Origin: Roseibacillus persicicus
Lineage (GTDB): Bacteria > Verrucomicrobiota > Verrucomicrobiia > Verrucomicrobiales > Akkermansiaceae
Reading direction: 5' to 3'
Assembly (NCBI RefSeq): GCF_014651675.1
Contig: NZ_BMXI01000005.1
Location: 124,001-188,000, forward strand
Length of the DNA stretch: 64,000 nt
The translations under genes were made by a program, and so were the position numbers. Each line of letters starts with the position of its first letter. The stretch's first letter is position 1. Below, one piece after another: positions 1 to 64,000 of the stretch. A model generated the notes under the pieces. That model did no database searches. It had not been told where the DNA came from and worked only from the letters and a program-made list of their open reading frames with translations.

Positions 1-1109
1 TCGTCGGCAAAGTAGTGGAGGAAGCCCTTGAAAGTCAGTCCGCCGGGTAGCCCTGGCTGAACGTAACCCAGATAGACATCGCTCAGCCCTTCATAAGTTC
101 CACCGGGACCATTGCGCAGGCCGATGCGGTCCAGCACGAAAGCGTCGGCGAAACCGTTGTAGGCGTGCACGGTGGCAAAGGGGGTCTTGAAGTCGTCACC
201 GAGGTATTCGATACCCGCCATCAAGGAGGCCTTGCCGACCTTTTGGGTATACTTCACGTGCGCATACATCGCATCATAGTCTCCGCCGATTGCACTCGTT
301 CCGTCTTGGAAAGCGGCCTCGGCATAGAGACCGCCTATGGTGGTGAAGAGGCCGTAGGTATTGCTTTCGCCAACATTGGCATTGTTGTCGACGTCAATGA
401 GATAGGCGTATCCGCCCACTTTACCAAAGTCCGCATTGTAGGTTCCATCGATGAAGTGGAAGTCACCTTCAAAATCATGGAGTGGTGGTCCCGGAGGCGC
501 ATCGTTGGCGTCGTTTCCGAAGATGCGCTGCACCCGGTTGGAATAGGCGTAGGATAACGAAAAGTCGTCGGACTTGTAGGCGATTTGCGCTGCGTCGAAG
601 GTCTGCTCGTTCTGGCGCCAGCCTACGTTACCGATGAAGGCCGCGGAGTTGCGGATAATGCGCTGACGTCCGACTTTGGCAAGGAAGCCGTCTCTTTCAT
701 ACTGGACCCAAGCGCGGTTCAGCTCCGCATTCTGTGGGTCGCCGATGGGAGTATTGCCGGCGACGTAGGGATAGGTGCTGTCGCTGCCTGTGGGATTACT
801 GCGATAGTCCGTGACCCCGGCGCCCGTGAATTCGCCCTCGGCAAAAGCGCTGAAACCGCCAAAGTCACCTAACAAGAGACCGACGCGAGCGCGAGCAGTC
901 AGGGCATTCGACGGATCCAGTCCATCGACTTCCCGAAACTCGTAGCGAGTATTGATGTCGACCGAGGGCTTGAGCCATTGAAAGGCATCAGGTTCACCAG
1001 GGGCAGTGGTGTCGGGGATGTAGTCGACCACCGTCTCCCCCGCGAAGGCAGGGGAGAGGAGGCCAAGACTGAGGGCGTAGCAGCAAATGGTTGGTTGTAA
1101 CATTTTCAT
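1..1109 (-). CDS. Outer-membrane porin, alginate-export-like (C-terminus off the window)
   Basis: Reading the minus strand gives one long open frame that begins MKMLQPTICCYALSLGLL and runs off the window edge. The first 22 or so residues form a signal peptide ending near AFAGE. The body has alternating aromatic and polar residues typical of a beta barrel, for example WVQYERDGFLAKVGRQRI, the run that in porins and alginate-export-type barrels follows a tested-strand pattern. It probably forms an outer-membrane channel for small solutes; the substrate cannot be read. It lies about 100 bp downstream of the HtrA gene on the same strand, which fits an envelope theme. The alternative start is the second ATG two codons later. 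The family level (porin) is fairly secure, the alginate-export label less so. Confidence 0.72.
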   Translation of the reverse strand, partial: MKMLQPTICCYALSLGLLSPAFAGETVVDYIPDTTAPGEPDAFQWLKPSVDINTRYEFREVDGLDPSNALTARARVGLLLGDFGGFSAFAEGEFTGAGVTDYRSNPTGSDSTYPYVAGNTPIGDPQNAELNRAWVQYERDGFLAKVGRQRIIRNSAAFIGNVGWRQNEQTFDAAQIAYKSDDFSLSYAYSNRVQRIFGNDANDAPPGPPLHDFEGDFHFIDGTYNADFGKVGGYAYLIDVDNNANVGESNTYGLFTTIGGLYAEAAFQDGTSAIGGDYDAMYAHVKYTQKVGKASLMAGIEYLGDDFKTPFATVHAYNGFADAFVLDRIGLRNGPGGTYEGLSDVYLGYVQPGLPGGLTFKGFLHYFAD

Positions 1110-1215
1110 GGAATGGTCTCTCGAGGAGAAGCCGCTCCAGTGCCACTTGTTTTCGTAACCCGCCTCGCTAGCCCTAAATCATTTTTCCGAAACTATGATT
1201 TTGATTCATGCTCCT

Positions 1216-2685
1216 TTAGTTCAGCCGTAGCGCAAAGTAGGAGGTGCGCCCTTGGTTGTAGACGTAGAGGAGGTTGTTGCCCCTGTCGCGCAGGAGCTTG
1301 CGCCCTTGTTCGAGGGAGTCAACGGGTCGCTTGTTGATTTCCAGAATGACGAGACCGGGTTCCAGGTAGCGATTGAAGGGGGAGCTGCCCTTGACCTCTG
1401 TAATGACCAATCCGGACACTCCGCGGGGAATGCCGTAGGTCTGGCGCAGCTCGTTATTGAGGAGGGCCGCCTTCACGCCTTCCACGAATTCGTCGCTCAG
1501 CGAGGCGGTCTGGTCGGGGTCCGCGATCTTGACGTCAAAGGACTTTTCCTTGGAGTCACGCAGGACTTTGATCTGTAGGATTTCACCGGGTTTCATCGCG
1601 GCGACCTCCAGGCGCAGGTCGTTGGGGTCCTCTACTTTGCGTTCATTGATTTGTGTGATGATGTCGCCGTGCAGCAGGCCGGCTTCTTTCGCCGGGAAGC
1701 CCTCGATGACTTCTTCAATCAGCACGCCCTTGGTGTTGGGCACGCCCATGGCCTCTGCCACCCGGGGATCCAACTCGCTCATGCGAATTCCGATCAAGCC
1801 ACGCTTCACCTCGCCGGATTCGGTGAGACGTTCCGCGATATCGACCGCGAGGTTGGCGGGGATGGCAAAGCCCAGTCCGATGGAGCCGCCGGAGCGGGAC
1901 ATGATGGCCGAGTTGATACCGATGAGACGGCCTTCGATGTCGACTAAAGCACCACCGGAGTTTCCTTGGTTAATGGCGGCATCGGTTTGGATAAAGTCTT
2001 CGTAACCGTCCTGACCGTAGATCCCAATGGAGCGACCGGTGGCAGAGATGATGCCGGAGGTCACCGTCATTCCCACGCCGAGGGGGTTGCCGATGGCAAA
2101 AACGATGTCACCCACCATGATCTCTTCGCTGTCGGCCACGCGGGCGAACGGAAGATCCTCGCCGTCGACTTTGATGACCGCGATGTCTGTTTGCGGATCG
2201 CGGCCGATCAAGGTGGCTTTCATCTCGGTGTCGTCGCTCAAGGTCACGAGGATTTCATCCGCATCGCCACCCCGCTGGTCGACGACCACGTGATTGTTGG
2301 TGAGGATGTAGCCATCAGGACTGATCAAGACCCCGGAGCCGACCCCTTGGGGAACGCGCTGTTCTTGGATGGACTCTTCGCCCTGCGGCGCTCGACCCAT
2401 GCCGAAGAGCTGGCGCAGGATCTGGTCTTCGCGGGAGCCCGAGCCTCGCGCATAGCGAACGACTTCGGCGGTGTGGACCGAGACAACGGAGCGCTTGGCC
2501 TCAGCGAGCATCGGGGCGTAACTGGTGGGCTGTGCACCCCCGACGCGCTCAATTGGCCGGTTGTCGGCTTTGATGATGAGCGGGGCGGGCTTGTCTTCGA
2601 TTTTATCCTGGGCCACAAGATAGCCCGACACCGCAGCCACCGCAGCGGCCGCCAAGGGGAGGAAAATTTGGTTCTTTTTCTTCAT
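1216..2685 (-). CDS. HtrA/DegP-like periplasmic serine protease (trypsin-like domain plus PDZ domains)
   Basis: A 489-residue protein with an N-terminal signal or anchor segment (residues 6-25). The trypsin-like S1C domain carries the catalytic triad in normal contexts: His132 in TNNHVVV, Asp167 in TDIAVIKV and Ser243 in QGNSGGAL. A first PDZ domain follows at about residues 295-390 (GVLIEEVIEGFPAKEAGL), and a second, more divergent one at about 405-489. DegP-family proteases degrade or refold damaged envelope proteins. The gene lies just upstream of the porin gene on the same strand, so it may serve outer-membrane protein quality control. Length and domain order fit the family. The start at MKKKNQ gives a proper signal segment, although no clear ribosome binding site precedes it. 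Confidence 0.93.
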   Translation of the reverse strand: MKKKNQIFLPLAAAAVAAVSGYLVAQDKIEDKPAPLIIKADNRPIERVGGAQPTSYAPMLAEAKRSVVSVHTAEVVRYARGSGSREDQILRQLFGMGRAPQGEESIQEQRVPQGVGSGVLISPDGYILTNNHVVVDQRGGDADEILVTLSDDTEMKATLIGRDPQTDIAVIKVDGEDLPFARVADSEEIMVGDIVFAIGNPLGVGMTVTSGIISATGRSIGIYGQDGYEDFIQTDAAINQGNSGGALVDIEGRLIGINSAIMSRSGGSIGLGFAIPANLAVDIAERLTESGEVKRGLIGIRMSELDPRVAEAMGVPNTKGVLIEEVIEGFPAKEAGLLHGDIITQINERKVEDPNDLRLEVAAMKPGEILQIKVLRDSKEKSFDVKIADPDQTASLSDEFVEGVKAALLNNELRQTYGIPRGVSGLVITEVKGSSPFNRYLEPGLVILEINKRPVDSLEQGRKLLRDRGNNLLYVYNQGRTSYFALRLN

Positions 2686-2803
2686 AAGGTTTCGACAGGG
2701 AATCGCTCTGTGAGACGGATTTTATCTGAAAAAATTTCTGCACAGATTGCCCGAAAGTCAAACGAGTGACCGCGAAAAATCGCTCTTTCAGGAGAGGTCG
2801 CGG

Positions 2804-2885
2804 CCGGACCGCGAGTGCCCCTACTCGCTCCAACGAATCGTCTCTGCAACTCATCATTCAACTAACGAATTGTTCGAGTCCCCAC
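2804..2885. repeat. Repeat element E, copy 1 (82 bp)
   Basis: An 82-bp segment that recurs with few changes at 15981-16062, in both places directly ahead of an AB module. It begins CCGGACCGCGAGTGCCCC and contains a small hairpin, GCGAGTGCCCCTACTCGC. It appears to be the leading module of repeat arrays R1 and R3. Array R2 lacks it. Confidence 0.75.
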
Positions 2886-3554
2886 CGGTAGGGCTGTTTT
2901 GACAAAACAGCCGCGAATGCTCGGGGAAGGTTCTCAGGCTCTTGCCCTTCGTTCGTTCACAGATCCTTCGAGCACCCCAGACCATTCGCGGTCCTTCTAT
3001 CAAAGGGACCCTACCGGAGCATGGACATTCCTGTCCATGAGCAGAGCCCCGGTGAGTCAGAACTTTCGTCAAACACCACCGCGCTTCGGCAAGCTCGAGG
3101 AAACAGATTTGGTGCAGACGGACCGTCCCAAGGACAGGAATGTCCTTGCTCCATCGGTAGGGCTGTTTCGCCAAAACAGGCGCGAATGTTCGGGGAAGGT
3201 CCTCTGGCTCACGCCCTTCGTCCGCGAGAGAACCCTTCGAGCACCCCAGAGCTTTCGCGGTCCTTTTATCAAAAGGACCCTACCGGAGCATGGACATTCC
3301 TGTCCATGAACAGAGCCCCGGTGAGTCAGAACATTCGTCAAACACCACCGCGCTTCGGCAAGCTCGAGGAAACAGATTTGGTGCAGACGGACCGTCCCAA
3401 GGACAGGAATGTCCTTGCTCCATCGGTAGGGCTGTTTCGCCAAAACAGCCGCGAATGTTCGGGGAAGGTCCTCAAGCTCTCGCCCATTGTTCGCTTGCTG
3501 ATCCTTCGGCTACCCCAGACCATTCGCGGTCCTTTTGTCAAAAGGACCCTACCG
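2886..3554. repeat. Repeat array R1: AB-C-AB-C-AB
   Basis: Three AB modules begin at 2886, 3155 and 3424, a spacing of exactly 269 bp. AB is 131 bp and C is 138 bp. AB starts CGGTAGGG and ends CCCTACCG. Inside are a hairpin GGCTGTTTTG/CAAAACAGCC, an inner stem CCGCGAATG/CATTCGCGG and a second hairpin GGTCCTTTT/AAAAGGACC. C begins with GGAGCATGGACATTCCTGTC and ends with its approximate complement, GACAGGAATGTCCTTGCTCC. The array lies between the 3' end of rtcA and the 5' side of the HtrA gene. Open frames running through it arise from the repeat and do not look like genes. Confidence 0.9.
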
Positions 3555-3728
3555 ATGGGCATCGATGGTGCGGGGAGGTCTTTGGTAGTTTGGAGACTTT
3601 GACTCCTTGATTCGTGGCGACCCTCTGGTCGAGCAAGCAAGCTTTGCTCTTCCCGGGAGCGACAAAGAACGAACCCATCCACCCCAGAGCGGCAGCAAGC
3701 GGCACGCACTCCAGAAAGTCCTCACTCG
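3555..3728. repeat. Repeat element D, copy 1 (about 171 bp)
   Basis: A closing module found also at 16194-16364 and from 16496. It starts with a short palindrome of the form CGATG-n-n-CATCG, holds a GAGCAA...TTGCTC hairpin, and ends in the run GGCAGCAAGCGGCACGCACT. It always follows an AB module directly, in place of C. Confidence 0.75.
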
Positions 3729-3769
3729 CAGTGGGGCGGCTCTCTGAAAATTCTCACGATTGATACGCT

Positions 3770-4789
3770 CTAACAGCTTATCCGAAACAGTCCGCCGTCT
3801 TCGTCTTCTATCGAGAACTTCACCGGCAAAAACTTTTCGATGATGGAGACGTTGGTGGGGACGTGGGCGTCTGGGGCGGTGGTGGTGATTTCGCCTCCGC
3901 CAGCCAAGGCCATGGGCAGCAAAAGCTGGTCGGCCAGATGGCGTCCCACAGCCGCGCGGGTGTTCATGAAGGTCGCCATCGATTTGCCCATTCGATGGCC
4001 GATTTTTTCCGCGCTTTGTCCGCGTTCGCCGCAGCCGCTGACCATTTCGCAGCCATTTGCAAAGTGTGCCTCCGCATAGCCGATCAACCCTTGTCCGGGG
4101 CCCTCGTCGCGATGTTCGATCTTGCGCTTCTCACACGTCCAAGCCTTTCCCACGGCATCCATCAATCGCGAGGCAACCGAATCCGAAACCTGACGCGAGA
4201 TTACTCGCAGGCTCGTCGCCTGCAACTCGCCTTGTTCCGTGAAGTTCACCTTCCCGAGTCCCGCAGTTGGAGAAATTCCAGCCTCCAGAATCCCGCCGCC
4301 CGTGGGGGCGAAACCTGTTTCTACTAGACGGATAGTAGCTTCTGCCCCGAACTTCTTCATCGCGGGCAGAAAGACCTGTTCCACAAAGTCAAAAGGCGGA
4401 GCGAGGGGATTGTGGGTCCCTCCCGAAAGACGTAGCGTCGATTTGCCCTTTGCCGTCCAAAGCGCTGGTAACAAAGTTTGCAGCAAGAGAGTGGTGCTCC
4501 CCGCAGTGCCAATCGCGAACTCATAGTCGCCCGACTGAATCTCTCCCGCGCGAAAGACCAGTTCGGTCGACCCCAGCTCCGCGCCATCAGCGGTTCCCTG
4601 CGAGATCTCCACCGCGGCCTTCACGCAGGTCAAGTGCTGCCGCATCAGGCCCGGCTTCGAGCGCTGGCCGCGGATATGAGTCATCCGAAACGGTTGTCCC
4701 GTCACCATCGCCAAGCTCAGCGCCGTGCGCAGCATCTGCCCACCACCTGACTGGCCATTCAATTGAATCAATTTCATCTTGCTACTCAA
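3770..4789 (-). CDS. rtcA: RNA 3'-terminal phosphate cyclase
   Basis: A 339-residue protein that converts RNA 3'-phosphate ends to 2',3'-cyclic phosphates using ATP. The N-terminal signature NGQSGGGQMLRTALSLA and the run GTAGSTTLLLQTLLPALW are typical of RtcA. The C-terminal motif ADQLLLPMALAGGG is followed by DAHVPTNV, in which His309 occupies the position of the adenylylated histidine of E. coli RtcA (His309). Length matches the family. It lies about 150 bp downstream of rtcB on the same strand, the classical rtcBA arrangement, so the two probably form an RNA repair operon. The gap holds no obvious terminator. Confidence is high. Confidence 0.95.
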   Translation of the reverse strand: MSSKMKLIQLNGQSGGGQMLRTALSLAMVTGQPFRMTHIRGQRSKPGLMRQHLTCVKAAVEISQGTADGAELGSTELVFRAGEIQSGDYEFAIGTAGSTTLLLQTLLPALWTAKGKSTLRLSGGTHNPLAPPFDFVEQVFLPAMKKFGAEATIRLVETGFAPTGGGILEAGISPTAGLGKVNFTEQGELQATSLRVISRQVSDSVASRLMDAVGKAWTCEKRKIEHRDEGPGQGLIGYAEAHFANGCEMVSGCGERGQSAEKIGHRMGKSMATFMNTRAAVGRHLADQLLLPMALAGGGEITTTAPDAHVPTNVSIIEKFLPVKFSIEDEDGGLFRISC

Positions 4790-4937
4790 AAAAGTTCCCA
4801 GCCCAAGCCCGCGTCAAATTCTGTCCAATCCTGTCCAAAAATAACAAAGCCCTAGTCCTTCGCTTTCCCAAAATTGGACCAGAACGAATAGAATAAACAG
4901 GAAATCCCATTCACCCCATCCCTTCTGGTCCTTTCTC

Positions 4938-6500
4938 TCAATCATCGGCTTCCGCCGAGTCCTTAATCACAAAGCGTGCCTCCAGCTTCGCCACCGTCTT
5001 GGCCAGTCCTGCCGCCTCCACGCTATTGAGCACGTCCGCGAAGTTCTTGTAGGCATCCGGCGACTCGTCGATGGGATACTTTCGGCTGTTGTAGAGGATG
5101 TCCGCCGAATCGAATTCCGCATCCACGGCAGCTTGGTCCAAAGTTTGGGCGGCATGCTTTCGACCCATCTGACGACCAGCTCCATGGTTCACCGACCACG
5201 CGGTTCGCTCGGCTCCCCCTTGCGCCACCATCACCACCGAACCATCGCGAGGATTTCCTGGCAGCAGAATCGGGTGTCCGGTTTCGGCAAAGGGCGTTCC
5301 CGCGAGCGAGAAGTGGCCCCCAGGCACCGCGCGGGTCGCCCCCTTGCGGTGAACCCAAGCCTTGCGGCCCTCGACGATCTCCTCCCGCGCAATGTTGTGC
5401 GAGATGAAGTAGACCAGCTTTCCAGTCGTTCCCGGGAGGACCTCTTGGAAGGCCTCTAACACCAGCGCGTTGATCAGGAGGTGGTTCACCGTCGCAAAGT
5501 TCGCCCCCAGCGCCATGTCATCCAGATAGGCATTGGCCTCCGGGGTTCCGAGGGGCGCGTAGACCAGCTTCTTGTCTCCGGCTGGGTAGGGGATGCCCCA
5601 CTTGTTGAACATCGTTTCCAAGTCCTTGAACTGGGCGCAGGCCAAGATGTTTCCGAATCCGCGCGACCCGCAGTGACTAAGAAAAGATACGTGGCCATCC
5701 TTTAGGCCGAACACCTCGGCGGTTTCTTTCGCCGAAGGAAGGTCCAGTATTCGGGTGATCTCGCACTCGCCAAAGTGGTTGCCTCCTCCATAGGAACCGA
5801 GCTGTCCAATCTTGTCGCCAAAGTTCTTCACGCGCTTGGTTTCCAGGATGAAGTCGAGTCGCTTTCGCAAGCTCTCCGCTGTCCCGTCATGTCCCAAGTG
5901 CGCCGAGTCCTCGCAGCGCTCCGCCCATTCCACCGGGATGCCCAAGGCTTCGCAGACGGCAGGCGAAGCGCCTTCGGTCACGACCTGGATGCCGAGCTCT
6001 TTGGTGAACTTGCGTCCCTTTTTCACGCTTCGGGTTCCGCGTCCCGCGCCAGTCGGAGTTCGCTCCGTGATGGCATCGATGAGCGCACGGCGAACCGACT
6101 TGTCGGCGACGGCTTCTTCGGGGATATCGGTTTGCAAGAGTGACATCGAGCACTTGATATCCACGCCCACCGGACCTGGATAGATGTGAGTCGGCGACAC
6201 CATCACGCAACCGATGGGGGCCCCGTAACCAGCGTGCCCGTCGGGATTGAGAATCACCTCGGTCACCCCGGGCGACATGCGGGAGTTCACGATTTGTTGG
6301 AGGCAAGTGTCGTCGAACGAGTTTCGGATGGCATCATTGCCGATCACCGTGATGGGTTTGCCGGAGTTGTCAGGAAGAGGGATAAAGCCGATGGCCTCAT
6401 CCGTCTGATGGATCTTGATTCCCGAGCTCTTGGTTAGAGGGGCAGGGGAAGAGAGGGGTTGGGAGATATTGTTCATCGGGTCTAAGGGCTTGGTTTTCAT
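4938..6500 (-). CDS. rtcB: RNA-splicing ligase RtcB (3'-phosphate/5'-OH RNA ligase)
   Basis: A 520-residue RtcB, which joins 2',3'-cyclic phosphate or 3'-phosphate ends to 5'-OH ends using GTP and Mn2+. Metal ligands known from the family are present: Asp114 and Cys117 in VGVDIKC, His242 in GGNHFGE, His276 in SHCGSRGFG and His368 in SHNIARE. His439 in VNHGAGRQ fits the guanylylated histidine. The protein is longer than E. coli RtcB (about 408), with an N-terminal extension of about 30 residues and insertions in the body. The first in-frame ATG gives MKTKPLDPMN; an internal ATG nine codons on is possible. The upstream region has a sigma-54 signature, as in E. coli where RtcR controls rtcBA. 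No rtcR gene lies in the window. Confidence 0.95.
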   Translation of the reverse strand: MKTKPLDPMNNISQPLSSPAPLTKSSGIKIHQTDEAIGFIPLPDNSGKPITVIGNDAIRNSFDDTCLQQIVNSRMSPGVTEVILNPDGHAGYGAPIGCVMVSPTHIYPGPVGVDIKCSMSLLQTDIPEEAVADKSVRRALIDAITERTPTGAGRGTRSVKKGRKFTKELGIQVVTEGASPAVCEALGIPVEWAERCEDSAHLGHDGTAESLRKRLDFILETKRVKNFGDKIGQLGSYGGGNHFGECEITRILDLPSAKETAEVFGLKDGHVSFLSHCGSRGFGNILACAQFKDLETMFNKWGIPYPAGDKKLVYAPLGTPEANAYLDDMALGANFATVNHLLINALVLEAFQEVLPGTTGKLVYFISHNIAREEIVEGRKAWVHRKGATRAVPGGHFSLAGTPFAETGHPILLPGNPRDGSVVMVAQGGAERTAWSVNHGAGRQMGRKHAAQTLDQAAVDAEFDSADILYNSRKYPIDESPDAYKNFADVLNSVEAAGLAKTVAKLEARFVIKDSAEADD

Positions 6501-6537
6501 GTTTTTAAAGCCAGCCGAATTGCTAGCGGGATACCTA

Positions 6538-6556
6538 ATGGCATTCGTCGTGCCAA
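6538..6556 (-). promoter_or_regulatory. Candidate sigma-54 (-24/-12) promoter of rtcBA
   Basis: Read on the minus strand the sequence is TTGGCACGACGAATGCC. The sigma-54 consensus is YTGGCACG-N4-TTGCW, so the -24 half matches fully, the GG-N10-GC spacing is exact, and the -12 half has two changes (ATGCC for TTGCW). Transcription would start about 12 bases beyond the GC, leaving a leader of roughly 30 bases before the rtcB ATG. E. coli rtcBA is driven by sigma-54 and RtcR, so the location makes functional sense. Confidence 0.6.
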
Positions 6557-6693
6557 GATTGTTCTGTTTTTCTTAAGTCTTTTATTTTAAGTGGATTTCG
6601 GATTTTTAATGGTGTAAGTAAGGAAGGTCTTGTTTCTTGTTTTGTAGCATTTAAGAGAACAAAGTAGAAAAAATGAGATGGTGGGTAGGGGTG

Positions 6694-7986
6694 CGGTAGG
6701 GCTGTTTCGCCGAAACAGCCGCGAATGTTCGGGGAAGGTCCCTAGGCTTACGCCCTTCGTCCGCGAGAGAGCCTTTCGAACAGGCCTGAACTTTCGCGGT
6801 CCTTTTATCAAAAGGACCCTACTGGAGCATGGACATTCCTGTCCATGAACAGAGCCCCGGTGAGTCAGAACATTCGTCAAACACCACCGCGCTTCGGCAA
6901 GCTCGAGGAAACCGATTTGGTGCAGACGGACCGTCCCAAGGACAGGAATGTCCTTGCTCCAGCGGTAGGGCTGTTTTGCCAAAACAGCCGCGAATGTTCG
7001 GGGAAGGTCCTCTAGTTCACGCCCGTCGTCCGCGATAGAATCCTTCGAACACCCCAGAGCTTTCGCGGTCCTTTTATCAAAAGGACCCTACCGGAGCATG
7101 GACATTCCTGTCCATGAACAGAGCCCCGGTGAGTCAGAACTTGCGTCAAACACCACCGCGCTTCGGCAAGCTCGAGGAAACCGATTTGGTGCAGACGGAC
7201 CGTCCCAAGGACAGGAATGTCCTTGCTCCAGCGGTAGGGCTGTTTCGCCGAAACAGTCGCGAATGTTCGGAAAAGGTCTTCTGGTTCACGCCCCTCGTCC
7301 GCGAGAGAGCCTGTCGAACAGTCCAAACTACTCGCGGTCCTTTTATCAAAAGGACCCTACCGGAGCATGGACATTCCTGTCCATGAACAGAGCCCCAATG
7401 AGTCAGAACTTTCGTCAAACACCACCGCGCTTCGGCAAGCTCGAGGAAACCGATTTGGTGCAGACGGACCGTCCCAAGGACAGGAATGTCCTTGCTCCAG
7501 CGGTAGGGCTGTTTTGCCAAAACAGCCGCGAATGTTCGGGGAAGGTCCTCTAGTTCACGCCCGTCGTCCGCGATAGAATCCTTCGAACACCCCAGAGCAT
7601 TCGCGGTCCTTTTATCAAAAGGACCCTACCGGAGCATGGACATTCCTGTCCATGAACAGAGCCCCGGTGAGTCAGAACTTTCGTCAAACACCACCGTGCT
7701 TCGGCAAGCTCGAGGAAACCGATTTGGTGCAGACGGACCGTCCCAAGGACAGGAATGTCCTTGCTCCATCGGTAGGGCAGTTTCGCCGAAACAGCCGCGA
7801 ATGTTTGGGAAAGGTCCTTAGATTCACGCCCGTCGTCCGCGATAGAATCCTTCGAACACCCCAGAGCTTTCGCTGTCCGTTTATCAAAAGGACCCTACCG
7901 GAGCATGGACATTCCTGTCCATGAGCAGAGCCCCGGTGAGTCAGAATCTACGTTAGACTCCACGGCGTCTTGGCGAGTCCGTTGCG
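6694..7986. repeat. Repeat array R2: five AB-C units
   Basis: AB modules begin at 6694, 6963, 7232, 7501 and 7770, each exactly 269 bp after the last. Units differ by scattered substitutions, several of which keep base pairing, such as TTTTG/CAAAA against TTTCG/CGAAA in the first hairpin. The last C element loses similarity after about 7950. The array fills the space between the 5' side of rtcB and the 3' end of the DedA/ATP-grasp gene. There is no element E or D here. Overlapping open frames in four of the six frames arise because 269 is not a multiple of three and carry no codon signature. Confidence 0.92.
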
Positions 7987-7996
7987 CTACCTCTTC

Positions 7997-9616
7997 TTAC
8001 CTCTTGCGATGTTCTTTGATGAGGCACCAAAGCTCTTTGAGGGATGCTGAAGGGGTTCCTTCTTTCTGCAACTGATAGCCAATTTTACTCGCGAGCTGGT
8101 AGTGCTTCCGCAGGTCAGACAGGCCTTTTCGGAGAGGGTAACCGGGCTGATAGATGTGCGCGGGTTCTCCGGTGACTCCATTCAATTCAAGGATGACCAG
8201 ACCCTCACCCTTCTTCAAAGACTCTTCATCCGGCACTCTGATATCATAGCGTCCGAAGTGAAATCCTTCATAGCTCCGACCTGCCTGATCCATGCTGAGG
8301 GAAAGCTCTGGGGTGATGCAATTGCGGGCATCCTCAAAGATGGCGCCGAGACAGTGTGTGCCGAGCTCGGTTAGGACCAGCTTCTCGCCTTCTGCCGGTA
8401 TTTCGTGCAGGCGCTGGGCATGTTGGGAGAGGAAATGCTTGGCCATTGCGGCAGCCCGTTGGTCGTGGAGAATCAGTTCCTCGACTGTCTCTCGTCCGTT
8501 GCCGGACAGGCTTTGGGGAAGCTTGCGGGCGAGTGAGGTAATGCGGCCGCTTGTCTCGCCGGGCCGCCGGGCCCAATGAATCCCCACTTCCAAACCCGTG
8601 ATGAACTCTTGCACGAGAGCGGGGCTGTTTTTGTTTAGATTCAGCCACTCGTTTGCTTCGTCTTTGTTTCTAACGATTGCCACGCCCTGACCACGTTCGC
8701 CTACATCGAGCTTCAGCACCACTGGCCAGGAATGTTGCTCGACGAACGCGAGCACGGCATCGAGCCCGTCTTTGCCCGTCAACCTGCGATAGCTTGCGGT
8801 GCGAATTCGGTGGGGGTGGGGCGGGGTGAAGCCGTCGAGAATGTCGCCTTTGGATTCCATTGCGAATCCGGAGAAGGGCATCGCTGGATTGCAGGAGAGA
8901 AAGTCCAGTGGCCTGCCGCCCCGGAGCCACCGGAAGAGGAGAGGCCAGATGGCCAGCGGATAGACAATGGCCGGGGGCCAGTATTCCCAACGAGTGAACC
9001 GTCGCCACCGTCCGGCCAAGATCCGCCGCCCGCGCCAACTGAAGAGGGGGATGACGAGTTTGATCGAGAGATAGATCAAAAGACCCACGCTGAGAAGAAG
9101 AGGCCAAGCCAGGCGCTGGTAGTTTTCAAGAAAGAGCAGGGTCCTTTGACCTGAGTAGAAGGAGAATCCGGTCAGGATCGGAGTCCAGATGAGCACCGCG
9201 ATTCCGAGGGCGGAAGAGAATCGGGGGAATGACCAGCCAACCGCCCCGGCAGCGAGGTAGGATGGCACCCGGCTCCCTGGAAGGAAGCGGGAGAGGAAGA
9301 TCCAGGTGGTGCCGAAGCGGGCGAATAATCGTCGTCCCCGCTCGATGCGGTGCTCGCTAGCAAGCCGTTGTATCCAAGGAAATCGGGTCTTGGATTTCTG
9401 GCTGAGCCATCCCAGGAAATAGAGCCCGATGTCACCGGACCAAATTCCCAGAGCGGCACTTCCGGTTGCCATGGGGAGCGGGATCCAGCCCTTGGCCGCC
9501 AAGATGCCAGCTGCGATGCAGGCCAAGTCTTCGCTCAATAGAGTGCCGAGAAAGATCAGCGCGGCGAGCACCAGAGGAGGGGCTTGATGGTTCTGGAGTT
9601 GCTCAAGCCAGTCCAT
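7997..9616 (-). CDS. DedA/VTT membrane domain fused to an ATP-grasp domain
   Basis: A 539-residue fusion. Residues 1 to about 215 form a DedA (VTT) membrane domain, with GTLLSEDLACIAAGILAAKG at the start and the signature FGTTWIFLSRFLPGSRVPSY. After a basic linker and further hydrophobic stretches, residues from about 260 to 500 look like ATP-grasp: VVLKLDVGERGQGVAIV for nucleotide binding, LVQEFITGLEVGI, and EGLVILELNGVTGEP for metal ligands. DedA proteins are linked to lipid-carrier or phospholipid flipping; ATP-grasp enzymes join a carboxylate to an amine or thiol. I infer a membrane-coupled ligase but cannot name a substrate. It is the last gene of a minus-strand operon, 12 bp after ruvX. 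Confidence 0.82.
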   Translation of the reverse strand: MDWLEQLQNHQAPPLVLAALIFLGTLLSEDLACIAAGILAAKGWIPLPMATGSAALGIWSGDIGLYFLGWLSQKSKTRFPWIQRLASEHRIERGRRLFARFGTTWIFLSRFLPGSRVPSYLAAGAVGWSFPRFSSALGIAVLIWTPILTGFSFYSGQRTLLFLENYQRLAWPLLLSVGLLIYLSIKLVIPLFSWRGRRILAGRWRRFTRWEYWPPAIVYPLAIWPLLFRWLRGGRPLDFLSCNPAMPFSGFAMESKGDILDGFTPPHPHRIRTASYRRLTGKDGLDAVLAFVEQHSWPVVLKLDVGERGQGVAIVRNKDEANEWLNLNKNSPALVQEFITGLEVGIHWARRPGETSGRITSLARKLPQSLSGNGRETVEELILHDQRAAAMAKHFLSQHAQRLHEIPAEGEKLVLTELGTHCLGAIFEDARNCITPELSLSMDQAGRSYEGFHFGRYDIRVPDEESLKKGEGLVILELNGVTGEPAHIYQPGYPLRKGLSDLRKHYQLASKIGYQLQKEGTPSASLKELWCLIKEHRKR

Positions 9617-9628
9617 AGCGGGAAAGGC

Positions 9629-10036
9629 TTACCAGCCGAGGAAGTTTTGCAATATCTCCAAGGCTGCGGCTTGATCGATGATGTCCTTTTGATTCTTCGC
9701 CTTCTTGCCAGCTTGCCTCAGTTTGGCGGAAGCGGTCACGGTGGTGAAGGACTCGTCGTGGTAGTGGAGAGGAAGGTCGGGAAAGGTCTCCCGCAGCTCT
9801 TTGCCAAAGGCGCGAATCTTCTTGGCGGCGTCACCCTCGCGTCCGTCACTCTTCAGGGGCAAGCCTAACAGCAAGGTTTTGGTCTTTCGCTGGGCGATGA
9901 TTTCCGCGAGCCGCTCGAGGGGTTCAGTGGTGGCTTGCTGAATGGTTTCCACCGGGAAGGCTGCAATTCCGAATTCGTCGGTGGCCGCCAGACCAATGCG
10001 GGCTTCTCCGTGATCGATGGCGAGGATGGGATGCAT
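9629..10036 (-). CDS. ruvX: Putative pre-16S rRNA nuclease / Holliday junction resolvase RuvX (YqgF)
   Basis: A 135-residue RNase H-fold protein. The first strand LAIDHGEARIGLA carries the first acidic residue (Asp8), the motif LLLGLPLKSDGREGD follows, then YHDESFTT and the C-terminal IIDQAAALEILQNFL with the last acidic residue. YqgF/RuvX is essential in many bacteria and matures the 5' end of 16S rRNA. Length is typical. It begins 4 bp after the stop of the metallo-hydrolase gene, so the two are almost certainly co-transcribed. Confidence 0.93.
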   Translation of the reverse strand: MHPILAIDHGEARIGLAATDEFGIAAFPVETIQQATTEPLERLAEIIAQRKTKTLLLGLPLKSDGREGDAAKKIRAFGKELRETFPDLPLHYHDESFTTVTASAKLRQAGKKAKNQKDIIDQAAALEILQNFLGW

Positions 10037-10040
10037 CTTG

Positions 10041-10949
10041 TTAGACCTCTACTCCCTCCCCGGGATCCAGAATTAGAATTTGGTCGAGAACACCCAGCCG
10101 GTCGGCCTCTTTGAGGAGTCGCTCCTCGGGTTCGCTGGGTTCTTCGTTCCCCAGCGGGAAAGTGGCGTAGTGCATTGGAATTAGTTTTTTCGCCCCCAGG
10201 TCGAGGTAGGCTTGCAGCGCTTCCTCGGGGTTGAGGTGGACATCCCGTCCGCTGGGGGCCTCGTAAGCGCCGATGGGCATGAGCGCGATGTCGATCTCGT
10301 AGCGCTTTCCAATCTCCTTGAATCCCTCGAAGTAAGCGCTGTCCCCGGCATGATAAACATTGCGGTTCGGGGTCTTCACGATGAAGCCGCCATAGTCCCG
10401 ATGGGTGTCGTGGCCAAAGCGCGCGCCCCAGTGATGGGATGGGGTGTGGATCACATCGATGCCGTCCAGAATCTGTTCCTCCCAAATCGCCATCTCGGTC
10501 ACGCGCTGGAAACCCAGCTTGCGCACCAGGGAGCCCGAGCCCTTGGGGACTACGATTCCCTGACGCGACTTGATGATGCGGAGGGAACTACGGTGCATGT
10601 GGTCGAAGTGCGCGTGCGAAACGCAGACCAAGTCTACCTCGGGCAAGGAGTCCAGATGCAATCCCGGTTGGCGCTGGCGTTTCACCGGCCCCATCCAGGT
10701 TGCCCAATTGGGGTCGAAGATAACGGAATGAGTATCGAACTGGACGAGAAAGGACGCGTGTCCGATCCATGTCACGCGAGTTTTGCCTTCGGGAGGGGGC
10801 TCGTGATTGGCGTGCAAAGTCTCGCCCTCGGGTTGGCGGAACATCTGCGGGATGATGCGATGCCTCCAAAAGCGATACGAACGCTCGGTCCATCCTTTTT
10901 TCGGAAAGATGCCGGAGTAGGAGCCTGAGGATTTACCGTTCTTGGACAA
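10041..10949 (-). CDS. Metallo-beta-lactamase-fold hydrolase, NAPE-PLD/UlaG-like
   Basis: A 302-residue cytosolic protein (no signal peptide). The metal-binding motif HAHFDH lies at residues 112-117, preceded by WIGHASFLVQFDTHSVIFDP, the usual opening of the NAPE-PLD/UlaG-like branch. HHWGARFGHDTHR and NVYHAGDSAYFEGF supply further histidine and aspartate ligands. Members hydrolyse phosphodiesters or lactones; the substrate here is unknown. It sits between pyrF (gap 23 bp) and ruvX (gap 4 bp) in one operon. Family assignment is firm, function is not. Confidence 0.85.
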   Translation of the reverse strand: MSKNGKSSGSYSGIFPKKGWTERSYRFWRHRIIPQMFRQPEGETLHANHEPPPEGKTRVTWIGHASFLVQFDTHSVIFDPNWATWMGPVKRQRQPGLHLDSLPEVDLVCVSHAHFDHMHRSSLRIIKSRQGIVVPKGSGSLVRKLGFQRVTEMAIWEEQILDGIDVIHTPSHHWGARFGHDTHRDYGGFIVKTPNRNVYHAGDSAYFEGFKEIGKRYEIDIALMPIGAYEAPSGRDVHLNPEEALQAYLDLGAKKLIPMHYATFPLGNEEPSEPEERLLKEADRLGVLDQILILDPGEGVEV

Positions 10950-10972
10950 GGCGGGGGAAGTGATTGAGGTGT

Positions 10973-11761
10973 TTACGATTGTTTGCTCAAGGCCGTGGCA
11001 ATTTCCTGGCGATAGTGCTCTGCCATGTCGGCCGGGGTTTTTCCTTCACCAGGATAGATGATGCCGCGCGAGACATTGATCAAATTGGGAGCCAGGCGAT
11101 TGCTGGAAGCCAAGCTCGCGAGGTCGCCCCCTTGGGCGCCGAGGCCGGGGATGAGCAAGGGAATATCGGGGATGCGCTCGAGGACATCGGTGCCCGCGTT
11201 GGTCAAGCCAACCACGAGTCCAACCGATGAAGGGCGATTCTGTGAGCGAGCTCGTTCGGCAAAGGAAGCTACCTTCTGATAGAGCGGCTCGCCCGCGACC
11301 TCAAGGCGTTGGAAGTCCGCACTGCCACTGTTGGAGGTCAGGGCCAGAAGGTAGAGACCCTTGCCGCCGGGGTAGTCGAGAAATGGTTCGATAGAATCGT
11401 AGCCCATGAAGGGATTGAGGGTGACGGCATCAGCCCGCAGATGCTCGAAGCAAGCGATGGCATAGCGTCGCTGGGTTTCGCCAATGTCGGAGCGCTTTAC
11501 GTCCAGCACGATGGGGATCTCGGACGGAATCCGCGCCACTGTTCTTTCCAGCATGGCAAAACCTTCTGAGCCCAAGCTCTCGAAATAGGCGCTGTTGGGC
11601 TTGAAGGCGGCGGCGTGAGGCGCGGTGTCCTCGATCAAGCGGACAAGGTAGTCCTCGACTTCGTTGATGCGGTTGTGGTGATTCTCCACGCGAGGATCGA
11701 GTCCGATGCAGAGGTTGCCAACGGCGGCGGTGCGGGCGGTGAGTTTTTCGAGAAAAGTCAT
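10973..11761 (-). CDS. pyrF: Orotidine 5'-phosphate decarboxylase (type 2)
   Basis: Catalyses the last step of UMP synthesis, decarboxylation of OMP. The catalytic Asp/Lys pair is in VLDVKRSDIG (Asp87, Lys89), and IPDIPLLIPGLGAQGGDL holds the phosphate-binding loop. The frame stays open 14 codons further upstream, but the match to the family begins at MTFLEKLTAR, so that ATG is chosen, giving 262 residues. LCIGLDPRVENHH is a type 2 (long-form) feature. The gene lies second in the operon, downstream of the MauE/DoxX-like gene. No other pyr gene is nearby. Confidence 0.93.
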   Translation of the reverse strand: MTFLEKLTARTAAVGNLCIGLDPRVENHHNRINEVEDYLVRLIEDTAPHAAAFKPNSAYFESLGSEGFAMLERTVARIPSEIPIVLDVKRSDIGETQRRYAIACFEHLRADAVTLNPFMGYDSIEPFLDYPGGKGLYLLALTSNSGSADFQRLEVAGEPLYQKVASFAERARSQNRPSSVGLVVGLTNAGTDVLERIPDIPLLIPGLGAQGGDLASLASSNRLAPNLINVSRGIIYPGEGKTPADMAEHYRQEIATALSKQS

Positions 11762-11827
11762 GGGTAGGTCGCTGCGACTGGTTTTGAACCACGAAGGGCG
11801 CATTGGACACGCAGAAGTTTGTTCAGA

Positions 11828-12301
11828 TCAGGATTGGTTCGGGAGACTGAGTTTGTTTTCGCTAAAGAGACGCTTCGAGCGCGCGGTGAATTCCCGCCAC
11901 AGCAGGATGATGGCGAGGACCCATAAGAGAAGGTTGAGTCCGATGTGCAAGAGATAGTTGGTTGGCTCCTCGGATGAGCCGAAGCAGCCGCAGTTGATAT
12001 TGAGCCCCTTGCTGGCGGCGATGCCCAAGGCGATGTTGAAGGCAGCGAGCATGAACGCAATTGCCAGCAGCCCTCCCCGCGCGCCCCAGCGACCGATGAT
12101 CGTCGCCAAGCCGGCGATGACCTCCAGCCATGCGACGAAATAGGCGGCATAGCCATCGTAAGGGGGGAAAAGGATCTGGTAGTTGAAGACCGCTTCGGTG
12201 AAGGCATCGAGGTCTGCGAGCTTAATCAGACCGCTCCACACAAAGAAGATTCCCAATCCCAGGCGGAGGATGAGAAAGAGGGTGGCGGTGATGCTCGGCA
12301 T
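11828..12301 (-). CDS. MauE/DoxX-like membrane protein
   Basis: A four-helix membrane protein of 157 residues starting MPSITATLFLILRLGLGIFF, chosen over an upstream in-frame start that would add 33 residues unlike the family. The DoxX/MauE pattern is visible: a helix ending VWSGLIKLADLDAF, a second near VAWLEVIAGLATIIGRW, and a loop GLNINCGCFGSSEEP with a CxC pair. MauE-type proteins are tied to disulfide or quinone redox chemistry in the envelope. It heads the operon that continues with pyrF, about 65 bp on. The redox role is inferred from family and the CxC loop. Confidence 0.8.
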   Translation of the reverse strand: MPSITATLFLILRLGLGIFFVWSGLIKLADLDAFTEAVFNYQILFPPYDGYAAYFVAWLEVIAGLATIIGRWGARGGLLAIAFMLAAFNIALGIAASKGLNINCGCFGSSEEPTNYLLHIGLNLLLWVLAIILLWREFTARSKRLFSENKLSLPNQS

Positions 12302-12420
12302 GGATGGCAAGCTAGCAAAGGGACAGGGAGGGCGCAAACTGGGAGGGCGAAATTGATGATTTGGGAAAAAGTAGAAAAAACGACTTTCGCCCAATGGCAT
12401 TTGCGATTACGGCTGTCCTT

Positions 12421-12510
12421 GCCAGGGGCCGCGGAGTGCGAGCTGGTGAACCCGGTCAGGACGGAAACGTAGCAGCCGTAGCTTGTCTCTCATTGCCGTG
12501 GTCCCCTGGT
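12421..12510 (+). ncRNA. ffs: Small signal recognition particle RNA
   Basis: The universally conserved SRP core is present: GGTCAGGACGGAAACGTAGC followed by AGCC, matching the domain IV GGTCAGG...GGAA...AGCAGCC pattern of E. coli 4.5S RNA. An outer helix pairs CCAGGGGCCGCGG at the 5' side with CCGTGGTCCCCTGG at the 3' side. A run of T (GGTTTTTCTTTTTT) follows and would serve as terminator. The RNA binds Ffh and targets membrane proteins. Exact ends are approximate. It is divergent from the MauE/DoxX-like gene. Confidence 0.9.
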
Positions 12511-12517
12511 TTTTCTT

Positions 12518-12807
12518 TTTTGTGGCAAAGGGGGGGTTGGCTTTTTGAGCAGCAACTGCGCCGTCGTCAGGTCTTTTCAATCCGCACCATTCTCTTCAGT
12601 TCAGGGTGGATAGGGGGATGGGCCGGCGTGAAGCTGGGAGCGCTTTCCCTCCATTCATGATTCGGACCGTTTCGTTCGGAAATCTGCCTATCTCCGCCTC
12701 CGTCTGCGGTTGAGGAAGCTGAATCCATTCAGGTATCGATTTTTTAATGCTGGATTTTCAGCAAAAAGGATTTGACCCCGGAGGTATTTGCTGGTTTTTT
12801 AGCACGC
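12518..12807. other. Spacer after the SRP RNA
   Basis: About 290 bp without a convincing gene. It starts with the T-rich end of the SRP RNA gene. A TTG codon at 12772 preceded by AAAAAGGA could be an alternative start of the next gene. No promoter with both boxes could be assigned. Confidence 0.5.
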
Positions 12808-13689
12808 ATGAAAGTGAAGAAGGAAGTTTTTCAAGAGTTGGGAGCATTCTTGCTGATTGGGGCTGCGGTCTGCGCGGTCTTGATTTTGGCGAGCTGCTCG
12901 ACAGGTCCGGTTGCACCAGCTCCGGCTTCGGAATCAGTAGCGATGGCTCCAGTGGGAGCAGATGGATCGGCGGCCCTTTCGGGAGGAACGGTCACGAGTG
13001 GTTTGCGCAGTGGTGATTATACAATGAAGGTTCCCACCAGACGCCCCGGACTGGGAACGGGTTGGGGGGATACGATTTCTTCCTCATTGAACAACACGCA
13101 GTTCATTCGAGAAAGCAATCAGCCCTTTGGGGGAGTGGGGATGATTTACTACAATGATCAAGAGGGGATTAATGCCATGGCTGGTTCATATAAGAACAAA
13201 ACCTCGGCCTATCAGCGGGCCGCCAACGGAGCAGTCGAGTGGGGAGTGAAGAGTGGTTGGTCTACCCCCGATCATTATATGTCCGGTTCCAAACGCTATG
13301 TGGTGGGGAAAAAAGGACGGAAGTATTCTCTCGTGGTGCGCAATGTCAGCGACAGTCGGCTGGAAGTGGTCCTTTCGGTCGACGGACTCGATGTGATGGA
13401 TGGCAAGGCCGCCAGCTTCAAGAAACGGGGCTACATCATTGCACCTGGCGAAAAGATTGAGGTGAAAGGGTTCCGCACCAGCTACGACACTGTGGCGGCC
13501 TTCGAATTTTCGACCGTGGGGGCGAGTTACAGCAACCTGCGCCATGGTCAGACCCGCGACATCGGGGTCATTGGCTTGGCCGTTTTTGCCGAAAAAGGAA
13601 GTCCTCCCTGGCGCTGGGCGACCAACGACGCAAGCCAACGGGGCGAGGCCCGTCCTTTTGCAGAAGCCCCCTTGCGCACCGTGCGCTAG
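12808..13689 (+). CDS. Secreted lipoprotein of unknown function
   Basis: A 293-residue protein starting MKVKKEVFQELGAFLLIG, with a lipobox LASC at Cys30, so it is probably lipidated and envelope-anchored. A low-complexity linker rich in Ala, Pro and Gly follows (about 33-65), then a beta-rich domain with the phrase KKGRKYSLVVRNVSDSRLEVVLSVDG and GYIIAPGEKIEVKGFRTS, which looks like a small immunoglobulin- or jelly-roll-like module. I do not recognise the family. A TTG at 12772 with an AAGGA motif would add 12 residues before the signal peptide and is less likely. A further secreted or membrane protein and a tiny lipoprotein follow on the same strand. Confidence 0.7.
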   Translation: MKVKKEVFQELGAFLLIGAAVCAVLILASCSTGPVAPAPASESVAMAPVGADGSAALSGGTVTSGLRSGDYTMKVPTRRPGLGTGWGDTISSSLNNTQFIRESNQPFGGVGMIYYNDQEGINAMAGSYKNKTSAYQRAANGAVEWGVKSGWSTPDHYMSGSKRYVVGKKGRKYSLVVRNVSDSRLEVVLSVDGLDVMDGKAASFKKRGYIIAPGEKIEVKGFRTSYDTVAAFEFSTVGASYSNLRHGQTRDIGVIGLAVFAEKGSPPWRWATNDASQRGEARPFAEAPLRTVR

Positions 13690-13707
13690 AATCCGAATTG
13701 TTAGAAG

Positions 13708-14094
13708 ATGGTGAGTGTCTTGGAACGAGTGACGATCGGCTTTCGCTGCCCGATGGATTGGGACGCGATGGCGGGCGATGAGCGTGAGCGGTTTTGTAGC
13801 AAATGTCAGAAGACCGTTACCGACTTGTCGCAAATGTCGCGCGAGGAAGCCGAGGCTTTTGTCGAAGAGGCCGGAGCTCTCGGGCAGGCTTGTGTACGAT
13901 TGCGCCGTGATGCCGAAGACAGATTGGTGACGCAGGGTTGCGGCTCGAAGGCCGTGAATGAGCGACAGATTCGGAAGGTTGTTCTCGGGGCGGCGGCAGC
14001 AGGTAGTTTAGGTCTGGCTGCTTGTTCGGGAAGTAGTGGTCAGGACGATCCTCCTTTGGTGGGCATGATATGTCTCCCGGAAGAGGGCAAATAG
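13708..14094 (+). CDS. Small protein with a CxxC zinc-ribbon-like head and a lipobox-like tail
   Basis: A 128-residue protein. Residues 10-45 read GFRCPMDWDAMAGDERERFC followed by SKCQKTVTDLSQMS; Cys14, Cys30 and Cys33 suggest a small metal-binding head. This FCxxCxKxVxDLSxMS pattern recurs in hypothetical proteins of Verrucomicrobiota, Planctomycetota and Bacteroidota, usually with no known role. A hydrophobic stretch near residues 92-106 ends LAACSGSS, which resembles an internal lipobox or a membrane segment. It is 18 bp downstream of the lipoprotein gene and 10 bp before a tiny lipoprotein gene, so the three are probably one unit. Function is unknown. Confidence 0.72.
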   Translation: MVSVLERVTIGFRCPMDWDAMAGDERERFCSKCQKTVTDLSQMSREEAEAFVEEAGALGQACVRLRRDAEDRLVTQGCGSKAVNERQIRKVVLGAAAAGSLGLAACSGSSGQDDPPLVGMICLPEEGK

Positions 14095-14104
14095 ATTTCT
14101 TCAA

Positions 14105-14263
14105 ATGAAAAGCACAACAATAGTAGTAGCATTAGCCGCGGCAGCGTTTGTCGCGGGGGTTTTGGTGAGTTGTTCTCCGGTTAGTGAACAGCCAAGTGGG
14201 GTCTACCCAGGCTCCGTGCCGCCAGTGACTCCCACTGGGAGCTACATCAGCGGAACCAAGTAG
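14105..14263 (+). CDS. Tiny lipoprotein (52 residues)
   Basis: A short frame that translates to MKSTTIVVALAAAAFVAGVL followed by VSCSPVSEQPSG and ends SYISGTK. The signal peptide with lipobox VLVSC at Cys23 is clear, and the mature part is a 30-residue Pro/Gly/Ser-rich tail. It starts 10 bp after the preceding stop and ends about 30 bp before a strong terminator, so it is the last gene of its unit. No function can be assigned. Confidence 0.65.
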   Translation: MKSTTIVVALAAAAFVAGVLVSCSPVSEQPSGVYPGSVPPVTPTGSYISGTK

Positions 14264-14293
14264 TTCGATCGATTGCCATGCGGCATGTGTGTG

Positions 14294-14324
14294 AAAAGGG
14301 GAGTGGTTCGCCACTCCCCTTTTT
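14294..14324 (+). terminator. Intrinsic terminator after the lipoprotein unit
   Basis: A perfect 13-bp stem, AAAAGGGGAGTGG and CCACTCCCCTTTT, closed by a TTCG tetraloop and followed by T. It ends the transcript of the 12.8-14.3 kb genes and, being A-rich on the other arm, could work in both directions. Confidence 0.85.
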
Positions 14325-14344
14325 CGTGAAAAGAGGGCCCTCAC

Positions 14345-14457
14345 CGGCGCATGGATATTTCTGTCCATGGGCAGAGCCCCGGGGTGTCAGAGGTTTTGGG
14401 AGGGACGGATTTGGTGCGGACGGACCGTGCCAGGGACAGGAATGTCCCTGCTCCATG
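14345..14457. repeat. Solo repeat element C (R4)
   Basis: A single diverged C element without AB. CGCATGGATATTTCTGTCCA near the left end and GGGACAGGAATGTCCCTGCT near the right end are the two complementary arms. It lies directly between the terminator and the start of the C39-like protease gene and may have brought part of that gene's leader. Confidence 0.75.
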
Positions 14458-14516
14458 GCTTTTTTTACAAAGATATCTCTCTGGGCAGCGTTTCATCTCT
14501 ACTCGAATCGATACCC

Positions 14517-15965
14517 ATGCGCCTGACTCTCATTTTTTTCACCATCACCACACTTTTGCTCCCTGGAGCACTTAACAACGACTGGCGCCGTTTGGCGGCC
14601 GGTGATGGCCGGGGCGTCAATGCCCGCGCGGTGGCTCTGTTAGGCGAAGGGCGTGTCTTGTTAGAAAACGAAGCCGGCGAACAGTTCGAGACTCCTCTGG
14701 AGGTTCTTTCCAGCGAAGACCGGAGCTGGTTTCTCGAGTGGGAAGCCGATTGGAAAAAGCGCGCCGCGGTTGGCAAAAAGCTCAATGCCGTCATCGGTCA
14801 ACCCGTCTTCCTCGATTCCTGGCGCTTGTGGGACGAAAAGGCCGAGGTCGTCGCCAAACGTCTTGCCTGGCGGCCGGAATCGAAAACGCCCTTTTCCAGC
14901 AGCTTCCGCCGCTACACCGGGTCCGACTACCGCTTTCTCGGCGCGCGGCCCTATTCCGTCGCCGCCTACGGGGATGATCGTGGGCTTCTCGCCCGCATGT
15001 CCCTCGTTTTTGCTAACAAGGGCGACTCTTTTTCCGCTGCAGGTATGGCCGAGGACCACTTCAAGGAAGGGGAGAGCGACACCACCATGAAGAAGTTCGC
15101 CCAGATGCTGAAGCACGACGTCGCCGCCGTGACTGATTCACTCACCAGCGTGTTGGGGGAAGGAGAGGTGCAGTACTTTGGCGAAGGCAACGACCGGCGG
15201 CGGGTTGTGCGATGGGACTGGAACGGGCACGCCTTCATTCTCTCCGAAGAGGATGAGGAATATGTCGGGCTCCTCATCGTCTCTATTGAGGAAGCTGAGA
15301 ACCGGGGCCGCACCGACCGCATTCCTGATTCCGAAATCAAAGAGCGTCTCGCGAACAACGTGGTGCACGAAAAGAATGGCGACGTTCACATCAAGAACAT
15401 CCCCATGGTCAATCAGGGGCCCAAGGGCTACTGCGTCCCCGCCACTTTCGAGCGTGCGATGCGCTATCAGGGCGTCCCCGCCGACATGTATCTCCTTGCG
15501 GTGGCTGGCGGAACCGCCCCCGGTGGTGGCACCAATACCCAGCGCCTCTTTGAAGAAGTGGAGTCCATCGTGCGCCGCAAAGGGCGTCGTCCAGACGACG
15601 TGAAGATCAACCCCCTGCGCATGCGCACCGTGCAGCGTTACATCGACGAGGGCGTGCCCATCATGTGGCAGATGTGCAGCTTGTCCGAATACAACGCCAT
15701 AGCAAACCGGCGCACCCAAGCACGCAAAAGCGTGACAGACTGGGCGGCCTACGCGGCTCAAATCGCGGAAGAAGCGGAGGCCAATGCCAAGACGATGGAA
15801 AACGTCAAAGCCAACTTTCACGTGTGCATGATCATCGGCTACAACGAGGCGACGCAGGAGCTAGCGGTGAGTGATTCCTGGGGAGCCCGCTACGAGATTC
15901 GCTGGATTCACATCGACGAAGCCGCAGCCGTGGGCAACGGAAAAGGCTTCGCCATCAAGCGCTAG
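14517..15965 (+). CDS. Secreted C39-like cysteine peptidase domain protein
   Basis: The frame is open from 14367, but that part lies in repeat element C, so the start is placed at MRLTLIFFTITTLLLPGA, a signal peptide; this gives 482 residues. The N-terminal half holds a short SLA1-like stretch (AVALLGEGRVLLENEAGEQF). The C-terminal half is a papain-like C39-family domain: NIPMVNQGPKGYCVPATFER with Cys306, HVCMIIGYNEATQEL with His435, then VSDSWG with the acidic residue. The residues fit a working protease. Similar proteins in Verrucomicrobiota are exported and of unknown substrate. Confidence 0.78.
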   Translation: MRLTLIFFTITTLLLPGALNNDWRRLAAGDGRGVNARAVALLGEGRVLLENEAGEQFETPLEVLSSEDRSWFLEWEADWKKRAAVGKKLNAVIGQPVFLDSWRLWDEKAEVVAKRLAWRPESKTPFSSSFRRYTGSDYRFLGARPYSVAAYGDDRGLLARMSLVFANKGDSFSAAGMAEDHFKEGESDTTMKKFAQMLKHDVAAVTDSLTSVLGEGEVQYFGEGNDRRRVVRWDWNGHAFILSEEDEEYVGLLIVSIEEAENRGRTDRIPDSEIKERLANNVVHEKNGDVHIKNIPMVNQGPKGYCVPATFERAMRYQGVPADMYLLAVAGGTAPGGGTNTQRLFEEVESIVRRKGRRPDDVKINPLRMRTVQRYIDEGVPIMWQMCSLSEYNAIANRRTQARKSVTDWAAYAAQIAEEAEANAKTMENVKANFHVCMIIGYNEATQELAVSDSWGARYEIRWIHIDEAAAVGNGKGFAIKR

Positions 15966-15980
15966 AAAGCTGAAGGCTCC

Positions 15981-16062
15981 CCGGACCGCGAGTGCCCCCA
16001 CTCGCCCCACCGAATCGTCTCTGTAACTCATCACTCGACTAACGAATTGTTCTAGTGCCAAC
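15981..16062. repeat. Repeat element E, copy 2
   Basis: Second copy of the 82-bp leading module, beginning 15 bp after the stop of the C39-like gene. Differences from copy 1 are single substitutions; the GCGAGTG...CACTCGC hairpin is kept. Confidence 0.75.
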
Positions 16063-16666
16063 CGGTAGGGCTGTTTTGCCAAAACAGCCGCGAATGTTCG
16101 GGGAAGGTCCCCGGGTTCTCGCGCCTCGTCCACTCACCGATTCTTCGACCACCTCAGACCACTCGCGGTCCTTTTGTCAAAAGGACGCTACCGATGTGCA
16201 TCGATGGTGCGGGGAGGTCTTTGGTCGTTTGGATATCTTCTCTCCTTGCCTCGTGGTGGCCATCTGGTCGAGCAAGCAAGCTTTGCTCTTCCCGTGAAGG
16301 ACAAAGAACGAACCCATCCACCCCAGAGCGGCAGCAAGCGGCACGCACTCCAAAAGGCCTCCACCGGTAGGGCTGTTTTGACAAAACAGCCGCGAATGTT
16401 CGGGGAAGGTCCCCGGGTTCTCGCGCTTCGTCCGCTCACCGATCCTACGAGCAACTCAGACCACTCGCGGTCCTTTTGTCAAAAGGACCCTACCGATGCG
16501 CATCGATGGTGCGGGGAGGTCTTTGGTCGTTTGGATATCTTCTCTCCTTGATTCGTGGTGGCCATCTGGTCGAGCAAGCAAGCTTTGCTCTTCCCAGGAG
16601 AGTCAAAGAACGAACCCATCCACCCCAGAGCGGCAGCAAGCGGCACGCACTCCAGAAGGCCCCCAC
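16063..16666. repeat. Repeat array R3: AB-D-AB-D
   Basis: AB modules at 16063-16193 and 16365-16495, each exactly 131 bp, are followed by D modules at 16194-16364 (171 bp) and 16496 to about 16666. The second D keeps a perfect 12-bp palindrome CGATGCGCATCG at its start. The array lies between the C39-like gene and the sulfatase gene. It shows that D can replace C as the module between two AB copies. Confidence 0.88.
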
Positions 16667-16830
16667 CGTTCCCGAACGACCTCTCACTACTTCTCAAACG
16701 CTCGAATTCTCCAAGGAGTTGTCCTTTCTCCTCAAAGACAGCCAGCGGGTGAAAGAGCGTTGCCGGGCTATGGGTAACCGCGAAAGCTCGCGCGCGCGAC
16801 CGAATGTCTTGCGCCCACGACTTCACCATC

Positions 16831-18327
16831 ATGAAAAGTCCGCTCCACTCCTCCTCCTCCTCCCATCGCCCTCTTGGTTCTCTCGCCGCTCTTCTGTTCT
16901 GCGGTGCGGCCTTGCTCGGTCAAGCCATGGGCAAGCAGCCCAACATCCTTTTCGTCATGACCGACGACCAGGGCTACGGCGATATTCGAGCCCACGGGCA
17001 CCCTTTCATCCAGACTCCCAATCTCGACAAGCTCTACGCCCAGAGCTCCCGCTTCACCGACTACCACGTTAGCCCCACCTGCGCACCCACGCGTTCCGCG
17101 CTCATGTCGGGTAAGAATCCCTTCGAGGTCGGCGTCACCCACACCATCGTGGAACGCGAGCGCATGGCCCTTGGTGTTCCCACCGTCGCGGAAATTCTCA
17201 AGAAGGCCGGCTACGCCACCGGAATCTTTGGCAAATGGCACCTCGGGGAGGAGGACGCCTATCAGCCCGGCAGCCGGGGCTTTGACGAGGTCTTCATCCA
17301 TGGGGCAGGGGGCATTGGGCAGAGATTCGCCGGCTCGCAGGGAGATGTCCCGGGCAACAATTACTTCAATCCCACCATCCGTCACAACGGCACATTCGTG
17401 AAGACCGAGGGCTACTGCGCGGACGTCTTCACCCAGCAGACCCTTGGCTGGATTCGCGAGCAGAAGGAGAAGGGCGACCAACCCTTCTTCGCCTACCTCG
17501 CCTACAACACCCCGCACACCCCGCTGGTCGTCGACAAGAAGTATTCCGATCCCTATCTCGACAAGGTCGACAATCCCGACCGCGCCATCTTCTTCGGCAT
17601 GATCACCAACATGGACGAAAACATGGGTCTCATCTTGGAAAAATTGGATGAGTGGGACCTTAGCAAGGACACCCTCCTCGTCTTCACCACCGACAACGGC
17701 AGCTCCAAGGGCACGCCCATCTTCAATGCCGGGATGCGCGGGGCGAAAGGCTCCCTCAGCGAGGGCGGCTCCCGTGTTCCGCTCTACTTCCGTCTCCCCG
17801 GTCTCACCGAGCCGGGCGAAGATCTGGATCAACTCGCGCGCCACATCGATATCTTTCCCACCCTTGCCGACCTCGCCGGGGCGGACATCTCCGGGCTCGG
17901 GTTGGAAGGCCGCAGTCTGATTCCTCTCCTCAAAGACCCCGCAACCGAGTGGCCCGACCGTCAGCTCTATTTCCATGGAGGCCGCTGGCCCAAGGAAGGC
18001 GCGAGAGGCAAGTTTGGCGCAGGTGACAAGAACATCGACAATTACAAACACAAGACCTTCGCCGTCCGCACCGAGAAGTGGCGCCTCGTCGGCCCCGACC
18101 ACCTGTTCGATATCGTCCAGGATCAGGGTGAGAAGAACAATGTCGCCGAGCAGCATCCGGAAGTGGTTGCTGAGCTTATGAAAGGTTATGATGCGTTTTG
18201 GGACAGGGCCCGTCCCCTCCTGGTCAACGAGAACGCCCCCCTCGACGTCCCCAAGCCCTTCAGCGAAAGCTACCGCAAACAAAAAGAATCCACCGGAATC
18301 CCGGCTTGGAAAGCCCCCGAGCTCTAG
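16831..18327 (+). CDS. Secreted arylsulfatase-type sulfatase
   Basis: A 498-residue sulfatase. The signal peptide runs to about AMGKQP. NILFVMTDDQGYGD supplies the metal-binding aspartates, SPTCAPTRSALMSG is the C-x-P-x-R motif whose Cys84 would be converted to formylglycine, GIFGKWHLGEE follows, and VFTTDNGSSKG gives the second metal pair. It would remove sulfate from a carbohydrate, probably a marine polysaccharide, outside the cytoplasm. Start MKSPLH is preferred to a GTG or ATG nine codons upstream. No maturase gene is in view. The large secreted protein follows on the same strand. Confidence 0.92.
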   Translation: MKSPLHSSSSSHRPLGSLAALLFCGAALLGQAMGKQPNILFVMTDDQGYGDIRAHGHPFIQTPNLDKLYAQSSRFTDYHVSPTCAPTRSALMSGKNPFEVGVTHTIVERERMALGVPTVAEILKKAGYATGIFGKWHLGEEDAYQPGSRGFDEVFIHGAGGIGQRFAGSQGDVPGNNYFNPTIRHNGTFVKTEGYCADVFTQQTLGWIREQKEKGDQPFFAYLAYNTPHTPLVVDKKYSDPYLDKVDNPDRAIFFGMITNMDENMGLILEKLDEWDLSKDTLLVFTTDNGSSKGTPIFNAGMRGAKGSLSEGGSRVPLYFRLPGLTEPGEDLDQLARHIDIFPTLADLAGADISGLGLEGRSLIPLLKDPATEWPDRQLYFHGGRWPKEGARGKFGAGDKNIDNYKHKTFAVRTEKWRLVGPDHLFDIVQDQGEKNNVAEQHPEVVAELMKGYDAFWDRARPLLVNENAPLDVPKPFSESYRKQKESTGIPAWKAPEL

Positions 18328-18611
18328 TTCCTCGCGGAAAATTCTCCGGTCTGTGCGCGCCCTCGCGCGTGCCAGCCAATTTGGTGTTCATCGCCTGGTG
18401 AACCTTGGATTTCTCGTGGCAAAGAAAGTGGCTGGAAGTTTGCTTTCTAAGAAAGATGTAGCCTTTTGGAGATAGGCAAAATGCACTCTCGCAGGCGGGC
18501 GGAGAGATAGTTTCTTATTTTTTTCAAAACCACTTCAATTGTTGGTCTGCCTGGACATCACCTCTCTGTACGTGGCCGTTTAAGTGCGCCCGTGTGCAAA
18601 AATTCAAATCC

Positions 18612-20723
18612 ATGAAAGACAAATTTAGAGTGATGAAGTGGCCGCTCGCCACCATGTTTTCCTTTGCCTTCGCAGGTCTGGGCTCCAGCCAATTGATTGT
18701 TGAAGATTTTGAGTCCTTCGCAGACGGCAGCACTGTGCCGAATCAGACCTTCACCGCGGAAACCGACCAGATGAACCTCATGGTCGCGACTGCCGGGAGC
18801 GGAGTGAATGGTTCCCAAGGCGTTGTCCTTGATACCGTGACCGCGAATGGCAACTACCGCATGGCAGATGCCGACGGCGGTGTAGTGGGAACCTTCTATC
18901 AGGTGAAGTCGAAGTTCCAGCTGACGGTTAACGACCTGGTTCCCGAGGCGGCCAACCATACGATTGTGTCCGTCGGTTTGTCGACTCAACCAGAGTGGTG
19001 GAATGGTGCCAATATCAACCTCTCCCTAACCCGCCGGGATGGTGGCAAGCGCTTTGGCTTGACTGGGATTGGTAAAGACGCGTTGGAGCCGCAGTCTTGG
19101 CAGATAACAGGTTGGGAAGCCAATAGCGGCATCGGCCTGCCCAATGAACTTCCGCTAGCGGGGGAGACCGCTACCAGTGATTGGTTCGAACTTGTCTTGA
19201 CCCTCGAAAGCAAGGGAACGCAGGACGCGGAGGGACGCGAACTGTGGGATATGAAGGGGCAAGTTCTCAACTCCGGCGGAGTCGTTGTTTTCGAGCACGT
19301 TGTCGTAGATCGTGTCTTGACCACCAATCAGGGCAACCCGCTTTCTGTCACCGAGAATCTGGTCGTACCCGGGGTGACAACGCTTTATCCTGTTGTCTCA
19401 GTGCCTTGGGTGGATCCTGATGGCGGAGCTGGTCCGATTTCTGGCAATGGCTACAAGACCCTGCCTGGCGGCGGAGTGACCGGGTTTGTCTTCGATGATG
19501 TCATCGCAGGTGGAGTGAGCAGCGACGACGGCGATGCCGACGGCGACGGCTATCCAAACAATATTGAGCTGACCTATGGCAGCGATCCTTTGAATGCCCA
19601 AAGCGATCCCGAGACGATCTTCTCCCTCGGCTTCACTGCTGGCGAAGGCTACGTCGATACCGTTGTCGATGACAACGGGACTCCCGAGGAACCCGCGGAT
19701 GACATCATAACCGGAACTCTGAGCGGTCAGAATGGCTGGTTGGGCCAGGGCTTGACCGTGGTCGATACCGACGGCGCAGGCCAGATTTGTGCTGATGGCG
19801 GATACCTGCGCGCCCACTATGGAGAAGGTCTCCGGGGTGGTACCGGTGGAGTGGCTGTGACTGACGGTGACTTCGAGACCGGTCGTTCCATCGAGCTGGT
19901 TGTCGACTACTCCTTCACCATTGACGATATCCCATCGAACATCAATCTGGCGGTTTTAGGCTTCCGCCCCGATTCCATCGGCAACGTACCTCCTGCGCAA
20001 GGCTTCTCAATGAAGTATGGCGCCTTCGCGGCCGACTCCATTGGAGGTTCCCTCAGGCTTTTCCCCGACCTCAAGGACGAGGGTCGGATGGAGAACGATG
20101 TCAATGTCGAGAACGATTATGCATTCTTCATCGATGGTCATGATGTCGGGGTCGACCCTCTGAACGTCTTGGGCAACGGCGTGGACACGGAATCGGATCC
20201 TTTGCGCATCACCTATGTGATCTTGGCGGAGGACGAGACCCCCGAAGACGGTCTCTGGGACGGTCTCTTCACTTTGCAGGAATTCACGGTGGAGAATCTC
20301 GCCTCAGGTGAGACCTTCACTTTTGATACCGTTGCCAATCCCCGCAGCTTCTTGTGGATGGAGGAAAATGCTTTCTTCCCATATCAGGATGCCTTCTTTG
20401 CGTTGCAGTTTGGCCGGAACAACAAAGGAGCTCAAGATTGCCTCGATCAAGTGACGGTGAAGAATCTTCTTCAAGATGGGATTCTTCCCGAGCCGACCGG
20501 CGATTTGGAGATTACGGATTCCGGTTTCGTTGATGCCGACACCTTCTTCATCGAGTTCGCCCCCGGTGGTGCTGGCTACAAGGTGACCACAGCGCCCGGG
20601 CTTGATTTCGCTAACAACAAGTCGGATGTAACGACGACTTTGGCTCCTGCGGGCGCGGGCGACAATCGCTTCGAGTTCGATGTAACCGAGACCTCCGGCT
20701 ACTTCCGCGTCGAGGCTGAGTAA
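18612..20723 (+). CDS. Large secreted protein with a calcium-binding TSP3-like spacer between two beta-rich halves
   Basis: About 703 residues from MKDKFRVMKWPLATMFSFAF, a signal peptide ending near LGSSQ. The two halves (about 20-290 and 340-640) are rich in Gly, Asp and aromatics and resemble concanavalin-A-like or jelly-roll domains. Between them lies SSDDGDADGDGYPNNIELTY, a thrombospondin type 3/dockerin-like Asp-rich calcium loop often used as a spacer in Verrucomicrobiota surface proteins. The C-terminal 80 residues form a small domain ending TSGYFRVEAE, seen at the end of other exported proteins of this phylum. Function unknown; polysaccharide binding is a guess from the neighbouring sulfatase. 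Confidence 0.72.
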   Translation: MKDKFRVMKWPLATMFSFAFAGLGSSQLIVEDFESFADGSTVPNQTFTAETDQMNLMVATAGSGVNGSQGVVLDTVTANGNYRMADADGGVVGTFYQVKSKFQLTVNDLVPEAANHTIVSVGLSTQPEWWNGANINLSLTRRDGGKRFGLTGIGKDALEPQSWQITGWEANSGIGLPNELPLAGETATSDWFELVLTLESKGTQDAEGRELWDMKGQVLNSGGVVVFEHVVVDRVLTTNQGNPLSVTENLVVPGVTTLYPVVSVPWVDPDGGAGPISGNGYKTLPGGGVTGFVFDDVIAGGVSSDDGDADGDGYPNNIELTYGSDPLNAQSDPETIFSLGFTAGEGYVDTVVDDNGTPEEPADDIITGTLSGQNGWLGQGLTVVDTDGAGQICADGGYLRAHYGEGLRGGTGGVAVTDGDFETGRSIELVVDYSFTIDDIPSNINLAVLGFRPDSIGNVPPAQGFSMKYGAFAADSIGGSLRLFPDLKDEGRMENDVNVENDYAFFIDGHDVGVDPLNVLGNGVDTESDPLRITYVILAEDETPEDGLWDGLFTLQEFTVENLASGETFTFDTVANPRSFLWMEENAFFPYQDAFFALQFGRNNKGAQDCLDQVTVKNLLQDGILPEPTGDLEITDSGFVDADTFFIEFAPGGAGYKVTTAPGLDFANNKSDVTTTLAPAGAGDNRFEFDVTETSGYFRVEAE

Positions 20724-20750
20724 GGAAAAGCTCTCTTTCGCAAGCAATCC

Positions 20751-20790
20751 AATAAACCGTCCGGACGAAAGTTCGGGCGGTTTTTTTATT
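20751..20790 (+). terminator. Intrinsic terminator after the large secreted protein
   Basis: Stem ACCGTCCGGAC / GTTCGGGCGGT closed by a GAAA tetraloop, followed by TTTTTTTATT. Flanking AATAA and TTATT extend the pairing, so the hairpin is close to symmetric. Confidence 0.85.
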
Positions 20791-21264
20791 GGAATGAAAA
20801 GCGATGCGGGAGGCCAACCGCAAGCCAGCCCCAAGCCCCAAAGGCCAAAGGCCAAAGCCCCCACCGGAGCGCGGGTCTTCAGCCCGCCCCGCAGTTCCGG
20901 CCCACCAATCCGGCCGAAACAAGCGACCTCCGGCGTGACAGGCCGGCGTTCTCTATCAAAGCTTGCCCGGTATCGTATTCTCTCACTTTCAAGACTTCTA
21001 TTTTGATTTCCACAGGGCGAACTCACTCGGGCGGAGCCGATAGCGAGCAATGTTTCCCTGTCTGCGTCTAGAATCTCAGCGGTAACATTCCGGCCAACTC
21101 AATCCGTCGCCTTGGTTTTGCGATATAAAAATTTATTTTGTGTCGTGCTTAGCAGCTTTAGCGACAAATAAAGTGGGGTGATGTCGTCAAAACTTTGGAG
21201 GCGACATTAATTTGGATGGGGACGGCTGTTTCGATTCATTAAAAAGAAACAAAAAGTTTCAGAA
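20791..21264. other. Spacer at the left edge of the accessory island
   Basis: About 470 bp without a gene. The left part has short direct repeats (CCCCAAGCC, AAAGGCCAAAGGCCAAAG) and a REP-like hairpin GCGGGTCTTCAGCCCGC near 20870. GC content drops visibly towards 21120, where the sequence turns AT-rich ahead of the HerA gene. No integrase, tRNA or attachment repeat is visible. Confidence 0.55.
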
Positions 21265-23016
21265 TTATGACTGCACTGATTGGCGACGCCAGTTGGCCAC
21301 GGCTGAAGAGATTGAATCTTTTCCTTCTTCTTTTGCCCATTCTTCCCAAAACGCCACTGTAGCGCTGTCTGGCTTATTCTCAGGTTCGGCGATGCGAATG
21401 CGGGTTGGGAGCAAAGTTGCATCCCCCACAACAAGTGCCTCTCCTGTATCCAGAATCGGGAGGAGATCGCCAAAGCCACCTAAGCTGTCAGGAAGTAGAC
21501 GGCGGACTACGTTTTGGTCGTCGCCATTGGTCAACCTCATGGCTATGAGGTTATTACACTGACTCATAACCGTTCTGTTCACTTCCGATGGACGTTGGCT
21601 AATGACAACGAGGCCCAAGCCATATTTCCGTCCTTCCTTGGCAATTCGTTCGAAAATCTGGACCGAAACTTCCCCTGAACTATCCGTGCTTGTTCTCTCG
21701 GGAATGTAGAGGTGGGCCTCGTCACAAAAGAGCGCGATTGGGTGGCGATCTTTGTTTGCTGTCCACTGCTGTACGGAGAACGCGAGTTTCGCCACGAGAC
21801 TGACGATCAATGGCAAAATGTCGGAAGGCACCTCGGAAAAGTTGACGACCTTTACACCGCCGCATTCATCGGATTGGTCCTTGCTGCCAGCAATGAGGGC
21901 GGAAGACAATTTTTCTAACCAGTTGAACTCGAGAGTCTGGTCGCCTCCTTGAAACAAAAATCCTAACCGACGGTCGGTTTGTTTGTTTTTGAGCCGTTGA
22001 ATCAGTCGACCTAATTTACCCTTGAACTCACCGGCTTTCGTTGTTCCTGGTCGTGCTCCCTCGACGTCCTGAGTATCTAGTTCTTCTAGCTTTTCCAAGA
22101 CTGCAGCTAGGTCGAACGGAATTGGACTGTCGATCGTGAAGTTGTCGATCAAGGTTTCTTCATCCTTCGCGCTTAAGTAAGCTTGCTTTGCTGCAATAAC
22201 AGCCCGGCTGATAACCATGGCTTGGTTGGGCGCATTGTTGTCACTCCGATCAATGAACATTGACACCATCGCATCGTAGCTGAGAAGCCAGTAGGGAAGA
22301 TGGATCACTCCGTCTTTGAGACTTCGATTCGCATCCAAGTCGGAAGGACCAGCAATCTTGAAGTGGCGGAAGCCACCACCTTGTAGAGGACCGTATTCGC
22401 CGTGCAGATCGAAGATGATGGCGTTCGCATTCGGTAGCTTGCTGACCTGTTCAAGAACTTTGGCTGTCGTCCACGATTTTCCAGATCCCGTGCCGCCAAC
22501 GATCACGGCATGGCGTTGAAAGAACTTGTTGCCGTTCAGAAACGCTTCGGCGGTCTCATCGAGAGTATAGGTGCCTAGAGAAAGCCTTTGTGCAGTATTT
22601 TCTCCGATGCTGGCGATGATTTCCATGAACCGAGTCAAGACCTCACCTTCGAGAGCAAAACACTTAGCATCGATTTCTGGAACAGTTTCGAGAGTCCGCA
22701 CAAAGACGTTGGTGTCTGTGCTCCGTCTGTCGAGGTGGGTACCAATGAGCGCGATCCGCACAAGATTCAACTCAGTAGGTGGCGGAGAATCTTCATCATC
22801 GGCAGGTTTTTCTCCTTCGATCGAAGTTCTACTAATTTTCTGGATGATTCCGATGAGGTGCTGGCCCGGCTTGCTACTTCGTAGAACTGCCAATCGATTA
22901 ACTTGGAGTTTACGAAGGTTCTCGGGTGTCGGAACGTGAACAATCACTGTTGCTGTATCAACTGAGCGCACCGTTCCGAGGGCGTCTGTGTCTTGGTATG
23001 AAAAAATAGTGCTCAT
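21265..23016 (-). CDS. herA: HerA-family ATPase/translocase of a SIR2-HerA anti-phage system
   Basis: A 583-residue HerA/FtsK-type ATPase. A HAS-barrel-like N-terminal part (about 1-110) precedes Walker A GGTGSGKS at 174-181, with IIFDLHGEYGPLQ after it. Walker B is ALFCDEAHLY (Asp432, Glu433), followed by VISQRPSEVNRTVMSQCNNL, a sensor region typical of HerA. Its start overlaps the stop of the upstream SIR2 gene by 4 bp, so the pair is translationally coupled. SIR2-HerA pairs form large complexes that act as NADase and/or nuclease on phage infection. The gene is visibly richer in A and T than flanking housekeeping genes, which suggests horizontal transfer. Confidence 0.9.
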   Translation of the reverse strand: MSTIFSYQDTDALGTVRSVDTATVIVHVPTPENLRKLQVNRLAVLRSSKPGQHLIGIIQKISRTSIEGEKPADDEDSPPPTELNLVRIALIGTHLDRRSTDTNVFVRTLETVPEIDAKCFALEGEVLTRFMEIIASIGENTAQRLSLGTYTLDETAEAFLNGNKFFQRHAVIVGGTGSGKSWTTAKVLEQVSKLPNANAIIFDLHGEYGPLQGGGFRHFKIAGPSDLDANRSLKDGVIHLPYWLLSYDAMVSMFIDRSDNNAPNQAMVISRAVIAAKQAYLSAKDEETLIDNFTIDSPIPFDLAAVLEKLEELDTQDVEGARPGTTKAGEFKGKLGRLIQRLKNKQTDRRLGFLFQGGDQTLEFNWLEKLSSALIAGSKDQSDECGGVKVVNFSEVPSDILPLIVSLVAKLAFSVQQWTANKDRHPIALFCDEAHLYIPERTSTDSSGEVSVQIFERIAKEGRKYGLGLVVISQRPSEVNRTVMSQCNNLIAMRLTNGDDQNVVRRLLPDSLGGFGDLLPILDTGEALVVGDATLLPTRIRIAEPENKPDSATVAFWEEWAKEEGKDSISSAVANWRRQSVQS

Positions 23017-24050
23017 GACTGGATAAGAGTTAAAAATGTTTCGAGTTGCCAGAATTCTCCTTCTGATACTATTTCCCCTTCGGGAAACTCAGGGCAAAAA
23101 ATTCGGCAGCCTTCTGGGGCTGCCACAACTGCGAGATACTCCTGACAGAATTCGTCTTGAAAAAAAGATTGTGCAGCCGGAGTTAGTCCATGGGTGATAA
23201 GGACCAATGGAACTTTTTTGCTGCGACAACGTTCCTTCAGCTTCGTCTGAATGTGCTCATCGTTGAATCCGAATCCGGAGCAGAAAAATCCGCCTGCGTT
23301 GGAAAAAGCACGATCCGATGCCGCTTTGATCGAGAGAAACGGTTCGTCATAAACCCTGCGATACTTTTGCAATCCTGGAGTCACGATGGCTGGGGTCCAA
23401 CCATCTGGGCAGGGATACGAAATTGGTAGTGCTTGAATAATCCCATGTTGATCCTTGAACCAATCAAAGGAGCCATGAACTTTCCAAATGTTCACTTTTG
23501 ACTGATCGATTCCAGCAATACGGACAATTTGTCGTTTGTCACCCAAGGGCTTGCGCAAGTGAGCATAGGAGAAACCTGTCTCATGATAGAACCCCCCGAG
23601 GTCAGCCGCATATTCAGCCATTCGGTCGTAGTTGGGGGTCACGACATCAATCTCCCGATTTGTGCTCCTGAGAAGGTGCTGAAAAAGTTGGGTCAGCGGG
23701 TAGGGAGAGCGCTGGATAAGTAATTTCCGCAGTGCCTCAAGATCGAAGGGGTGAAGGAAATCCCACGTCGCTCTCACAACCCGATCATCCACCCCTTCGG
23801 GAAGGTTGACCTGTTGGAGGGCGGACTCCAAATCTGTATTCTCAAGAGTATTCCTGAATTTTTGCCAGAGGCCAGCCTCTGATTCATCGAGAGCAGGGGG
23901 AACTGCTAGGGAGAGCAGATGTTCCCGCAACTCGCCCATACCTGGGATTCCGGCTGCTATGGAAGCTCCACTGCCAAGAACAATCACAGGTGTCGCTGCG
24001 ATGCAGGCTTGTGCGCGATTATTAAGAATTTCGAATGCGGTTTTTGGCAT
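23013..24050 (-). CDS. SIR2-like NADase effector of a SIR2-HerA anti-phage system
   Basis: A 345-residue SIR2-like protein. The nucleotide loop is VIVLGSGASIAAGIPG (GSGAS at 26-30). Catalytic residues common to defence SIR2 domains are Asn140 in VVTPNYDR and His192 in WKVHGSFDW. GGFFCSGFGFNDEHIQTKL is the usual C-terminal SIR2-like segment. Such proteins degrade NAD+ on phage sensing, stopping infection by killing or arresting the cell; in the SIR2-HerA system the ATPase partner controls activity. The gene is upstream of herA with a 4-bp overlap. The upstream 50 bp is AT-rich, but promoter boxes could not be fixed with confidence. Confidence 0.9.
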   Translation of the reverse strand: MPKTAFEILNNRAQACIAATPVIVLGSGASIAAGIPGMGELREHLLSLAVPPALDESEAGLWQKFRNTLENTDLESALQQVNLPEGVDDRVVRATWDFLHPFDLEALRKLLIQRSPYPLTQLFQHLLRSTNREIDVVTPNYDRMAEYAADLGGFYHETGFSYAHLRKPLGDKRQIVRIAGIDQSKVNIWKVHGSFDWFKDQHGIIQALPISYPCPDGWTPAIVTPGLQKYRRVYDEPFLSIKAASDRAFSNAGGFFCSGFGFNDEHIQTKLKERCRSKKVPLVLITHGLTPAAQSFFQDEFCQEYLAVVAAPEGCRIFCPEFPEGEIVSEGEFWQLETFLTLIQS

Positions 24051-24098
24051 GTTATAGTGAGTCTAATCTTTTGTATAGGTATGTTTTCAAAGCTCTTT

Positions 24099-24594
24099 TT
24101 AGTCTGTTTCAAATACCTTAATTTCGGCAGGGGGTGTGCTGGGTGGCTGCGTAGAGGAGTTTGTTCTGTGCCTCGTCGGAGAAAATCGAGGTTCCCTCTT
24201 CCCGAGTCTGGTAGACTCTGTTAAGAGCGGAGAGGTTGTGCACTTTTTGGTAGAAGCGTTTTTCTGAAGGTCGGATCTCGCGAATCCGCTCTGGGAGTTC
24301 GTCAAAGTATTTCCAGTCGCCGGAGTTCTTGAGGCGCTCGTCGTCCATGAGGAAGCCTTTGACGAGGTGTTCCTTGATATGGCTGCTGGCCCATTTGCGG
24401 AACTGCAGGCCGTGCGGGAAGCGACCGCGGTAGCTGATGGCGCAAATGAAGTCGAGGTTGAAGAGCTGAATCAAGCGCTGGATCTCACGATTTCCCTCGG
24501 CTTTAACTGTCAAGAATTCCTCGGAAGCTGCCTCGACGCGCAAGTCGAGGCGGGTGCGACCATCGTCGGTAGTGTTGAGAACGACTTCGCTCAC
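24099..24594 (-). pseudogene. Decayed RhuM-family gene (internal deletion, frameshift, truncation)
   Basis: The translated frame is RhuM-like over most of its length: HIKEHLVKGFLMDDERLKNS, FDELPERIREIRPSEKRFYQ and DEAQNKLLYAATQHT. Compared with full RhuM proteins (about 330 residues) the section with the helix-turn-helix near the N-terminus is missing, since RLDLRVEAA jumps to EEFLTVKAEGNREIQ. Near the end a C5 run shifts the frame; removing one C restores HTPAEIKVFETD, and the protein still stops about 100 residues early. I read it as a relic. RhuM genes often occur in accessory islands, which fits the SIR2-HerA neighbour about 50 bp downstream. Confidence 0.72.
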
Positions 24595-24752
24595 CGAAGC
24601 CTTCTTTCCTGTTCGGCTGAGTCGCGGCGAGAGCCGCCCGTCTGGTCATGGCAATTCAAATCAGAAGTGTTCCCGCTTCCATTCCCAATAGTGTTGTTTT
24701 TGAGTGAAATTTTGTTCGCCTTTTTAGCCGTCATTTTCTTGGTAGCGGGCAT
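24591..24752 (-). CDS. Small basic hypothetical protein upstream of the RhuM relic
   Basis: A 53-residue frame starting MPATKKMTAKKANKISLKNN, Lys- and Asn-rich at the N-terminus and Arg-rich at the end. Its stop overlaps the GTG start of the RhuM relic (GTGA). It could be a real short gene, part of the original RhuM leader, or chance. No family is recognised. Confidence 0.25.
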   Translation of the reverse strand: MPATKKMTAKKANKISLKNNTIGNGSGNTSDLNCHDQTGGSRRDSAEQERRLR

Positions 24753-24853
24753 GAAAGAAACTTTGTAGGCCAAGTTAGGCAATCATCTAACAGTTTGGCG
24801 AGGAGAAAGAAGAGTGGATCCTGTCCGACTGCCATAGATTCAGTTACGTGGTT

Positions 24854-25471
24854 TTAGCTCTGATTCCGATCGAAGTGGTGGGGGAATGGGCGGGGAGGAA
24901 AGTGTCGTTCGGGTGAGATGGAATTGCGGCGGCGAGATTGAGTTGGGCGTGGTTCTCCCAGAGTGAGGGCGGAGTCGTGGTCGATGCCGAGGCGGTTGGC
25001 GGTGAGGAGGGAGGTTCGGTCGGGGGCGAGGAGGAGGAAGTCCCAGTTTCGTTGCGTGCGCTGGTGATAGACTTTTTGCTGGATGGCGGGGAGGGTGATG
25101 CGGCGGGAGGCGGTGTCCTCGCCGGTGGAACAGAGGGCGATGAGGACGTGGGCGGGTTGCTCTTTCCCGGACAGGCTGCTGAGTTTGCGCTCGAGGGAGT
25201 TGATGGTGAGATTGAGGGTGTCGTGAAGAGCGCATCGACCGTGGGGGCGGTAGTGCCGGAGGGCGAGCGGGGGTGTTTGGCCGGTGGGGACGCGGTTGAG
25301 GTGGAGTCGGGCTTGCTCGTTGAAGAGGACGAGGCTGACCCGGGTGGGGTCGGCGCTTTCCCGCTGTTCGCGGAGAAAACGGTTGAAGCCAAGAAGGGCG
25401 CGCGCGGTGTGGGGGCGCATGGCTTGGGAGCAGTCGAGGAGGTAGACGATTTCGGTGAGCTTGGGGTTCAT
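24854..25471 (-). CDS. von Willebrand A-like protein with a degenerate metal site
   Basis: A 205-residue paralogue of the vWA gene next to it, starting MNPKLTEIVYLLDCSQAM. The MIDAS metal site is broken: DxSxS is D13-C-S-Q-A, the threonine loop RGSTALLD of the neighbour is HGRCALHD here, and the aspartate in FTDGMEN is replaced in LCSTGED. The C-terminal 40 residues are Pro/Arg/His-rich and unlike the partner. The frame is open far upstream but those residues are nonsense in a shadow frame. It may be a pseudo-vWA partner, for instance a regulatory or structural subunit, or a gene in decay. The gap to the upstream vWA gene is about 120 bp. Confidence 0.72.
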   Translation of the reverse strand: MNPKLTEIVYLLDCSQAMRPHTARALLGFNRFLREQRESADPTRVSLVLFNEQARLHLNRVPTGQTPPLALRHYRPHGRCALHDTLNLTINSLERKLSSLSGKEQPAHVLIALCSTGEDTASRRITLPAIQQKVYHQRTQRNWDFLLLAPDRTSLLTANRLGIDHDSALTLGEPRPTQSRRRNSISPERHFPPRPFPHHFDRNQS

Positions 25472-25589
25472 GTTGATGAGTGCGGGTTGTTTTTCTTGCT
25501 TGGTAGCGATGGGATCTGTTCGGATTATCTGGGTGCTTTGTGACGGTTTTTTGACGGGGTCGTGGGGCGAGCGAAATACTCGCGGTCCC

Positions 25590-26255
25590 TTAGGATTCGT
25601 TGTCTTCCTCGGCTTGGTAGCGTTGGCTGAGGGTGACTTCCTTTTCGTGCACGGATTCGCCCTCTTGGAGTTTTCGACGGGAGTAAAGAATGGCGTCGGA
25701 GAGAACTTTGTTAGAGCGTTCCTGACCGCTGGCGGAGGCGTGGTAGGTGACGGCGGAATCGGCACCAATGCCCATACTGGCGGCGGTGGCGATGGCGTCT
25801 TGATTGGCCCCGAGGAAGAGGAATTCCCAGCCATACTTCTCGCGTTGATGGCGGATTTTTTGCTCGATGTCTCCGAGGGTAAATTGGCGGGAGGCGTTTT
25901 CCATTCCGTCGGTGAAGATGGCGATGACGACGTGTCCGGGGCGGTCTTCCTCGGGAAGTTTGGCCAGGCGGCGGCCGATGGCGTCGATGGTGATGCCAAT
26001 GGAATCGAGGAGGGCAGTGCTGCCACGGGGAATGTAGGTGCGGGTGTCCAAGGGCGGCACGTTGTCGATGGGGACGCGGTTTTGGGGGACGAGGTGTTCG
26101 TCATCGAAGAGCACGAGGCTGAGGGTGGCGTGTCCGGGGGCTTCGCGTTGGTCGGCGAGGAATTGGTTGAAACCGGAGATGGCGGATTCAACCAGTGGTT
26201 GCATGGACCCGGAGCGGTCGAGGATGTAGGCGATTTCGGTGAGGTTCTTGTTCAT
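25590..26255 (-). CDS. von Willebrand factor A domain protein
   Basis: A 221-residue cytosolic vWA protein with an intact MIDAS: D13-R-S-G-S17 in ILDRSGSM, the Thr in RGSTALLDSIG and the Asp in IFTDGMEN. The run YGWEFLFLGANQDAIATAAS is typical of a widespread single-domain vWA family of unclear role, loosely similar to TerY. A C-terminal helical tail follows (about 180-221). Such domains hold protein partners through Mg2+. Divergent from the WYL regulator across 141 bp, so that regulator is likely to control it. Confidence 0.85.
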   Translation of the reverse strand: MNKNLTEIAYILDRSGSMQPLVESAISGFNQFLADQREAPGHATLSLVLFDDEHLVPQNRVPIDNVPPLDTRTYIPRGSTALLDSIGITIDAIGRRLAKLPEEDRPGHVVIAIFTDGMENASRQFTLGDIEQKIRHQREKYGWEFLFLGANQDAIATAASMGIGADSAVTYHASASGQERSNKVLSDAILYSRRKLQEGESVHEKEVTLSQRYQAEEDNES

Positions 26256-26396
26256 GGTTCAGACGGTGGTTTGTTCGTCGATAATAGGAATTATACTGGC
26301 GTTAAATTCAAACGAGTCGTAAAAAACGACGAACAAGGAATGACATGGGTTTGGGTTGTATGACAAGAAAAAAAGACGAATGTATCTAAAAAGACG

Positions 26397-27239
26397 ATGG
26401 GTAACGAAACCAACCTCGAGAACTGGGCGGCACGCGAACGATTGCGTTGGGTGGAGGTGACGCTGTGGTGGCGGGGCTGGGTCGGGCGCAGTGATCTACG
26501 GGCGCTCTTTGGGATTTCTGCGGCGCAGGCATCCAGTGATTTGCAGCGATATGCCGAGTTGAATCCTTCTGCGATGTCCTATCAGACCAGTCGCAAGCGT
26601 TACGAAAGCGGGCCACGGATGAGGTGTGTTTTGCATGAACCGCAGTTGGGAGAGGGCTTGGGGTTCTTGGAGGAAGATTGGGATGGGGGCACGCCGGGAG
26701 TGTTTGGAAACGCGAAGAGTGAGGGTCATCCGACGGTGGAGCGGGTGGCGACCCTGGAGTTGCCGCGCCGGCGGGCGAAGCCAGCGATTGCGCGTCGCAT
26801 GGTGTTGGCCGCCATTGAGGGGCGTGAGGTGAAGGTGAATTATTATTCCGTCGCCAGTGGCACCGCTCGCAAGCGGAGTCTGGTGCCACGGGGATTCGGT
26901 TGGGATGGCCATCGTTGGCATACCCGGGCGTGGTGTTGCGAGAACGAGGAGTGGCGGGATTTTGTGCTGGGGCGAATCGAGTCGGTGGAGTGGCCCGGGG
27001 AGGTGCGGGAGGAGTTGCCGAAGGACGAGGCGTGGTGTCGGATTGAGGTGATTCAGTTGGTGATCAATCCGAAGTTGAAGAAGGAATCGCGTGAGGCCTT
27101 GCGATTGGATTATGGTTTGACGGGGGAGGTGTTGGAGTTGCGGGTGCGCGCGGCGATGAAGCCGTACTTGCTGGCGGGATTGTTTTTAGATGAGGAGAGC
27201 GGGAGGAATTTGCCGCGGCATTTTGTGCTAGGGGAGTGA
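26397..27239 (+). CDS. WYL-domain transcriptional regulator, BrxR/CapW-like
   Basis: A 280-residue regulator. The N-terminal winged helix (about 13-70) reads LRWVEVTLWWRGWVGRSDLR and GISAAQASSDLQRYAEL, the opening typical of BrxR/CapW-type repressors. A WYL-like domain follows at about 130-205 (IEGREVKVNYYSVASG, GWDGHRWHTRAWCCENEEWR), then a WCX-like C-terminal part. BrxR/CapW proteins repress anti-phage operons and respond to an unknown ligand. It is divergent from the vWA genes and about 2.3 kb from SIR2-HerA. The start is set at MGNETNL; codon use is rather GC-rich compared with herA, so it may not have arrived with it. Confidence 0.82.
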   Translation: MGNETNLENWAARERLRWVEVTLWWRGWVGRSDLRALFGISAAQASSDLQRYAELNPSAMSYQTSRKRYESGPRMRCVLHEPQLGEGLGFLEEDWDGGTPGVFGNAKSEGHPTVERVATLELPRRRAKPAIARRMVLAAIEGREVKVNYYSVASGTARKRSLVPRGFGWDGHRWHTRAWCCENEEWRDFVLGRIESVEWPGEVREELPKDEAWCRIEVIQLVINPKLKKESREALRLDYGLTGEVLELRVRAAMKPYLLAGLFLDEESGRNLPRHFVLGE

Positions 27240-27402
27240 ATTGTGAATTGTGAGTGGTGAGTGGTGAGTGGTGAGTGGTGCCTCCTGACAACCGACAACC
27301 GACAACTACTCCCCCCCCCATTACAACGAAGGGGGTCTGTTGTAATAGGCGATCGGGTGGCGGTGGTGTTTCTTTGGACCATCCGAAAGGAGGACAACAA
27401 AC
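27240..27402. other. Spacer with short tandem repeats
   Basis: Directly after the WYL stop come at least four tandem GTGAGTG units, then CCGACAA repeats and a C9 run, all simple-sequence DNA prone to slippage. A strong ribosome binding site AAAGGAGG lies at 27388-27395, serving the next gene. Confidence 0.6.
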
Positions 27403-27987
27403 ATGAACAATAAATTGAATCGATTGCTGGTCCCGTTTCTAACTACGGGAAGTCTAGTAGGTGCGAATGCGCAAGAGGCTACTCCCGAGAATACGGGAGT
27501 GGATGTGGGGAATCTGGTGGTGACCGAGTATGGAGAAATCTCGAGCCGGCTCAATGAGCTGGCGGAGACTCCGGAAGGTCGCGAGACCGCGGCCTCCATG
27601 CTGGAGTGGATCGATAAGGTGGAGATGTTCCACCTGCCGTGGGTCAACTGGGTGTTGGTGGCGGCGGGGGTGGCGCTCTTTGGCAGTCACCTCGGGCAGT
27701 TGCTGCTAGGCAAGCTGTGGGTCGGGATTCGTGGGGGAGGCTGGAGCATTACGGAGACCCTGAACGATGCCCTCGTGGCGGGCTTTGCCCTACTGGCTCT
27801 CCCGGTCGTGATGACGATTCCGATTGGCGCGGATTCCTTCGTGGACCGACCGTTGGCAGTGATTTCGTCCGTCGCGGTGGGGGCGGTGATGGCTCTGATT
27901 CTTTACTTCCACGGCGTGAGACAGGAGCGTCTCGCGGCCAAGGGAAAAAGTGAGCACAAGGCCAAGGCGGTAACCGCCAGTGCCTAG
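27403..27987 (+). CDS. Membrane protein of unknown function with signal peptide
   Basis: A 194-residue protein with a cleavable signal peptide ending GANAQE, a short acidic periplasmic stretch (about 25-70) and three hydrophobic helices at roughly 80-100, 122-145 and 151-168, then a basic Lys/Ala tail. The start has the best ribosome binding site in this region, AAAGGAGGACAACAAAC before ATG. It follows the WYL gene on the same strand by about 160 bp but the terminator lies only after this gene. No family is recognised. Confidence 0.72.
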   Translation: MNNKLNRLLVPFLTTGSLVGANAQEATPENTGVDVGNLVVTEYGEISSRLNELAETPEGRETAASMLEWIDKVEMFHLPWVNWVLVAAGVALFGSHLGQLLLGKLWVGIRGGGWSITETLNDALVAGFALLALPVVMTIPIGADSFVDRPLAVISSVAVGAVMALILYFHGVRQERLAAKGKSEHKAKAVTASA

Positions 27988-28011
27988 TGGTGAACAACTC
28001 AACAACGCGCA

Positions 28012-28038
28012 GGAGGGGCAGGGGTGTCCCTCCTTTTT
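28012..28038 (+). terminator. Intrinsic terminator after the 27.4 kb membrane protein
   Basis: Stem GGAGGG / CCCTCC with loop GCAGGGGTGT followed by TTTTT. It starts about 24 bp after the stop codon. Confidence 0.75.
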
Positions 28039-28049
28039 ATCACGAAGAA

Positions 28050-28160
28050 GAGCGGCGAGTCTTCAGCTCGTCCCTGGTTTTGCCTGTGGGAAACGTCGGG
28101 GATTTTTTCCTGACGTTAGGTTTTTTGGGACGGGCTGACGACTCGTGGATGTTTTTCGAG
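28050..28160. repeat. REP-like inverted pair in the spacer before the DUF1501 gene
   Basis: CGGCGAGTCTTCAGCTCGTC on the left and GGGACGGGCTGACGACTCG on the right form imperfectly complementary arms about 60 bp apart. A shorter relative (GCGGGTCTTCAGCCCGC) occurs near 20870. The rest of the spacer to 28394 has no gene; it ends at the DUF1501 stop. Confidence 0.5.
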
Positions 28161-28394
28161 GGAACTCGATACCTTGATCTGGCTTAGCCCGTTCTCCGCC
28201 TGACCTTACCGAAATCTATTTTCGAGAGTATCCGAAATCTAGGGAACTGCGTTCCAATTCAGAGTGAGAACGGGATGAAATGTTCCAATAACGGCGTTGC
28301 TTCTCAGTCACTGGTCTCGACCAGCTCCTTCGGCGCGCCTTGTTCTTGAAAGATTTCCTCTCCGTGATTTCGGCAATCTCATGTGGAAAACAGT

Positions 28395-29822
28395 CTAGGC
28401 GATGAGCTCTTGGATCACCTTTCCTCCAAACTGGCTGAGCTGTTTGTAGCGGCCGGCGTGGAAGTAGGTGAGCTTGTTATCATCGAGCCCGAGCAGGTGG
28501 AGGAGGGTGCAGTGGAAGTCGCGGATGGGGTGCTTGACGTCGACGGCCTCAGCTCCGATTTCGTCAGTGGCGCCCACAATGCTCCCGGCCTTCACGCCTC
28601 CGCCGGCCATGAGCATGGTCATGGCGTTGGCGTTGTGGCCGCGGCCAATGGAGTAGACTCCGCCGCGCTTGTTATTGTCTGGAGTGCGGCCGAATTCACC
28701 GGTCCAAATGACGAGGGTGTCTTCCAACATCCCGCGTTGTTTGAGGTCCTTGATAAGGGCGGCCATGGGGCGGTCCACGCTTCTGATGCGGGCGCGGTGT
28801 CCACGCTCGAGGTAGTCGTGGCTGTCCCAACCACCGGAGAAAATTTGAACGAAGCGGGTGCCTTTTTCGACGAGGCGGCGGGCCATGAGACACTGGCGGC
28901 CGAAGTCGGCGGTGTCGGTGTCGTTGAGGCCATACATCTCTTTCATATACTCGGGCTCATCGTCGATGGCGACCACTTCGGGGACCTCCATCTGCATGCG
29001 GTAGGCCAGCTCGTAGGATTCAATGCGGGCGGCGAGGTCGGCGTGCTCGGGATGGTGGCTGGCGTGCTCTTGATTGAGGTAGCCCAGGGCATCCAAAGCC
29101 GCGCGCTGGTGGGCGCGCGACTTATATCCTTGCGATTGGAGGTCAAGAATAGGGGAGCCGGTGGGGCGGAGAGCGGTGCCTTGATGATAGGCGGGCAGGA
29201 AGCCGTTGGACCAGTTTCGCGAGCCACCCTGGGGAAGGGCGTTCTCGGTCATGACGACGTATCCGGGGAGGTTCTGGTTGCTACTACCCAAGCCGTAGGT
29301 GGCCCAGGCCCCGAGTGCGGGGTCGGCACCGAGACGGCTGCCGGTATTCATGTGGAAGAGGGCTTCGGGGTGGTTGAGGGACTCGGCCTGACAACCGCGA
29401 TAGTTGCAAAGCTCGTCCACAATCTCGGGGTCGCGCAAGTATTGGAACTCGTCGCACATCTCGATGCCAGACTGGCCGACTTTGGAAAAGGTGAAAGGGC
29501 TGCCGACGAAGAACTTGAAGCCTGTCTCCAGCCCGGCCGCCAACTTGGATTCGCTCTTGTGAAGCTGATTCAGCTTGGGCTTGGGGTCGAAGGTGTCCAT
29601 GTGGCCGGGACCGCCTTCCATGAAGAGCATGATGACGTTCTTGGCTTTGGCAGGATTGAGGGGGGCCTGGGGGGCCAAAGGATTTTGGAGAATCGAAGGG
29701 GCAGCCTCTTTGGCCAACATATTGGTCATCGCAACGGAGCCAAGGCTGGCACCGAGTCCATAGAGAAACTCGCGACGCGAGGAAGCGCTGGAAATGGGGC
29801 GGGAGCAAATTTGATGAATCAT
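28395..29822 (-). CDS. DUF1501 protein (sulfatase-like fold, Tat-type signal)
   Basis: A 475-residue protein of the DUF1501 family, common in Planctomycetota and Verrucomicrobiota and distantly related to alkaline phosphatase/sulfatase folds. The signal SRREFLYGLGASLGSVAM resembles a twin-arginine leader. NVIMLFMEGGPGHMDTFDPK is the metal-binding opening, and LVIWTGEFGRTPDNN plus FHCTLLHLLGLDDNKLTY give the remaining conserved sites. The frame is open 44 codons upstream but the match starts at MIHQICSRPI. It follows the PSD1 gene by about 140 bp, the usual pair, and is the last gene of the sigma/FecR operon. The substrate is unknown; a role in polysaccharide breakdown is inferred. Confidence 0.9.
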   Translation of the reverse strand: MIHQICSRPISSASSRREFLYGLGASLGSVAMTNMLAKEAAPSILQNPLAPQAPLNPAKAKNVIMLFMEGGPGHMDTFDPKPKLNQLHKSESKLAAGLETGFKFFVGSPFTFSKVGQSGIEMCDEFQYLRDPEIVDELCNYRGCQAESLNHPEALFHMNTGSRLGADPALGAWATYGLGSSNQNLPGYVVMTENALPQGGSRNWSNGFLPAYHQGTALRPTGSPILDLQSQGYKSRAHQRAALDALGYLNQEHASHHPEHADLAARIESYELAYRMQMEVPEVVAIDDEPEYMKEMYGLNDTDTADFGRQCLMARRLVEKGTRFVQIFSGGWDSHDYLERGHRARIRSVDRPMAALIKDLKQRGMLEDTLVIWTGEFGRTPDNNKRGGVYSIGRGHNANAMTMLMAGGGVKAGSIVGATDEIGAEAVDVKHPIRDFHCTLLHLLGLDDNKLTYFHAGRYKQLSQFGGKVIQELIA

Positions 29823-29965
29823 AGGGAGTTGGGGTTGTTGATATGTTTTTCGACGCAGAGTCTCAGAGACTCGGAGTGCGCGCAGAGGACGGGGTTGTGT
29901 TTCTTTAAAGTTGTTCTGATTTTTTTTGTGCTTTGGTCGTGGAGCCGGGTTCACGAGTTGCCCTG

Positions 29966-32812
29966 TTAGTAGAGGTGGACGAACTCGTTGCAGTTGAAGA
30001 GAACGAGACAGAAGTCGGCGAGCGCCCGGGTGGCCGGGGGGACCTCGGCGGCCTGGGTGTCGGGCTGATAATTCTCGAAGACGGGCAGGATTTCCTCGTA
30101 TTGGAATGGCTGGCCCGAGAATTCCTCAATGAGGGTGCGGGTGATCTTGGTGGGATACTCGCGTTTGGTCGGATGGGAATCCTGATGATAGTTCTCCATC
30201 TCGGCGATGTAGTCCTTCATCTTAGCTGCTTCGTCTGCCTTGGGTTCGCGTCCCAGAGCGAGCTGGAATGCGCGGGTGATTTGCTCGTCGCGGGTGGCGG
30301 CTTCTTTTTCCAAGCGAAGGGCGAAGGCGATGGAGCGGTCGGTGACCAAGTCGCTATTCATGAGGGTAAAGGCTTGGGGAGAGACCGAAGCCGCATCCCG
30401 CACGGCGCAGGAATCGTTGGGGTTGGGCTGGTTGAAGGTCTCGAGGAATGGATCCGCCATTCCGCGCACACGGTAGCCGTAGACGCTGCGACGATTACGC
30501 TCCTCGGGAGTCGGGGAGGGCTGGTAGGCGGGGGCGAGGGAGAACTGAATCATGCGCGGCTGGAGAGCCACTTCCATGTTGATCTCGGGGCGAGCCGGGA
30601 GGCCGCCTTGAGCGAGGTTGAGCTCGCCAGTGATCTGCAACATGCCATCGCGAATCTCCTCCGCAGTGAGCCGGCGGACGGGGAAGTAGGCGAAGAGGTC
30701 GTTGTTGGGATCCCCGTTCACCAGTTTGTCGAAGTCGGGGTGTTGGGCCGACTGACGGTAGGTGTCGGAGGTCATGATGAGGCGGTGGAGGCGCTTGAAG
30801 GTCCATCCATTTTCCACGAAGTCGGCGGCCATCCAGTCCAGGAGTTCCGGGTGGGTGGGCTTGGCGCCCTTGACCCCGAAGTTGTTTGGAGTTCCGGCGA
30901 TGGGTTTGCCGAAGTGGTATTGCCAGATGCGGTTGACGATGGAACGGGCGGTGAGGGCGTTGTCGGGGTGGGCAATCCACTCGGCCAAGGCACGGCGACG
31001 ACCGAACTGGTCCTCGGGTAACTTGTAGGGATCGGACTCCGAGGCAGTGGGAGAAGGCAGGCCGAGGGCGCTGAGCACGCCGGGGGTCACGGGCACGCCG
31101 GGGGCCTCGATGGATCCTCCCGAGAGGATGGTGCTGTTTGGAACCCAATCGGCGTTGCCCTTGGTGTTCATGCGCAGCTTCCGGGCATTGGCCCACTTGG
31201 AGTCAGGTCCGTTGTAGACGGATTGCACCATGGGCTGGTAGCGCTCGAGGCGGCGGGTCCAGATCCAGACATCCTGTTCGCGAACCTTCAAACGGCCTTG
31301 CTCGATGTGATCGAGACCGACCATGCGAGGGGGCTTTTCTTCATCGGGGAGGTCCTTGCGTTCTTCAAGAGTGACGTAGGGCTTGCCTCGCTCGGCATAC
31401 CACGCTTTAGCTGCATCCTCTTGTTTGTTAAAGAGTTCGTCTTTCTTCTCGGTGGCGTAGGAGAGCAATTCCTCCACCAATTCCTTGCCTTCCTCGAATC
31501 CAGCGCGTTCTTCGACCTCCAGGAAAGGAGCCTGACGTTCAGCCAATTGGGTAGTAGCGAAGCTGGCGTAGAAACGATAGTAGTCGCGGGCGGGAAGGGG
31601 ATCGAACTTGTGATCGTGGCACTTGAAGCAGCGCATGGTGGTGGACAGAAAAGTCTGGCCCACCGAGTTGATGACATCGTCGAGATACATCTGGCGTGCC
31701 TCTTCGACCTTGACCATGGCGGGGTCCCAAGGGCCCATGCGCAGGAAGCCGCTGGCGATTAGAAGCTCAGCTTCCTTCTCGCTATAGTGTCCCTCCTCGC
31801 GGGCAGTCTGATACTGATCCCAGTCTGGGGTGCGCTTGCGTAGGGAAGTGTCTGCCAGTTCATCGCCGGCAATTTGCTCCATGATGAATTGATCGTAGGG
31901 CTTGTCCTCATTGAGAGAGCGGATGACGTAGTCGCGATAGCGCCAGGCATTGGAGCGCTCGTAGTCGTTCGACATTCCGCCAGTGTCGGCGTAGCGAGCG
32001 ATGTCGAGCCAGTGCTGGGCCCAGCGTTCTCCGTATTGGGGGCTGTCGAGTAGTTGGTCGATGAGGTCGGTCCAGGCTTTTTCTTCATCCGCAGCATAGG
32101 CTGTTAGGAAGGACTCGGTGGCCTCGGGGGTGGGGGGGAGTCCGGTGAGGTCGAAGTAGGCACGGCGCAGGAGAGTGCGTGCATCGGCTTGAGGGGCTTT
32201 GGCTACACCGGCTTCCTCCATCTTGGCTGAGATGAAAGAGTCTACAGGGTGGGCGGACTGCGCCACGGGTTCGACGGAACGGTCGAGAGGGCGGAAAGCC
32301 CAGACGTCTTCGGCCTGATAACGTCGATAGGTCCAAGTGTCGGCAAGTCCGCCGGAGGTTTTGATGAGAACCCCTTCGTCGGTCACCTCGCGCTCGCGCT
32401 CGGCGAGGTAGATTTTCTCTTGGACAGATTCTTCCGGCCAAGTCGCACCGCTATTGATCCACTGCTCCAGGTCAGCGATTTGTTTTTCATCCAAGCGGTC
32501 GTTCTCCTTGGGAGGCATCTCATAGTCCTCGTCGTCCCAACGGACGGTGGTCATGAGAAAGCTAGCCTCGGCATCGCCGGGGACCAGGACGTTGGTGAAG
32601 TTGTCTCCGCCATGGAGAAGCTTTTCGAGGGAGGTCATGTCGAGACCGCCTTTAAGCTTTTGGTTGGGGTCACCATGGCAGCCGAAGCACTTCTCGGTCA
32701 GTAGAGGCAGGACCTTGAGAGTGAAGTGGCGATCTTCGTCGGAGAATTCCGCCAGGGCTTGAGAGCTGAGGGCGAAGCCGGTGAGAAGGGTGAGGGGGAT
32801 CCTTGAGTTCAT
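29966..32812 (-). CDS. PSCyt1-DUF1549-DUF1553 (PSD1) cytochrome-domain protein
   Basis: A 948-residue protein starting MNSRIPLTLLTGFALSS, a signal peptide. The N-terminal planctomycete-type cytochrome c domain has one haem motif, CFGCH at 42-46. DUF1549 follows (about 180-400; ERWAQHWLDIARYADTGG), then a coiled middle (about 430-530) and DUF1553 (about 600-930; RRALAEWIAHPDNALTARSI, RRLTAEEIRDGML). Such proteins accompany DUF1501 proteins in the exported proteome of this phylum and are thought to carry electrons for, or anchor, polysaccharide-degrading machinery. The start nearly abuts the FecR/LamG stop (gap 7 bp). Confidence 0.92.
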   Translation of the reverse strand: MNSRIPLTLLTGFALSSQALAEFSDEDRHFTLKVLPLLTEKCFGCHGDPNQKLKGGLDMTSLEKLLHGGDNFTNVLVPGDAEASFLMTTVRWDDEDYEMPPKENDRLDEKQIADLEQWINSGATWPEESVQEKIYLAEREREVTDEGVLIKTSGGLADTWTYRRYQAEDVWAFRPLDRSVEPVAQSAHPVDSFISAKMEEAGVAKAPQADARTLLRRAYFDLTGLPPTPEATESFLTAYAADEEKAWTDLIDQLLDSPQYGERWAQHWLDIARYADTGGMSNDYERSNAWRYRDYVIRSLNEDKPYDQFIMEQIAGDELADTSLRKRTPDWDQYQTAREEGHYSEKEAELLIASGFLRMGPWDPAMVKVEEARQMYLDDVINSVGQTFLSTTMRCFKCHDHKFDPLPARDYYRFYASFATTQLAERQAPFLEVEERAGFEEGKELVEELLSYATEKKDELFNKQEDAAKAWYAERGKPYVTLEERKDLPDEEKPPRMVGLDHIEQGRLKVREQDVWIWTRRLERYQPMVQSVYNGPDSKWANARKLRMNTKGNADWVPNSTILSGGSIEAPGVPVTPGVLSALGLPSPTASESDPYKLPEDQFGRRRALAEWIAHPDNALTARSIVNRIWQYHFGKPIAGTPNNFGVKGAKPTHPELLDWMAADFVENGWTFKRLHRLIMTSDTYRQSAQHPDFDKLVNGDPNNDLFAYFPVRRLTAEEIRDGMLQITGELNLAQGGLPARPEINMEVALQPRMIQFSLAPAYQPSPTPEERNRRSVYGYRVRGMADPFLETFNQPNPNDSCAVRDAASVSPQAFTLMNSDLVTDRSIAFALRLEKEAATRDEQITRAFQLALGREPKADEAAKMKDYIAEMENYHQDSHPTKREYPTKITRTLIEEFSGQPFQYEEILPVFENYQPDTQAAEVPPATRALADFCLVLFNCNEFVHLY

Positions 32813-32819
32813 GGGTGAT

Positions 32820-34409
32820 TTAGGGTTTTCCTGTCTGATAGAGAGTATTGATTTCTTCCGCGCTGAGGGCGGTGGAGAAGAGGGCGAATTCGTCGATGGC
32901 GCCATTGAGGTTGCGCACTGCAAAGTCGGGGTCTTGGCTGTAGGGTTCGCTCCAGTTGCCGATCGATGCGGCTCCGATGCTGACCTCTGGCACGACCATG
33001 GAGGCTGAGAGTTTGTCTTGGCTCACCTGTTTGCCGTTCACGTAGTGGGTGGTGGTGCGGTTGGCGCTATCGTAGACGGTGGCAACTTGCATCCATTGTC
33101 CGCTCTGGGCCGGGGTCCAGATGGGGGGGGAGTAGGCAATGTGTTTATCACCGTGTTTGTTCGGAGGGTTGTGGGCTTTGACTGAAAAGAACAGTCGCCC
33201 ATCGTGCATGATTTGCCAGTGGGGCTCATGGAGTTCGTGTCCGTCTGTTAGGAAAAGCGAGTTGTAGTGACGGTCGAGGCTGTCGATGCGCAACCAGCAA
33301 TAGAGGGTCAGGGCGGGGTGCTTGCCCGGCACATTCAGGCGAACCCGGCTACCGGTGGGGCTGAAGTCGAGGGCCCGCTCGCTCTCGCCCCAACGGTTGG
33401 TGGCGCGGGAGGCGCGCACGATAGTCCCGTCGTTCCCTTTGGCTGAACGGTCGCTGAGATGACGGTTGCCGCGTTGTGCGGGTTCGATGGTGAAGTAGGC
33501 GAGAAGGCGGGAATCCTGTTGGAGTTCCTTGCTGGCCTCTTGCCAGGAGCGCTTGCGGAGCTCGAGGTTTTCCTCAAAATCGGTCGCCTTTTCGAAGAGA
33601 TTGATATTGGCAGGGAACTGGGAGCGTTGGCCTTGCACGGTCCATCGCAAGGAGTCGCCATCGAGGAGGTTTTCCTTGGGAGCGGTCTTGGGATGCCACT
33701 CGATCTCTCCTTCGAGAACCTGAAGGTCGTTGTGCTCTGCGGTGACGTTCATGGCAAATTGGGTGCCGAGATCCACGACTTCCCCCGAGGCGGTTTGCAC
33801 CTTGAAGCCGTGGGCGGGTTCGGGGACCTGGGCTTGCAATTTCCCGCTTTGCATCGTCATTTCCATCGCGGAGTGGAGCTCGAACTCGGCTTCTCCTTCG
33901 ATGATGATTTGCACTCCGCTAAAGAGTTCCAACTTGGCGAGTCCGGATTCCAACTTGAGCGGTCCCGCCGGGATGAGCGCTCCCCGTTCCAGAGTGAGAT
34001 TGTCCCAAACGGCACCGGAAGACTCGGCGAGAACTCCGAATCCGGTCGCGACTGGCTCCTCTCCTATGCTCTGGGAGGCAGTAGCAGGGAGGTTCTTTTT
34101 CTTACTATCTTCGATGATGAAGCCAAGGGTGATCGAAGCTGCAGCAGCGAAAGCCCCAGCCCAAAGCCACATACCTGAACGGTTCCCCCAGTCGGGGCTC
34201 ACAATATTGGTGGGCTCTTCCGTGGGAGAGTTTTCTGCCAATTCCTGGCTGTGAATGGTCAGGCTGTCCTGGAGGAGGAGGCGGCTGTAGTAAAGTTTAC
34301 GCGCCTCGACATCAACGTGGAGCTGAGCTTCCAAGCGGAGAAAGTCAGCTTCGGAGCAATCGCCATCGAGCGCATCGTCGATGAGTTGGATCAATTCATC
34401 TTTTTTCAT
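32820..34409 (-). CDS. FecR/LamG-domain transmembrane anti-sigma-type protein
   Basis: A 529-residue membrane protein. Residues 1-60 form a cytosolic head like an anti-sigma zinc-less domain (MKKDELIQLIDDALDGDCSE), one helix lies near 79-99 (MWLWAGAFAAAASITLGFII), a FecR domain spans about 150-250 (GVQIIIEGEAEFELHSAMEM, GEVVDLGTQFAMNV), and a LamG/concanavalin-like domain fills the C-terminus (about 320-525, ALTLYCWLRIDSLDRHYNSL). It probably senses a glycan outside and holds the ECF sigma factor inside. Its start overlaps the sigma stop by 4 bp. Confidence 0.9.
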   Translation of the reverse strand: MKKDELIQLIDDALDGDCSEADFLRLEAQLHVDVEARKLYYSRLLLQDSLTIHSQELAENSPTEEPTNIVSPDWGNRSGMWLWAGAFAAAASITLGFIIEDSKKKNLPATASQSIGEEPVATGFGVLAESSGAVWDNLTLERGALIPAGPLKLESGLAKLELFSGVQIIIEGEAEFELHSAMEMTMQSGKLQAQVPEPAHGFKVQTASGEVVDLGTQFAMNVTAEHNDLQVLEGEIEWHPKTAPKENLLDGDSLRWTVQGQRSQFPANINLFEKATDFEENLELRKRSWQEASKELQQDSRLLAYFTIEPAQRGNRHLSDRSAKGNDGTIVRASRATNRWGESERALDFSPTGSRVRLNVPGKHPALTLYCWLRIDSLDRHYNSLFLTDGHELHEPHWQIMHDGRLFFSVKAHNPPNKHGDKHIAYSPPIWTPAQSGQWMQVATVYDSANRTTTHYVNGKQVSQDKLSASMVVPEVSIGAASIGNWSEPYSQDPDFAVRNLNGAIDEFALFSTALSAEEINTLYQTGKP

Positions 34410-34945
34410 AGCTCAGCGGGGGATGGGTTGAGTTTCTTTTCGATACAAGTTTGCAATTTGTTGCGAACCCGATGGAGGGTGACCTTGATGCCATTTTTGC
34501 TGCGGCCGACTTTATTTGCATAGTCGGCGAGAGTTCCTTCCTCGTAGTATCGGTTGAGGATGAGCTCGCGTTCGTTTTTCTTGAGGCCCTCCAGACAACC
34601 GCGCAGGGCGAGCTGGCGTTCCTCGAGGTCGTAGCTCAGTTCGGCGACTTCTTCCGCGAATACGTCTTCCAGTTCTTCACTGAAGACCAAGCGGGCGTCA
34701 CGAGCCTGCTTCTTTCGAAAGTTGAGAACTTCGTAGCGCGCAATGGCGAAAGCCCAGGCCTTGAAGTTGGTTCCCAGTTGGAAGTCAGCGTGTTTTTGCC
34801 AAATCTTGGCATTGGCTTGCTGGGCCACATCGGAGGCCTGGCTGTTTCCTGGCATCAATGAGGCCACAAAAAGCCTGAGCGCGCTTTGATGCTCAGTGAG
34901 CAAAGCGACGAATTGGGCATCGTGTTCTGGGGTGGGGCCTTCCAT
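34406..34945 (-). CDS. ECF sigma-70 family RNA polymerase sigma factor
   Basis: A 179-residue ECF sigma factor. Region 2 is seen in DVAQQANAKIWQKHADF and FKAWAFAIARYEVLNFRKKQ, and region 4 in ELILNRYYEEGTLADYANKV and SKNGIKVTLHRVRNKLQ. It belongs to the type found in Planctomycetota and Verrucomicrobiota in front of FecR/LamG and PSD1 genes. It should drive its own operon (FecR/LamG, PSD1, DUF1501) when the anti-sigma-type partner releases it. Translationally coupled to the next gene through ATGA. Confidence 0.92.
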   Translation of the reverse strand: MEGPTPEHDAQFVALLTEHQSALRLFVASLMPGNSQASDVAQQANAKIWQKHADFQLGTNFKAWAFAIARYEVLNFRKKQARDARLVFSEELEDVFAEEVAELSYDLEERQLALRGCLEGLKKNERELILNRYYEEGTLADYANKVGRSKNGIKVTLHRVRNKLQTCIEKKLNPSPAEL

Positions 34946-35175
34946 AGAGATTGTGGACAGTTAGAAATGTCCATTCCGCCCCTGAGGTTAACACGAAGTT
35001 GAAAATTTTTTCGTGCCGACGTTTTTTTGATCGGAGGCAGATGGGATGGGGTCGTGTGTGAGACCCCTCTAGAGGATGGATATGTCGAAATGGGGTAGAA
35101 AATTGAAAAGAAAGGGAATTTCACGCCCGAGGATTGACTATTTGGGCGCTTCGTTCGTCCTATAGAGCACTCATG

Positions 35176-35718
35176 ATGAAACGTTGGTCTTTGATTTCGA
35201 TGGCGGGAGCCTTGTTGGGGGCGGTTTCGTGTACCCCGGTAGGTGGTGCGTATGGAGGAGCCGGGGCCGGGTCGACTCCCGGGATGGCGACCGTGCGAAG
35301 CGGAAGCACTCCTGTGAGCTCGGTGGGATCCGGTCAGCGGGCGACAAGTGAGGAGCTCCGTGAATTGCGCGAGCAGCGGGCGGAACTGAGTGGCGGCAAT
35401 GGGGGCACTTCCGGAGCCGGAATGTTTGGGGGAGGCGGTTCCGCAGGGGGCGCGACAGGAGAGCAGACGATGGCCCAGGCGGGGGCCGAGGCCCAGGATT
35501 TGCCGCCGCTTCCGCCGATGAATATTGATTATCGTTACGCGATGCCCGTGCCGAGCCGGAAGGGCTGGGTCTTTAATCCCTACACGAATCGCCCGGTCGA
35601 TGTGCGGGGCGTGGAATCGGGGCGACTCATTTATGATGAAAGGGATCCCGCGAATCGGAATCCTGATGGCACGTTATTGCCCGTGGACCAAATGCCACAT
35701 AAGTTTCGCGTGCCGTAG
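35176..35718 (+). CDS. Gly-rich lipoprotein of unknown function
   Basis: A 180-residue protein starting MKRWSLISMAGALLGAVSCT, with lipobox AVSC at Cys19. A Gly/Ser/Ala-rich low-complexity linker (about 22-110) leads to a C-terminal segment PVPSRKGWVFNPYTNRPVDV and RDPANRNPDGTLLPVDQMPH, which recurs in short Verrucomicrobiota lipoproteins. An ATG one codon upstream is equally possible. It is convergent with the sulfatase/SGNH gene and divergent from the sigma factor gene. No function can be given. Confidence 0.68.
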   Translation: MKRWSLISMAGALLGAVSCTPVGGAYGGAGAGSTPGMATVRSGSTPVSSVGSGQRATSEELRELREQRAELSGGNGGTSGAGMFGGGGSAGGATGEQTMAQAGAEAQDLPPLPPMNIDYRYAMPVPSRKGWVFNPYTNRPVDVRGVESGRLIYDERDPANRNPDGTLLPVDQMPHKFRVP

Positions 35719-35730
35719 GGCGGTATCGAC

Positions 35731-35762
35731 CGGAGCGAGGACATTTCCGTCCCTGCTCCGGT
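35731..35762. terminator. Hairpin between convergent genes (diverged C-type repeat, R5)
   Basis: CGGAGCGAGGACATTTCCGT and CCCTGCTCCGG form a long stem; the sequence is a short relative of repeat element C. It lies between two gene ends that face each other (stops at 35718 and 35787) and would serve as a two-way terminator. Confidence 0.55.
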
Positions 35763-35786
35763 GGAGGCTTTCGAGCGAACCTTTCG

Positions 35787-37976
35787 TTAAAGGCCGAGTT
35801 CTTTTAGCTTGGGCTCAATGGCTTCGGCCCAGAGCTGATAGCTTTCTTCGTTGAGGTGGAGGGAGTCGGGCATCACGCTTGTGGGAAGGACTCCATTCTC
35901 GTCGAGGAAGGTTTCGCCGATGTCGAGGAAGTGCACACGTTCGGTGCCATCGTGTTTGGCGATGAGCTTGTTGATTTCGACATTGAGCTTGCGCATCGGG
36001 TGGTCGGGTTGCTCTCCCCGGGGAAAGACTCCGAGGAGGAGGATCTGAGCCTTCGGACAACGGGCCCGCACGATGGAGACGATGCGGGAGATCCCGTCAG
36101 CGGTCTCTACCGGATCTTGTTGGCTGTGACCGGTATTGTTGGTGCCAATCATGATGACGGCCGCCTTGGCATTCTGTTGGCCGCGGAGGTTTCCACGATC
36201 GAGTCGATAGAGGACGTGTTCAGTCCGGTCGCCAGAGAAGCCGAGGTTGAGAGCCTTGCGGTCGCCGTAGAATTTTTCCCAAACCGCTTTGCCTTTTCCT
36301 TCCCATCCTTGGGTGATGGAGTCGCCGATGAAGATGAGGTCGTGTTTGGCTTCAGCAGCTTGTTTGTTTTTTGCCTTCTGGCGCTTTTTCCACCAGTCCT
36401 CCTGATTGCGGTCGACTGGAATCACTGCGGTGCTCGCGCGGTATTCATCGCGGGTGGCAACCAGTTCATTTTTCATCTCCGCGAAAATCTGGGCCATTGC
36501 AGGGTCGTCGTGGACGGACTTCATTTCCTGAGGGTCGTTGACGAGGTCGAAGAGGTTGTATTCTTCGGTTTCAGGGAAATACATCAGCTTGTATCGGTCG
36601 GTGCGAATGCCGTCGTGGGCGGCGACCGAGTGGACCGCTTCGCCGTAGTATCGGTAATAGAGTTTGTCGCGCCAGTCAGCGGGCTCCTTGCCGGATTCCT
36701 TCAGCATGGGCACGAGGGACTTTCCTTGAATGTCGGAGGGGATTTCTGCGCCCGCGACTTCCAGGAAGGTCGGGGCGTAGTCGATGTTCTGGATAAGGGA
36801 TTTGGTTGTGGTGCCGGGCTTGATGACGCCGGGCCAACGGATGATGAAGGGCATTTTGAAGGACTCCTCGAACATCCAGCGCTTGTCGTACCAACCGTGT
36901 TCGCCCAGGTAGAACCCTTGGTCGGAGGAGTAGATGACGATGGTGTTGTCGGCCAGGCCGCTTGCTTCCAGTTCGTCGAGGATTTTGCCGATGCCTTCAT
37001 CCATGGAGCGGATGGAGCGGAGGTAGTCTTTGATGTATCGCTGGTATTTCCACTGGAGGACTTCCTTGTCGGTGACTTCGCCAGCTTCGATTTTGGCGAG
37101 GATCTCTTTGTTCAAAGGCTCGTAGGCGGCGTCCCAAGCGGCTTTTTGCTCGTCGGTCATGCGCCTGTATTCTCCATTCGGTAGGCCCTTGGCGAAGTAT
37201 TCGGGGTAGGCGGACTCGCCGTGGAACTTCATGTCGTGGCCCCAATACATGTCGTTCTTGATGCTCATGGTCTGGCCTTTCAAGGACTCGCTACGATTGG
37301 AGTAATCGTCGAAGAGGCTGTCGGGCTCGGGAAAGGTGACGTCGTCGAAGAGGTTGACGTGACGAAGGGCGGGAGACCAATTTCGGTGAGGCGCCTTGTA
37401 TTGGGCCATGATCATGAAGGGCTTGTCGGAGTCCTTGCTTTTCTTCAATTGGTCGAGGGCGATGTCGGTGACCACGTCATTGCAGTGGCCGGGATAGCGC
37501 TTCAGCTCGCCATCCATTTGCTTGAGATCGGGATTGTAGTAGGAGCCTTGTCCGGGCAGGACTTCCCAGTGGTCGAAGCCGACCGGATTGGTTCCGAGGT
37601 GCCACTTGCCGATCATGGCGGTGCGATAGCCCGCTTCCTGCAGGAGAACGGGGAAGGTCTGCTGATAGCCGTCGAATTGAGTCCCGTTATCGAGGAACCC
37701 GTTGAGGTGGGAGTGCTTGCCCGTCAGGATGCTGGCCCGGGATGGTCCGCAGATGGAGTTGGTGCAGAAACTATTCTCGAAGAGAAGGCCGTCCTTGGCG
37801 ATGCGGTCGATGGAGGGAGTGGGGGCCAAATCGTCAAGAATTCCCCCGGGGTAAGCCGAGATGGCTTGGCAGGCGTGATCATCGGAAAAGAGGAAAAGGA
37901 TATTGGGACGCTCGGCGGCAAAGGCAGCGCTGGTCGCAATCGCTAGACAAGCCAGCGGACGGATTGGTAATTGCAT
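35787..37976 (-). CDS. Sulfatase fused to an SGNH/GDSL hydrolase
   Basis: A 729-residue secreted fusion. After a signal peptide ending AFAAERP, residues 24 to about 515 form a sulfatase: ILFLFSDDHACQAIS for metal binding, NSICGPSRASILTGKHSHLN with Cys76 in C-x-P-x-R, MIGKWHLGTN and IYSSDQGFYLGEHG. Residues from about 545 form an SGNH hydrolase: LIFIGDSITQGWEG with Ser553, GFSGDRTEHVL, IMIGTNNTGH with Asn613, and PDSLHLNEESYQLWA with Asp704 and His707. The joined activities suggest desulfation plus deacetylation of one decorated polysaccharide; this is inference. Both active sites look intact. Confidence 0.92.
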   Translation of the reverse strand: MQLPIRPLACLAIATSAAFAAERPNILFLFSDDHACQAISAYPGGILDDLAPTPSIDRIAKDGLLFENSFCTNSICGPSRASILTGKHSHLNGFLDNGTQFDGYQQTFPVLLQEAGYRTAMIGKWHLGTNPVGFDHWEVLPGQGSYYNPDLKQMDGELKRYPGHCNDVVTDIALDQLKKSKDSDKPFMIMAQYKAPHRNWSPALRHVNLFDDVTFPEPDSLFDDYSNRSESLKGQTMSIKNDMYWGHDMKFHGESAYPEYFAKGLPNGEYRRMTDEQKAAWDAAYEPLNKEILAKIEAGEVTDKEVLQWKYQRYIKDYLRSIRSMDEGIGKILDELEASGLADNTIVIYSSDQGFYLGEHGWYDKRWMFEESFKMPFIIRWPGVIKPGTTTKSLIQNIDYAPTFLEVAGAEIPSDIQGKSLVPMLKESGKEPADWRDKLYYRYYGEAVHSVAAHDGIRTDRYKLMYFPETEEYNLFDLVNDPQEMKSVHDDPAMAQIFAEMKNELVATRDEYRASTAVIPVDRNQEDWWKKRQKAKNKQAAEAKHDLIFIGDSITQGWEGKGKAVWEKFYGDRKALNLGFSGDRTEHVLYRLDRGNLRGQQNAKAAVIMIGTNNTGHSQQDPVETADGISRIVSIVRARCPKAQILLLGVFPRGEQPDHPMRKLNVEINKLIAKHDGTERVHFLDIGETFLDENGVLPTSVMPDSLHLNEESYQLWAEAIEPKLKELGL

Positions 37977-38060
37977 GCTGCACTCTACGAAAGTGATTCT
38001 AGAATCCTAGCAGCTTTTTCGATTGCTATCGATGGGCTGGAGCGGGAGTTTGGTGGTGTG

Positions 38061-38480
38061 ATGCCGGAAGTTGCCGTTTCCCCTGATTCCTTGTCTGCTC
38101 TCGCCGAGGCCGCAATCGCCATTCGCCCGATGGCCCATGCTCCCTACTCGAACTTTTTCGTAGGAGCGGCAGTCTTGGATGAAAAGGGTGAAATCCATAC
38201 CGGGGTGAATGTCGAGAATGCGGCTTATCCCAATGGAATCTGCGCCGAGACGGCAGCCATTGCCGCAATGGTCGCCTCGGGGGCGAGACGGATTCGAGCG
38301 ATTGCTGTAGTCGGGGGAGGAGAGGGGCTATGCACTCCTTGTGGTGGATGTCGCCAACGAATCCGTGAGTTTTCGATAGCGGAAACACCTATTGCAATTG
38401 CGGGTCCGGAGGGAATCCGGAAACTCATGACCTTGGGTGAGCTTTTGCCCGAGAGTTTCGGGCCTGAAAACCTCTCCTGA
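38061..38480 (+). CDS. cdd: Cytidine deaminase
   Basis: A 139-residue homotetramer-type cytidine deaminase of pyrimidine salvage. The zinc site is Cys61 in CAETAAIAAM (with Glu63 as catalytic acid/base) and Cys94 and Cys97 in CTPCGGCRQRIREF. NVENAAYPNGICAE is the substrate-binding stretch. The frame is open to 37971, but that would overlap the start of the sulfatase gene on the other strand, and the family match begins at MPEVAVSPDS. Confidence 0.9.
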   Translation: MPEVAVSPDSLSALAEAAIAIRPMAHAPYSNFFVGAAVLDEKGEIHTGVNVENAAYPNGICAETAAIAAMVASGARRIRAIAVVGGGEGLCTPCGGCRQRIREFSIAETPIAIAGPEGIRKLMTLGELLPESFGPENLS

Positions 38481-38767
38481 AAGGTCGCAAAGGCTTTCGG
38501 AACCTGAGTTTTCGGTTGTTGTGAGAAGGTTGATTAATAGTGTCATAATTGCGCTTTGTTGCACTATTTTGAGTGTTCTTGGCTGAACGCTGATGCTTTG
38601 TTGCATTTTTTTTCGGCGTGTAAATGACTGTAAATCAGTGAAGTCTGCGGCGTCTAACAATTCCTTTCAAAAAGGCAACTTGTAAAGATGTCTTAATATC
38701 GTCATTATCCAAATTGTTTAGCAGACCATCCCACATCCCGTTCGCTGAGCGCTATATCCAAATAGAT
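38481..38767. other. AT-rich spacer before the glycosyltransferase
   Basis: About 290 bp without a gene. GCTTTGTTGCA occurs twice, about 40 bp apart, and ACTGTAAATCAGT forms a small palindrome near 38625. These might be regulator sites; no clear -35/-10 pair was found. Confidence 0.45.
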
Positions 38768-39817
38768 ATGAAGACTGTTCCCGACAACAACATCCACATG
38801 CTCGGATCAACCGAGAAAAAGAAGCCATCCCTCAGTTTCATCGTGCCTGCGATGAACGAAGAAAAAACCCTGGCCACCCTCTTCGAGGGGATTAAGAATC
38901 AGGCCGAAAAAGTGAGCTCGCGATGGGAGGTCATCTTCATTGATGACGGTTCCTCCGATACCTCCTGGGACGTGATGCTCAATCTGGCCTATGTCCACTC
39001 CGAGAATGTGAGCGCGTTCCGTTTCCGCCACAATCGTGGCAAAGCCGATGCCCTTGCCCTAGGGTATCGCGAGGCCAAAGGTGACATTGTGTTCACAATG
39101 GACGCCGACCTGCAGGACGACCCGAAGGAGATTCCCCGCTTTCTCGAGAAGCTCGAGGAGGGCTACGATATTGTATCGGGGTATAAGAAGAAGCGCCACG
39201 ATCCCTGGCACAAGGTCCTGCCCAGTAGGGTCTTCAATGCAGTGTTGAGCCGTTTGGTAGATGTCCACCTCCACGATCACAATTGCGGGTTCAAGGCCTA
39301 TCGGGCAGAGGTCTTGGAAAGCATTCCAATGTATGGCGATATGCACCGGATGGTGCCGTCCTTGGCGTCCTTCAATGGCTATAAGACGGGCGAAATTGTC
39401 GTGGAGCATCATCCCCGGCTGCATGGTGTGAGCAAGTATGGCTGGGGACGCATCGCCATCGGTGTGATGGATATGACCACTGTCAGTTTTCTAAAGAAAT
39501 TTCGTGATTCTCCCATGCACTACGCGGGGAAAGCGGCCTTCCTTCTCATGGCAGTAGGTGTGCTCCAGTTGTTCGGGGCAGTGGTCCTGATGGTGTTGGG
39601 GAAAGATTCCGGGGTGTTGATGACTACTGGATCGATGTCTGCTCTCACCGGTTTCCTCACTCTCAATCAGGGGATTCTGATGGAGAATTCCACCCACGAG
39701 CGAATGAAGTCAAAGCGAGTTCTTCCGATTACCGAATCCCATCGGCACAAGACGGCCTTCGAGACGGTGGATGAGGACGACTATTCCAAAAGCATCTCCA
39801 ACTTTCAGACTGCCTAA
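38768..39817 (+). CDS. Family 2 glycosyltransferase, dolichyl-phosphate-mannose-synthase-like, with C-terminal membrane helices
   Basis: A 349-residue GT-A enzyme. The fold motifs are LSFIVPAMNEEKTLATLF, the nucleotide-binding FIDDGSSDTSW, the metal-binding DADLQDDP (112-119) and HNCGFKAYRAEVLESI. Two hydrophobic segments near 260-285 and 290-315 anchor it in the inner membrane. Relatives (DPM1, GtrB, ArnC types) charge a polyprenyl phosphate with one sugar for later transfer. The in-frame TTG upstream is less likely than ATG. It stands alone, with no flippase nearby. Confidence 0.88.
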   Translation: MKTVPDNNIHMLGSTEKKKPSLSFIVPAMNEEKTLATLFEGIKNQAEKVSSRWEVIFIDDGSSDTSWDVMLNLAYVHSENVSAFRFRHNRGKADALALGYREAKGDIVFTMDADLQDDPKEIPRFLEKLEEGYDIVSGYKKKRHDPWHKVLPSRVFNAVLSRLVDVHLHDHNCGFKAYRAEVLESIPMYGDMHRMVPSLASFNGYKTGEIVVEHHPRLHGVSKYGWGRIAIGVMDMTTVSFLKKFRDSPMHYAGKAAFLLMAVGVLQLFGAVVLMVLGKDSGVLMTTGSMSALTGFLTLNQGILMENSTHERMKSKRVLPITESHRHKTAFETVDEDDYSKSISNFQTA

Positions 39818-40289
39818 GACAGTTGAGTCAAAAACTGGGTTCCCGCGATTCATTCCCCTCCTGCTTGGAGCCTCCCGCTTGCAGGAAATCCCCCCCGGGA
39901 AGCTTTTTTTCAGATGAGAATGTGGTCATGAAATCAATGAACGAGAAAGCTCGCCCTTGTGGTGAACAGGAAATTCCTGCACCCCAAAGCAGGAAAACCG
40001 GGTTCACTGCGATATGTTCGGAGAGAGGCCGCCGGCTGGCGGGTCTTTCCATCGCTCTGCTCACCCTGATTGGAGCGCTGTTTTCCATGCTCGCCCAGCG
40101 GGAGAGTTCAGCGCGGCGAGATGAAAATGAGGTCGCACGGATGAGCCGTTTTTCCTCCTTTCGCTGCTTCCGGGTGCTGGATATTTGATTGGTAGGCGCC
40201 TTCGAACTGAGCAGGGCAAATGAGCGGCTTCCAACCGGAGGCTCTCTTTGTAATCGCCAAGCGAGTGGTCTTTGCTAATTTCCAGCTCT
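39818..40289. other. Spacer with a doubtful short open frame
   Basis: About 470 bp between the glycosyltransferase and lemA. The frame from 39928 to 40188 would code for a basic 86-residue protein with one hydrophobic segment (LAGLSIALLTLIGALFSML). It lacks a clear ribosome binding site and any known relative, so it is not called as a gene. Confidence 0.4.
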
Positions 40290-40883
40290 ATGGAAGCACT
40301 GATCGTAATTCTCATTGTCGTCGGCCTCATCGCGGTGGTCGGTTTTTGGCTGATGGCGCAGTATAATGGCCTCGTGAGTTCGCGAAATCGTTACCGCAAT
40401 GGTTTCGCACAAATCGATGTCCAGTTGAAGCGTCGCCATGATCTGATTCCCAACTTGGTGGAAACAGCCAAGGGCTTCATGAAGCATGAGCGCGAAACCT
40501 TGGAGGCGGTGATTCAGGCCCGTAATGCGGCCGAAAGCGCGCGCTCCGGAGCCAGTCCTGAAAGCGCGGATGCAGTGGCCGCCCTGGGTGTGGCAGAAGG
40601 AGGCTTGGGCGGTTCCTTGGGACGTCTCTTTGCTTTGAGCGAAAGTTATCCCGAGTTGCGCTCGAACCAGAACATGTTGCAACTGCAGGAAGAGCTCACC
40701 AGCACGGAGAACAAGGTCGGATTTTCCCGTCAGGCCTACAATGATGCGGTGACCAGTTACAACACCAAGCGTGAGAGCTTTCCCACCAGCTTCATCGCCA
40801 ACATGTTTAACTTCGGTCCAGCGGTCTTGTTCGAAGTGAGCGAGCCCGGTGAGCGTGACCGCGTCGACGTGAAGTTCGACTAA
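40290..40883 (+). CDS. LemA family membrane protein
   Basis: A 197-residue LemA protein starting MEALIVILIVVGLIAVVGFW, a single N-terminal helix, followed by the LemA coiled coil: GFAQIDVQLKRRHDLIPNLV and MKHERETLEAVIQARNAAES, and later AYNDAVTSYNTKRESFPTSF. Its function is not established; in bacteria it commonly pairs with an M48 protease as here, where the protease gene starts 10 bp downstream. The pair is likely one operon acting in the envelope. Confidence 0.92.
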   Translation: MEALIVILIVVGLIAVVGFWLMAQYNGLVSSRNRYRNGFAQIDVQLKRRHDLIPNLVETAKGFMKHERETLEAVIQARNAAESARSGASPESADAVAALGVAEGGLGGSLGRLFALSESYPELRSNQNMLQLQEELTSTENKVGFSRQAYNDAVTSYNTKRESFPTSFIANMFNFGPAVLFEVSEPGERDRVDVKFD

Positions 40884-40892
40884 TCTGCCTCG

Positions 40893-42767
40893 ATGGACTT
40901 TTTCGAAGCACAAGACGACGCACGTAAAAAGACCGGCTGGTTGCTGTGGTTATTTCTACTGTGTGTCATTGGGGTGGTGATTTCTGTCAGCCTCCTGTCG
41001 TGGGGGGTGGGGATTCTGCTGGGTGGAGCATTGCCGCTGGAGCTACAAATTCTCATCGGACTGGGCTCGGGGGCTCTGATCTTCGTCGCGAGTGGCTTCA
41101 AGGCCATGCAGCTGCGAGGAGGGGGAGGGGTTGTCGCCCGGGATCTGGGCGGACGTCTGGTCGACCCGTCAACCACCGAGAGCCAGGAGCGCAAATTGCT
41201 GAACGTGGTGGAGGAGATGGCGATCGCCTCCGGGGTGCCAGTGCCCCAGGTCTATGTGATGGACGATCAGGAGGGCATCAACGCTTTCGCGGCGGGGACG
41301 GAGCCAGGCAATGCGGCCATCGGGGTGACCCGGGGTTGTATGATGCGGCTGAACCGGTCGGAGCTTCAGGGGGTGATAGCGCACGAGTTCTCGCACATTC
41401 TCAATGGAGATATGAAGCTGAACATGCGGCTCATCGGCTGGATCTTTGGCTTGGTGGTTCTCTCAATCATGGGGCGAGGTTTGTTGGAGAGCTTGCGCTT
41501 CGTGAGAGTCGGTGGGAATAATCGCGATAACAATGGAGGCGGTGCCATCCTGCTGGCGATCCTCGCTGTGGGGGTGGGCTTGATGATCATAGGAGGAATC
41601 GGCGTGTTCTTTGCGCGTTTCTTGCAAGCAGCGGTTTCCCGTCAGCGGGAGTTTTTGGCGGATGCCTCCGCCGTTCAGTTCACCCGGGAGCCAGAAGGTT
41701 TGGCGGGTGCGCTGATGAAGATTGGTAGCGAGGGCTCGAAGATTGCGACGGCCAAGGCTTCGGAAGCCAGTCACTGCTTCTTTGCCGACGGCGGGATGTT
41801 CGCTTTCGGATTTGCCACCCATCCGCCTCTGGCGCTGCGAATTAGCCGGATTCAGAAAGACTGGGATGGCAAGTTCGCGGATGGGGAGATCCCCGCCATT
41901 GCGGAAAAGTCCAGTCGTGCGAGCGCGGGGACGGACTCGCGTGTTTCGGGCTTCTCAAGTGGAGAGAGTGGCGGTTTGAGCAACCCGGCCCGGGTGAGCC
42001 ACGAGCGTGGTCGACGTATCAAAGAGGACCTTCCGATCGAGTGGCAGAGTGCGGTGCATCATCGCGATGAAGCACAGTCTTTGATCTTCGGTCTTCTTCT
42101 CGCTCAGGATCAGCACATGCGACGGGGGGAGGTCGCGCTCCTGCAGCGGGATGCAGGTGAGGCTGCTGCCGAGCTGGCACTCCGCTGGCAGAGAGAGTTG
42201 GGCGAGTCGCATTCGGCCCGCAAAATCGCGCTCATCGACCTGGCGGTTCCGACGTTGCGAAATCTTTCTCGCATCGAATACGAACGTTTCGTGGGGATCA
42301 CGCGGGAGTTGATCAGCAGTGATGGCCGGGTGGACGTCTTCGAATTCATGCTGCAAAGGCTGATCGAGCATCACCTCGACGGGCACTTTGGACGTCATGG
42401 AGTTCGCCGAATCCGCTACCATCATCTCAAGGACTTGTCGTCCGAGGCCGAGGTGCTTCTTTCTGCCTTTGCGCACTTGAACCCCGATCCGGCCGCTTCC
42501 TTTGCCGAAGGGTTCGAACGCCTGGAAATCACTTCGGGGTCACTCTTGCCGCCAGACAAGATTTCGCTCAAGGAAATCGGTCAAGCGCTGGAGCGTCTGG
42601 AGTTGGCGTCTCCTCTCGTCAAGCGGGACCTCTTGCAGGCATGCACCCGTTCGGTAGCAGCCGATGAAAGGCTTTCCAGCCGCGAGGCCGAGCTTCTTCG
42701 CGCGATGGCCGACAGCATCGGATGTGCGATTCCGCCATGGGTCGAGGAGTTGAAGATGGTGGGATGA
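40893..42767 (+). CDS. M48 family membrane metalloprotease with a long TerB-like C-terminal region
   Basis: A 624-residue HtpX-like protease. Two N-terminal helices (about 15-70) precede the zinc motif HEFSH at 164-168 in VIAHEFSHILNGDMKLNM; two more helices follow (about 183-200, 215-245) and then the third-ligand region RQREFLADASAVQFTREPEG. HtpX itself is about 290 residues; here residues from about 360 onward add a helical part with ISSDGRVDVFEFMLQRLIEH and VAADERLSSREAELLRAMAD, which look like TerB-type acidic repeats. This architecture recurs beside LemA. It probably degrades misfolded membrane proteins; the role of the tail is unknown. Confidence 0.88.
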   Translation: MDFFEAQDDARKKTGWLLWLFLLCVIGVVISVSLLSWGVGILLGGALPLELQILIGLGSGALIFVASGFKAMQLRGGGGVVARDLGGRLVDPSTTESQERKLLNVVEEMAIASGVPVPQVYVMDDQEGINAFAAGTEPGNAAIGVTRGCMMRLNRSELQGVIAHEFSHILNGDMKLNMRLIGWIFGLVVLSIMGRGLLESLRFVRVGGNNRDNNGGGAILLAILAVGVGLMIIGGIGVFFARFLQAAVSRQREFLADASAVQFTREPEGLAGALMKIGSEGSKIATAKASEASHCFFADGGMFAFGFATHPPLALRISRIQKDWDGKFADGEIPAIAEKSSRASAGTDSRVSGFSSGESGGLSNPARVSHERGRRIKEDLPIEWQSAVHHRDEAQSLIFGLLLAQDQHMRRGEVALLQRDAGEAAAELALRWQRELGESHSARKIALIDLAVPTLRNLSRIEYERFVGITRELISSDGRVDVFEFMLQRLIEHHLDGHFGRHGVRRIRYHHLKDLSSEAEVLLSAFAHLNPDPAASFAEGFERLEITSGSLLPPDKISLKEIGQALERLELASPLVKRDLLQACTRSVAADERLSSREAELLRAMADSIGCAIPPWVEELKMVG

Positions 42768-42862
42768 GGGGCTTGCACCCTCTTGCTCAATTCTTTCTAG
42801 CGCTTGGTTTGCGCGCTTCTTGTCATGAGTAGAGTGACTCCGCGCTTGAGTTTCTCGCCTGT

Positions 42863-43771
42863 TTGGGACATTTCCCCTTGGTGGAGAAAAGCCGGATACC
42901 CTGGTGGCAGTGGCCAAACCTGTTGAGCTTGGACGCTCCATTGGTGGCGGTGGCCTGGCTTTGGATGTTCTCGCGTCTCTACTACGTTAAGTATCAGGAT
43001 CCTTTTGTCTACTGGCTCCTGGCGGGAGCCGTGTGGCTCATCTATGTGGTGGATCGCCTGCGGGATGCCGCCAATGAGGATCCCGAATTGCGGGAACGTC
43101 ACGAGTTCCATTGGCGTCACCGGAAGATCTTCAAGGTCTTGGTGGCGGCGGTCGCGGTGGCGTGTCTGGTCGGATTTGTCCTGGGGGTTCCGGTGGCCTT
43201 GGTGTGGGATTGGCCCAGGGGCTTTCCTTTTAGTCTGGCGGCGCTGGCTCATGCTCTTTTGACCCACGGCTTCATCGTGGTCTTTTTGACCGCCTGTTAC
43301 TTCGTTGTTAGCCAACGAAGTGGCAACGGCATGGATTCGGTGCTCTTCAAGAATGCTTTGGCGGCCCTGACTTTTGCCTTTGGAACGGCAATCGGGGCCC
43401 ACTTCTATACCTCGGAAGGGGTGTTCGCCATGATGGGATCCTTCGAGGCTCTGGGCTTTGCTTTTCTTTGTTTGATGAATCTCAATGCCATTGACCTTTG
43501 GGAAAGGGAGGAGATCGCGGGCGAAGATCTCGAGGTGCGAGACTTCCTGCTGACTTTGCCACTGCTGATCATTGGCTTCATCTCGCTACTGGCAGCCACT
43601 TTCTGGCACGACTACCACAAGCCCTTTTACTACTCCATGTTGTTGGCCTCTGCAGGCCTATTGAGCCTGGACCATTTTCGAGCCCGTCTCTCGGCTCGCT
43701 TGCTGCGGGTTTTGGCGGATGTGGCGCTATTGTTACCTTTGCCCATCTTTTGGTTCTGGTTCGAAAATTGA
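42863..43771 (+). CDS. Polytopic membrane protein, possibly UbiA-like
   Basis: About 300 residues with seven to nine hydrophobic helices. WLIYVVDRLRDAANEDPELR has a DxxxD pattern and NLNAIDLWEREEIAGEDLEV a second acidic loop, reminiscent of the two Asp-rich loops of UbiA prenyltransferases, but the match is weak. The start is uncertain: the frame begins at a TTG, with a GTG at 42881, while an ATG at 42825 is in another frame and stops after 33 codons. It precedes an ABC exporter operon by about 30 bp. Confidence 0.6.
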   Translation: MGHFPLVEKSRIPWWQWPNLLSLDAPLVAVAWLWMFSRLYYVKYQDPFVYWLLAGAVWLIYVVDRLRDAANEDPELRERHEFHWRHRKIFKVLVAAVAVACLVGFVLGVPVALVWDWPRGFPFSLAALAHALLTHGFIVVFLTACYFVVSQRSGNGMDSVLFKNALAALTFAFGTAIGAHFYTSEGVFAMMGSFEALGFAFLCLMNLNAIDLWEREEIAGEDLEVRDFLLTLPLLIIGFISLLAATFWHDYHKPFYYSMLLASAGLLSLDHFRARLSARLLRVLADVALLLPLPIFWFWFEN

Positions 43772-43803
43772 CGGCGAAGGCATCTTCTCTCATACATTGG
43801 GAC

Positions 43804-44763
43804 ATGAGTGAATGGGTGCTGGATTTGAAGGGAGTGCGCAAAGTCTATCGCGGAGGGGTGGAGGCTCTGCGAGGGGTTGATCTTCAGGTACCGAGGGGGA
43901 CGATTTTCGGGCTGCTGGGACCCAATGGGGCTGGAAAAAGCACTCTGGTCAAGATTCTCACCACCATCATTCGGCCCACCGCCTGTGAGGGGACCTTTCT
44001 CGGGGAGGCAGTTGGGCACAAGCCAACCCTGAAGCGGGTGGGTTATCTCCCGGAGCATGCCCGCTTTCCAGAATATCTAACAGCTCGTGAGGTCGTGCAT
44101 ATGGCGGCCGGATTGAGCGGAATGCAACCGGCTGTCACTCGCGGGAGAGCCAACACTCTGCTCGAGCGGGTGGGACTGGGTGATTGGCAGAATAAAAAGG
44201 TCGGTGGCTTTTCGAAGGGAATGAAGCAGCGGGTTGGCATCGCGCAGGCCCTCATCAATGATCCGGAAGTGATCTTTCTCGATGAGCCTACGGATGGTGT
44301 CGATCCCGCCGGTCGACGCGACTTTCGCCTATTGCTGGAGGAGTTGCGAAAAGAAGGGAAGACGGTCTTCGTGAATAGCCATCTGCTGGGGGAGTTGGAA
44401 ATGGTTTGCGACCGGGTGGCGATCCTTTCCAAGGGCGAGATTAAGCTCGAAGGTGCGCTCAAGGATTTGACGGGGCGCCAGGTCGAGTATCGCATTTCCT
44501 GCGGAAAAATTGATTCCGTTTTCAAGCAATCCTTTGTCAATGATGGCACACGCTGGGAGGCCGGGGATCTGGTCGTAGCCACTGCCGCTGCTGAAGAAGT
44601 CATGCCTTTGCTCGACCAGCTGCGGGCAGGGGGCGTGGTCATCGAGGGGCTGGTCCGGAAGTCGGCGAGCTTGGAAGATGTCTTCATGGAGGCCGTCGGA
44701 ACCGATACCCCGGGAGCCGCACCCAAGGCGGCAAGAAGCCCACAACCACCTGCTTTGAAATGA
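43804..44763 (+). CDS. ABC-2 type exporter, ATP-binding protein
   Basis: A 319-residue ATPase with Walker A GLLGPNGAGKSTLVKILTT, signature GGFSKGMKQRVGIAQALIND and Walker B VIFLDEPTDGVDPAGR. The C-terminal part (about 215-300) is the extra domain of ABC-2 exporter ATPases. The tail is Ala/Pro-rich. Start MSEWVLDLKG is chosen; the open frame 100 codons upstream runs through the previous gene in another frame. The stop overlaps the permease start (ATGA), so the two form one transporter. The substrate is unknown. Confidence 0.93.
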   Translation: MSEWVLDLKGVRKVYRGGVEALRGVDLQVPRGTIFGLLGPNGAGKSTLVKILTTIIRPTACEGTFLGEAVGHKPTLKRVGYLPEHARFPEYLTAREVVHMAAGLSGMQPAVTRGRANTLLERVGLGDWQNKKVGGFSKGMKQRVGIAQALINDPEVIFLDEPTDGVDPAGRRDFRLLLEELRKEGKTVFVNSHLLGELEMVCDRVAILSKGEIKLEGALKDLTGRQVEYRISCGKIDSVFKQSFVNDGTRWEAGDLVVATAAAEEVMPLLDQLRAGGVVIEGLVRKSASLEDVFMEAVGTDTPGAAPKAARSPQPPALK

Positions 44764-45770
44764 GAGAAACGCTTACTATTCTAGGAGACTCCTTGAAGCT
44801 CCTCCGCGCCCGCAAACTGTTCTGGATTGTCGTCGGGATCTCGCTGGTGGTGGGACTGCTTTACGCGTCGATTGGCTTCAATGAGGAGGGAGCAACCTTC
44901 CTTTGGTTTCAAGTCGCGCGAAATGAGCTTTTGGTAGAGGGAACGGAGCTGTCCAAGATGTTCTATATCCTGCTCTTCACCAACTTCATCATCCCGCATT
45001 GGTTGGGTTTTCTGGCGGTATTGCTTTCGATTCTAACAAGCTGCTCGGTCTTTCCCGAGCTGATGAAGGAGGGTTCGATCGAGACGGTGTTGTCCAAGCC
45101 GGTTTCCCGTTGGAAAATTTTCTTCGTCAAGTATCTGGGGATGCTGGGATTCATGGCTGCACCGCTGACTTTGTTTTGTCTCATTGTATTCCTAGCTCTG
45201 GGCTTGCGGGCGGAGGTTTGGAAGTGGGAGGTCTTTCTGGCGGTTCCTTTGCTCACGTTTGTCTACAGCATCCTCTATTCCTTTGCGGTTTTTGTCGGGG
45301 TCTGGACTCGTTCCACCCTCTTTGCCCTGCTTGCTACCATGATGCTCTGGGGCGTGTGTTTCCTGGTTCACCTCACCGAGCTTGGTTTCTACTCGCGGAT
45401 TCGGAATGCCAATGCGGGTCTGGTTCAAGAGGGCTTGGAGCTCGTCGACACGGGGGAAAAGCAAGAAGTTCCCGAAGATCATCTCCGCTATTACAACCTC
45501 ATTCGGAAGTCAACCTGGGTGCTGCCAAAGCCCCGCAAGACGACTTTACTGACCAAACGTTTCTTGATTTTCGATGATGAATTGGGCGAGTTCGCCGGGG
45601 TCTCGTTGATCGGTATTGGAGCCCAAGTGCCGGAGGAGGGGATTATGAGAGAAGCTCAGATTGAGGCCGAGAAGCGGATGTCTGTAGTTGAGATTCTCCT
45701 GCCCTCGGCCCTTTTTCAAGTCGTTATGCTGGGGATGGGAGGCTGGATCTTCGCCCGGCGCGATTTCTAG
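44760..45770 (+). CDS. ABC-2 type exporter, permease
   Basis: A 336-residue inner-membrane protein with six helices (about 20-38, 75-97, 122-147, 155-175, 185-205 and 310-330) and a large extracytoplasmic loop (about 210-305). The stretch EGSIETVLSKPVSRWKIFFV is typical of the coupling region of ABC-2 permeases. It is translationally coupled to the ATPase. Confidence 0.9.
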   Translation: MRETLTILGDSLKLLRARKLFWIVVGISLVVGLLYASIGFNEEGATFLWFQVARNELLVEGTELSKMFYILLFTNFIIPHWLGFLAVLLSILTSCSVFPELMKEGSIETVLSKPVSRWKIFFVKYLGMLGFMAAPLTLFCLIVFLALGLRAEVWKWEVFLAVPLLTFVYSILYSFAVFVGVWTRSTLFALLATMMLWGVCFLVHLTELGFYSRIRNANAGLVQEGLELVDTGEKQEVPEDHLRYYNLIRKSTWVLPKPRKTTLLTKRFLIFDDELGEFAGVSLIGIGAQVPEEGIMREAQIEAEKRMSVVEILLPSALFQVVMLGMGGWIFARRDF

Positions 45771-45940
45771 AGAACCCGCTTTCATCCATCCTTCAGCTGA
45801 CGAGGATCTTGTTGCGGGGGAGGAATCGCTTGATCCTTGGTCTTTGAGCAAGTGGTGAGTCAAAGAGGAAAGTGCTTTCGACGAAGAGGAAGCGCGCCAT
45901 TGCCACTTGAGCTTTCCGAAAGGGCGAGAATGCTGCCCAC

Positions 45941-45967
45941 AAAAAAGGCTCCCGAAGGAGCCTTTTG
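45941..45967 (-). terminator. Intrinsic terminator of the toroid protein gene
   Basis: On the minus strand GGCTCC-TTCG-GGAGCC forms a stem with a TTCG tetraloop followed by TTTTTT. It starts about 27 bp after the stop of the minus-strand gene. Confidence 0.82.
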
Positions 45968-45993
45968 AAAAATGAGTTAATCGCAGCGATGGA

Positions 45994-47460
45994 TTACTTG
46001 CCTCCGGTTCCAGGAAGGAAGCGGTAGTAAACTTCCAGCATGAGAGTCGCGAGGGAAACGGTATAGACGGGGTCGCCGTGGCTACCTTGACCGCCGGGGT
46101 TTGGCCAGCTGCCATCGTCTCTCTGGTTCTTGATGAGTTCATCACGGAAGAGCTTGTTGTATCTCTTCCACTGCTCGCCACCGTGGTTAATCATGGCCTG
46201 ACTGCTGTAGTAGTGCTCGTAGAGATTGGCTTCGCGGTTGGCGAAATTGAACTTGGAGTTCTCGTCGATATATTTAATGCCAGCGCGTGCCTTGGAGTTG
46301 GACGCTCCCTTGTGCTGCTGGAAGCAGAGAGCTCCGGCACCGGTCAGGGTGAAGTGACCGGAGGTTCCGACAGGCTTCTTATTGAAACCGTAGCCGAAGC
46401 CACCGTTCTTGGCTTGAGTGTTTTCCAAGAAGTCGAGTCCATCTGAAACGGTTCCCTTGATTTTTGAGAATTTGGTTCCGGTAGCGGAAGCAGCTTTGAG
46501 AGCCTGCAAGTGCCATGCAACGATGGAGGAATCGCCAGGGCGGCCAGCGGTGTTATAAGCATAGTCCCAACCACCGGCGCTGGTTTGGTTATCAATAATC
46601 CACTCGGTGCCGGCCTTCACGGCTTCACCAAGCTGAGGAACGACGTGTTCGATCTTGAGCTGCTTACAGAAAGTGTAGGACTCGGAAAGGGCATACATGG
46701 CGATGGCGTGCTCGTAGCACCAGTGCTTGTCCTGAAGGTCGGAAGCGGACTTGCCATTCTGCTTCATGTTGTTGTTCACGAGGAAAACCATGGCATTGGT
46801 CACATTCTCGCCGAACTCTTCCGAAAGAGGGGTTTCACAGTGACCGAGGTAGGCCAGCAGGGCCAGACCAGTCATCGCCACTGGCTTCTCGCTGCCCCAG
46901 CTGCCGTTGGGCTTCTGCTTGGTTTTCAGCCAGCGGAGAGCCTTCATGACTGCTTCTTCGCATTGCTCGTTTCCGCCATTTTCGGCCAAACGTTGGAGAC
47001 GATCTGCCTTGGAACAGCGCTTGCGCATGTCGGCGGGGATATTGCCGAAGCCACCGCCGCCGCCGTCGCCACCCGTTCCCCAACCGGCACCAAAATCGTC
47101 GCCGTCGCCGAAGTCGCTGGAGGGGAGAGGGACATCCACATCAGGAACTGGAATGGCAGTGGGGCTGGTGGTATTCGCCGCGATGACTTTGGCCATTGCG
47201 GAAGAGGGCGCGGAAGGTTTGCGCTGGATGGAAGGATTGATTTCCTTTTTCTCCAATGTGTCGTCGTTATTGGAAGAGCCCTTGTAGGTGACGATATCAG
47301 GCTGATCGACCACGATGGAGGCCATTGCCCAGATGCCGAGAATGATTCCAATCAGCACGATCGTGAGAATGGAAATTAGCAAGCTTGTGAGGGTCGAGTT
47401 GCGCTTTTGCGCACGCAGGCGCTCTGCTGCTTCGGGAGTAAGTTGGGCGTGAAGACTCAT
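45994..47460 (-). CDS. Membrane-anchored alpha/alpha-toroid (squalene cyclase/prenyltransferase-like) protein
   Basis: A 488-residue protein with a cytosolic head, one helix (about 25-48, TSLLISILTIVLIGIILGIW), a Ser/Pro/Gly-rich linker including GDGDDFGAGWGTGGDGGGGG, and a C-terminal toroid with repeats of the squalene-cyclase type: WLKTKQKPNGSWGSEKPVAM, WIIDNQTSAGGWDYAYNT, FLENTQAKNGGFGYGFNK and LIKNQRDDGSWPNPGGQG. The DxDD motif of true class II cyclases is absent, so catalysis is doubtful. Such anchored toroids are abundant in Planctomycetota and Verrucomicrobiota with unknown role. Confidence 0.82.
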   Translation of the reverse strand: MSLHAQLTPEAAERLRAQKRNSTLTSLLISILTIVLIGIILGIWAMASIVVDQPDIVTYKGSSNNDDTLEKKEINPSIQRKPSAPSSAMAKVIAANTTSPTAIPVPDVDVPLPSSDFGDGDDFGAGWGTGGDGGGGGFGNIPADMRKRCSKADRLQRLAENGGNEQCEEAVMKALRWLKTKQKPNGSWGSEKPVAMTGLALLAYLGHCETPLSEEFGENVTNAMVFLVNNNMKQNGKSASDLQDKHWCYEHAIAMYALSESYTFCKQLKIEHVVPQLGEAVKAGTEWIIDNQTSAGGWDYAYNTAGRPGDSSIVAWHLQALKAASATGTKFSKIKGTVSDGLDFLENTQAKNGGFGYGFNKKPVGTSGHFTLTGAGALCFQQHKGASNSKARAGIKYIDENSKFNFANREANLYEHYYSSQAMINHGGEQWKRYNKLFRDELIKNQRDDGSWPNPGGQGSHGDPVYTVSLATLMLEVYYRFLPGTGGK

Positions 47461-47571
47461 AATTGGCTTTCCTTAAAGAAAGAACTTCAAGGTCCATCTG
47501 ACAAGCAGCAAGTAGACCCTTAGGTTCATTGAATAAACGTATGTGAAGCCTCCTTCTTGGAAGAAAATCGG

Positions 47572-48549
47572 CTAATTTTTTACATTAGGCATCTGAATCG
47601 CCGTCTCGCCTTGGTCGATGCGGCTGAGAATGTCGATGAAGGCGTCTTCCAGATTTCGCTCTTCGCGATGGAACTCAATGATTTGCAGCCCGTCCTTGAC
47701 CATGCGGCGCAGCATTTCGGCTGCTTTTTCGGGGTCGGCGGAACTGATGCGGATGCGGCCGCCCCGTTTGCGGGACTCGATGAATTCCACGTCGGGATTG
47801 AGCACCGCCCAGTCCGCAACCGCTTCGGGCCGGTTGACGACCTGGATATCGTAGTAGACTCCACCCGTGGCGTCGGAGCCCATCTTGAGGGAATCGGCGT
47901 CGCCGTGGTGAACAATGCGACCGCCATTGACGAAGAGCAGGGAGTCGCACATTTCGCCGAGCTCGGAGAGAATGTGGGAGGAGATGAAAATGGTTTTGCC
48001 CTCTTCGGCGAGAATGCGAATGAGATGCTTGAGCTCCACCCGGGCCTTGGGATCCAGTCCTGCGGCGGGCTCGTCCATGATGAGGATCTGGGGATCGTGC
48101 AGCAGGGCGCGCCCGAGTCCGAGCCGCTGGGTTTGTCCTTTGGAAAGCTTGTTGGAAAGGCGGTCGGCAAGGGGACCGAGGTCGGTGAACTCCATGACCT
48201 CCTGAATGCGGTTGCGGCGTTCCTCGTTTTTGAAACCCAGGGCGCGCGCATAGAAGTCGAGATACTCCAGCACCGTCATGTTGTCGTAATTGCCGAAGTG
48301 ATCCGGCATCCAACCGATGAGGGAGCGCACCTTGTCAGGGTGGTGGACGACGTTGATTCCGCAGACCTCGGCGGTGCCCATGGTGGGGTAGTCGAGGGTG
48401 GCGAGAATGCGCATGGTGGTGGTTTTGCCCGCACCATTGGCGCCGACGAATCCGCAAACCGAACCATGGGGAACTTCGAAAGAGATGCCATCGACCGCCT
48501 TCAGCTGGCCGAAGTATCGATAGAGGTTTTGGACAAGAATCGCCGACAC
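47572..48549 (-). CDS. ABC transporter ATP-binding protein (gliding/GldA-like type)
   Basis: A 325-residue ATPase with Walker A GFVGANGAGKTTTMRILATL, signature LSKGQTQRLGLGRALLHD and Walker B ILIMDEPAAGLDPKAR. RSLIGWMPDHFGNYDNMTVL is the Q-loop region. The sequence resembles GldA-type ATPases, which normally sit next to an ABC-2 permease and a GldG-like protein; neither is in the window (downstream is the toroid gene, upstream the divergent MOSC gene). Confidence 0.9.
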   Translation of the reverse strand: MSAILVQNLYRYFGQLKAVDGISFEVPHGSVCGFVGANGAGKTTTMRILATLDYPTMGTAEVCGINVVHHPDKVRSLIGWMPDHFGNYDNMTVLEYLDFYARALGFKNEERRNRIQEVMEFTDLGPLADRLSNKLSKGQTQRLGLGRALLHDPQILIMDEPAAGLDPKARVELKHLIRILAEEGKTIFISSHILSELGEMCDSLLFVNGGRIVHHGDADSLKMGSDATGGVYYDIQVVNRPEAVADWAVLNPDVEFIESRKRGGRIRISSADPEKAAEMLRRMVKDGLQIIEFHREERNLEDAFIDILSRIDQGETAIQMPNVKN

Positions 48550-48670
48550 TCGGGAATTTATCGACCAAGAGGGCGGCCTTGTCAGTTCTTAATCTTGCGA
48601 AGGGTGGGAGGAGGCGAAGTTTCCACGAATTAGAAGTTCATTTTTGCGAGAACTGGGTTTTCTTTACGGC

Positions 48671-49177
48671 ATGAAAAGCGACGGCCATCCTCTGGAAGTG
48701 AAGCACATCTTCGTGTCCCCCGGGCATGATTTTCGCGGGCGCCATGGTTTGGGCCGCGAGGACAATGGAGTGGTCGATTGCGATGAGGTGGAGCTGGTGG
48801 CCGGCAGCGGAATCGTGGGAGACCGCTACTTCAACCACAAAGAGGATTTCAAAGGGCAGATCACGTTTTTCGAAGAGTCGATTTGGTTGGCGGTGAAAGA
48901 AAAGTTCGCCCTCCCCGAGCTGCCTGCGAGTGAGTTTCGACGCAATGTCATCGTGAGCGGGGTCGACCTCAATTCGCTGATTGGGCAGCAATTCGCGATT
49001 GGTGATTTGGAATTCTCCGGCAGTGAAGAAGCCAGCCCCTGCTATTGGATGGACGAGGCTTGTGCGCCCGGGGTGGAGGAGTTTTTGCGCGGGCGAGGCG
49101 GATTGCGGTGTCGAATTTTGGGTGGAGGGACCTTGGCGAAAGGAACTTTCGATTTGCGGGTGTTGGGTGCGGTCTAG
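48671..49177 (+). CDS. MOSC domain protein
   Basis: A 168-residue protein consisting of one MOSC domain, starting MKSDGHPLEVKHIFVSPGHD. ELVAGSGIVGDRYFNHKEDF and ASEFRRNVIVSGVDLNSLIG are the usual MOSC stretches, and SPCYWMDEACAPGVEEFLRG holds the conserved cysteine that binds sulfur or the molybdenum cofactor. Free-standing MOSC proteins may carry sulfur for metallo-sulfur clusters or reduce N-hydroxylated compounds. Divergent from the ABC ATPase gene by about 120 bp. Confidence 0.88.
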   Translation: MKSDGHPLEVKHIFVSPGHDFRGRHGLGREDNGVVDCDEVELVAGSGIVGDRYFNHKEDFKGQITFFEESIWLAVKEKFALPELPASEFRRNVIVSGVDLNSLIGQQFAIGDLEFSGSEEASPCYWMDEACAPGVEEFLRGRGGLRCRILGGGTLAKGTFDLRVLGAV

Positions 49178-49238
49178 CTCGCCATTCTTTCTCAGTTTAC
49201 TGGATCTCCCTTGGAGCGTGGTCTAAGAAGGCGGCGAG

Positions 49239-49583
49239 ATGATTTCTGGAGATGAACCACAATCAGGCGGAATGAAGTACGGCCTCATCGGGGAGGACAA
49301 TTCGTCCGACGAGGAAAAGCTCGCCAAGTTTAAGGGCGAGGTCGATTGGACTTATCTGAAGCCGCATTTCGAGCGCGATTGTCTCTTCTTCGTCGATCCC
49401 GAAGTCGACATGACGGTGGTGGGACAAGCGATGGCGAAAGATGATTCCGAAGCCGTCAAGGGCTGGTTGAAGACCGGTGACTTGGTGAAAATCGAAGGTC
49501 TGCATGCCTTTCAGTGGGAGGGGACGGACACCCAGTTCGAGGCGCTCGTCATCTCTCCCTTCGTCCTCTGCCGCCCGCTCTAG
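49239..49583 (+). CDS. DUF2288 family protein
   Basis: A 114-residue protein resembling DUF2288: KGEVDWTYLKPHFERDCLFF, VDPEVDMTVVGQAMAKDDSE and ALVISPFVLCRP. The fold and function are not known. An internal ATG twelve codons in (MKYGLIGEDN) is an alternative start; the first ATG has a better-placed AAGG motif. It is convergent with the flavoprotein gene. Confidence 0.72.
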   Translation: MISGDEPQSGGMKYGLIGEDNSSDEEKLAKFKGEVDWTYLKPHFERDCLFFVDPEVDMTVVGQAMAKDDSEAVKGWLKTGDLVKIEGLHAFQWEGTDTQFEALVISPFVLCRPL

Positions 49584-49750
49584 CGGTAGGGCGATTGAGA
49601 TGTGAGCTCGCGGAATGCTGGTGGAGTGGACGTCTCGTCCACTTGTGGCTCGACGGAATGGGTGGACGAGACCTCCACCCCACTCGCGAGAGAACGGTTC
49701 GGATTTTCCAGAGCTCTCGCGGTCTTTTAGTTAGAAGGAACCGACCGGAG
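49584..49750. repeat. Diverged repeat region between convergent genes (R6)
   Basis: AGCGGTAGGG on the left and GAACCGACCGGAGCG on the right recall the borders of AB, and TCTCGCGGTC recalls its inner stem. In the middle GGTGGAGTGGACGTCTCGTC pairs with GTGGACGAGACCTCCACC. The region separates two gene ends that face each other and may act as a two-way terminator. Confidence 0.6.
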
Positions 49751-49754
49751 CGAA

Positions 49755-51005
49755 TCAGGGACAGGGGTGTGCCTGCTCGCTTTCTGCGATGGCGCTGCCC
49801 GCGAGGTAGCCGGTGGTCCAGGCGGCTTGGAAGTTGAAGCCGCCGGTGATGCCGTCGATGTCGAGAACTTCGCCCGCAAAGTGGAGGCCCGGGTGCGCTT
49901 TGCTTTCCATCGTTTTCAGATTGAGGTCTTTCAAATGCACGCCGCCGCAGGTCACGAACTCGTCCTTGTTCGTGCTCTTGCCGGTGACTTGAAATTCAGC
50001 TGCGCAAAGTTGGTTGATTAGGTTTTGGGTCTGTTGCTTGGTTAGGTTGGCCCAGGTTTGTCCGTCCTCGATGCCTGCGGCTTCGCAAAGTCGTCCCCAA
50101 AAGCGAATGGTGATGCCTTCTATCAGCGAGCGTTTGCGAATGCTGCGGGTGCTGTTGGCTTTCCGTTCTTTCGCCAGAATAATTTCCACTTCGTCGCTGC
50201 GCAACGAGCCCGTCCAGTTGACGAGGAGCGTGAAGTGGTAGCGGCATTCCGCGAATTCTCTCGCGGCCCAGGCGGAAAGACGGAGGATTCCGGGGCCGCT
50301 CAATCCCCAATGGGTAATCAGGACGGGCCCCACCATCTTCTGGCCCATGGCGGAAACGGTGGCGCTGGGAACGGAAACTCCCTGCAAGTCGGCCAGACGG
50401 GCGTCGTCGATGTGAAAGGTGAAAAGGGAGGGGACTGGGGTCGAGAATTCGTGGCCCGCATCCCGCACCGTCTCGCGGGCTTCCGCTCCGCGCAATCCGC
50501 CGGTGGCGATGAGGACGTGGCGGGTGGTGAGAGATGCGCCATCATCTAACAGAATCTCGTAGCCCCCTTCGGCAAGGGCCTTGAGCCCTGTCACTTTGCA
50601 ACGGGTGCGCACCTCGATTCCGGATTGTCTGGCTGCATTGGTCAGGCAGTTGACGATGGTCTCGGAGGTATTGCTGCTCGGGAACATGCGTCCGTCGGTC
50701 TCGGTTTTCAAAGTGACGCCGTGGTCCTCGAACCAAGCAATGGTGTCGGCGGCGTGGAAGCGATGGAACGGCCCATGCAAGCTCCGGTGCCCGCGGGGAT
50801 AGCTTTTGACCAACTCGCGGGGGTCGAGGCAGTCGTGGGTGACATTGCACCGGCCTCCGCCCGAGATGCGGACTTTGGTGAGAACCTCCTTTGATTTTTC
50901 CAGAATCAAGACCCGCTCGACCCCTTGTTCCGCCGCCGCGATGGCTCCAAAAAATCCGGCGGCCCCACCGCCGATGACGATGAGTTGATGATGGTCTTTG
51001 GACAT
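49755..51005 (-). CDS. HI0933/BaiN-family flavoprotein (NAD(P)/FAD-dependent oxidoreductase)
   Basis: A 416-residue flavoprotein. The FAD-binding GxGxxG loop is VIGGGAAGFFGAIAAAEQG near the N-terminus. RISGGGRCNVTHDCLDPREL is diagnostic for the HI0933/YhiN family, and FVTCGGVHLKDLNLKTMESK with FAGEVLDIDGITGGFNFQAA is its C-terminal signature. The exact substrate is unknown. The start MSKDHHQLIV is chosen over one 27 codons upstream that would run into the divergent YjbR-like gene; the two starts are only about 23 bp apart. Confidence 0.9.
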   Translation of the reverse strand: MSKDHHQLIVIGGGAAGFFGAIAAAEQGVERVLILEKSKEVLTKVRISGGGRCNVTHDCLDPRELVKSYPRGHRSLHGPFHRFHAADTIAWFEDHGVTLKTETDGRMFPSSNTSETIVNCLTNAARQSGIEVRTRCKVTGLKALAEGGYEILLDDGASLTTRHVLIATGGLRGAEARETVRDAGHEFSTPVPSLFTFHIDDARLADLQGVSVPSATVSAMGQKMVGPVLITHWGLSGPGILRLSAWAAREFAECRYHFTLLVNWTGSLRSDEVEIILAKERKANSTRSIRKRSLIEGITIRFWGRLCEAAGIEDGQTWANLTKQQTQNLINQLCAAEFQVTGKSTNKDEFVTCGGVHLKDLNLKTMESKAHPGLHFAGEVLDIDGITGGFNFQAAWTTGYLAGSAIAESEQAHPCP

Positions 51006-51028
51006 GAATTTATCTAGGTTGGCAGGTG

Positions 51029-51391
51029 ATGGAGTTACAGGACGCGATTGAATATAGCCTTTCCCTGCCGGCGGCGGAAGAGACAACCCCGTTCGGGCCC
51101 GATGTGCTCGTTTACAAGGTCGCTGGCAAGATGTTTGCGACCGCAGGTTTGGAAGGAGAGGAAGGGCGCATGAACCTGAAGTGCGATCCCGAGCGCGCCC
51201 TCGAGTTGCGCGACGAGTGGGAAGCGATTTTGCCTGGCTACCACATGAACAAGAAGCACTGGAACACCCTCCGCTTCGACGGAACCCTGCCGGGCAAATT
51301 GGTGCGCGAGCTCATCGAGCATTCCTACGATCTAGTGGTGGCGGGGATGCCGAAAAAGCTCAGGGAGACTGTTCCGACGAGGGGTTGTTAG
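51029..51391 (+). CDS. MmcQ/YjbR family protein
   Basis: A 120-residue protein of the MmcQ/YjbR family: YSLSLPAAEETTPFGPDVLV, YKVAGKMFATAGLEGEEGRM and YHMNKKHWNTLRFDGTLP. The fold resembles a DNA-binding CyaY-like domain, but its role is unknown. The last 32 bases overlap the end of the convergent membrane protein gene. Confidence 0.88.
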   Translation: MELQDAIEYSLSLPAAEETTPFGPDVLVYKVAGKMFATAGLEGEEGRMNLKCDPERALELRDEWEAILPGYHMNKKHWNTLRFDGTLPGKLVRELIEHSYDLVVAGMPKKLRETVPTRGC

Positions 51392-51941
51392 AAGGCTGGC
51401 TGGTGGTGAAGGGGAGCACTCGATTCTGTCGTCGGTTGACGAGAATCAGGCAGAAAAAGGAGACAAAGATGAGGAGGAACGAGAGGATGACTCCCTCGGT
51501 GAGAGTCCAGAGCAGGATGGCGAAAAAGTCGTTGCTCTGGGCCAGGTCGTAGTAACTGGACTGGGAGACCAGTGAGTAAGCCGACTCCAGAAGAGCCTTG
51601 GCGAACAGGCCCGCGTAGTAGTCGGGATGCAACAGGAAGAGGATAGGGAGGCAAAGGGCGAGGAGCCCCAGAACGGTCACTGCGATGCGCAGCTTGAGCG
51701 CGATGGCGAGGGCCCGCGAAAAGAGGGAATTCCGGTTGTTGAGGGTGGGGACAAAGGTGGAAACAAGAGAGTATCCGAGAATGAAAATCAGAACTCCCGT
51801 TAGCATCGCCAGCACGGAGAAAACTGATTGGAAGAGCTCGAGAAAAACGCCCGCCATAAGGAAGCTGGGCAGGGCAGTGATGGAGCAGTGAAGGCTCCAG
51901 AACTGCAGATTCTTGCGAAGGTCTTGCGTCGGAATAGTCAT
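51360..51941 (-). CDS. Four-helix membrane protein of unknown function
   Basis: A 193-residue protein with helices near 25-45, 48-66, 85-108 and 140-168, then a polar Ser/Pro-rich tail. No family is recognised. It lies downstream of nuoF on the same strand with a gap of about 140 bp, which could place it in the nuo transcript. Its 3' end overlaps the YjbR-like gene on the other strand. Confidence 0.65.
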   Translation of the reverse strand: MTIPTQDLRKNLQFWSLHCSITALPSFLMAGVFLELFQSVFSVLAMLTGVLIFILGYSLVSTFVPTLNNRNSLFSRALAIALKLRIAVTVLGLLALCLPILFLLHPDYYAGLFAKALLESAYSLVSQSSYYDLAQSNDFFAILLWTLTEGVILSFLLIFVSFFCLILVNRRQNRVLPFTTSQPSNNPSSEQSP

Positions 51942-52079
51942 TGCTCGAAACCTTGGCCGGTCTTTGTGAATGGAGAGAGAAGCGGAAATGAAAAAATCGG
52001 GAAAGCTACGCAGAGCTCATCCCGATTGTTTTTAAATTCTGAAAGCCGTTCTTCAGTTTCGTGACCTTCACGCTTGTCT

Positions 52080-53474
52080 CTAGACAGGCTGAAGGAACTT
52101 CTCGCGCTCGAGTTGCTCGGCGGATTTCACGACGTTGGCCTCGCTGGTTTCCGCAAGGAGCTCGTCGCGGTATTTCGCGATGATGGCTTCCACGGGCCAA
52201 GAGGAGGCTTCTCCAAAGGCGCAGATGGTGCGGCCGTCGATTTGGTAGGCGATGGACTCGAGGGTGTCGATGTCGTTGGGCGTTCCTTTGCCGGAGGCGA
52301 TGCGGTCGGAGACCTTTTTCATCCAGCCATTGCCTTCGCGACAAGGGGTGCACTGGCCACAGCTCTCGTGAGCGTAGAAGTGGTTGATGTTGTTGAGCAC
52401 CCAGGAAATCTTGCGTGAGTCGTCGAGCACGATCACTCCACCGGATCCGGCCATGGAGCCACAGGCCGCAAGGGTGTCGAAGTCCATCTGGATATCCCAA
52501 AAGTCGAGGTCCTTGGCATCGTCACCGCGCCCAATCTTGAAGGTCTCGTCGCAACGAAGAATCTTGGACGATGAGCCACCGGGGATGACCGCCTTGAACT
52601 CGCGTCCATCTTTGGGGCCTCCGCACATGTCGTAGAGCAACTCACGCATGGTGACTTTGCCCACTTCGACTTCAAAGTAGCCGGGCTTCTTGACGTCTCC
52701 AGAAACGCAAAGGATCCGGGTGCCGGTGTTGCGGGCAACGCCGAGCTTGGCATACTCGTCGCCTCCCATCTCGAGGATGTGCTTCACGTGGCAAAGAGAC
52801 TCGACATTGTTCACAATGGTGGGAGCCATGTAGAGGCCGAGGGCGGCGGGGAAATAGGGAGGTTTGATCCGTGGGTAAGGGCGCTTGCCCTCGAGGGATT
52901 CAATGAGGCCGGTCTCTTCGCCGCAAATGTAAGCGGCCGCTCCACGGTGAATGTGGATTTCGAGGTCGAAGCCGGAGCCCTGGATATTCTTGCCGAGGAA
53001 ACCCTTTTCGTGACACTCCGCGATCGCCTTTTCAATAATATGGGCGGCGGCGGGAAATTCTTCTCGAATGTAGATGTATGCAACGTGAGCGCCTACGGCG
53101 AAGGCGGAGATGATCATGCCTTCGAGGAGTTGATGCGGGTCCTGATGGACGATGTAGCGGTCCTTGAAGGTGCCGGGCTCGGACTCGTCGCAGTTGCAAA
53201 TGAGGTAGACGGGCTTGGTGTTGTTGGGCGGGATGAAGCCCCACTTTACGCCGGTCGGGAAGCCTGCTCCGCCTCGCCCACGCAGGCCTGACTTCTTGAC
53301 CTCATCGGTGATGGCTTTGGGCTCCATGGTGAGAGCCTTCTTCATCTGCTCATAGTAGCCGTCCTGCAAGGCGCGCTCCATGGAGGGATCCCAGTCGGAG
53401 CGGTCGATGTTGCGGAAGATGAGACGGTGCTCTTGCGCGAGAGGTTCTTTGCCTTCTTTGTATTGAATGGACAT
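52080..53474 (-). CDS. nuoF: NADH-quinone oxidoreductase subunit F
   Basis: A 464-residue subunit of complex I that binds NADH, FMN and the N3 cluster. SGLRGRGGAGFPTGVKWGFI is the NADH/FMN-binding glycine loop, CNCDESEPGTFKDRYIVHQD is the FMN site, and ESCGQCTPCREGNGWMKK with RTICAFGEA holds the four cysteines of the 4Fe-4S cluster. It passes electrons from NADH into the chain. The start is 5 bp after nuoE stops. It ends the nuo genes here; nuoG and the others are not in the window. Confidence 0.95.
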   Translation of the reverse strand: MSIQYKEGKEPLAQEHRLIFRNIDRSDWDPSMERALQDGYYEQMKKALTMEPKAITDEVKKSGLRGRGGAGFPTGVKWGFIPPNNTKPVYLICNCDESEPGTFKDRYIVHQDPHQLLEGMIISAFAVGAHVAYIYIREEFPAAAHIIEKAIAECHEKGFLGKNIQGSGFDLEIHIHRGAAAYICGEETGLIESLEGKRPYPRIKPPYFPAALGLYMAPTIVNNVESLCHVKHILEMGGDEYAKLGVARNTGTRILCVSGDVKKPGYFEVEVGKVTMRELLYDMCGGPKDGREFKAVIPGGSSSKILRCDETFKIGRGDDAKDLDFWDIQMDFDTLAACGSMAGSGGVIVLDDSRKISWVLNNINHFYAHESCGQCTPCREGNGWMKKVSDRIASGKGTPNDIDTLESIAYQIDGRTICAFGEASSWPVEAIIAKYRDELLAETSEANVVKSAEQLEREKFLQPV

Positions 53475-53479
53475 GGCAA

Positions 53480-54055
53480 TTAGGAATTAGAGGGATACTT
53501 GGCGAGGAGTTCGTTCGCCTTTTCGGCAGGAATGGCCTCGTGGAAATCATCATTGACGAGACACACAGGTCCCGTGCCACAGGAGGCGAGGCACTCGGCG
53601 AATTCGATCGAGTAATTCCCGCAGGGGGAGACTGCGATGGGATTCTCGTGCGTCGCTTGGTTGCGGTCGATCTTGGTGAGCTCGCAGAGCTTGTCCATGA
53701 GTTCGTAAGAGCCTGCCATCGCGCAGGAAAGGGTGCGGCAGACGCGAATATGGAATTTGCCGGGGGCGCTTTGGCGAAGACCGGGGTAAAAGGTGACCAC
53801 TTCGACGACCTTGATCGGTTCGATATCGAGCTTGCCGGCAACCCAATCAATGGACTCGGCGCTGATGTAGCCGAACTTGTGCTGAACATCATGCAAGAGC
53901 ATCAGAACGGCAGAACGCTTTTGATCTTCGGGGTAGTGGCTGATCCAGCGATCTGCCTTGGCGTTCAATTCGTCGTCGGCCGCGAAGGGAGGGAAGAATT
54001 TCGAGCCGGGGGTCTCCGGTGAAGCGATGTTTTTTTCGAGAATGCTATTGGACAT
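53480..54055 (-). CDS. nuoE: NADH-quinone oxidoreductase subunit E
   Basis: A 191-residue thioredoxin-fold subunit with a 2Fe-2S cluster, bound by CRTLSCAMAG and CLASCGTGPVC. RSAVLMLLHDVQHKFGYISA is the usual N-terminal helix, and VVEVVTFYPGLRQSAPGKFH follows. It docks on NuoF. The start is set at MSNSILEKN; an in-frame start 14 codons upstream would lie inside the left repeat of the inserted cassette. The cassette separates this gene from nuoD. Confidence 0.94.
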   Translation of the reverse strand: MSNSILEKNIASPETPGSKFFPPFAADDELNAKADRWISHYPEDQKRSAVLMLLHDVQHKFGYISAESIDWVAGKLDIEPIKVVEVVTFYPGLRQSAPGKFHIRVCRTLSCAMAGSYELMDKLCELTKIDRNQATHENPIAVSPCGNYSIEFAECLASCGTGPVCLVNDDFHEAIPAEKANELLAKYPSNS

Positions 54056-54067
54056 GGCAGTGTAAGT

Positions 54068-54544
54068 TTTTAGCCGCAAAAAGGACGCAAAATCCACAAA
54101 AAGGACGGACCGGCGTGGGAAAAATCAGAGGTCTTTGGAGAGGACGTATTTTTTGATTTGGAGCTTTGGATTTCCGAAGTTGATGAGGAGCCCGTGCTCT
54201 TTACGGGTGGCGCGCAGATAGCCAAGGAGTTGGGCCACATGTTCGTTCGTGAGGTTTTTGACGGCCTTGAGTTCGATGATGAGTTCGTTCTCGACGACAA
54301 GATCCATCTCCAGGTTACCCAATAGAAAATCGTCTTCATCAAAGACCTGAAGCTGACCTTGCTGGGTGACAGCGTAGCCTTGCTTGGTGAGTCGATGAGC
54401 GAGTCCATTTTCATAAATCTTTTCTTTAAGCCCATGTTTAAGAAAGCAATGGAGAGCGAAGGAGGTTTCTCTGACTCTGTCGCAGAGCTGAAAAATCTCC
54501 TGTTCCTTCATTTTTGCGGTTCTTGTGCATCTTTGCGGCTAAAA
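54068..54544. mobile_element. GxxExxY cassette with terminal inverted repeats, inserted between nuoD and nuoE
   Basis: The borders are TTTTAGCCGCAAA (54068-54080) and its exact complement TTTGCGGCTAAAA (54532-54544), a 13-bp perfect inverted repeat. Similarity continues inward: ACGCAAAATCCACAAAAA on the left corresponds to GCACAAGAACCGCAAAAA on the right when reversed. The 477-bp unit holds a single gene. It lies 9 bp after the nuoD stop and 12 bp before the nuoE start, so neither gene is damaged. No target duplication is evident and no transposase is encoded. The mobile nature is inferred from the repeats and from its location. Confidence 0.65.
54125..54511 (-). CDS. GxxExxY protein (PD-(D/E)XK nuclease fold)
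   Basis: A 128-residue protein of the GxxExxY family: GLKEKIYENGLAHRLTKQGY gives the name motif at residues 26-32. A PD-(D/E)XK-like core is visible in LGNLEMDLVVENELIIELKA (Asp70 and the E-L-K triad), followed by VAQLLGYLRATRKEHGLLIN and FGNPKLQIKKYV. The biochemical role is unknown. Members turn up as single genes between unrelated genes in many bacteria. Here it is flanked by inverted repeats inside the nuo operon and is transcribed in the same direction. Confidence 0.85.
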   Translation of the reverse strand: MKEQEIFQLCDRVRETSFALHCFLKHGLKEKIYENGLAHRLTKQGYAVTQQGQLQVFDEDDFLLGNLEMDLVVENELIIELKAVKNLTNEHVAQLLGYLRATRKEHGLLINFGNPKLQIKKYVLSKDL

Positions 54545-54553
54545 TCAAAAGGC

Positions 54554-55816
54554 TTAACGGTCGCACTCGCCCATCACGAAGTCCAGAGACCCGAGTATGG
54601 CGGGGATGTCTGAGACCATGTGGCCGGGGAGAAGCTCGTCGAGGAGGGAAAGGTTGATGAAGGACGGGCTGCGGATCTTGAGGCGATAGGGGACTCCTCC
54701 GCCTTTCGAGCAGATGTAAAAGCCCAGTTCGCCCTTCGGATTTTCCGCTCCGAAGTAGACTTCTCCCGCCGGGGCTTCGAGACCCTGGGTGGAGACGATA
54801 AAGTGGTGGATGAGTTCCTCCATGCTCATCAGGACGCGCTCTTTGTTGGGGAGGGTGCCCTTGGGGTCGATGAGGTTGATGGGGCCGGTGGGCATGGTGT
54901 CGAGCACCTGCCGGATGATGCGGATGGACTGGCGAACCTCTTCCATGCGGACTTGGTAACGGGCGTAGCAGTCGCCTTCGTCCGCGATGGGGACATCGAA
55001 GTCGTATTGCTCGTAACCCAGGTAAGGGTTGTCCTTCCGCAGGTCGCGGGGAACGCCGGAGGCGCGTAGGTTGGGGCCGGTGATGCCGTAGGAAATGGCG
55101 TCTTCCTTGGAGATGACGCCGATGTCGACCATGCGGCCCATGAAAATGCTGTTCTTGTCGAGGAGCTTGGAGACTTCGTCGAGGCTCTCTTCGAACTCAC
55201 CCAAACACTTGCGCAACTGCTCTTCGAAGCCTGGAGGCATATCGCGCAGCTGGCCGCCCACGCGGGTGTAGGAGGTGGTGAAGCGGGCCCCGGTGAGCTG
55301 CTCGCAGAGGTTGTAGATCTTTTCGCGCTCGGTGAAGGTGTAGAGGAAAACGGTCATCGCTCCCACGTCCATCGCGCAGACACCGATGCCCAAAAGGTGG
55401 GCGGAGATGCGGGCGAGCTCGCAACAGAGCACGCGCAGGGCCTGGCCACGGGGGGGCAGTTCCCAGCCCATCAGCTTCTCGACCGCACAGGCGTAAGCCA
55501 CGTTGTTGGCGAGGGGGGCGAGGTAGTCCAGCCGGTCGGTATAAGGGACGAACTGGTTGTAGTGCATGTTCTCGGCGATCTTTTCATCACCGCGATGGAG
55601 GAAACCCACGTCGGGGTCCGCCTTGGTAATGACCTCGCCGTCGAGTTCCAGGATCAGTCGCAACACCCCGTGGGTCGCCGGGTGGGACGGCCCCATGTTG
55701 AGAACCATTTTTTCGCCGAGGAGGTCTGTGGTCTCGGCCTGATAATCCTCAATTGCAGTAGCCGTGCGGGCTGCTGAATCGGGGGCCTCGTAAGTGGTGG
55801 TCGCGGAATCGCTCAT
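54554..55816 (-). CDS. nuoD: NADH-quinone oxidoreductase subunit D
   Basis: A 420-residue 49-kDa-type subunit that helps form the quinone pocket. NMGPSHPATHGVLRLILELD is the conserved quinone-binding loop, DVGFLHRGDEKIAENMHYNQ follows, and IPAILGSLDFVMGECDR is the typical C-terminus. The N-terminal 30 residues are variable. It is the first gene of this nuo segment; nuoA, B and C are not upstream on this strand, where the divergent cysteine synthase gene lies instead. The complex I genes are therefore split across the chromosome. Confidence 0.95.
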   Translation of the reverse strand: MSDSATTTYEAPDSAARTATAIEDYQAETTDLLGEKMVLNMGPSHPATHGVLRLILELDGEVITKADPDVGFLHRGDEKIAENMHYNQFVPYTDRLDYLAPLANNVAYACAVEKLMGWELPPRGQALRVLCCELARISAHLLGIGVCAMDVGAMTVFLYTFTEREKIYNLCEQLTGARFTTSYTRVGGQLRDMPPGFEEQLRKCLGEFEESLDEVSKLLDKNSIFMGRMVDIGVISKEDAISYGITGPNLRASGVPRDLRKDNPYLGYEQYDFDVPIADEGDCYARYQVRMEEVRQSIRIIRQVLDTMPTGPINLIDPKGTLPNKERVLMSMEELIHHFIVSTQGLEAPAGEVYFGAENPKGELGFYICSKGGGVPYRLKIRSPSFINLSLLDELLPGHMVSDIPAILGSLDFVMGECDR

Positions 55817-55863
55817 GCCTAATTTGCCTCAGAAATAAGGCCGCAAGACAGCCCGACTCGCAA

Positions 55864-55891
55864 GGACTTTGTGAAATTTTTCACAAAGTCC
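55864..55891. promoter_or_regulatory. 28-bp perfect palindrome between nuoD and the cysteine synthase gene
   Basis: Arms GGACTTTGTGAAA and TTTCACAAAGTCC are exact complements, 13 bp each, around TT. The site lies in the 187-bp space between two divergent genes, about 48 bp from the nuoD start. It could be an operator for a dimeric regulator or, on the nuoD side, a leader hairpin. No T run follows, so a terminator is less likely. Confidence 0.6.
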
Positions 55892-56003
55892 GTTGTCATG
55901 GTCTCTGGGGCGCGCTTGCAGGCAAAGTGAGCCGCACTGTCAGCAAACGAGTCTTTCACATTGCTTCCTCGACGAATAGGGAATCGGTTGTCACTATGCC
56001 TAT

Positions 56004-57014
56004 GTGAATTTGCCTTTTCCGAGTCCGTGTCCGCCGAATCAATTCTTAGCCCATCTGCCTCCGACTCCTTTGGTGCCGGTTCAGCTGGGGGAGGGGGAGC
56101 CGGTGATTTGGTGCAAGCTGGAATTTCTGAATCCTTCTGGATCGACCAAGGACCGGATCGCGCGGACCATCGTGACCAAGGCGTTGCGGAGGGGAGCCCT
56201 GCAGCGTGGGGACTTGGTAGTGGAGGCATCTTCGGGCTCGACCTCTATTTCGTTGGCCCAGACCTGTGCCCAGCTCGGGCTTCGCTTTCTGGCTTTCATC
56301 CCGTCTTCCGCAACCAACGAGCGAGCGTTGATGATTCGGGCATACGGGGGCGAGGTTCGGCGGGTTGAAGGAACGATGCCGGAGGTGATTGAGCAGGCGG
56401 CGGCCTTTGCGGAGCGCGAGGGTGCCTTTGCCGCTTGTCAGTTTGAGAATCCGGATAACACCGCAGCGCATTGTAATGAGACGGCGCGCGAAATACTAGC
56501 CCAGCTGCCTTATCACCGGGTGGATGCGGTGGTGTCCGGGGTCGGCACGGGGGGGAGTTTGGTGGGCTTGCACCAGGGATTGACCGCGGCGGGCTGTTCT
56601 CCCCTGGCGGTGGCGGCGATTCCCAAGTGCGGGGAGGGGATGCCGTCTTGTGTGGAGTGCTGCTCGCTTGAATTCTCGCGCAAGGTTCCGGGGGTGATTG
56701 ATGGCTGCTCGAAAATTTACAGCGATTGGAAGGAGACCAATCCTCAGTTGGTCGAGCTTCCGGTGGCTGATGGCGATTGCCTGGAAGTGACCAAGAAGCT
56801 TTGGAAGCTTGGCTTTCCGGTGGGGCCTTCCTCGGGGCTCAATCTGCAGGCGGCCTTGCGTTCTTTGGAATTGCTTCCGGAAAACTCAGTGGTGGTGACT
56901 GTCTTTCCCGATCGAATGGAGCGCTATTTCTCGCATCCGGTCTTTGCCCATCTGATGGTCGAGATGGCGGAGGAGAATGGAGTAACGGAGCCTGTCGAGG
57001 CGCTTTGCTGCTAG
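56004..57014 (+). CDS. PLP-dependent cysteine synthase family protein
   Basis: A 336-residue fold-type II PLP enzyme. Lys49 in FLNPSGSTKDR would bind PLP; ASSGSTSISLAQTCAQLGLR is the substrate loop and VSGVGTGGSLVGLHQGL the phosphate-binding glycine loop. PVGPSSGLNLQAALRSL is the C-terminal Ser region. It is close to CysK/CysM and cystathionine beta-synthase. It might make cysteine or a related amino acid. The start is a GTG; upstream ATG codons are out of frame. The C-terminus ends in two cysteines, which is unusual. Confidence 0.88.
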   Translation: MNLPFPSPCPPNQFLAHLPPTPLVPVQLGEGEPVIWCKLEFLNPSGSTKDRIARTIVTKALRRGALQRGDLVVEASSGSTSISLAQTCAQLGLRFLAFIPSSATNERALMIRAYGGEVRRVEGTMPEVIEQAAAFAEREGAFAACQFENPDNTAAHCNETAREILAQLPYHRVDAVVSGVGTGGSLVGLHQGLTAAGCSPLAVAAIPKCGEGMPSCVECCSLEFSRKVPGVIDGCSKIYSDWKETNPQLVELPVADGDCLEVTKKLWKLGFPVGPSSGLNLQAALRSLELLPENSVVVTVFPDRMERYFSHPVFAHLMVEMAEENGVTEPVEALCC

Positions 57015-57580
57015 ATGGGTATCACACCGCGATCCGAAGCGAGATAGGCCATGGCGTGGTCATGGGGTTCGGTCGGAACTTCGGGGAGCAATTGGGAGCC
57101 GTAGGTGACTCCGATGCTAGGGATCGTCGGGATAAGCGAGAGAAAGCGATCGTAGTAGCCCGCGCCATGGCCCAGACGATTTCCTCTTAGGTCAAAAGCC
57201 AGACCGGGGACGAGAATGAGGTCCAATACATCGGGGTCGACTGGGGGGTGAACCTGGGGGTTGGGCTCGAGAATTTTGAACGAACCTTCCTTCAAAGTGG
57301 TAGGCTCGGTCACCAGATGAAAGTGCATGTCTTCTTCGTCTTTGACTAGTGGGTAGCAGAGCTGCTTGTCAGGCAGGAGATTATGCAGAAGAGATAGGTC
57401 AGGCTCATAGGGAAGAGCTGAAAAGCTGGCGATATGGCGGGCGTTGGGAAACCGGCTCTTGATGTATTGGGAAAGATTGTGAACCAGCATCGCCGAACGG
57501 CTTTTGCGCTCTTCGGCTGGCACACGGTTGAGAGTGTTGCGAGCAAGGTTACGCAATTGTGATTTTGAGAGAGTTGTCAC
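57011..57580 (-). CDS. 5-formyltetrahydrofolate cyclo-ligase
   Basis: A 189-residue enzyme that turns 5-formyl-THF to 5,10-methenyl-THF with ATP. The diagnostic motif GNRLGHGAGYYDRFLSLIPT is present, preceded by DLILVPGLAFDL. The first residues (LSKSQLRNLARNTLNRVPAE) are the usual start. The gene is convergent with the cysteine synthase gene and its 3' end overlaps that gene by 4 bp. It is divergent from the short secreted protein gene next to it, with only 35 bp between starts. Confidence 0.9.
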   Translation of the reverse strand: MTTLSKSQLRNLARNTLNRVPAEERKSRSAMLVHNLSQYIKSRFPNARHIASFSALPYEPDLSLLHNLLPDKQLCYPLVKDEEDMHFHLVTEPTTLKEGSFKILEPNPQVHPPVDPDVLDLILVPGLAFDLRGNRLGHGAGYYDRFLSLIPTIPSIGVTYGSQLLPEVPTEPHDHAMAYLASDRGVIPI

Positions 57581-57615
57581 TTGGCGGAGCGGTCGTTTGA
57601 GCGCACACTCTTTTC

Positions 57616-58176
57616 ATGGCCCGCATTTGTATGCAAGCTCTGATATTGGTGTTGATGATGTTTTCTGTAGCAGCAGATCCTGTTGATGATCAACAGGTCC
57701 AGATAGCATACAAACCGCTGATAGTGAAAAAAAGTTTGTTTGGCGATTTCGCTATGTTGGCCCAAGAGCGGGACGAATATGCGACCACTTTGACCCGCTT
57801 TTCGATAGAGAGTGCCCATGCCAAGCCTACTGATAAGATAGTGATGGAGAGCGTGCGTAGGCTTATCGGATTGGCGCTCAATCTCTCACCGCGCAATCGC
57901 TCTGCTGTGGTCGCGAATCATCAGCTTGGTCGGGGGATTTTGCCCGAGAAAAAAAGTGCCGATTATTCGCGGCCCGTGTTTGCGCGGCTGCTTCTTACCC
58001 GAGGACGCCTTCTGAAAGAGCAAAAGGGCGAGGGGAATCAATTCGTGGGAGAGTGTTTTGTTGAACTGGCCGCAGAGCTGGATCCTCATAATGAGGATGC
58101 GGTCTACGAGTGTGAGTTGCAAAAGCTCGATGAACGCGAAGTGGATTGGAGCGTCTTCACCAGGCAGCCCGAGTAG
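57616..58176 (+). CDS. Short secreted protein of unknown function
   Basis: A 186-residue protein with a signal peptide MARICMQALILVLMMFSVAA. The mature part is helical; PRNRSAVVANHQLGRG and GECFVELAAELDPHNEDAVYE look like single TPR-like helices, which points to a binding role. It lies divergent from the cyclo-ligase gene. Its GC content is a little lower than its neighbours. No family can be named. Confidence 0.65.
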   Translation: MARICMQALILVLMMFSVAADPVDDQQVQIAYKPLIVKKSLFGDFAMLAQERDEYATTLTRFSIESAHAKPTDKIVMESVRRLIGLALNLSPRNRSAVVANHQLGRGILPEKKSADYSRPVFARLLLTRGRLLKEQKGEGNQFVGECFVELAAELDPHNEDAVYECELQKLDEREVDWSVFTRQPE

Positions 58177-58184
58177 CGGTGTTC

Positions 58185-58547
58185 TCACGAGCCGGTGAGG
58201 CGAAGGCCCAGCCATACTGCGAGGACGCCCGGGATGACTGAGGCGAGGATATTGATGAGCCCCAGTGAGGCTTCTCCACTCCGAATGAGCGACAAGCTAT
58301 CGTTGGAAAAGGTAGAGAAGGTGGTGAAGCCGCCCAGAAAGCCGACAATGAGCAGAGGGCCGAACCAATCGGGGGCGGACTTGCTCGCATGACCAGCGGC
58401 CAACCCGATGAGAAAGCAGCCTAGCAGGTTGCAGGTGAGGATTCCCCAGGGAAAGCGAATGCCAGCCCAATCGCTAATCGCTTTCGTCAGGGTGAAGCGG
58501 GCGACGGCGCCTAAACCCCCGCCGAGAAAGACGAGAAAGAGCTTCAC
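58185..58547 (-). CDS. crcB: Fluoride ion channel CrcB/Fluc
   Basis: A 120-residue four-helix protein that exports fluoride. VFLGGGLGAVARFTLTKAIS is the first helix, PWGILTCNLLGCFLIGLAAG holds the conserved Asn, and VGFLGGFTTFSTFSNDSLSL is the signature with the two Phe-box residues and the sodium site. Length is typical for a dual-topology dimer. It overlaps the trpF stop by 4 bp; no fluoride riboswitch was seen upstream of trpF. Confidence 0.93.
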   Translation of the reverse strand: MKLFLVFLGGGLGAVARFTLTKAISDWAGIRFPWGILTCNLLGCFLIGLAAGHASKSAPDWFGPLLIVGFLGGFTTFSTFSNDSLSLIRSGEASLGLINILASVIPGVLAVWLGLRLTGS

Positions 58548-59245
58548 GGGAGCGGGTTGGCGGTTTGGGTGGCGACGAGGAGTTGGGAGACTTTTTCAAA
58601 GTCCTTCACGCCCGGCGAGCTTTCCGCCCCCGAGGCCACATCGAGGCCGGCGGGACGCGTGAGGCGGAGGGCTTTGGCGGCATTCTCCGGGACGATTCCG
58701 CCCGCCAGCAGGACGGGAAGGGGCGAGGCCAGGCGGATGAATTCGCCGGCCTGTTCCCAATCGATCGTTTCGCCTGTGCCGCCATAGACACCCGGAGCAT
58801 GGGCATCGAGCAAGAGGGCCAGGGTTCCGGGATGGCTGGCCAATAGATTCTCATAGTGACCTACTACCGAGGGGAGGTGATCCGAGGATTGCAGGGAGAG
58901 CGCGCGAATGACTGGGACGTCTTGGGCTAACAATCCAATGAGTTCTTCATCGTCTTCGTCTCCGTGAAGCTGAACGAGATCGATCGCCTTGGCTGCCAGA
59001 AGGTCGGGGGCGAGTTGGCGGGCATTGTTGACGAACACTCCGACTCTGGCGATTTGTCCTCGGAGAGCGGGCAGGAATTCAAGGGCTTCGTCGGGCGAGC
59101 AATAGCGTTTTGATTTTGGCCAAAAATTGATGCCGATTGCGGGAACTTTTTTGTCGATGAGGCCTTGGGCATCAGTAGGAGAAGTGACGCCACAGATCTT
59201 GAGGGAAGGACTCGCGGGAGAGAGGAAGGCCTCGACAACGTTCAT
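58544..59245 (-). CDS. trpF: Phosphoribosylanthranilate isomerase
   Basis: A 233-residue TIM-barrel enzyme of tryptophan synthesis. KICGVTSPTDAQ carries the catalytic Cys, LVQLHGDEDDE the next strand, and LLLDAHAPGVYGGTGETIDW the catalytic Asp; VLLAGGIVPENAAKAL and GLDVASGAESSPGVKDFEKV are the phosphate-binding loops. It is not next to other trp genes. The tail of about ten residues is longer than usual. It is translationally coupled to crcB. Confidence 0.92.
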   Translation of the reverse strand: MNVVEAFLSPASPSLKICGVTSPTDAQGLIDKKVPAIGINFWPKSKRYCSPDEALEFLPALRGQIARVGVFVNNARQLAPDLLAAKAIDLVQLHGDEDDEELIGLLAQDVPVIRALSLQSSDHLPSVVGHYENLLASHPGTLALLLDAHAPGVYGGTGETIDWEQAGEFIRLASPLPVLLAGGIVPENAAKALRLTRPAGLDVASGAESSPGVKDFEKVSQLLVATQTANPLP

Positions 59246-59288
59246 GGAAGCAGGGTGGTTCCGAACGGGTGGAAATTCACTCTTTTTC

Positions 59289-59768
59289 TCAACTCGCCTT
59301 CAAGAAGCGGATGTGGTCCTTCTTGCCGGGGACCACCGAGTCGGATTCCGCGATGAGGACGAGATGGTCGTCGAGTTTGGAAAAGCGCAGAACAAACTTA
59401 TCGTCTGCGGAGCTGATGTGCAAAGTCGCGGGAGCGCGTCCGACACCGGGTTGGGAGGACCAGGCGATAGGGCCCTCGATGTGGCGATTGCCAATTACGA
59501 AGTTGGCGTGACCTCCTCCCCAAGCTTCCAGAGAGATTCCGGCGCGACGACCGGAGGTGCCCAGAGAATTGGAAACCAGTCCGGTAGAGCGCGGGCTCAG
59601 GACCCAGGAACCAACAATTTCGTTTTTCGAGACGGAATTGAGGAGGACGATATTTAATTCCGCGAACTGCGGCCCACCGTTCTCTTGCTGCAACTTGTCT
59701 CCATTGATGTAGGGGTAGACCATGTAGCCAGCCACGGCACATGGAGTAAAAAACATCAAGAATCGCAT
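59289..59768 (-). CDS. Exported protein of unknown function
   Basis: A 159-residue protein with a short N-terminal hydrophobic segment (MRFLMFFTPCAVAGYMVYPY) that is a signal or anchor. NEIVGSWVLSPRSTGLVSNS suggests a lipocalin-like strand, and SADDKFVLRFSKLDDHLVLI further beta strands. No family is recognised. It is on the same strand as trpF, 43 bp upstream, and divergent from uvrA. Confidence 0.6.
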   Translation of the reverse strand: MRFLMFFTPCAVAGYMVYPYINGDKLQQENGGPQFAELNIVLLNSVSKNEIVGSWVLSPRSTGLVSNSLGTSGRRAGISLEAWGGGHANFVIGNRHIEGPIAWSSQPGVGRAPATLHISSADDKFVLRFSKLDDHLVLIAESDSVVPGKKDHIRFLKAS

Positions 59769-59886
59769 CGCAATCAGGGGGGGATTTCATTGTTTTTCTC
59801 CTAATTTCTTTGTTAAGACAAGAGAATATTTTGACTATGTTGAATTTCTTTGTCTTCCGAATGTTTGATTTTGGCTTGTGGGAGCA

Positions 59887-62778
59887 ATGGAAAGGTCTGA
59901 AGTTGAGCCAGTGGAGACGATTCGGATTCGGGGAGCCAGGCAGCATAATCTACAGAATATTGATGTAGATTTGCCCCGTGGAAAGTTGGTTGTGATCACG
60001 GGTCCGAGTGGCAGTGGGAAGTCCAGTCTGGCCTTTCATACCCTCTATGCGGAGGGGCAGCGTCGTTATGTGGAGAGCCTATCTGCCTATGCCCGACAGT
60101 TCCTCGACCAGTTTGAAAAACCAGATGTCGATTCGATAGAAGGGCTGAGTCCGGCGATCGCGATTGAACAGCGTGGTGGCAGGGGAAATCCACGTTCGAC
60201 CATCGCGACGGCGACCGAGATCCATGACTATTTGCGTATCCTTTATGCCGGTGCAGGGGTGCCCCATGACCCCGTAACGGGGGCTCGATTGGAGAAAATG
60301 ACGGCCGCGGAAGTGGTCAATCGGCTGATGAAGGAGCCCGAGGGGACGAAGGTGATTCTGTTGGCCCCCTTGCCAGCGGCGGCGGGTGTCGATGCCGGAG
60401 GCCTGGCGGAGGATTTGCGCCGACAAGGATTTGTGCGCCTACGATTAAATGGGGAGATATATGAATTGGATGATGGAGTTGATGGTTGGCCTGCTATCAT
60501 CGAGCAGTTAGAGATAGTCATCGACCGCTTCGTGGTGAAGCCCGGGGCGGAGAGCCGGCTGGCGGACTCGGTGGAAACCGCGTTGCAGATCTGTGGGCAA
60601 GAGGCCCGTGCGCTCGTGATGCCGAAGGGGGAACAGGAGTGGGAGGAGCGCTCCTTTTCAACCAGTTGGCGCAATCCCGAGAACGGCTTCGAGCTGGGCG
60701 CGCTCACACCGCGCCGCTTTTCCTTCAATTCTCACGAGGGAGCGTGCCCGCTTTGCCACGGCTTGGGACGGGAGCTCTTCTGCGATCCCGAGCTGGTCGT
60801 GCCCGACAAGGAGGTCAGCCTTGGGGACGGAGCAGTGCGGGTTTGGACCGCGGGTTCCGCCAAGCGCAAGGGCTGGAATCAACTGCAGATCGAGGCTCTC
60901 GCCAAGCATGATGGGGTGGACCTGGAGACTCCCTTTAAAGAATTGCCCGCGGCCTTTGTGAAACGGCTTTTTCACGGCACGGGTGAGGAACTCGTCACCA
61001 TGCGTTGGGAAAAGGACGGGGACGTGCGCAATTTCGAAAAGCCCTTCGAGGGCATTTGCCGGCAGGTGGAAAGACTTTATCGGGAGAGCGAGAGTGAGGG
61101 CGTGAAGCGCTCGACGGGTCGCTTCATGACTTGGCAAAAGTGTGGAGCGTGTCACGGCGATCGTCTGCGGCCCGAGTTGTTGGCGGTGAAACTTTTTTCC
61201 AAAGAGTCCGAAGGAGGCGCTGGCGAGGGGCTCGGTATCGCGGATTTTTGTCGGCTGGATATCGCCTCGGCGAGCGCGTGGCTGGAACGATTGGAGCTCG
61301 CGCCCGACCGGCTGCAGGCCTTGGAGTCTGTGGCGGGTGAGGTAGCGAAGCGCTTGCGGTTTCTTCGCGAGGTGGGGTTGGATTACCTCACTCTGGATCG
61401 CACCAGTGGCACTCTCAGCGGCGGGGAGTCGCAGCGAATCCGGCTCGCGACCCAACTGGGCGCGGGTTTGGCGGGGGTGCTGTATGTCTTGGACGAGCCC
61501 AGCATTGGACTGCACTCCAAGGACAACCAGCGGCTCATCGGAGCGCTCAAGCGTCTCCGCGATTTGGGGAACACCGTGGTGGTGGTGGAGCATGATGAGG
61601 AGATGATTCGGGAGGCCGATTGGGTCATCGACGTCGGCCCCATGGCGGGCACGGGAGGGGGACAGATTCTTTTCGCCGGCACGGTTCCCCAGATGCTGAA
61701 GTCGAAGGACTCGGTGACGGGGACTTGGTTGCGCGAGGCCGCGGGGGCACCGGTTAAGGCCCTGCCTCCGGTCGACTCCGACGAAGTCCTGCGCATCGTG
61801 GGCGCGCGCGAGAACAACCTCGCGAATATCGATGTTGCCATCCCGCTGCATCGCATTGTGGCGGTCACCGGGCCGAGCGGAAGTGGCAAGTCCACTCTGG
61901 TGAATACCATTCTCAAGCGGGTGCTGGCGCGGGAGTTTCATCACGCCACCGAGGTTCCCGGAGCCCATGATAAAGTTGAGGGCATGGAGTTGTTAGGCAA
62001 GGTCGTGGTGGTGGATCAGAGTCCCCTTGGACGTAGCCCGCGCTCCAATCCTGCGACCTATACCGGGGTCTTTGACGAGATGCGCAAGCTCTTCGCCAAC
62101 TTGCCCATCTCCAAGCAGCGTGGCTACAAATCAGGTCGGTTTTCCTTTAATGTGAAGGGCGGTCGCTGCGAAAAGTGTCAGGGCGGGGGAGCGCTCAAGA
62201 TCGACATGCACTTTCTCAGCGATGTCTGGGTGCCCTGCGAGTCTTGCCATGGGCAGCGCTACAATCGCGAAACCCTGGAGGTCACCTTCAAAGGAAAATC
62301 CATCGCCGATATCCTGGCGATGCAATGTGAGGACGCGCGCACCTTCTTCGCGAACGTGCCCAAGATTCATCGCGTGATGGAGGCTCTCTGTGATGTGGGC
62401 TTGGGTTATGTCAAGCTCGGGCAGGCGGCCAACACCCTTTCCGGAGGGGAGGCGCAGCGGGTGAAACTGGCGAGCGAACTTTCCAAACCCAAGGCACCCC
62501 ACACCTTGTTTCTGTTGGACGAGCCCACTACCGGCCTCCACTTTCAGGATGTGGAAGTATTGCTCAACGTCTTGCGCCGGCTTCGCTCCGAGGGTCATTC
62601 CCTCGTGGTTATCGAGCATCACCTCGACGTCATCGCAGCCTCGGATTGGGTGCTCGATTTGGGGCCGGGGGGCGGTAAGGAGGGCGGACACCTCGTCGCC
62701 GCCGGAACTCCCTTTGATGTTTCTTTGAAAGAGGACTCCGTGACGGGGCAGTTCTTGGCCAGCAAGGTGCAGCAGTAG
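59887..62778 (+). CDS. uvrA: Excinuclease ABC subunit A
   Basis: A 963-residue UvrA, the damage-recognition ATPase of nucleotide excision repair. Walker A motifs are VITGPSGSGKSSLAFHTLYA (39-47) and VAVTGPSGSGKSTLVNTIL; ABC signatures are TLSGGESQRIRLATQLGAGL and TLSGGEAQRVKLASELSKP. Zinc modules show as CPLCHGLG, CGACHGDRL, and CEKCQGGGALKIDMHFLSDV with CESCHGQRYN. RFVVKPGAESRLADSVETAL is the UvrB-binding region. ATG is preferred to a GTG three codons upstream; spacing to GGGAG is short. Length is near the family norm. Confidence 0.95.
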   Translation: MERSEVEPVETIRIRGARQHNLQNIDVDLPRGKLVVITGPSGSGKSSLAFHTLYAEGQRRYVESLSAYARQFLDQFEKPDVDSIEGLSPAIAIEQRGGRGNPRSTIATATEIHDYLRILYAGAGVPHDPVTGARLEKMTAAEVVNRLMKEPEGTKVILLAPLPAAAGVDAGGLAEDLRRQGFVRLRLNGEIYELDDGVDGWPAIIEQLEIVIDRFVVKPGAESRLADSVETALQICGQEARALVMPKGEQEWEERSFSTSWRNPENGFELGALTPRRFSFNSHEGACPLCHGLGRELFCDPELVVPDKEVSLGDGAVRVWTAGSAKRKGWNQLQIEALAKHDGVDLETPFKELPAAFVKRLFHGTGEELVTMRWEKDGDVRNFEKPFEGICRQVERLYRESESEGVKRSTGRFMTWQKCGACHGDRLRPELLAVKLFSKESEGGAGEGLGIADFCRLDIASASAWLERLELAPDRLQALESVAGEVAKRLRFLREVGLDYLTLDRTSGTLSGGESQRIRLATQLGAGLAGVLYVLDEPSIGLHSKDNQRLIGALKRLRDLGNTVVVVEHDEEMIREADWVIDVGPMAGTGGGQILFAGTVPQMLKSKDSVTGTWLREAAGAPVKALPPVDSDEVLRIVGARENNLANIDVAIPLHRIVAVTGPSGSGKSTLVNTILKRVLAREFHHATEVPGAHDKVEGMELLGKVVVVDQSPLGRSPRSNPATYTGVFDEMRKLFANLPISKQRGYKSGRFSFNVKGGRCEKCQGGGALKIDMHFLSDVWVPCESCHGQRYNRETLEVTFKGKSIADILAMQCEDARTFFANVPKIHRVMEALCDVGLGYVKLGQAANTLSGGEAQRVKLASELSKPKAPHTLFLLDEPTTGLHFQDVEVLLNVLRRLRSEGHSLVVIEHHLDVIAASDWVLDLGPGGGKEGGHLVAAGTPFDVSLKEDSVTGQFLASKVQQ

Positions 62779-62884
62779 GCGAGGAGTTTGCGAAAGTGCC
62801 TCCAAGTTAGACGGTTTTCGCGGCTTGGTTCGCCGAACCCGATACTCACAAAGATTGTCAAACGGGAGGCATTCTGAGAGGGTA

Positions 62885-63619
62885 ATGACGATGCCTGAGG
62901 GTCGTGACGTTTTCCCCCAGACGAGATGGAGTCTTGTCTTAACTGCAACCTCTCCCGAAGAGCCGGTGGCACATCGGGCTCTCGGAGAGCTGTGTGAGAT
63001 CTACTGGAAGCCGGTTTACGCCTATATTCGCGGGCGGGGCTGGAAGGCGGAAGAAGCCGAGGACCTGACTCAGGAATTCTTTGCCTGTTTCTTGGAAAGG
63101 AAGGGGATTGAGTCCGCGGATGAGAGCTTGGGAAAGCTGCGGGCTTTTTTGCTGAGCTCGGTGAAACGGTTTTTAGTCGATGAAACGCGCAAGAAGATGG
63201 CGCAGAAGCGTGGGGGTGGGAGTGAGCAGTTTTCGATGGACCACGGAGAAGGGGAGCGGAGTTTTTCGGCGCTGGCAGCCAATGAGGAAAGTCCGGAGGT
63301 CCTGTATGAGCGGGCTTGGGTAAGGACTTTAATCGATGAGGTCACCGTGAAGCTGGAAGCGCAGTATGTTGAACGGGGAAAGGGGAAAGAGTTCGTAGCC
63401 CTCAAGCCCTCACTCCTGAGAGAGGAGGATGCCTTGTCCCAGCGCGAGTTGGGGTGGGAGTTGGGTATGAGCTTGGCTGCAGTGAAGGTGGCTGTTTTTC
63501 GGTTGCGGCAGCGATTCCGGGAGTTGCTCGAAAAAGAGATCGCGCAAACAGTGGAAGAAGGCGGTGAAGTGGACGCGGAAGTGATCTGGCTAATGGGGGT
63601 ATGGAAAAAGGCCTCGTAG
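62885..63619 (+). CDS. ECF-type sigma factor of the kinase-associated group
   Basis: A 244-residue sigma factor with region 2 in YWKPVYAYIRGRGWKAEEAE and DLTQEFFACFLERKG, and region 4 in ALSQRELGWELGMSLAAVKV and FRLRQRFRELL. The insert between the two regions (about 100-165) is longer than in common ECF factors, as in sigma factors found beside Ser/Thr kinases in Planctomycetota and Verrucomicrobiota. The ATG after GAGAGGGTA is chosen over an earlier frame start. The kinase gene starts about 270 bp downstream. Confidence 0.88.
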   Translation: MTMPEGRDVFPQTRWSLVLTATSPEEPVAHRALGELCEIYWKPVYAYIRGRGWKAEEAEDLTQEFFACFLERKGIESADESLGKLRAFLLSSVKRFLVDETRKKMAQKRGGGSEQFSMDHGEGERSFSALAANEESPEVLYERAWVRTLIDEVTVKLEAQYVERGKGKEFVALKPSLLREEDALSQRELGWELGMSLAAVKVAVFRLRQRFRELLEKEIAQTVEEGGEVDAEVIWLMGVWKKAS

Positions 63620-63886
63620 GAAGGCTTCACCTTGACCGTGTGGGGCGGAATCTTCCGCGAGATCTTCGATGCCTTGCGGATGGGGTTGCATCAAAAGGGA
63701 TTCGTTCGCGATGAAGGTCATGGAGCGAATTCGCACCTTCACGCTGATCCCTTCGTGAGCTCCCAGGAATGGTTACTCAGAGGTTTCATTTATTTTTGGA
63801 GTAACCTTTGGGATTCTTTTTCGAAAGAGTCGGGTGATGAATGCTGGGTCTTTGCGAACAATCGAATCATTGCTACAAGGAGGAGA

Positions 63887-64000
63887 ATGATCGGGGACGC
63901 GCGCTATCGGGTAGAGGAGGAGATCGCGCGGGGCGGGATGGGGGTGGTGTTGCGAGTGACGGATGGGGACTTGGGCCGGACCCTGGCGATGAAGCGGATG
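63887..64000 (+). CDS. Ser/Thr protein kinase, start only (runs off the window)
   Basis: The first 38 codons read MIGDARYRVEEEIARGGMGV and VLRVTDGDLGRTLAMKRM. IARGGMGVV is the glycine-rich ATP loop of Hanks-type kinases, and the Lys of LAMKRM matches the VAIK lysine. A strong AAGGAGGAGA ribosome binding site precedes the ATG. The frame stays open for at least 90 bp upstream, so a longer N-terminus cannot be excluded. The sigma factor gene just upstream suggests that the kinase controls that sigma factor by phosphorylation. Confidence 0.8.
   Translation, partial: MIGDARYRVEEEIARGGMGVVLRVTDGDLGRTLAMKRM

Follow-up and report, generated by a model that had tools for sequence, protein, structure and literature searches.

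AB, a 131-bp repeat of Roseibacillus persicicus, is probably a REPIN in hybrid BIME-like arrays and carries the tag of a RAYT clade

Introduction

What kind of element builds the three repeat arrays found in a 64,000-nucleotide stretch of the Roseibacillus persicicus genome (hereafter the window)? A first-pass annotation suggested that their shared module, AB, may be a large REPIN- or MITE-like element or a structured RNA, and knew of no named family to which its grammar belonged. Several kinds of comparable repeat are in print: REPINs, which are REP doublets forming hairpins, occur in Pseudomonas fluorescens SBW25 also as tandem clusters with flanking DNA (PMC3116915); GTAG REPs have stems of 6-13 bp and short loops, form dimers mostly 20-100 bp apart, are situated mostly between convergent and same-strand genes and are abundant in Opitutus terrae, a member of the Verrucomicrobia (PMC3733652); and the hybrid BIMEs of Stenotrophomonas are arrays holding REPs of two RAYTs (PMC2817692). 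Our reading, to which we give a probability of about 0.9, is that AB is a REPIN in hybrid BIME-like arrays, likely spread by a RAYT and then multiplied in tandem. AB is strikingly regular but belongs within a known class of repeats.

Results

AB is a head-to-head pair of GGTAG-tagged REPs

Ten AB copies, all on the forward strand and each exactly 131 bp long, are present at the starts given by the first-pass annotation: 2886..3016, 3155..3285 and 3424..3554 in the first array, 6694..6824, 6963..7093, 7232..7362, 7501..7631 and 7770..7900 in the second, and 16063..16193 and 16365..16495 in the third. The period of 269 bp proposed there holds for the first two arrays but not for the third, where it is 302 bp; the range stated in that annotation, 2804-7986, omits the third array, although its text names it.

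Each AB half is a REP made up of GGTAG, a hairpin that opens with GG and closes with CC, and finally CGCGA. The two halves face each other in inverted orientation, the GGTAG tags outermost, and form a head-to-head dimer that can fold as one unit; a GTAG-type tag before a palindrome, a feature of REPINs and GTAG REP dimers, is thus found in both halves. The four stems claimed for AB are all there, with the qualification that the outer stem and the first hairpin overlap at the bases GG, so that the non-overlapping helices measure 6, 9, 7 and 9 bp. Between the two tip hairpins lie 77 bases, 63 of them outside the four stems. Copies are of nearly constant length (among 49 extracted, 42 of 131 bp, three of 132, two of 133, and one each of 124 and 125) and are better conserved at the two ends (0.95 and 0.915) than in the middle (0.80). 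This anatomy is a direct observation. The consensus ends are CGGTAGGG...CCCTACCG. Integron attC sites have the consensus ends RYYYAAC / GTTRRRY; the ends of AB do not fit these, and an attC array was set aside as a candidate.

The modules around AB are likewise on the forward strand. C starts with GGAGCATGGACATTCCTGTCCATG and closes with the inverted form of the same; it is a second REPIN, with the tag GGAG. It occupies 3017..3154, where its tag opens with the final G of AB, as well as 3286..3423, 6825..6962, 7094..7231, 7363..7500 and 7632..7769, and AB and C mostly share one base at the join. A solitary C without AB lies at 14349..14456 (a BLAST match in two pieces). E is found at 2804..2885, with a hairpin GCGAGTG...CACTCGC in related copies, and at 15979..16062; D is found at 3555..3723, 16194..16364 and 16496..16666, and as a folded element it does no better than its shuffles (z +0.86; 16194..16364). 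The order claimed for the modules, E-(AB-C)2-AB-D, (AB-C)5 and E-AB-D-AB-D, holds, the last C of (AB-C)5 being partial (7901..7967, at the array end). The genome as a whole has at least 58 matches to C, some of them at places without AB, 37 to D and at least 33 to E; for AB, C and E, 40 candidates were scored by BLAST, so that their totals are minima. E and D also form tandem arrays without AB, suggesting that AB sits inside an older E-D unit.

Across 55 AB copies in the genome, the next base after AB begins C in 27, D in 21 and neither in 7, and the end of C precedes AB in 30, usually with two variable bases between (three neighbour labels were corrected by eye, and one D is a short remnant). 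The arrays therefore alternate REPs with other motifs in tandem, as BIMEs do. Because 48/55 copies are joined to C or D, AB may not move alone. This, together with the nearly constant AB-C join, would also fit AB-C as one composite mobile unit, cut by each of two RAYT lineages and outspreading either part, a reading that we regard as improbable.

Covariation fits a DNA hairpin as well as an RNA

The paired change from TTTTG/CAAAA to TTTCG/CGAAA noticed in the window is real: the position is U-A in 31 of 42 copies, C-G in 7, U-G in 1 and unpaired in 3, and in the window copies at 3155 and 3424 one side only has changed. A covariance model, proposed earlier as a check, was built from these 42 copies, and covariation lies above both controls. 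In the 31-pair structure, 92.8% of cells are paired against 38-56% with the partners slid, a control biased in favour of the structure because this was derived from the same sequences. Two-sided changes occur in 19 cells (slid, at most 7; 0/500 shuffles as high) and in 7 pairs (slid, at most 6; 7/500 shuffles as high), and the covariation score is 0.076, compared with 0.056 in the shuffles, a control inflated by kinship of the copies, and at most 0.048 when slid. The number of pair types is unexceptional (66/500 shuffles), and at two central positions of the inner stem pairing is lost in 30/42 and 20/42 copies. The consensus that RNAalifold itself proposes retains the first hairpin along with the outer stem, has no inner stem and places the last hairpin in a shifted position. 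Folded as DNA, two of three copies are best as a four-way junction and one as a long hairpin (z -4.6 to -6.8).

Covariation above the controls, pairs that in some cases vary to G-U, and a position mostly downstream of genes (2/23 sites are divergent) would all suit a structured non-coding RNA or a cis-acting mRNA element (a terminator or stabiliser) selected as RNA. The covariation, however, fits a single-stranded DNA hairpin equally well and does not by itself demonstrate RNA, and the reverse strand of AB also fits the covariance model. Other observations argue against RNA: (i), the arrays have no Rfam match at gathering thresholds, SRP RNA being the only one in the window; (ii), between 2500 and 8300 of the window, terminator-like sites (6 vs 7.1 in shuffles) and promoter-like sites (1 vs 1.5) are at chance; (iii), AB occupies many sites whose neighbour genes differ, is absent by BLAST from three same-genus genomes, and has a tag that tracks a RAYT clade. 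The structured RNA of the first-pass annotation thus finds no support, and we consider an RNA-level function very unlikely.

AB is dispersed between genes and alike within arrays

Copies beyond the window were sought as the earlier annotation had advised, and AB proves to be dispersed genome-wide (assembly of 5.28 Mb in 92 contigs, 97.5% complete). With the window included, the covariance model finds at least 55 strong matches at 118 bits or more, a lower bound, as scoring covered 150 of 2238 first-look candidates; 42 of the 55 built the model and are high-scoring by construction, and the other 13 had no part in it. Three of the copies lie at C4:102.4-103.2 kb. Below 118 bits, one match reaches 62.7 bits and the rest are weaker, including some other GGTAG elements. 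BLAST finds at least 41 matches (40 of 63 candidates scored), with E-values as low as 5e-40 for other copies, and the window holds 19 GGTAG hairpins, 18 of them within AB, against 19 altogether in 20 mononucleotide shuffles; these E-values and hairpin counts exclude chance.

Counting the 62.7-bit match, AB has 23 sites on 14 contigs, with differing neighbour genes. By a rough longest-ORF method, in which ORFs largely within an array were set aside, all 23 are intergenic: 11 between convergent genes, 10 between genes on the same strand and 2 between divergent genes. Identity is higher within arrays (0.886) than between them (0.796), with 0/2000 permutations as high, and the nearest copy belongs to the same array for 32/45 copies and to another array for 13/45. 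Dispersal, intergenic position and likeness within arrays are direct observations. Arrival followed by local multiplication of the composite fits both the likeness within arrays and the 13/45 copies whose nearest relative lies elsewhere. Similarity within arrays and regular periods are also what satellite DNA would show, were the arrays products of local slippage or unequal crossing-over alone, without mobility; AB at 23 sites on 14 contigs among unlike neighbours argues against this, and we give it next to no credence.

Inverted ends, dispersal and a size of about 130 bp would be shared by a MITE, moved through its terminal inverted repeats by the cut and paste of an ordinary DDE transposase. 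At four copies outside arrays, however, no direct repeat longer than one base abuts both ends, and no word longer than three bases is shared in the 15+15 flanking bases; furthermore, a hairpin inside each end and a GTAG tag are RAYT features. The MITE half of the earlier proposal, with no target-site duplication at these four copies, is highly implausible, and the REPIN half stands on the features that could be tested and on the RAYT-clade tag.

The tag of AB recurs at the loci of one RAYT clade

RAYT-like genes of the genome were collected with Pfam PF01797 (14 matches) and NCBIfam NF047646 (16 matches, in which some genes are represented by two pieces). One, on contig C2, is surrounded by five complete C-type dimers, of which two precede it and three follow. 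Another, on contig C3, has the tag of AB: this GGTAG RAYT is flanked by 169-bp GGTAG REPINs, two on one side and three plus a partial one on the other, and the genome thus holds a RAYT with the same tag. It has no PF01797 match, which makes the list of 14 Y1 genes incomplete; against NF047646 (cut-off 80) the match at C3:150.05-150.57 kb scores 80.4 bits, and the gene reaches 78.6 bits by itself and 80.8 together with its in-frame neighbours. The stems of its REPINs are unlike those of AB and have a one-base bulge, while tag and hairpin tip are common to both; a strict hairpin scan scores this locus 0 because its stems are bulged. Among the 16 RAYT-model matches in this assembly (97.5% complete, 92 contigs), none is flanked by AB itself: the C-flanked RAYT alone is near an AB, which lies about 1.2 kb past its end, and the next nearest RAYT match is more than 26 kb from any AB.

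The tag was then followed across relatives. Within 1.5 kb of the closest homologues of the C3 RAYT in the family lie 3-9 GGTAG hairpins in 8/8 cases (one of the eight genes carries an internal stop), compared with 0/3 at three more distant homologues and some at 2/18 other RAYT loci. In a wider set, the best 80 of 116 homologues in named genomes, hairpins were counted behind every 5-mer; these loci, which are not independent of one another, come from Verrucomicrobiota, Lentisphaerae or Kiritimatiellae groups, the exceptions being a Bacteroidetes, a Hydrogenedentota and one bacterium of no stated group. Two or more GGTAG hairpins are present at 58 of the best 80 loci, and 22/80 fall short. The next 5-mer, GTAGG (24/80), picks up these hairpins again with a one-base offset, and the next unrelated 5-mer reaches 3/80. 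Stems open with GG, like those of AB, in 224/225 GGTAG hairpins at those 58 loci. The link from tag to RAYT across relatives, and the presence in this genome of a RAYT from that clade, are thus observed; and because GGTAG-GG hairpins recur at the loci of this clade, AB carries the clade's tag. Of 19 RAYT loci that do not belong to the GGTAG clade, GTAG is found in 4/19 and GGAG in 4/19, the C locus counting under both because AB lies nearby; a GGAG rule for the RAYT of C therefore rests on the C locus and a few relatives.

RAYTs within long open genes

As a separate observation, three RAYTs of the genome lie in frame within long open genes, those for leucyl-tRNA synthetase (LeuRS), methionine synthase MetH and a type I restriction subunit. 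By LeuRS protein search, the LeuRS insert is shared by one of three same-genus genomes, with an overall identity of 79%, and the gene is uninterrupted in the other two. Same-genus genomes have in-frame RAYTs in MetH and adenosine deaminase, and other genera of the family have them in LeuRS, MetH, IspG and a restriction subunit. In a tree of 18 RAYT domains, clusters by host gene are well supported for the inserts of IspG and adenosine deaminase and moderately supported for the MetH inserts; no such clusters are resolved for LeuRS and the restriction subunit. PMC3733652 describes REPs, and not whole RAYTs, inside genes including tRNA synthetases. A literature search for tyrosine transposases with leucyl-tRNA synthetase found nothing, and one for in-frame RAYTs found, by the titles and abstract openings of the matches listed, nothing near save that paper.

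AB beyond this genome

AB itself was not found in the related genomes searched; the covariance model does meet GGTAG elements of other sequence there. By BLAST, 2/38 genomes have matches, this one included, and the other has two matches of 27-28 bases (L085 and L086, loci taken for the BLAST matches, were examined for tag letters only). With stricter filters, the covariance model matches in 8/60 genomes, again including this one, and the matches read in the other seven are GGTAG elements of different sequence. An exact pattern of the left REP of AB with a perfect stem had no match in a one-per-species collection, in which near variants would escape and the genome itself is possibly absent. Neither plasmids searched with window positions 2886-3154 nor viral contigs searched with an exact pattern gave a match. 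On this evidence AB appears to be a new, species-specific REPIN of a kind that is itself known.

Discussion

The first-pass annotation knew of no named family with this grammar, but the kind is in print, both as tandem REPIN clusters (PMC3116915) and as hybrid BIMEs (PMC2817692). Like the SBW25 REPIN, AB is an inverted REP pair foldable as a hairpin, with conserved ends and a looser spacer with compensatory changes, and both form tandem arrays that include flanking DNA (GI-GIII there; PMC3116915). Unlike it, AB has another sequence in another phylum, is 131 bp long and is joined to C or D in most copies (48/55), and an AB-flanked RAYT was not found. AB also agrees, by the features described for them, with the head-to-head dimers of the GTAG REP superfamily, for which there are 24 family consensuses (PMC3733652). 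As in the Stenotrophomonas hybrid BIMEs, the arrays hold REPs of two different RAYTs (PMC2817692), with the difference that in these arrays the alternating units are entire REPINs of two tags, and that AB and C mostly have one base in common. The closest parallel in the genome itself is the GGTAG REPtron (C3, about 149.7-151.1 kb), whose REPINs lie in tandem beside their own RAYT: it shares with AB the CGGTAGG tag and the TTTG-CC-AAA or TTTCG-CC-GAAA hairpin tip, and differs in length (169 bp), period (181), bulged stems and spacer.

How could such arrays have arisen? As single-stranded DNA, AB would adopt either a four-way junction or a single long hairpin. A RAYT (TnpA-REP, a Y1/HUH single-strand transposase) would then recognise tag and hairpin, and cut and rejoin the strand, a cleavage mechanism for which we draw on PMC8266576. 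Such action is likely to have spread AB, probably once mobile, to intergenic sites in the past; after arrival, AB would have multiplied in tandem at each site jointly with its neighbour, either C, the GGAG REPIN of another RAYT lineage, or D. That the GGTAG RAYT on C3 moves AB is something we infer, as we do the order of these events and any effect on genes.

Among the entries listed in a literature search for REPs with Verrucomicrobia, PMC3733652 alone appeared to be on the subject. RAYTs of different tags occur in this genome together with their arrays, a setting of interest for the way in which RAYTs choose their REPs. The arrays offer a clean, natural two-family REPIN system outside the Proteobacteria. 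For a RAYT clade found mainly in Verrucomicrobiota and their relatives, GGTAG-GG moreover provides a sharp tag rule, with which sequence can be used to match REPIN families to RAYTs.

Results

In R. persicicus, a domain of the REP-associated single-strand transposase (RAYT, of the Y1/HUH type) lies in frame within the genes for LeuRS (L094:3648-6725, minus strand), MetH (L095:3645-7184, plus strand) and a type I restriction subunit (L096:4668-8207, minus strand), and in all of them the reading frame is unbroken by the insert. One sister species also has the RAYT insert in LeuRS, and two others lack it. In-frame RAYTs of the same kind also occur in relatives (L154 to L161 and L163), where the host genes are those for adenosine deaminase (the match being to its C-terminal part), MetH, IspG/GcpE, LeuRS and HsdR; a further RAYT-bearing protein, L164 (674 aa), has no other Pfam domain at 1e-5.

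The restriction-subunit RAYT (L043 / L096) is flanked on each side by a tagged hairpin, GTAGCTGAGGC..GCCTCAG, different from that found at the LeuRS RAYT and probably representing a further REP family.

The window itself holds a bacterial small SRP RNA (12420-12514, plus strand; Rfam RF00169, 62.8 bits) and, at 49619-49747, a weak match to the covariance model of AB, the 131-bp GGTAG-tagged REPIN (28.4 bits, E 0.0037). Its right half is like that of AB and its left part is unlike it; this is perhaps a decayed or chimeric AB copy. The D and E modules, which adjoin AB in some of the window's arrays, form tandem arrays together without AB (L098, L099). A D module tested for folding did no better than shuffled versions of itself.

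Discussion

The LeuRS RAYT (L040 / L094) carries the tagged hairpin GGAGCACAGGCGTCCCGCCTGTG on each side, and the peptide RSTGVPPV is found twice in the RAYT-bearing LeuRS protein. The hairpin seems to be translated as this peptide, and a REP thus seems to serve as coding sequence in LeuRS.
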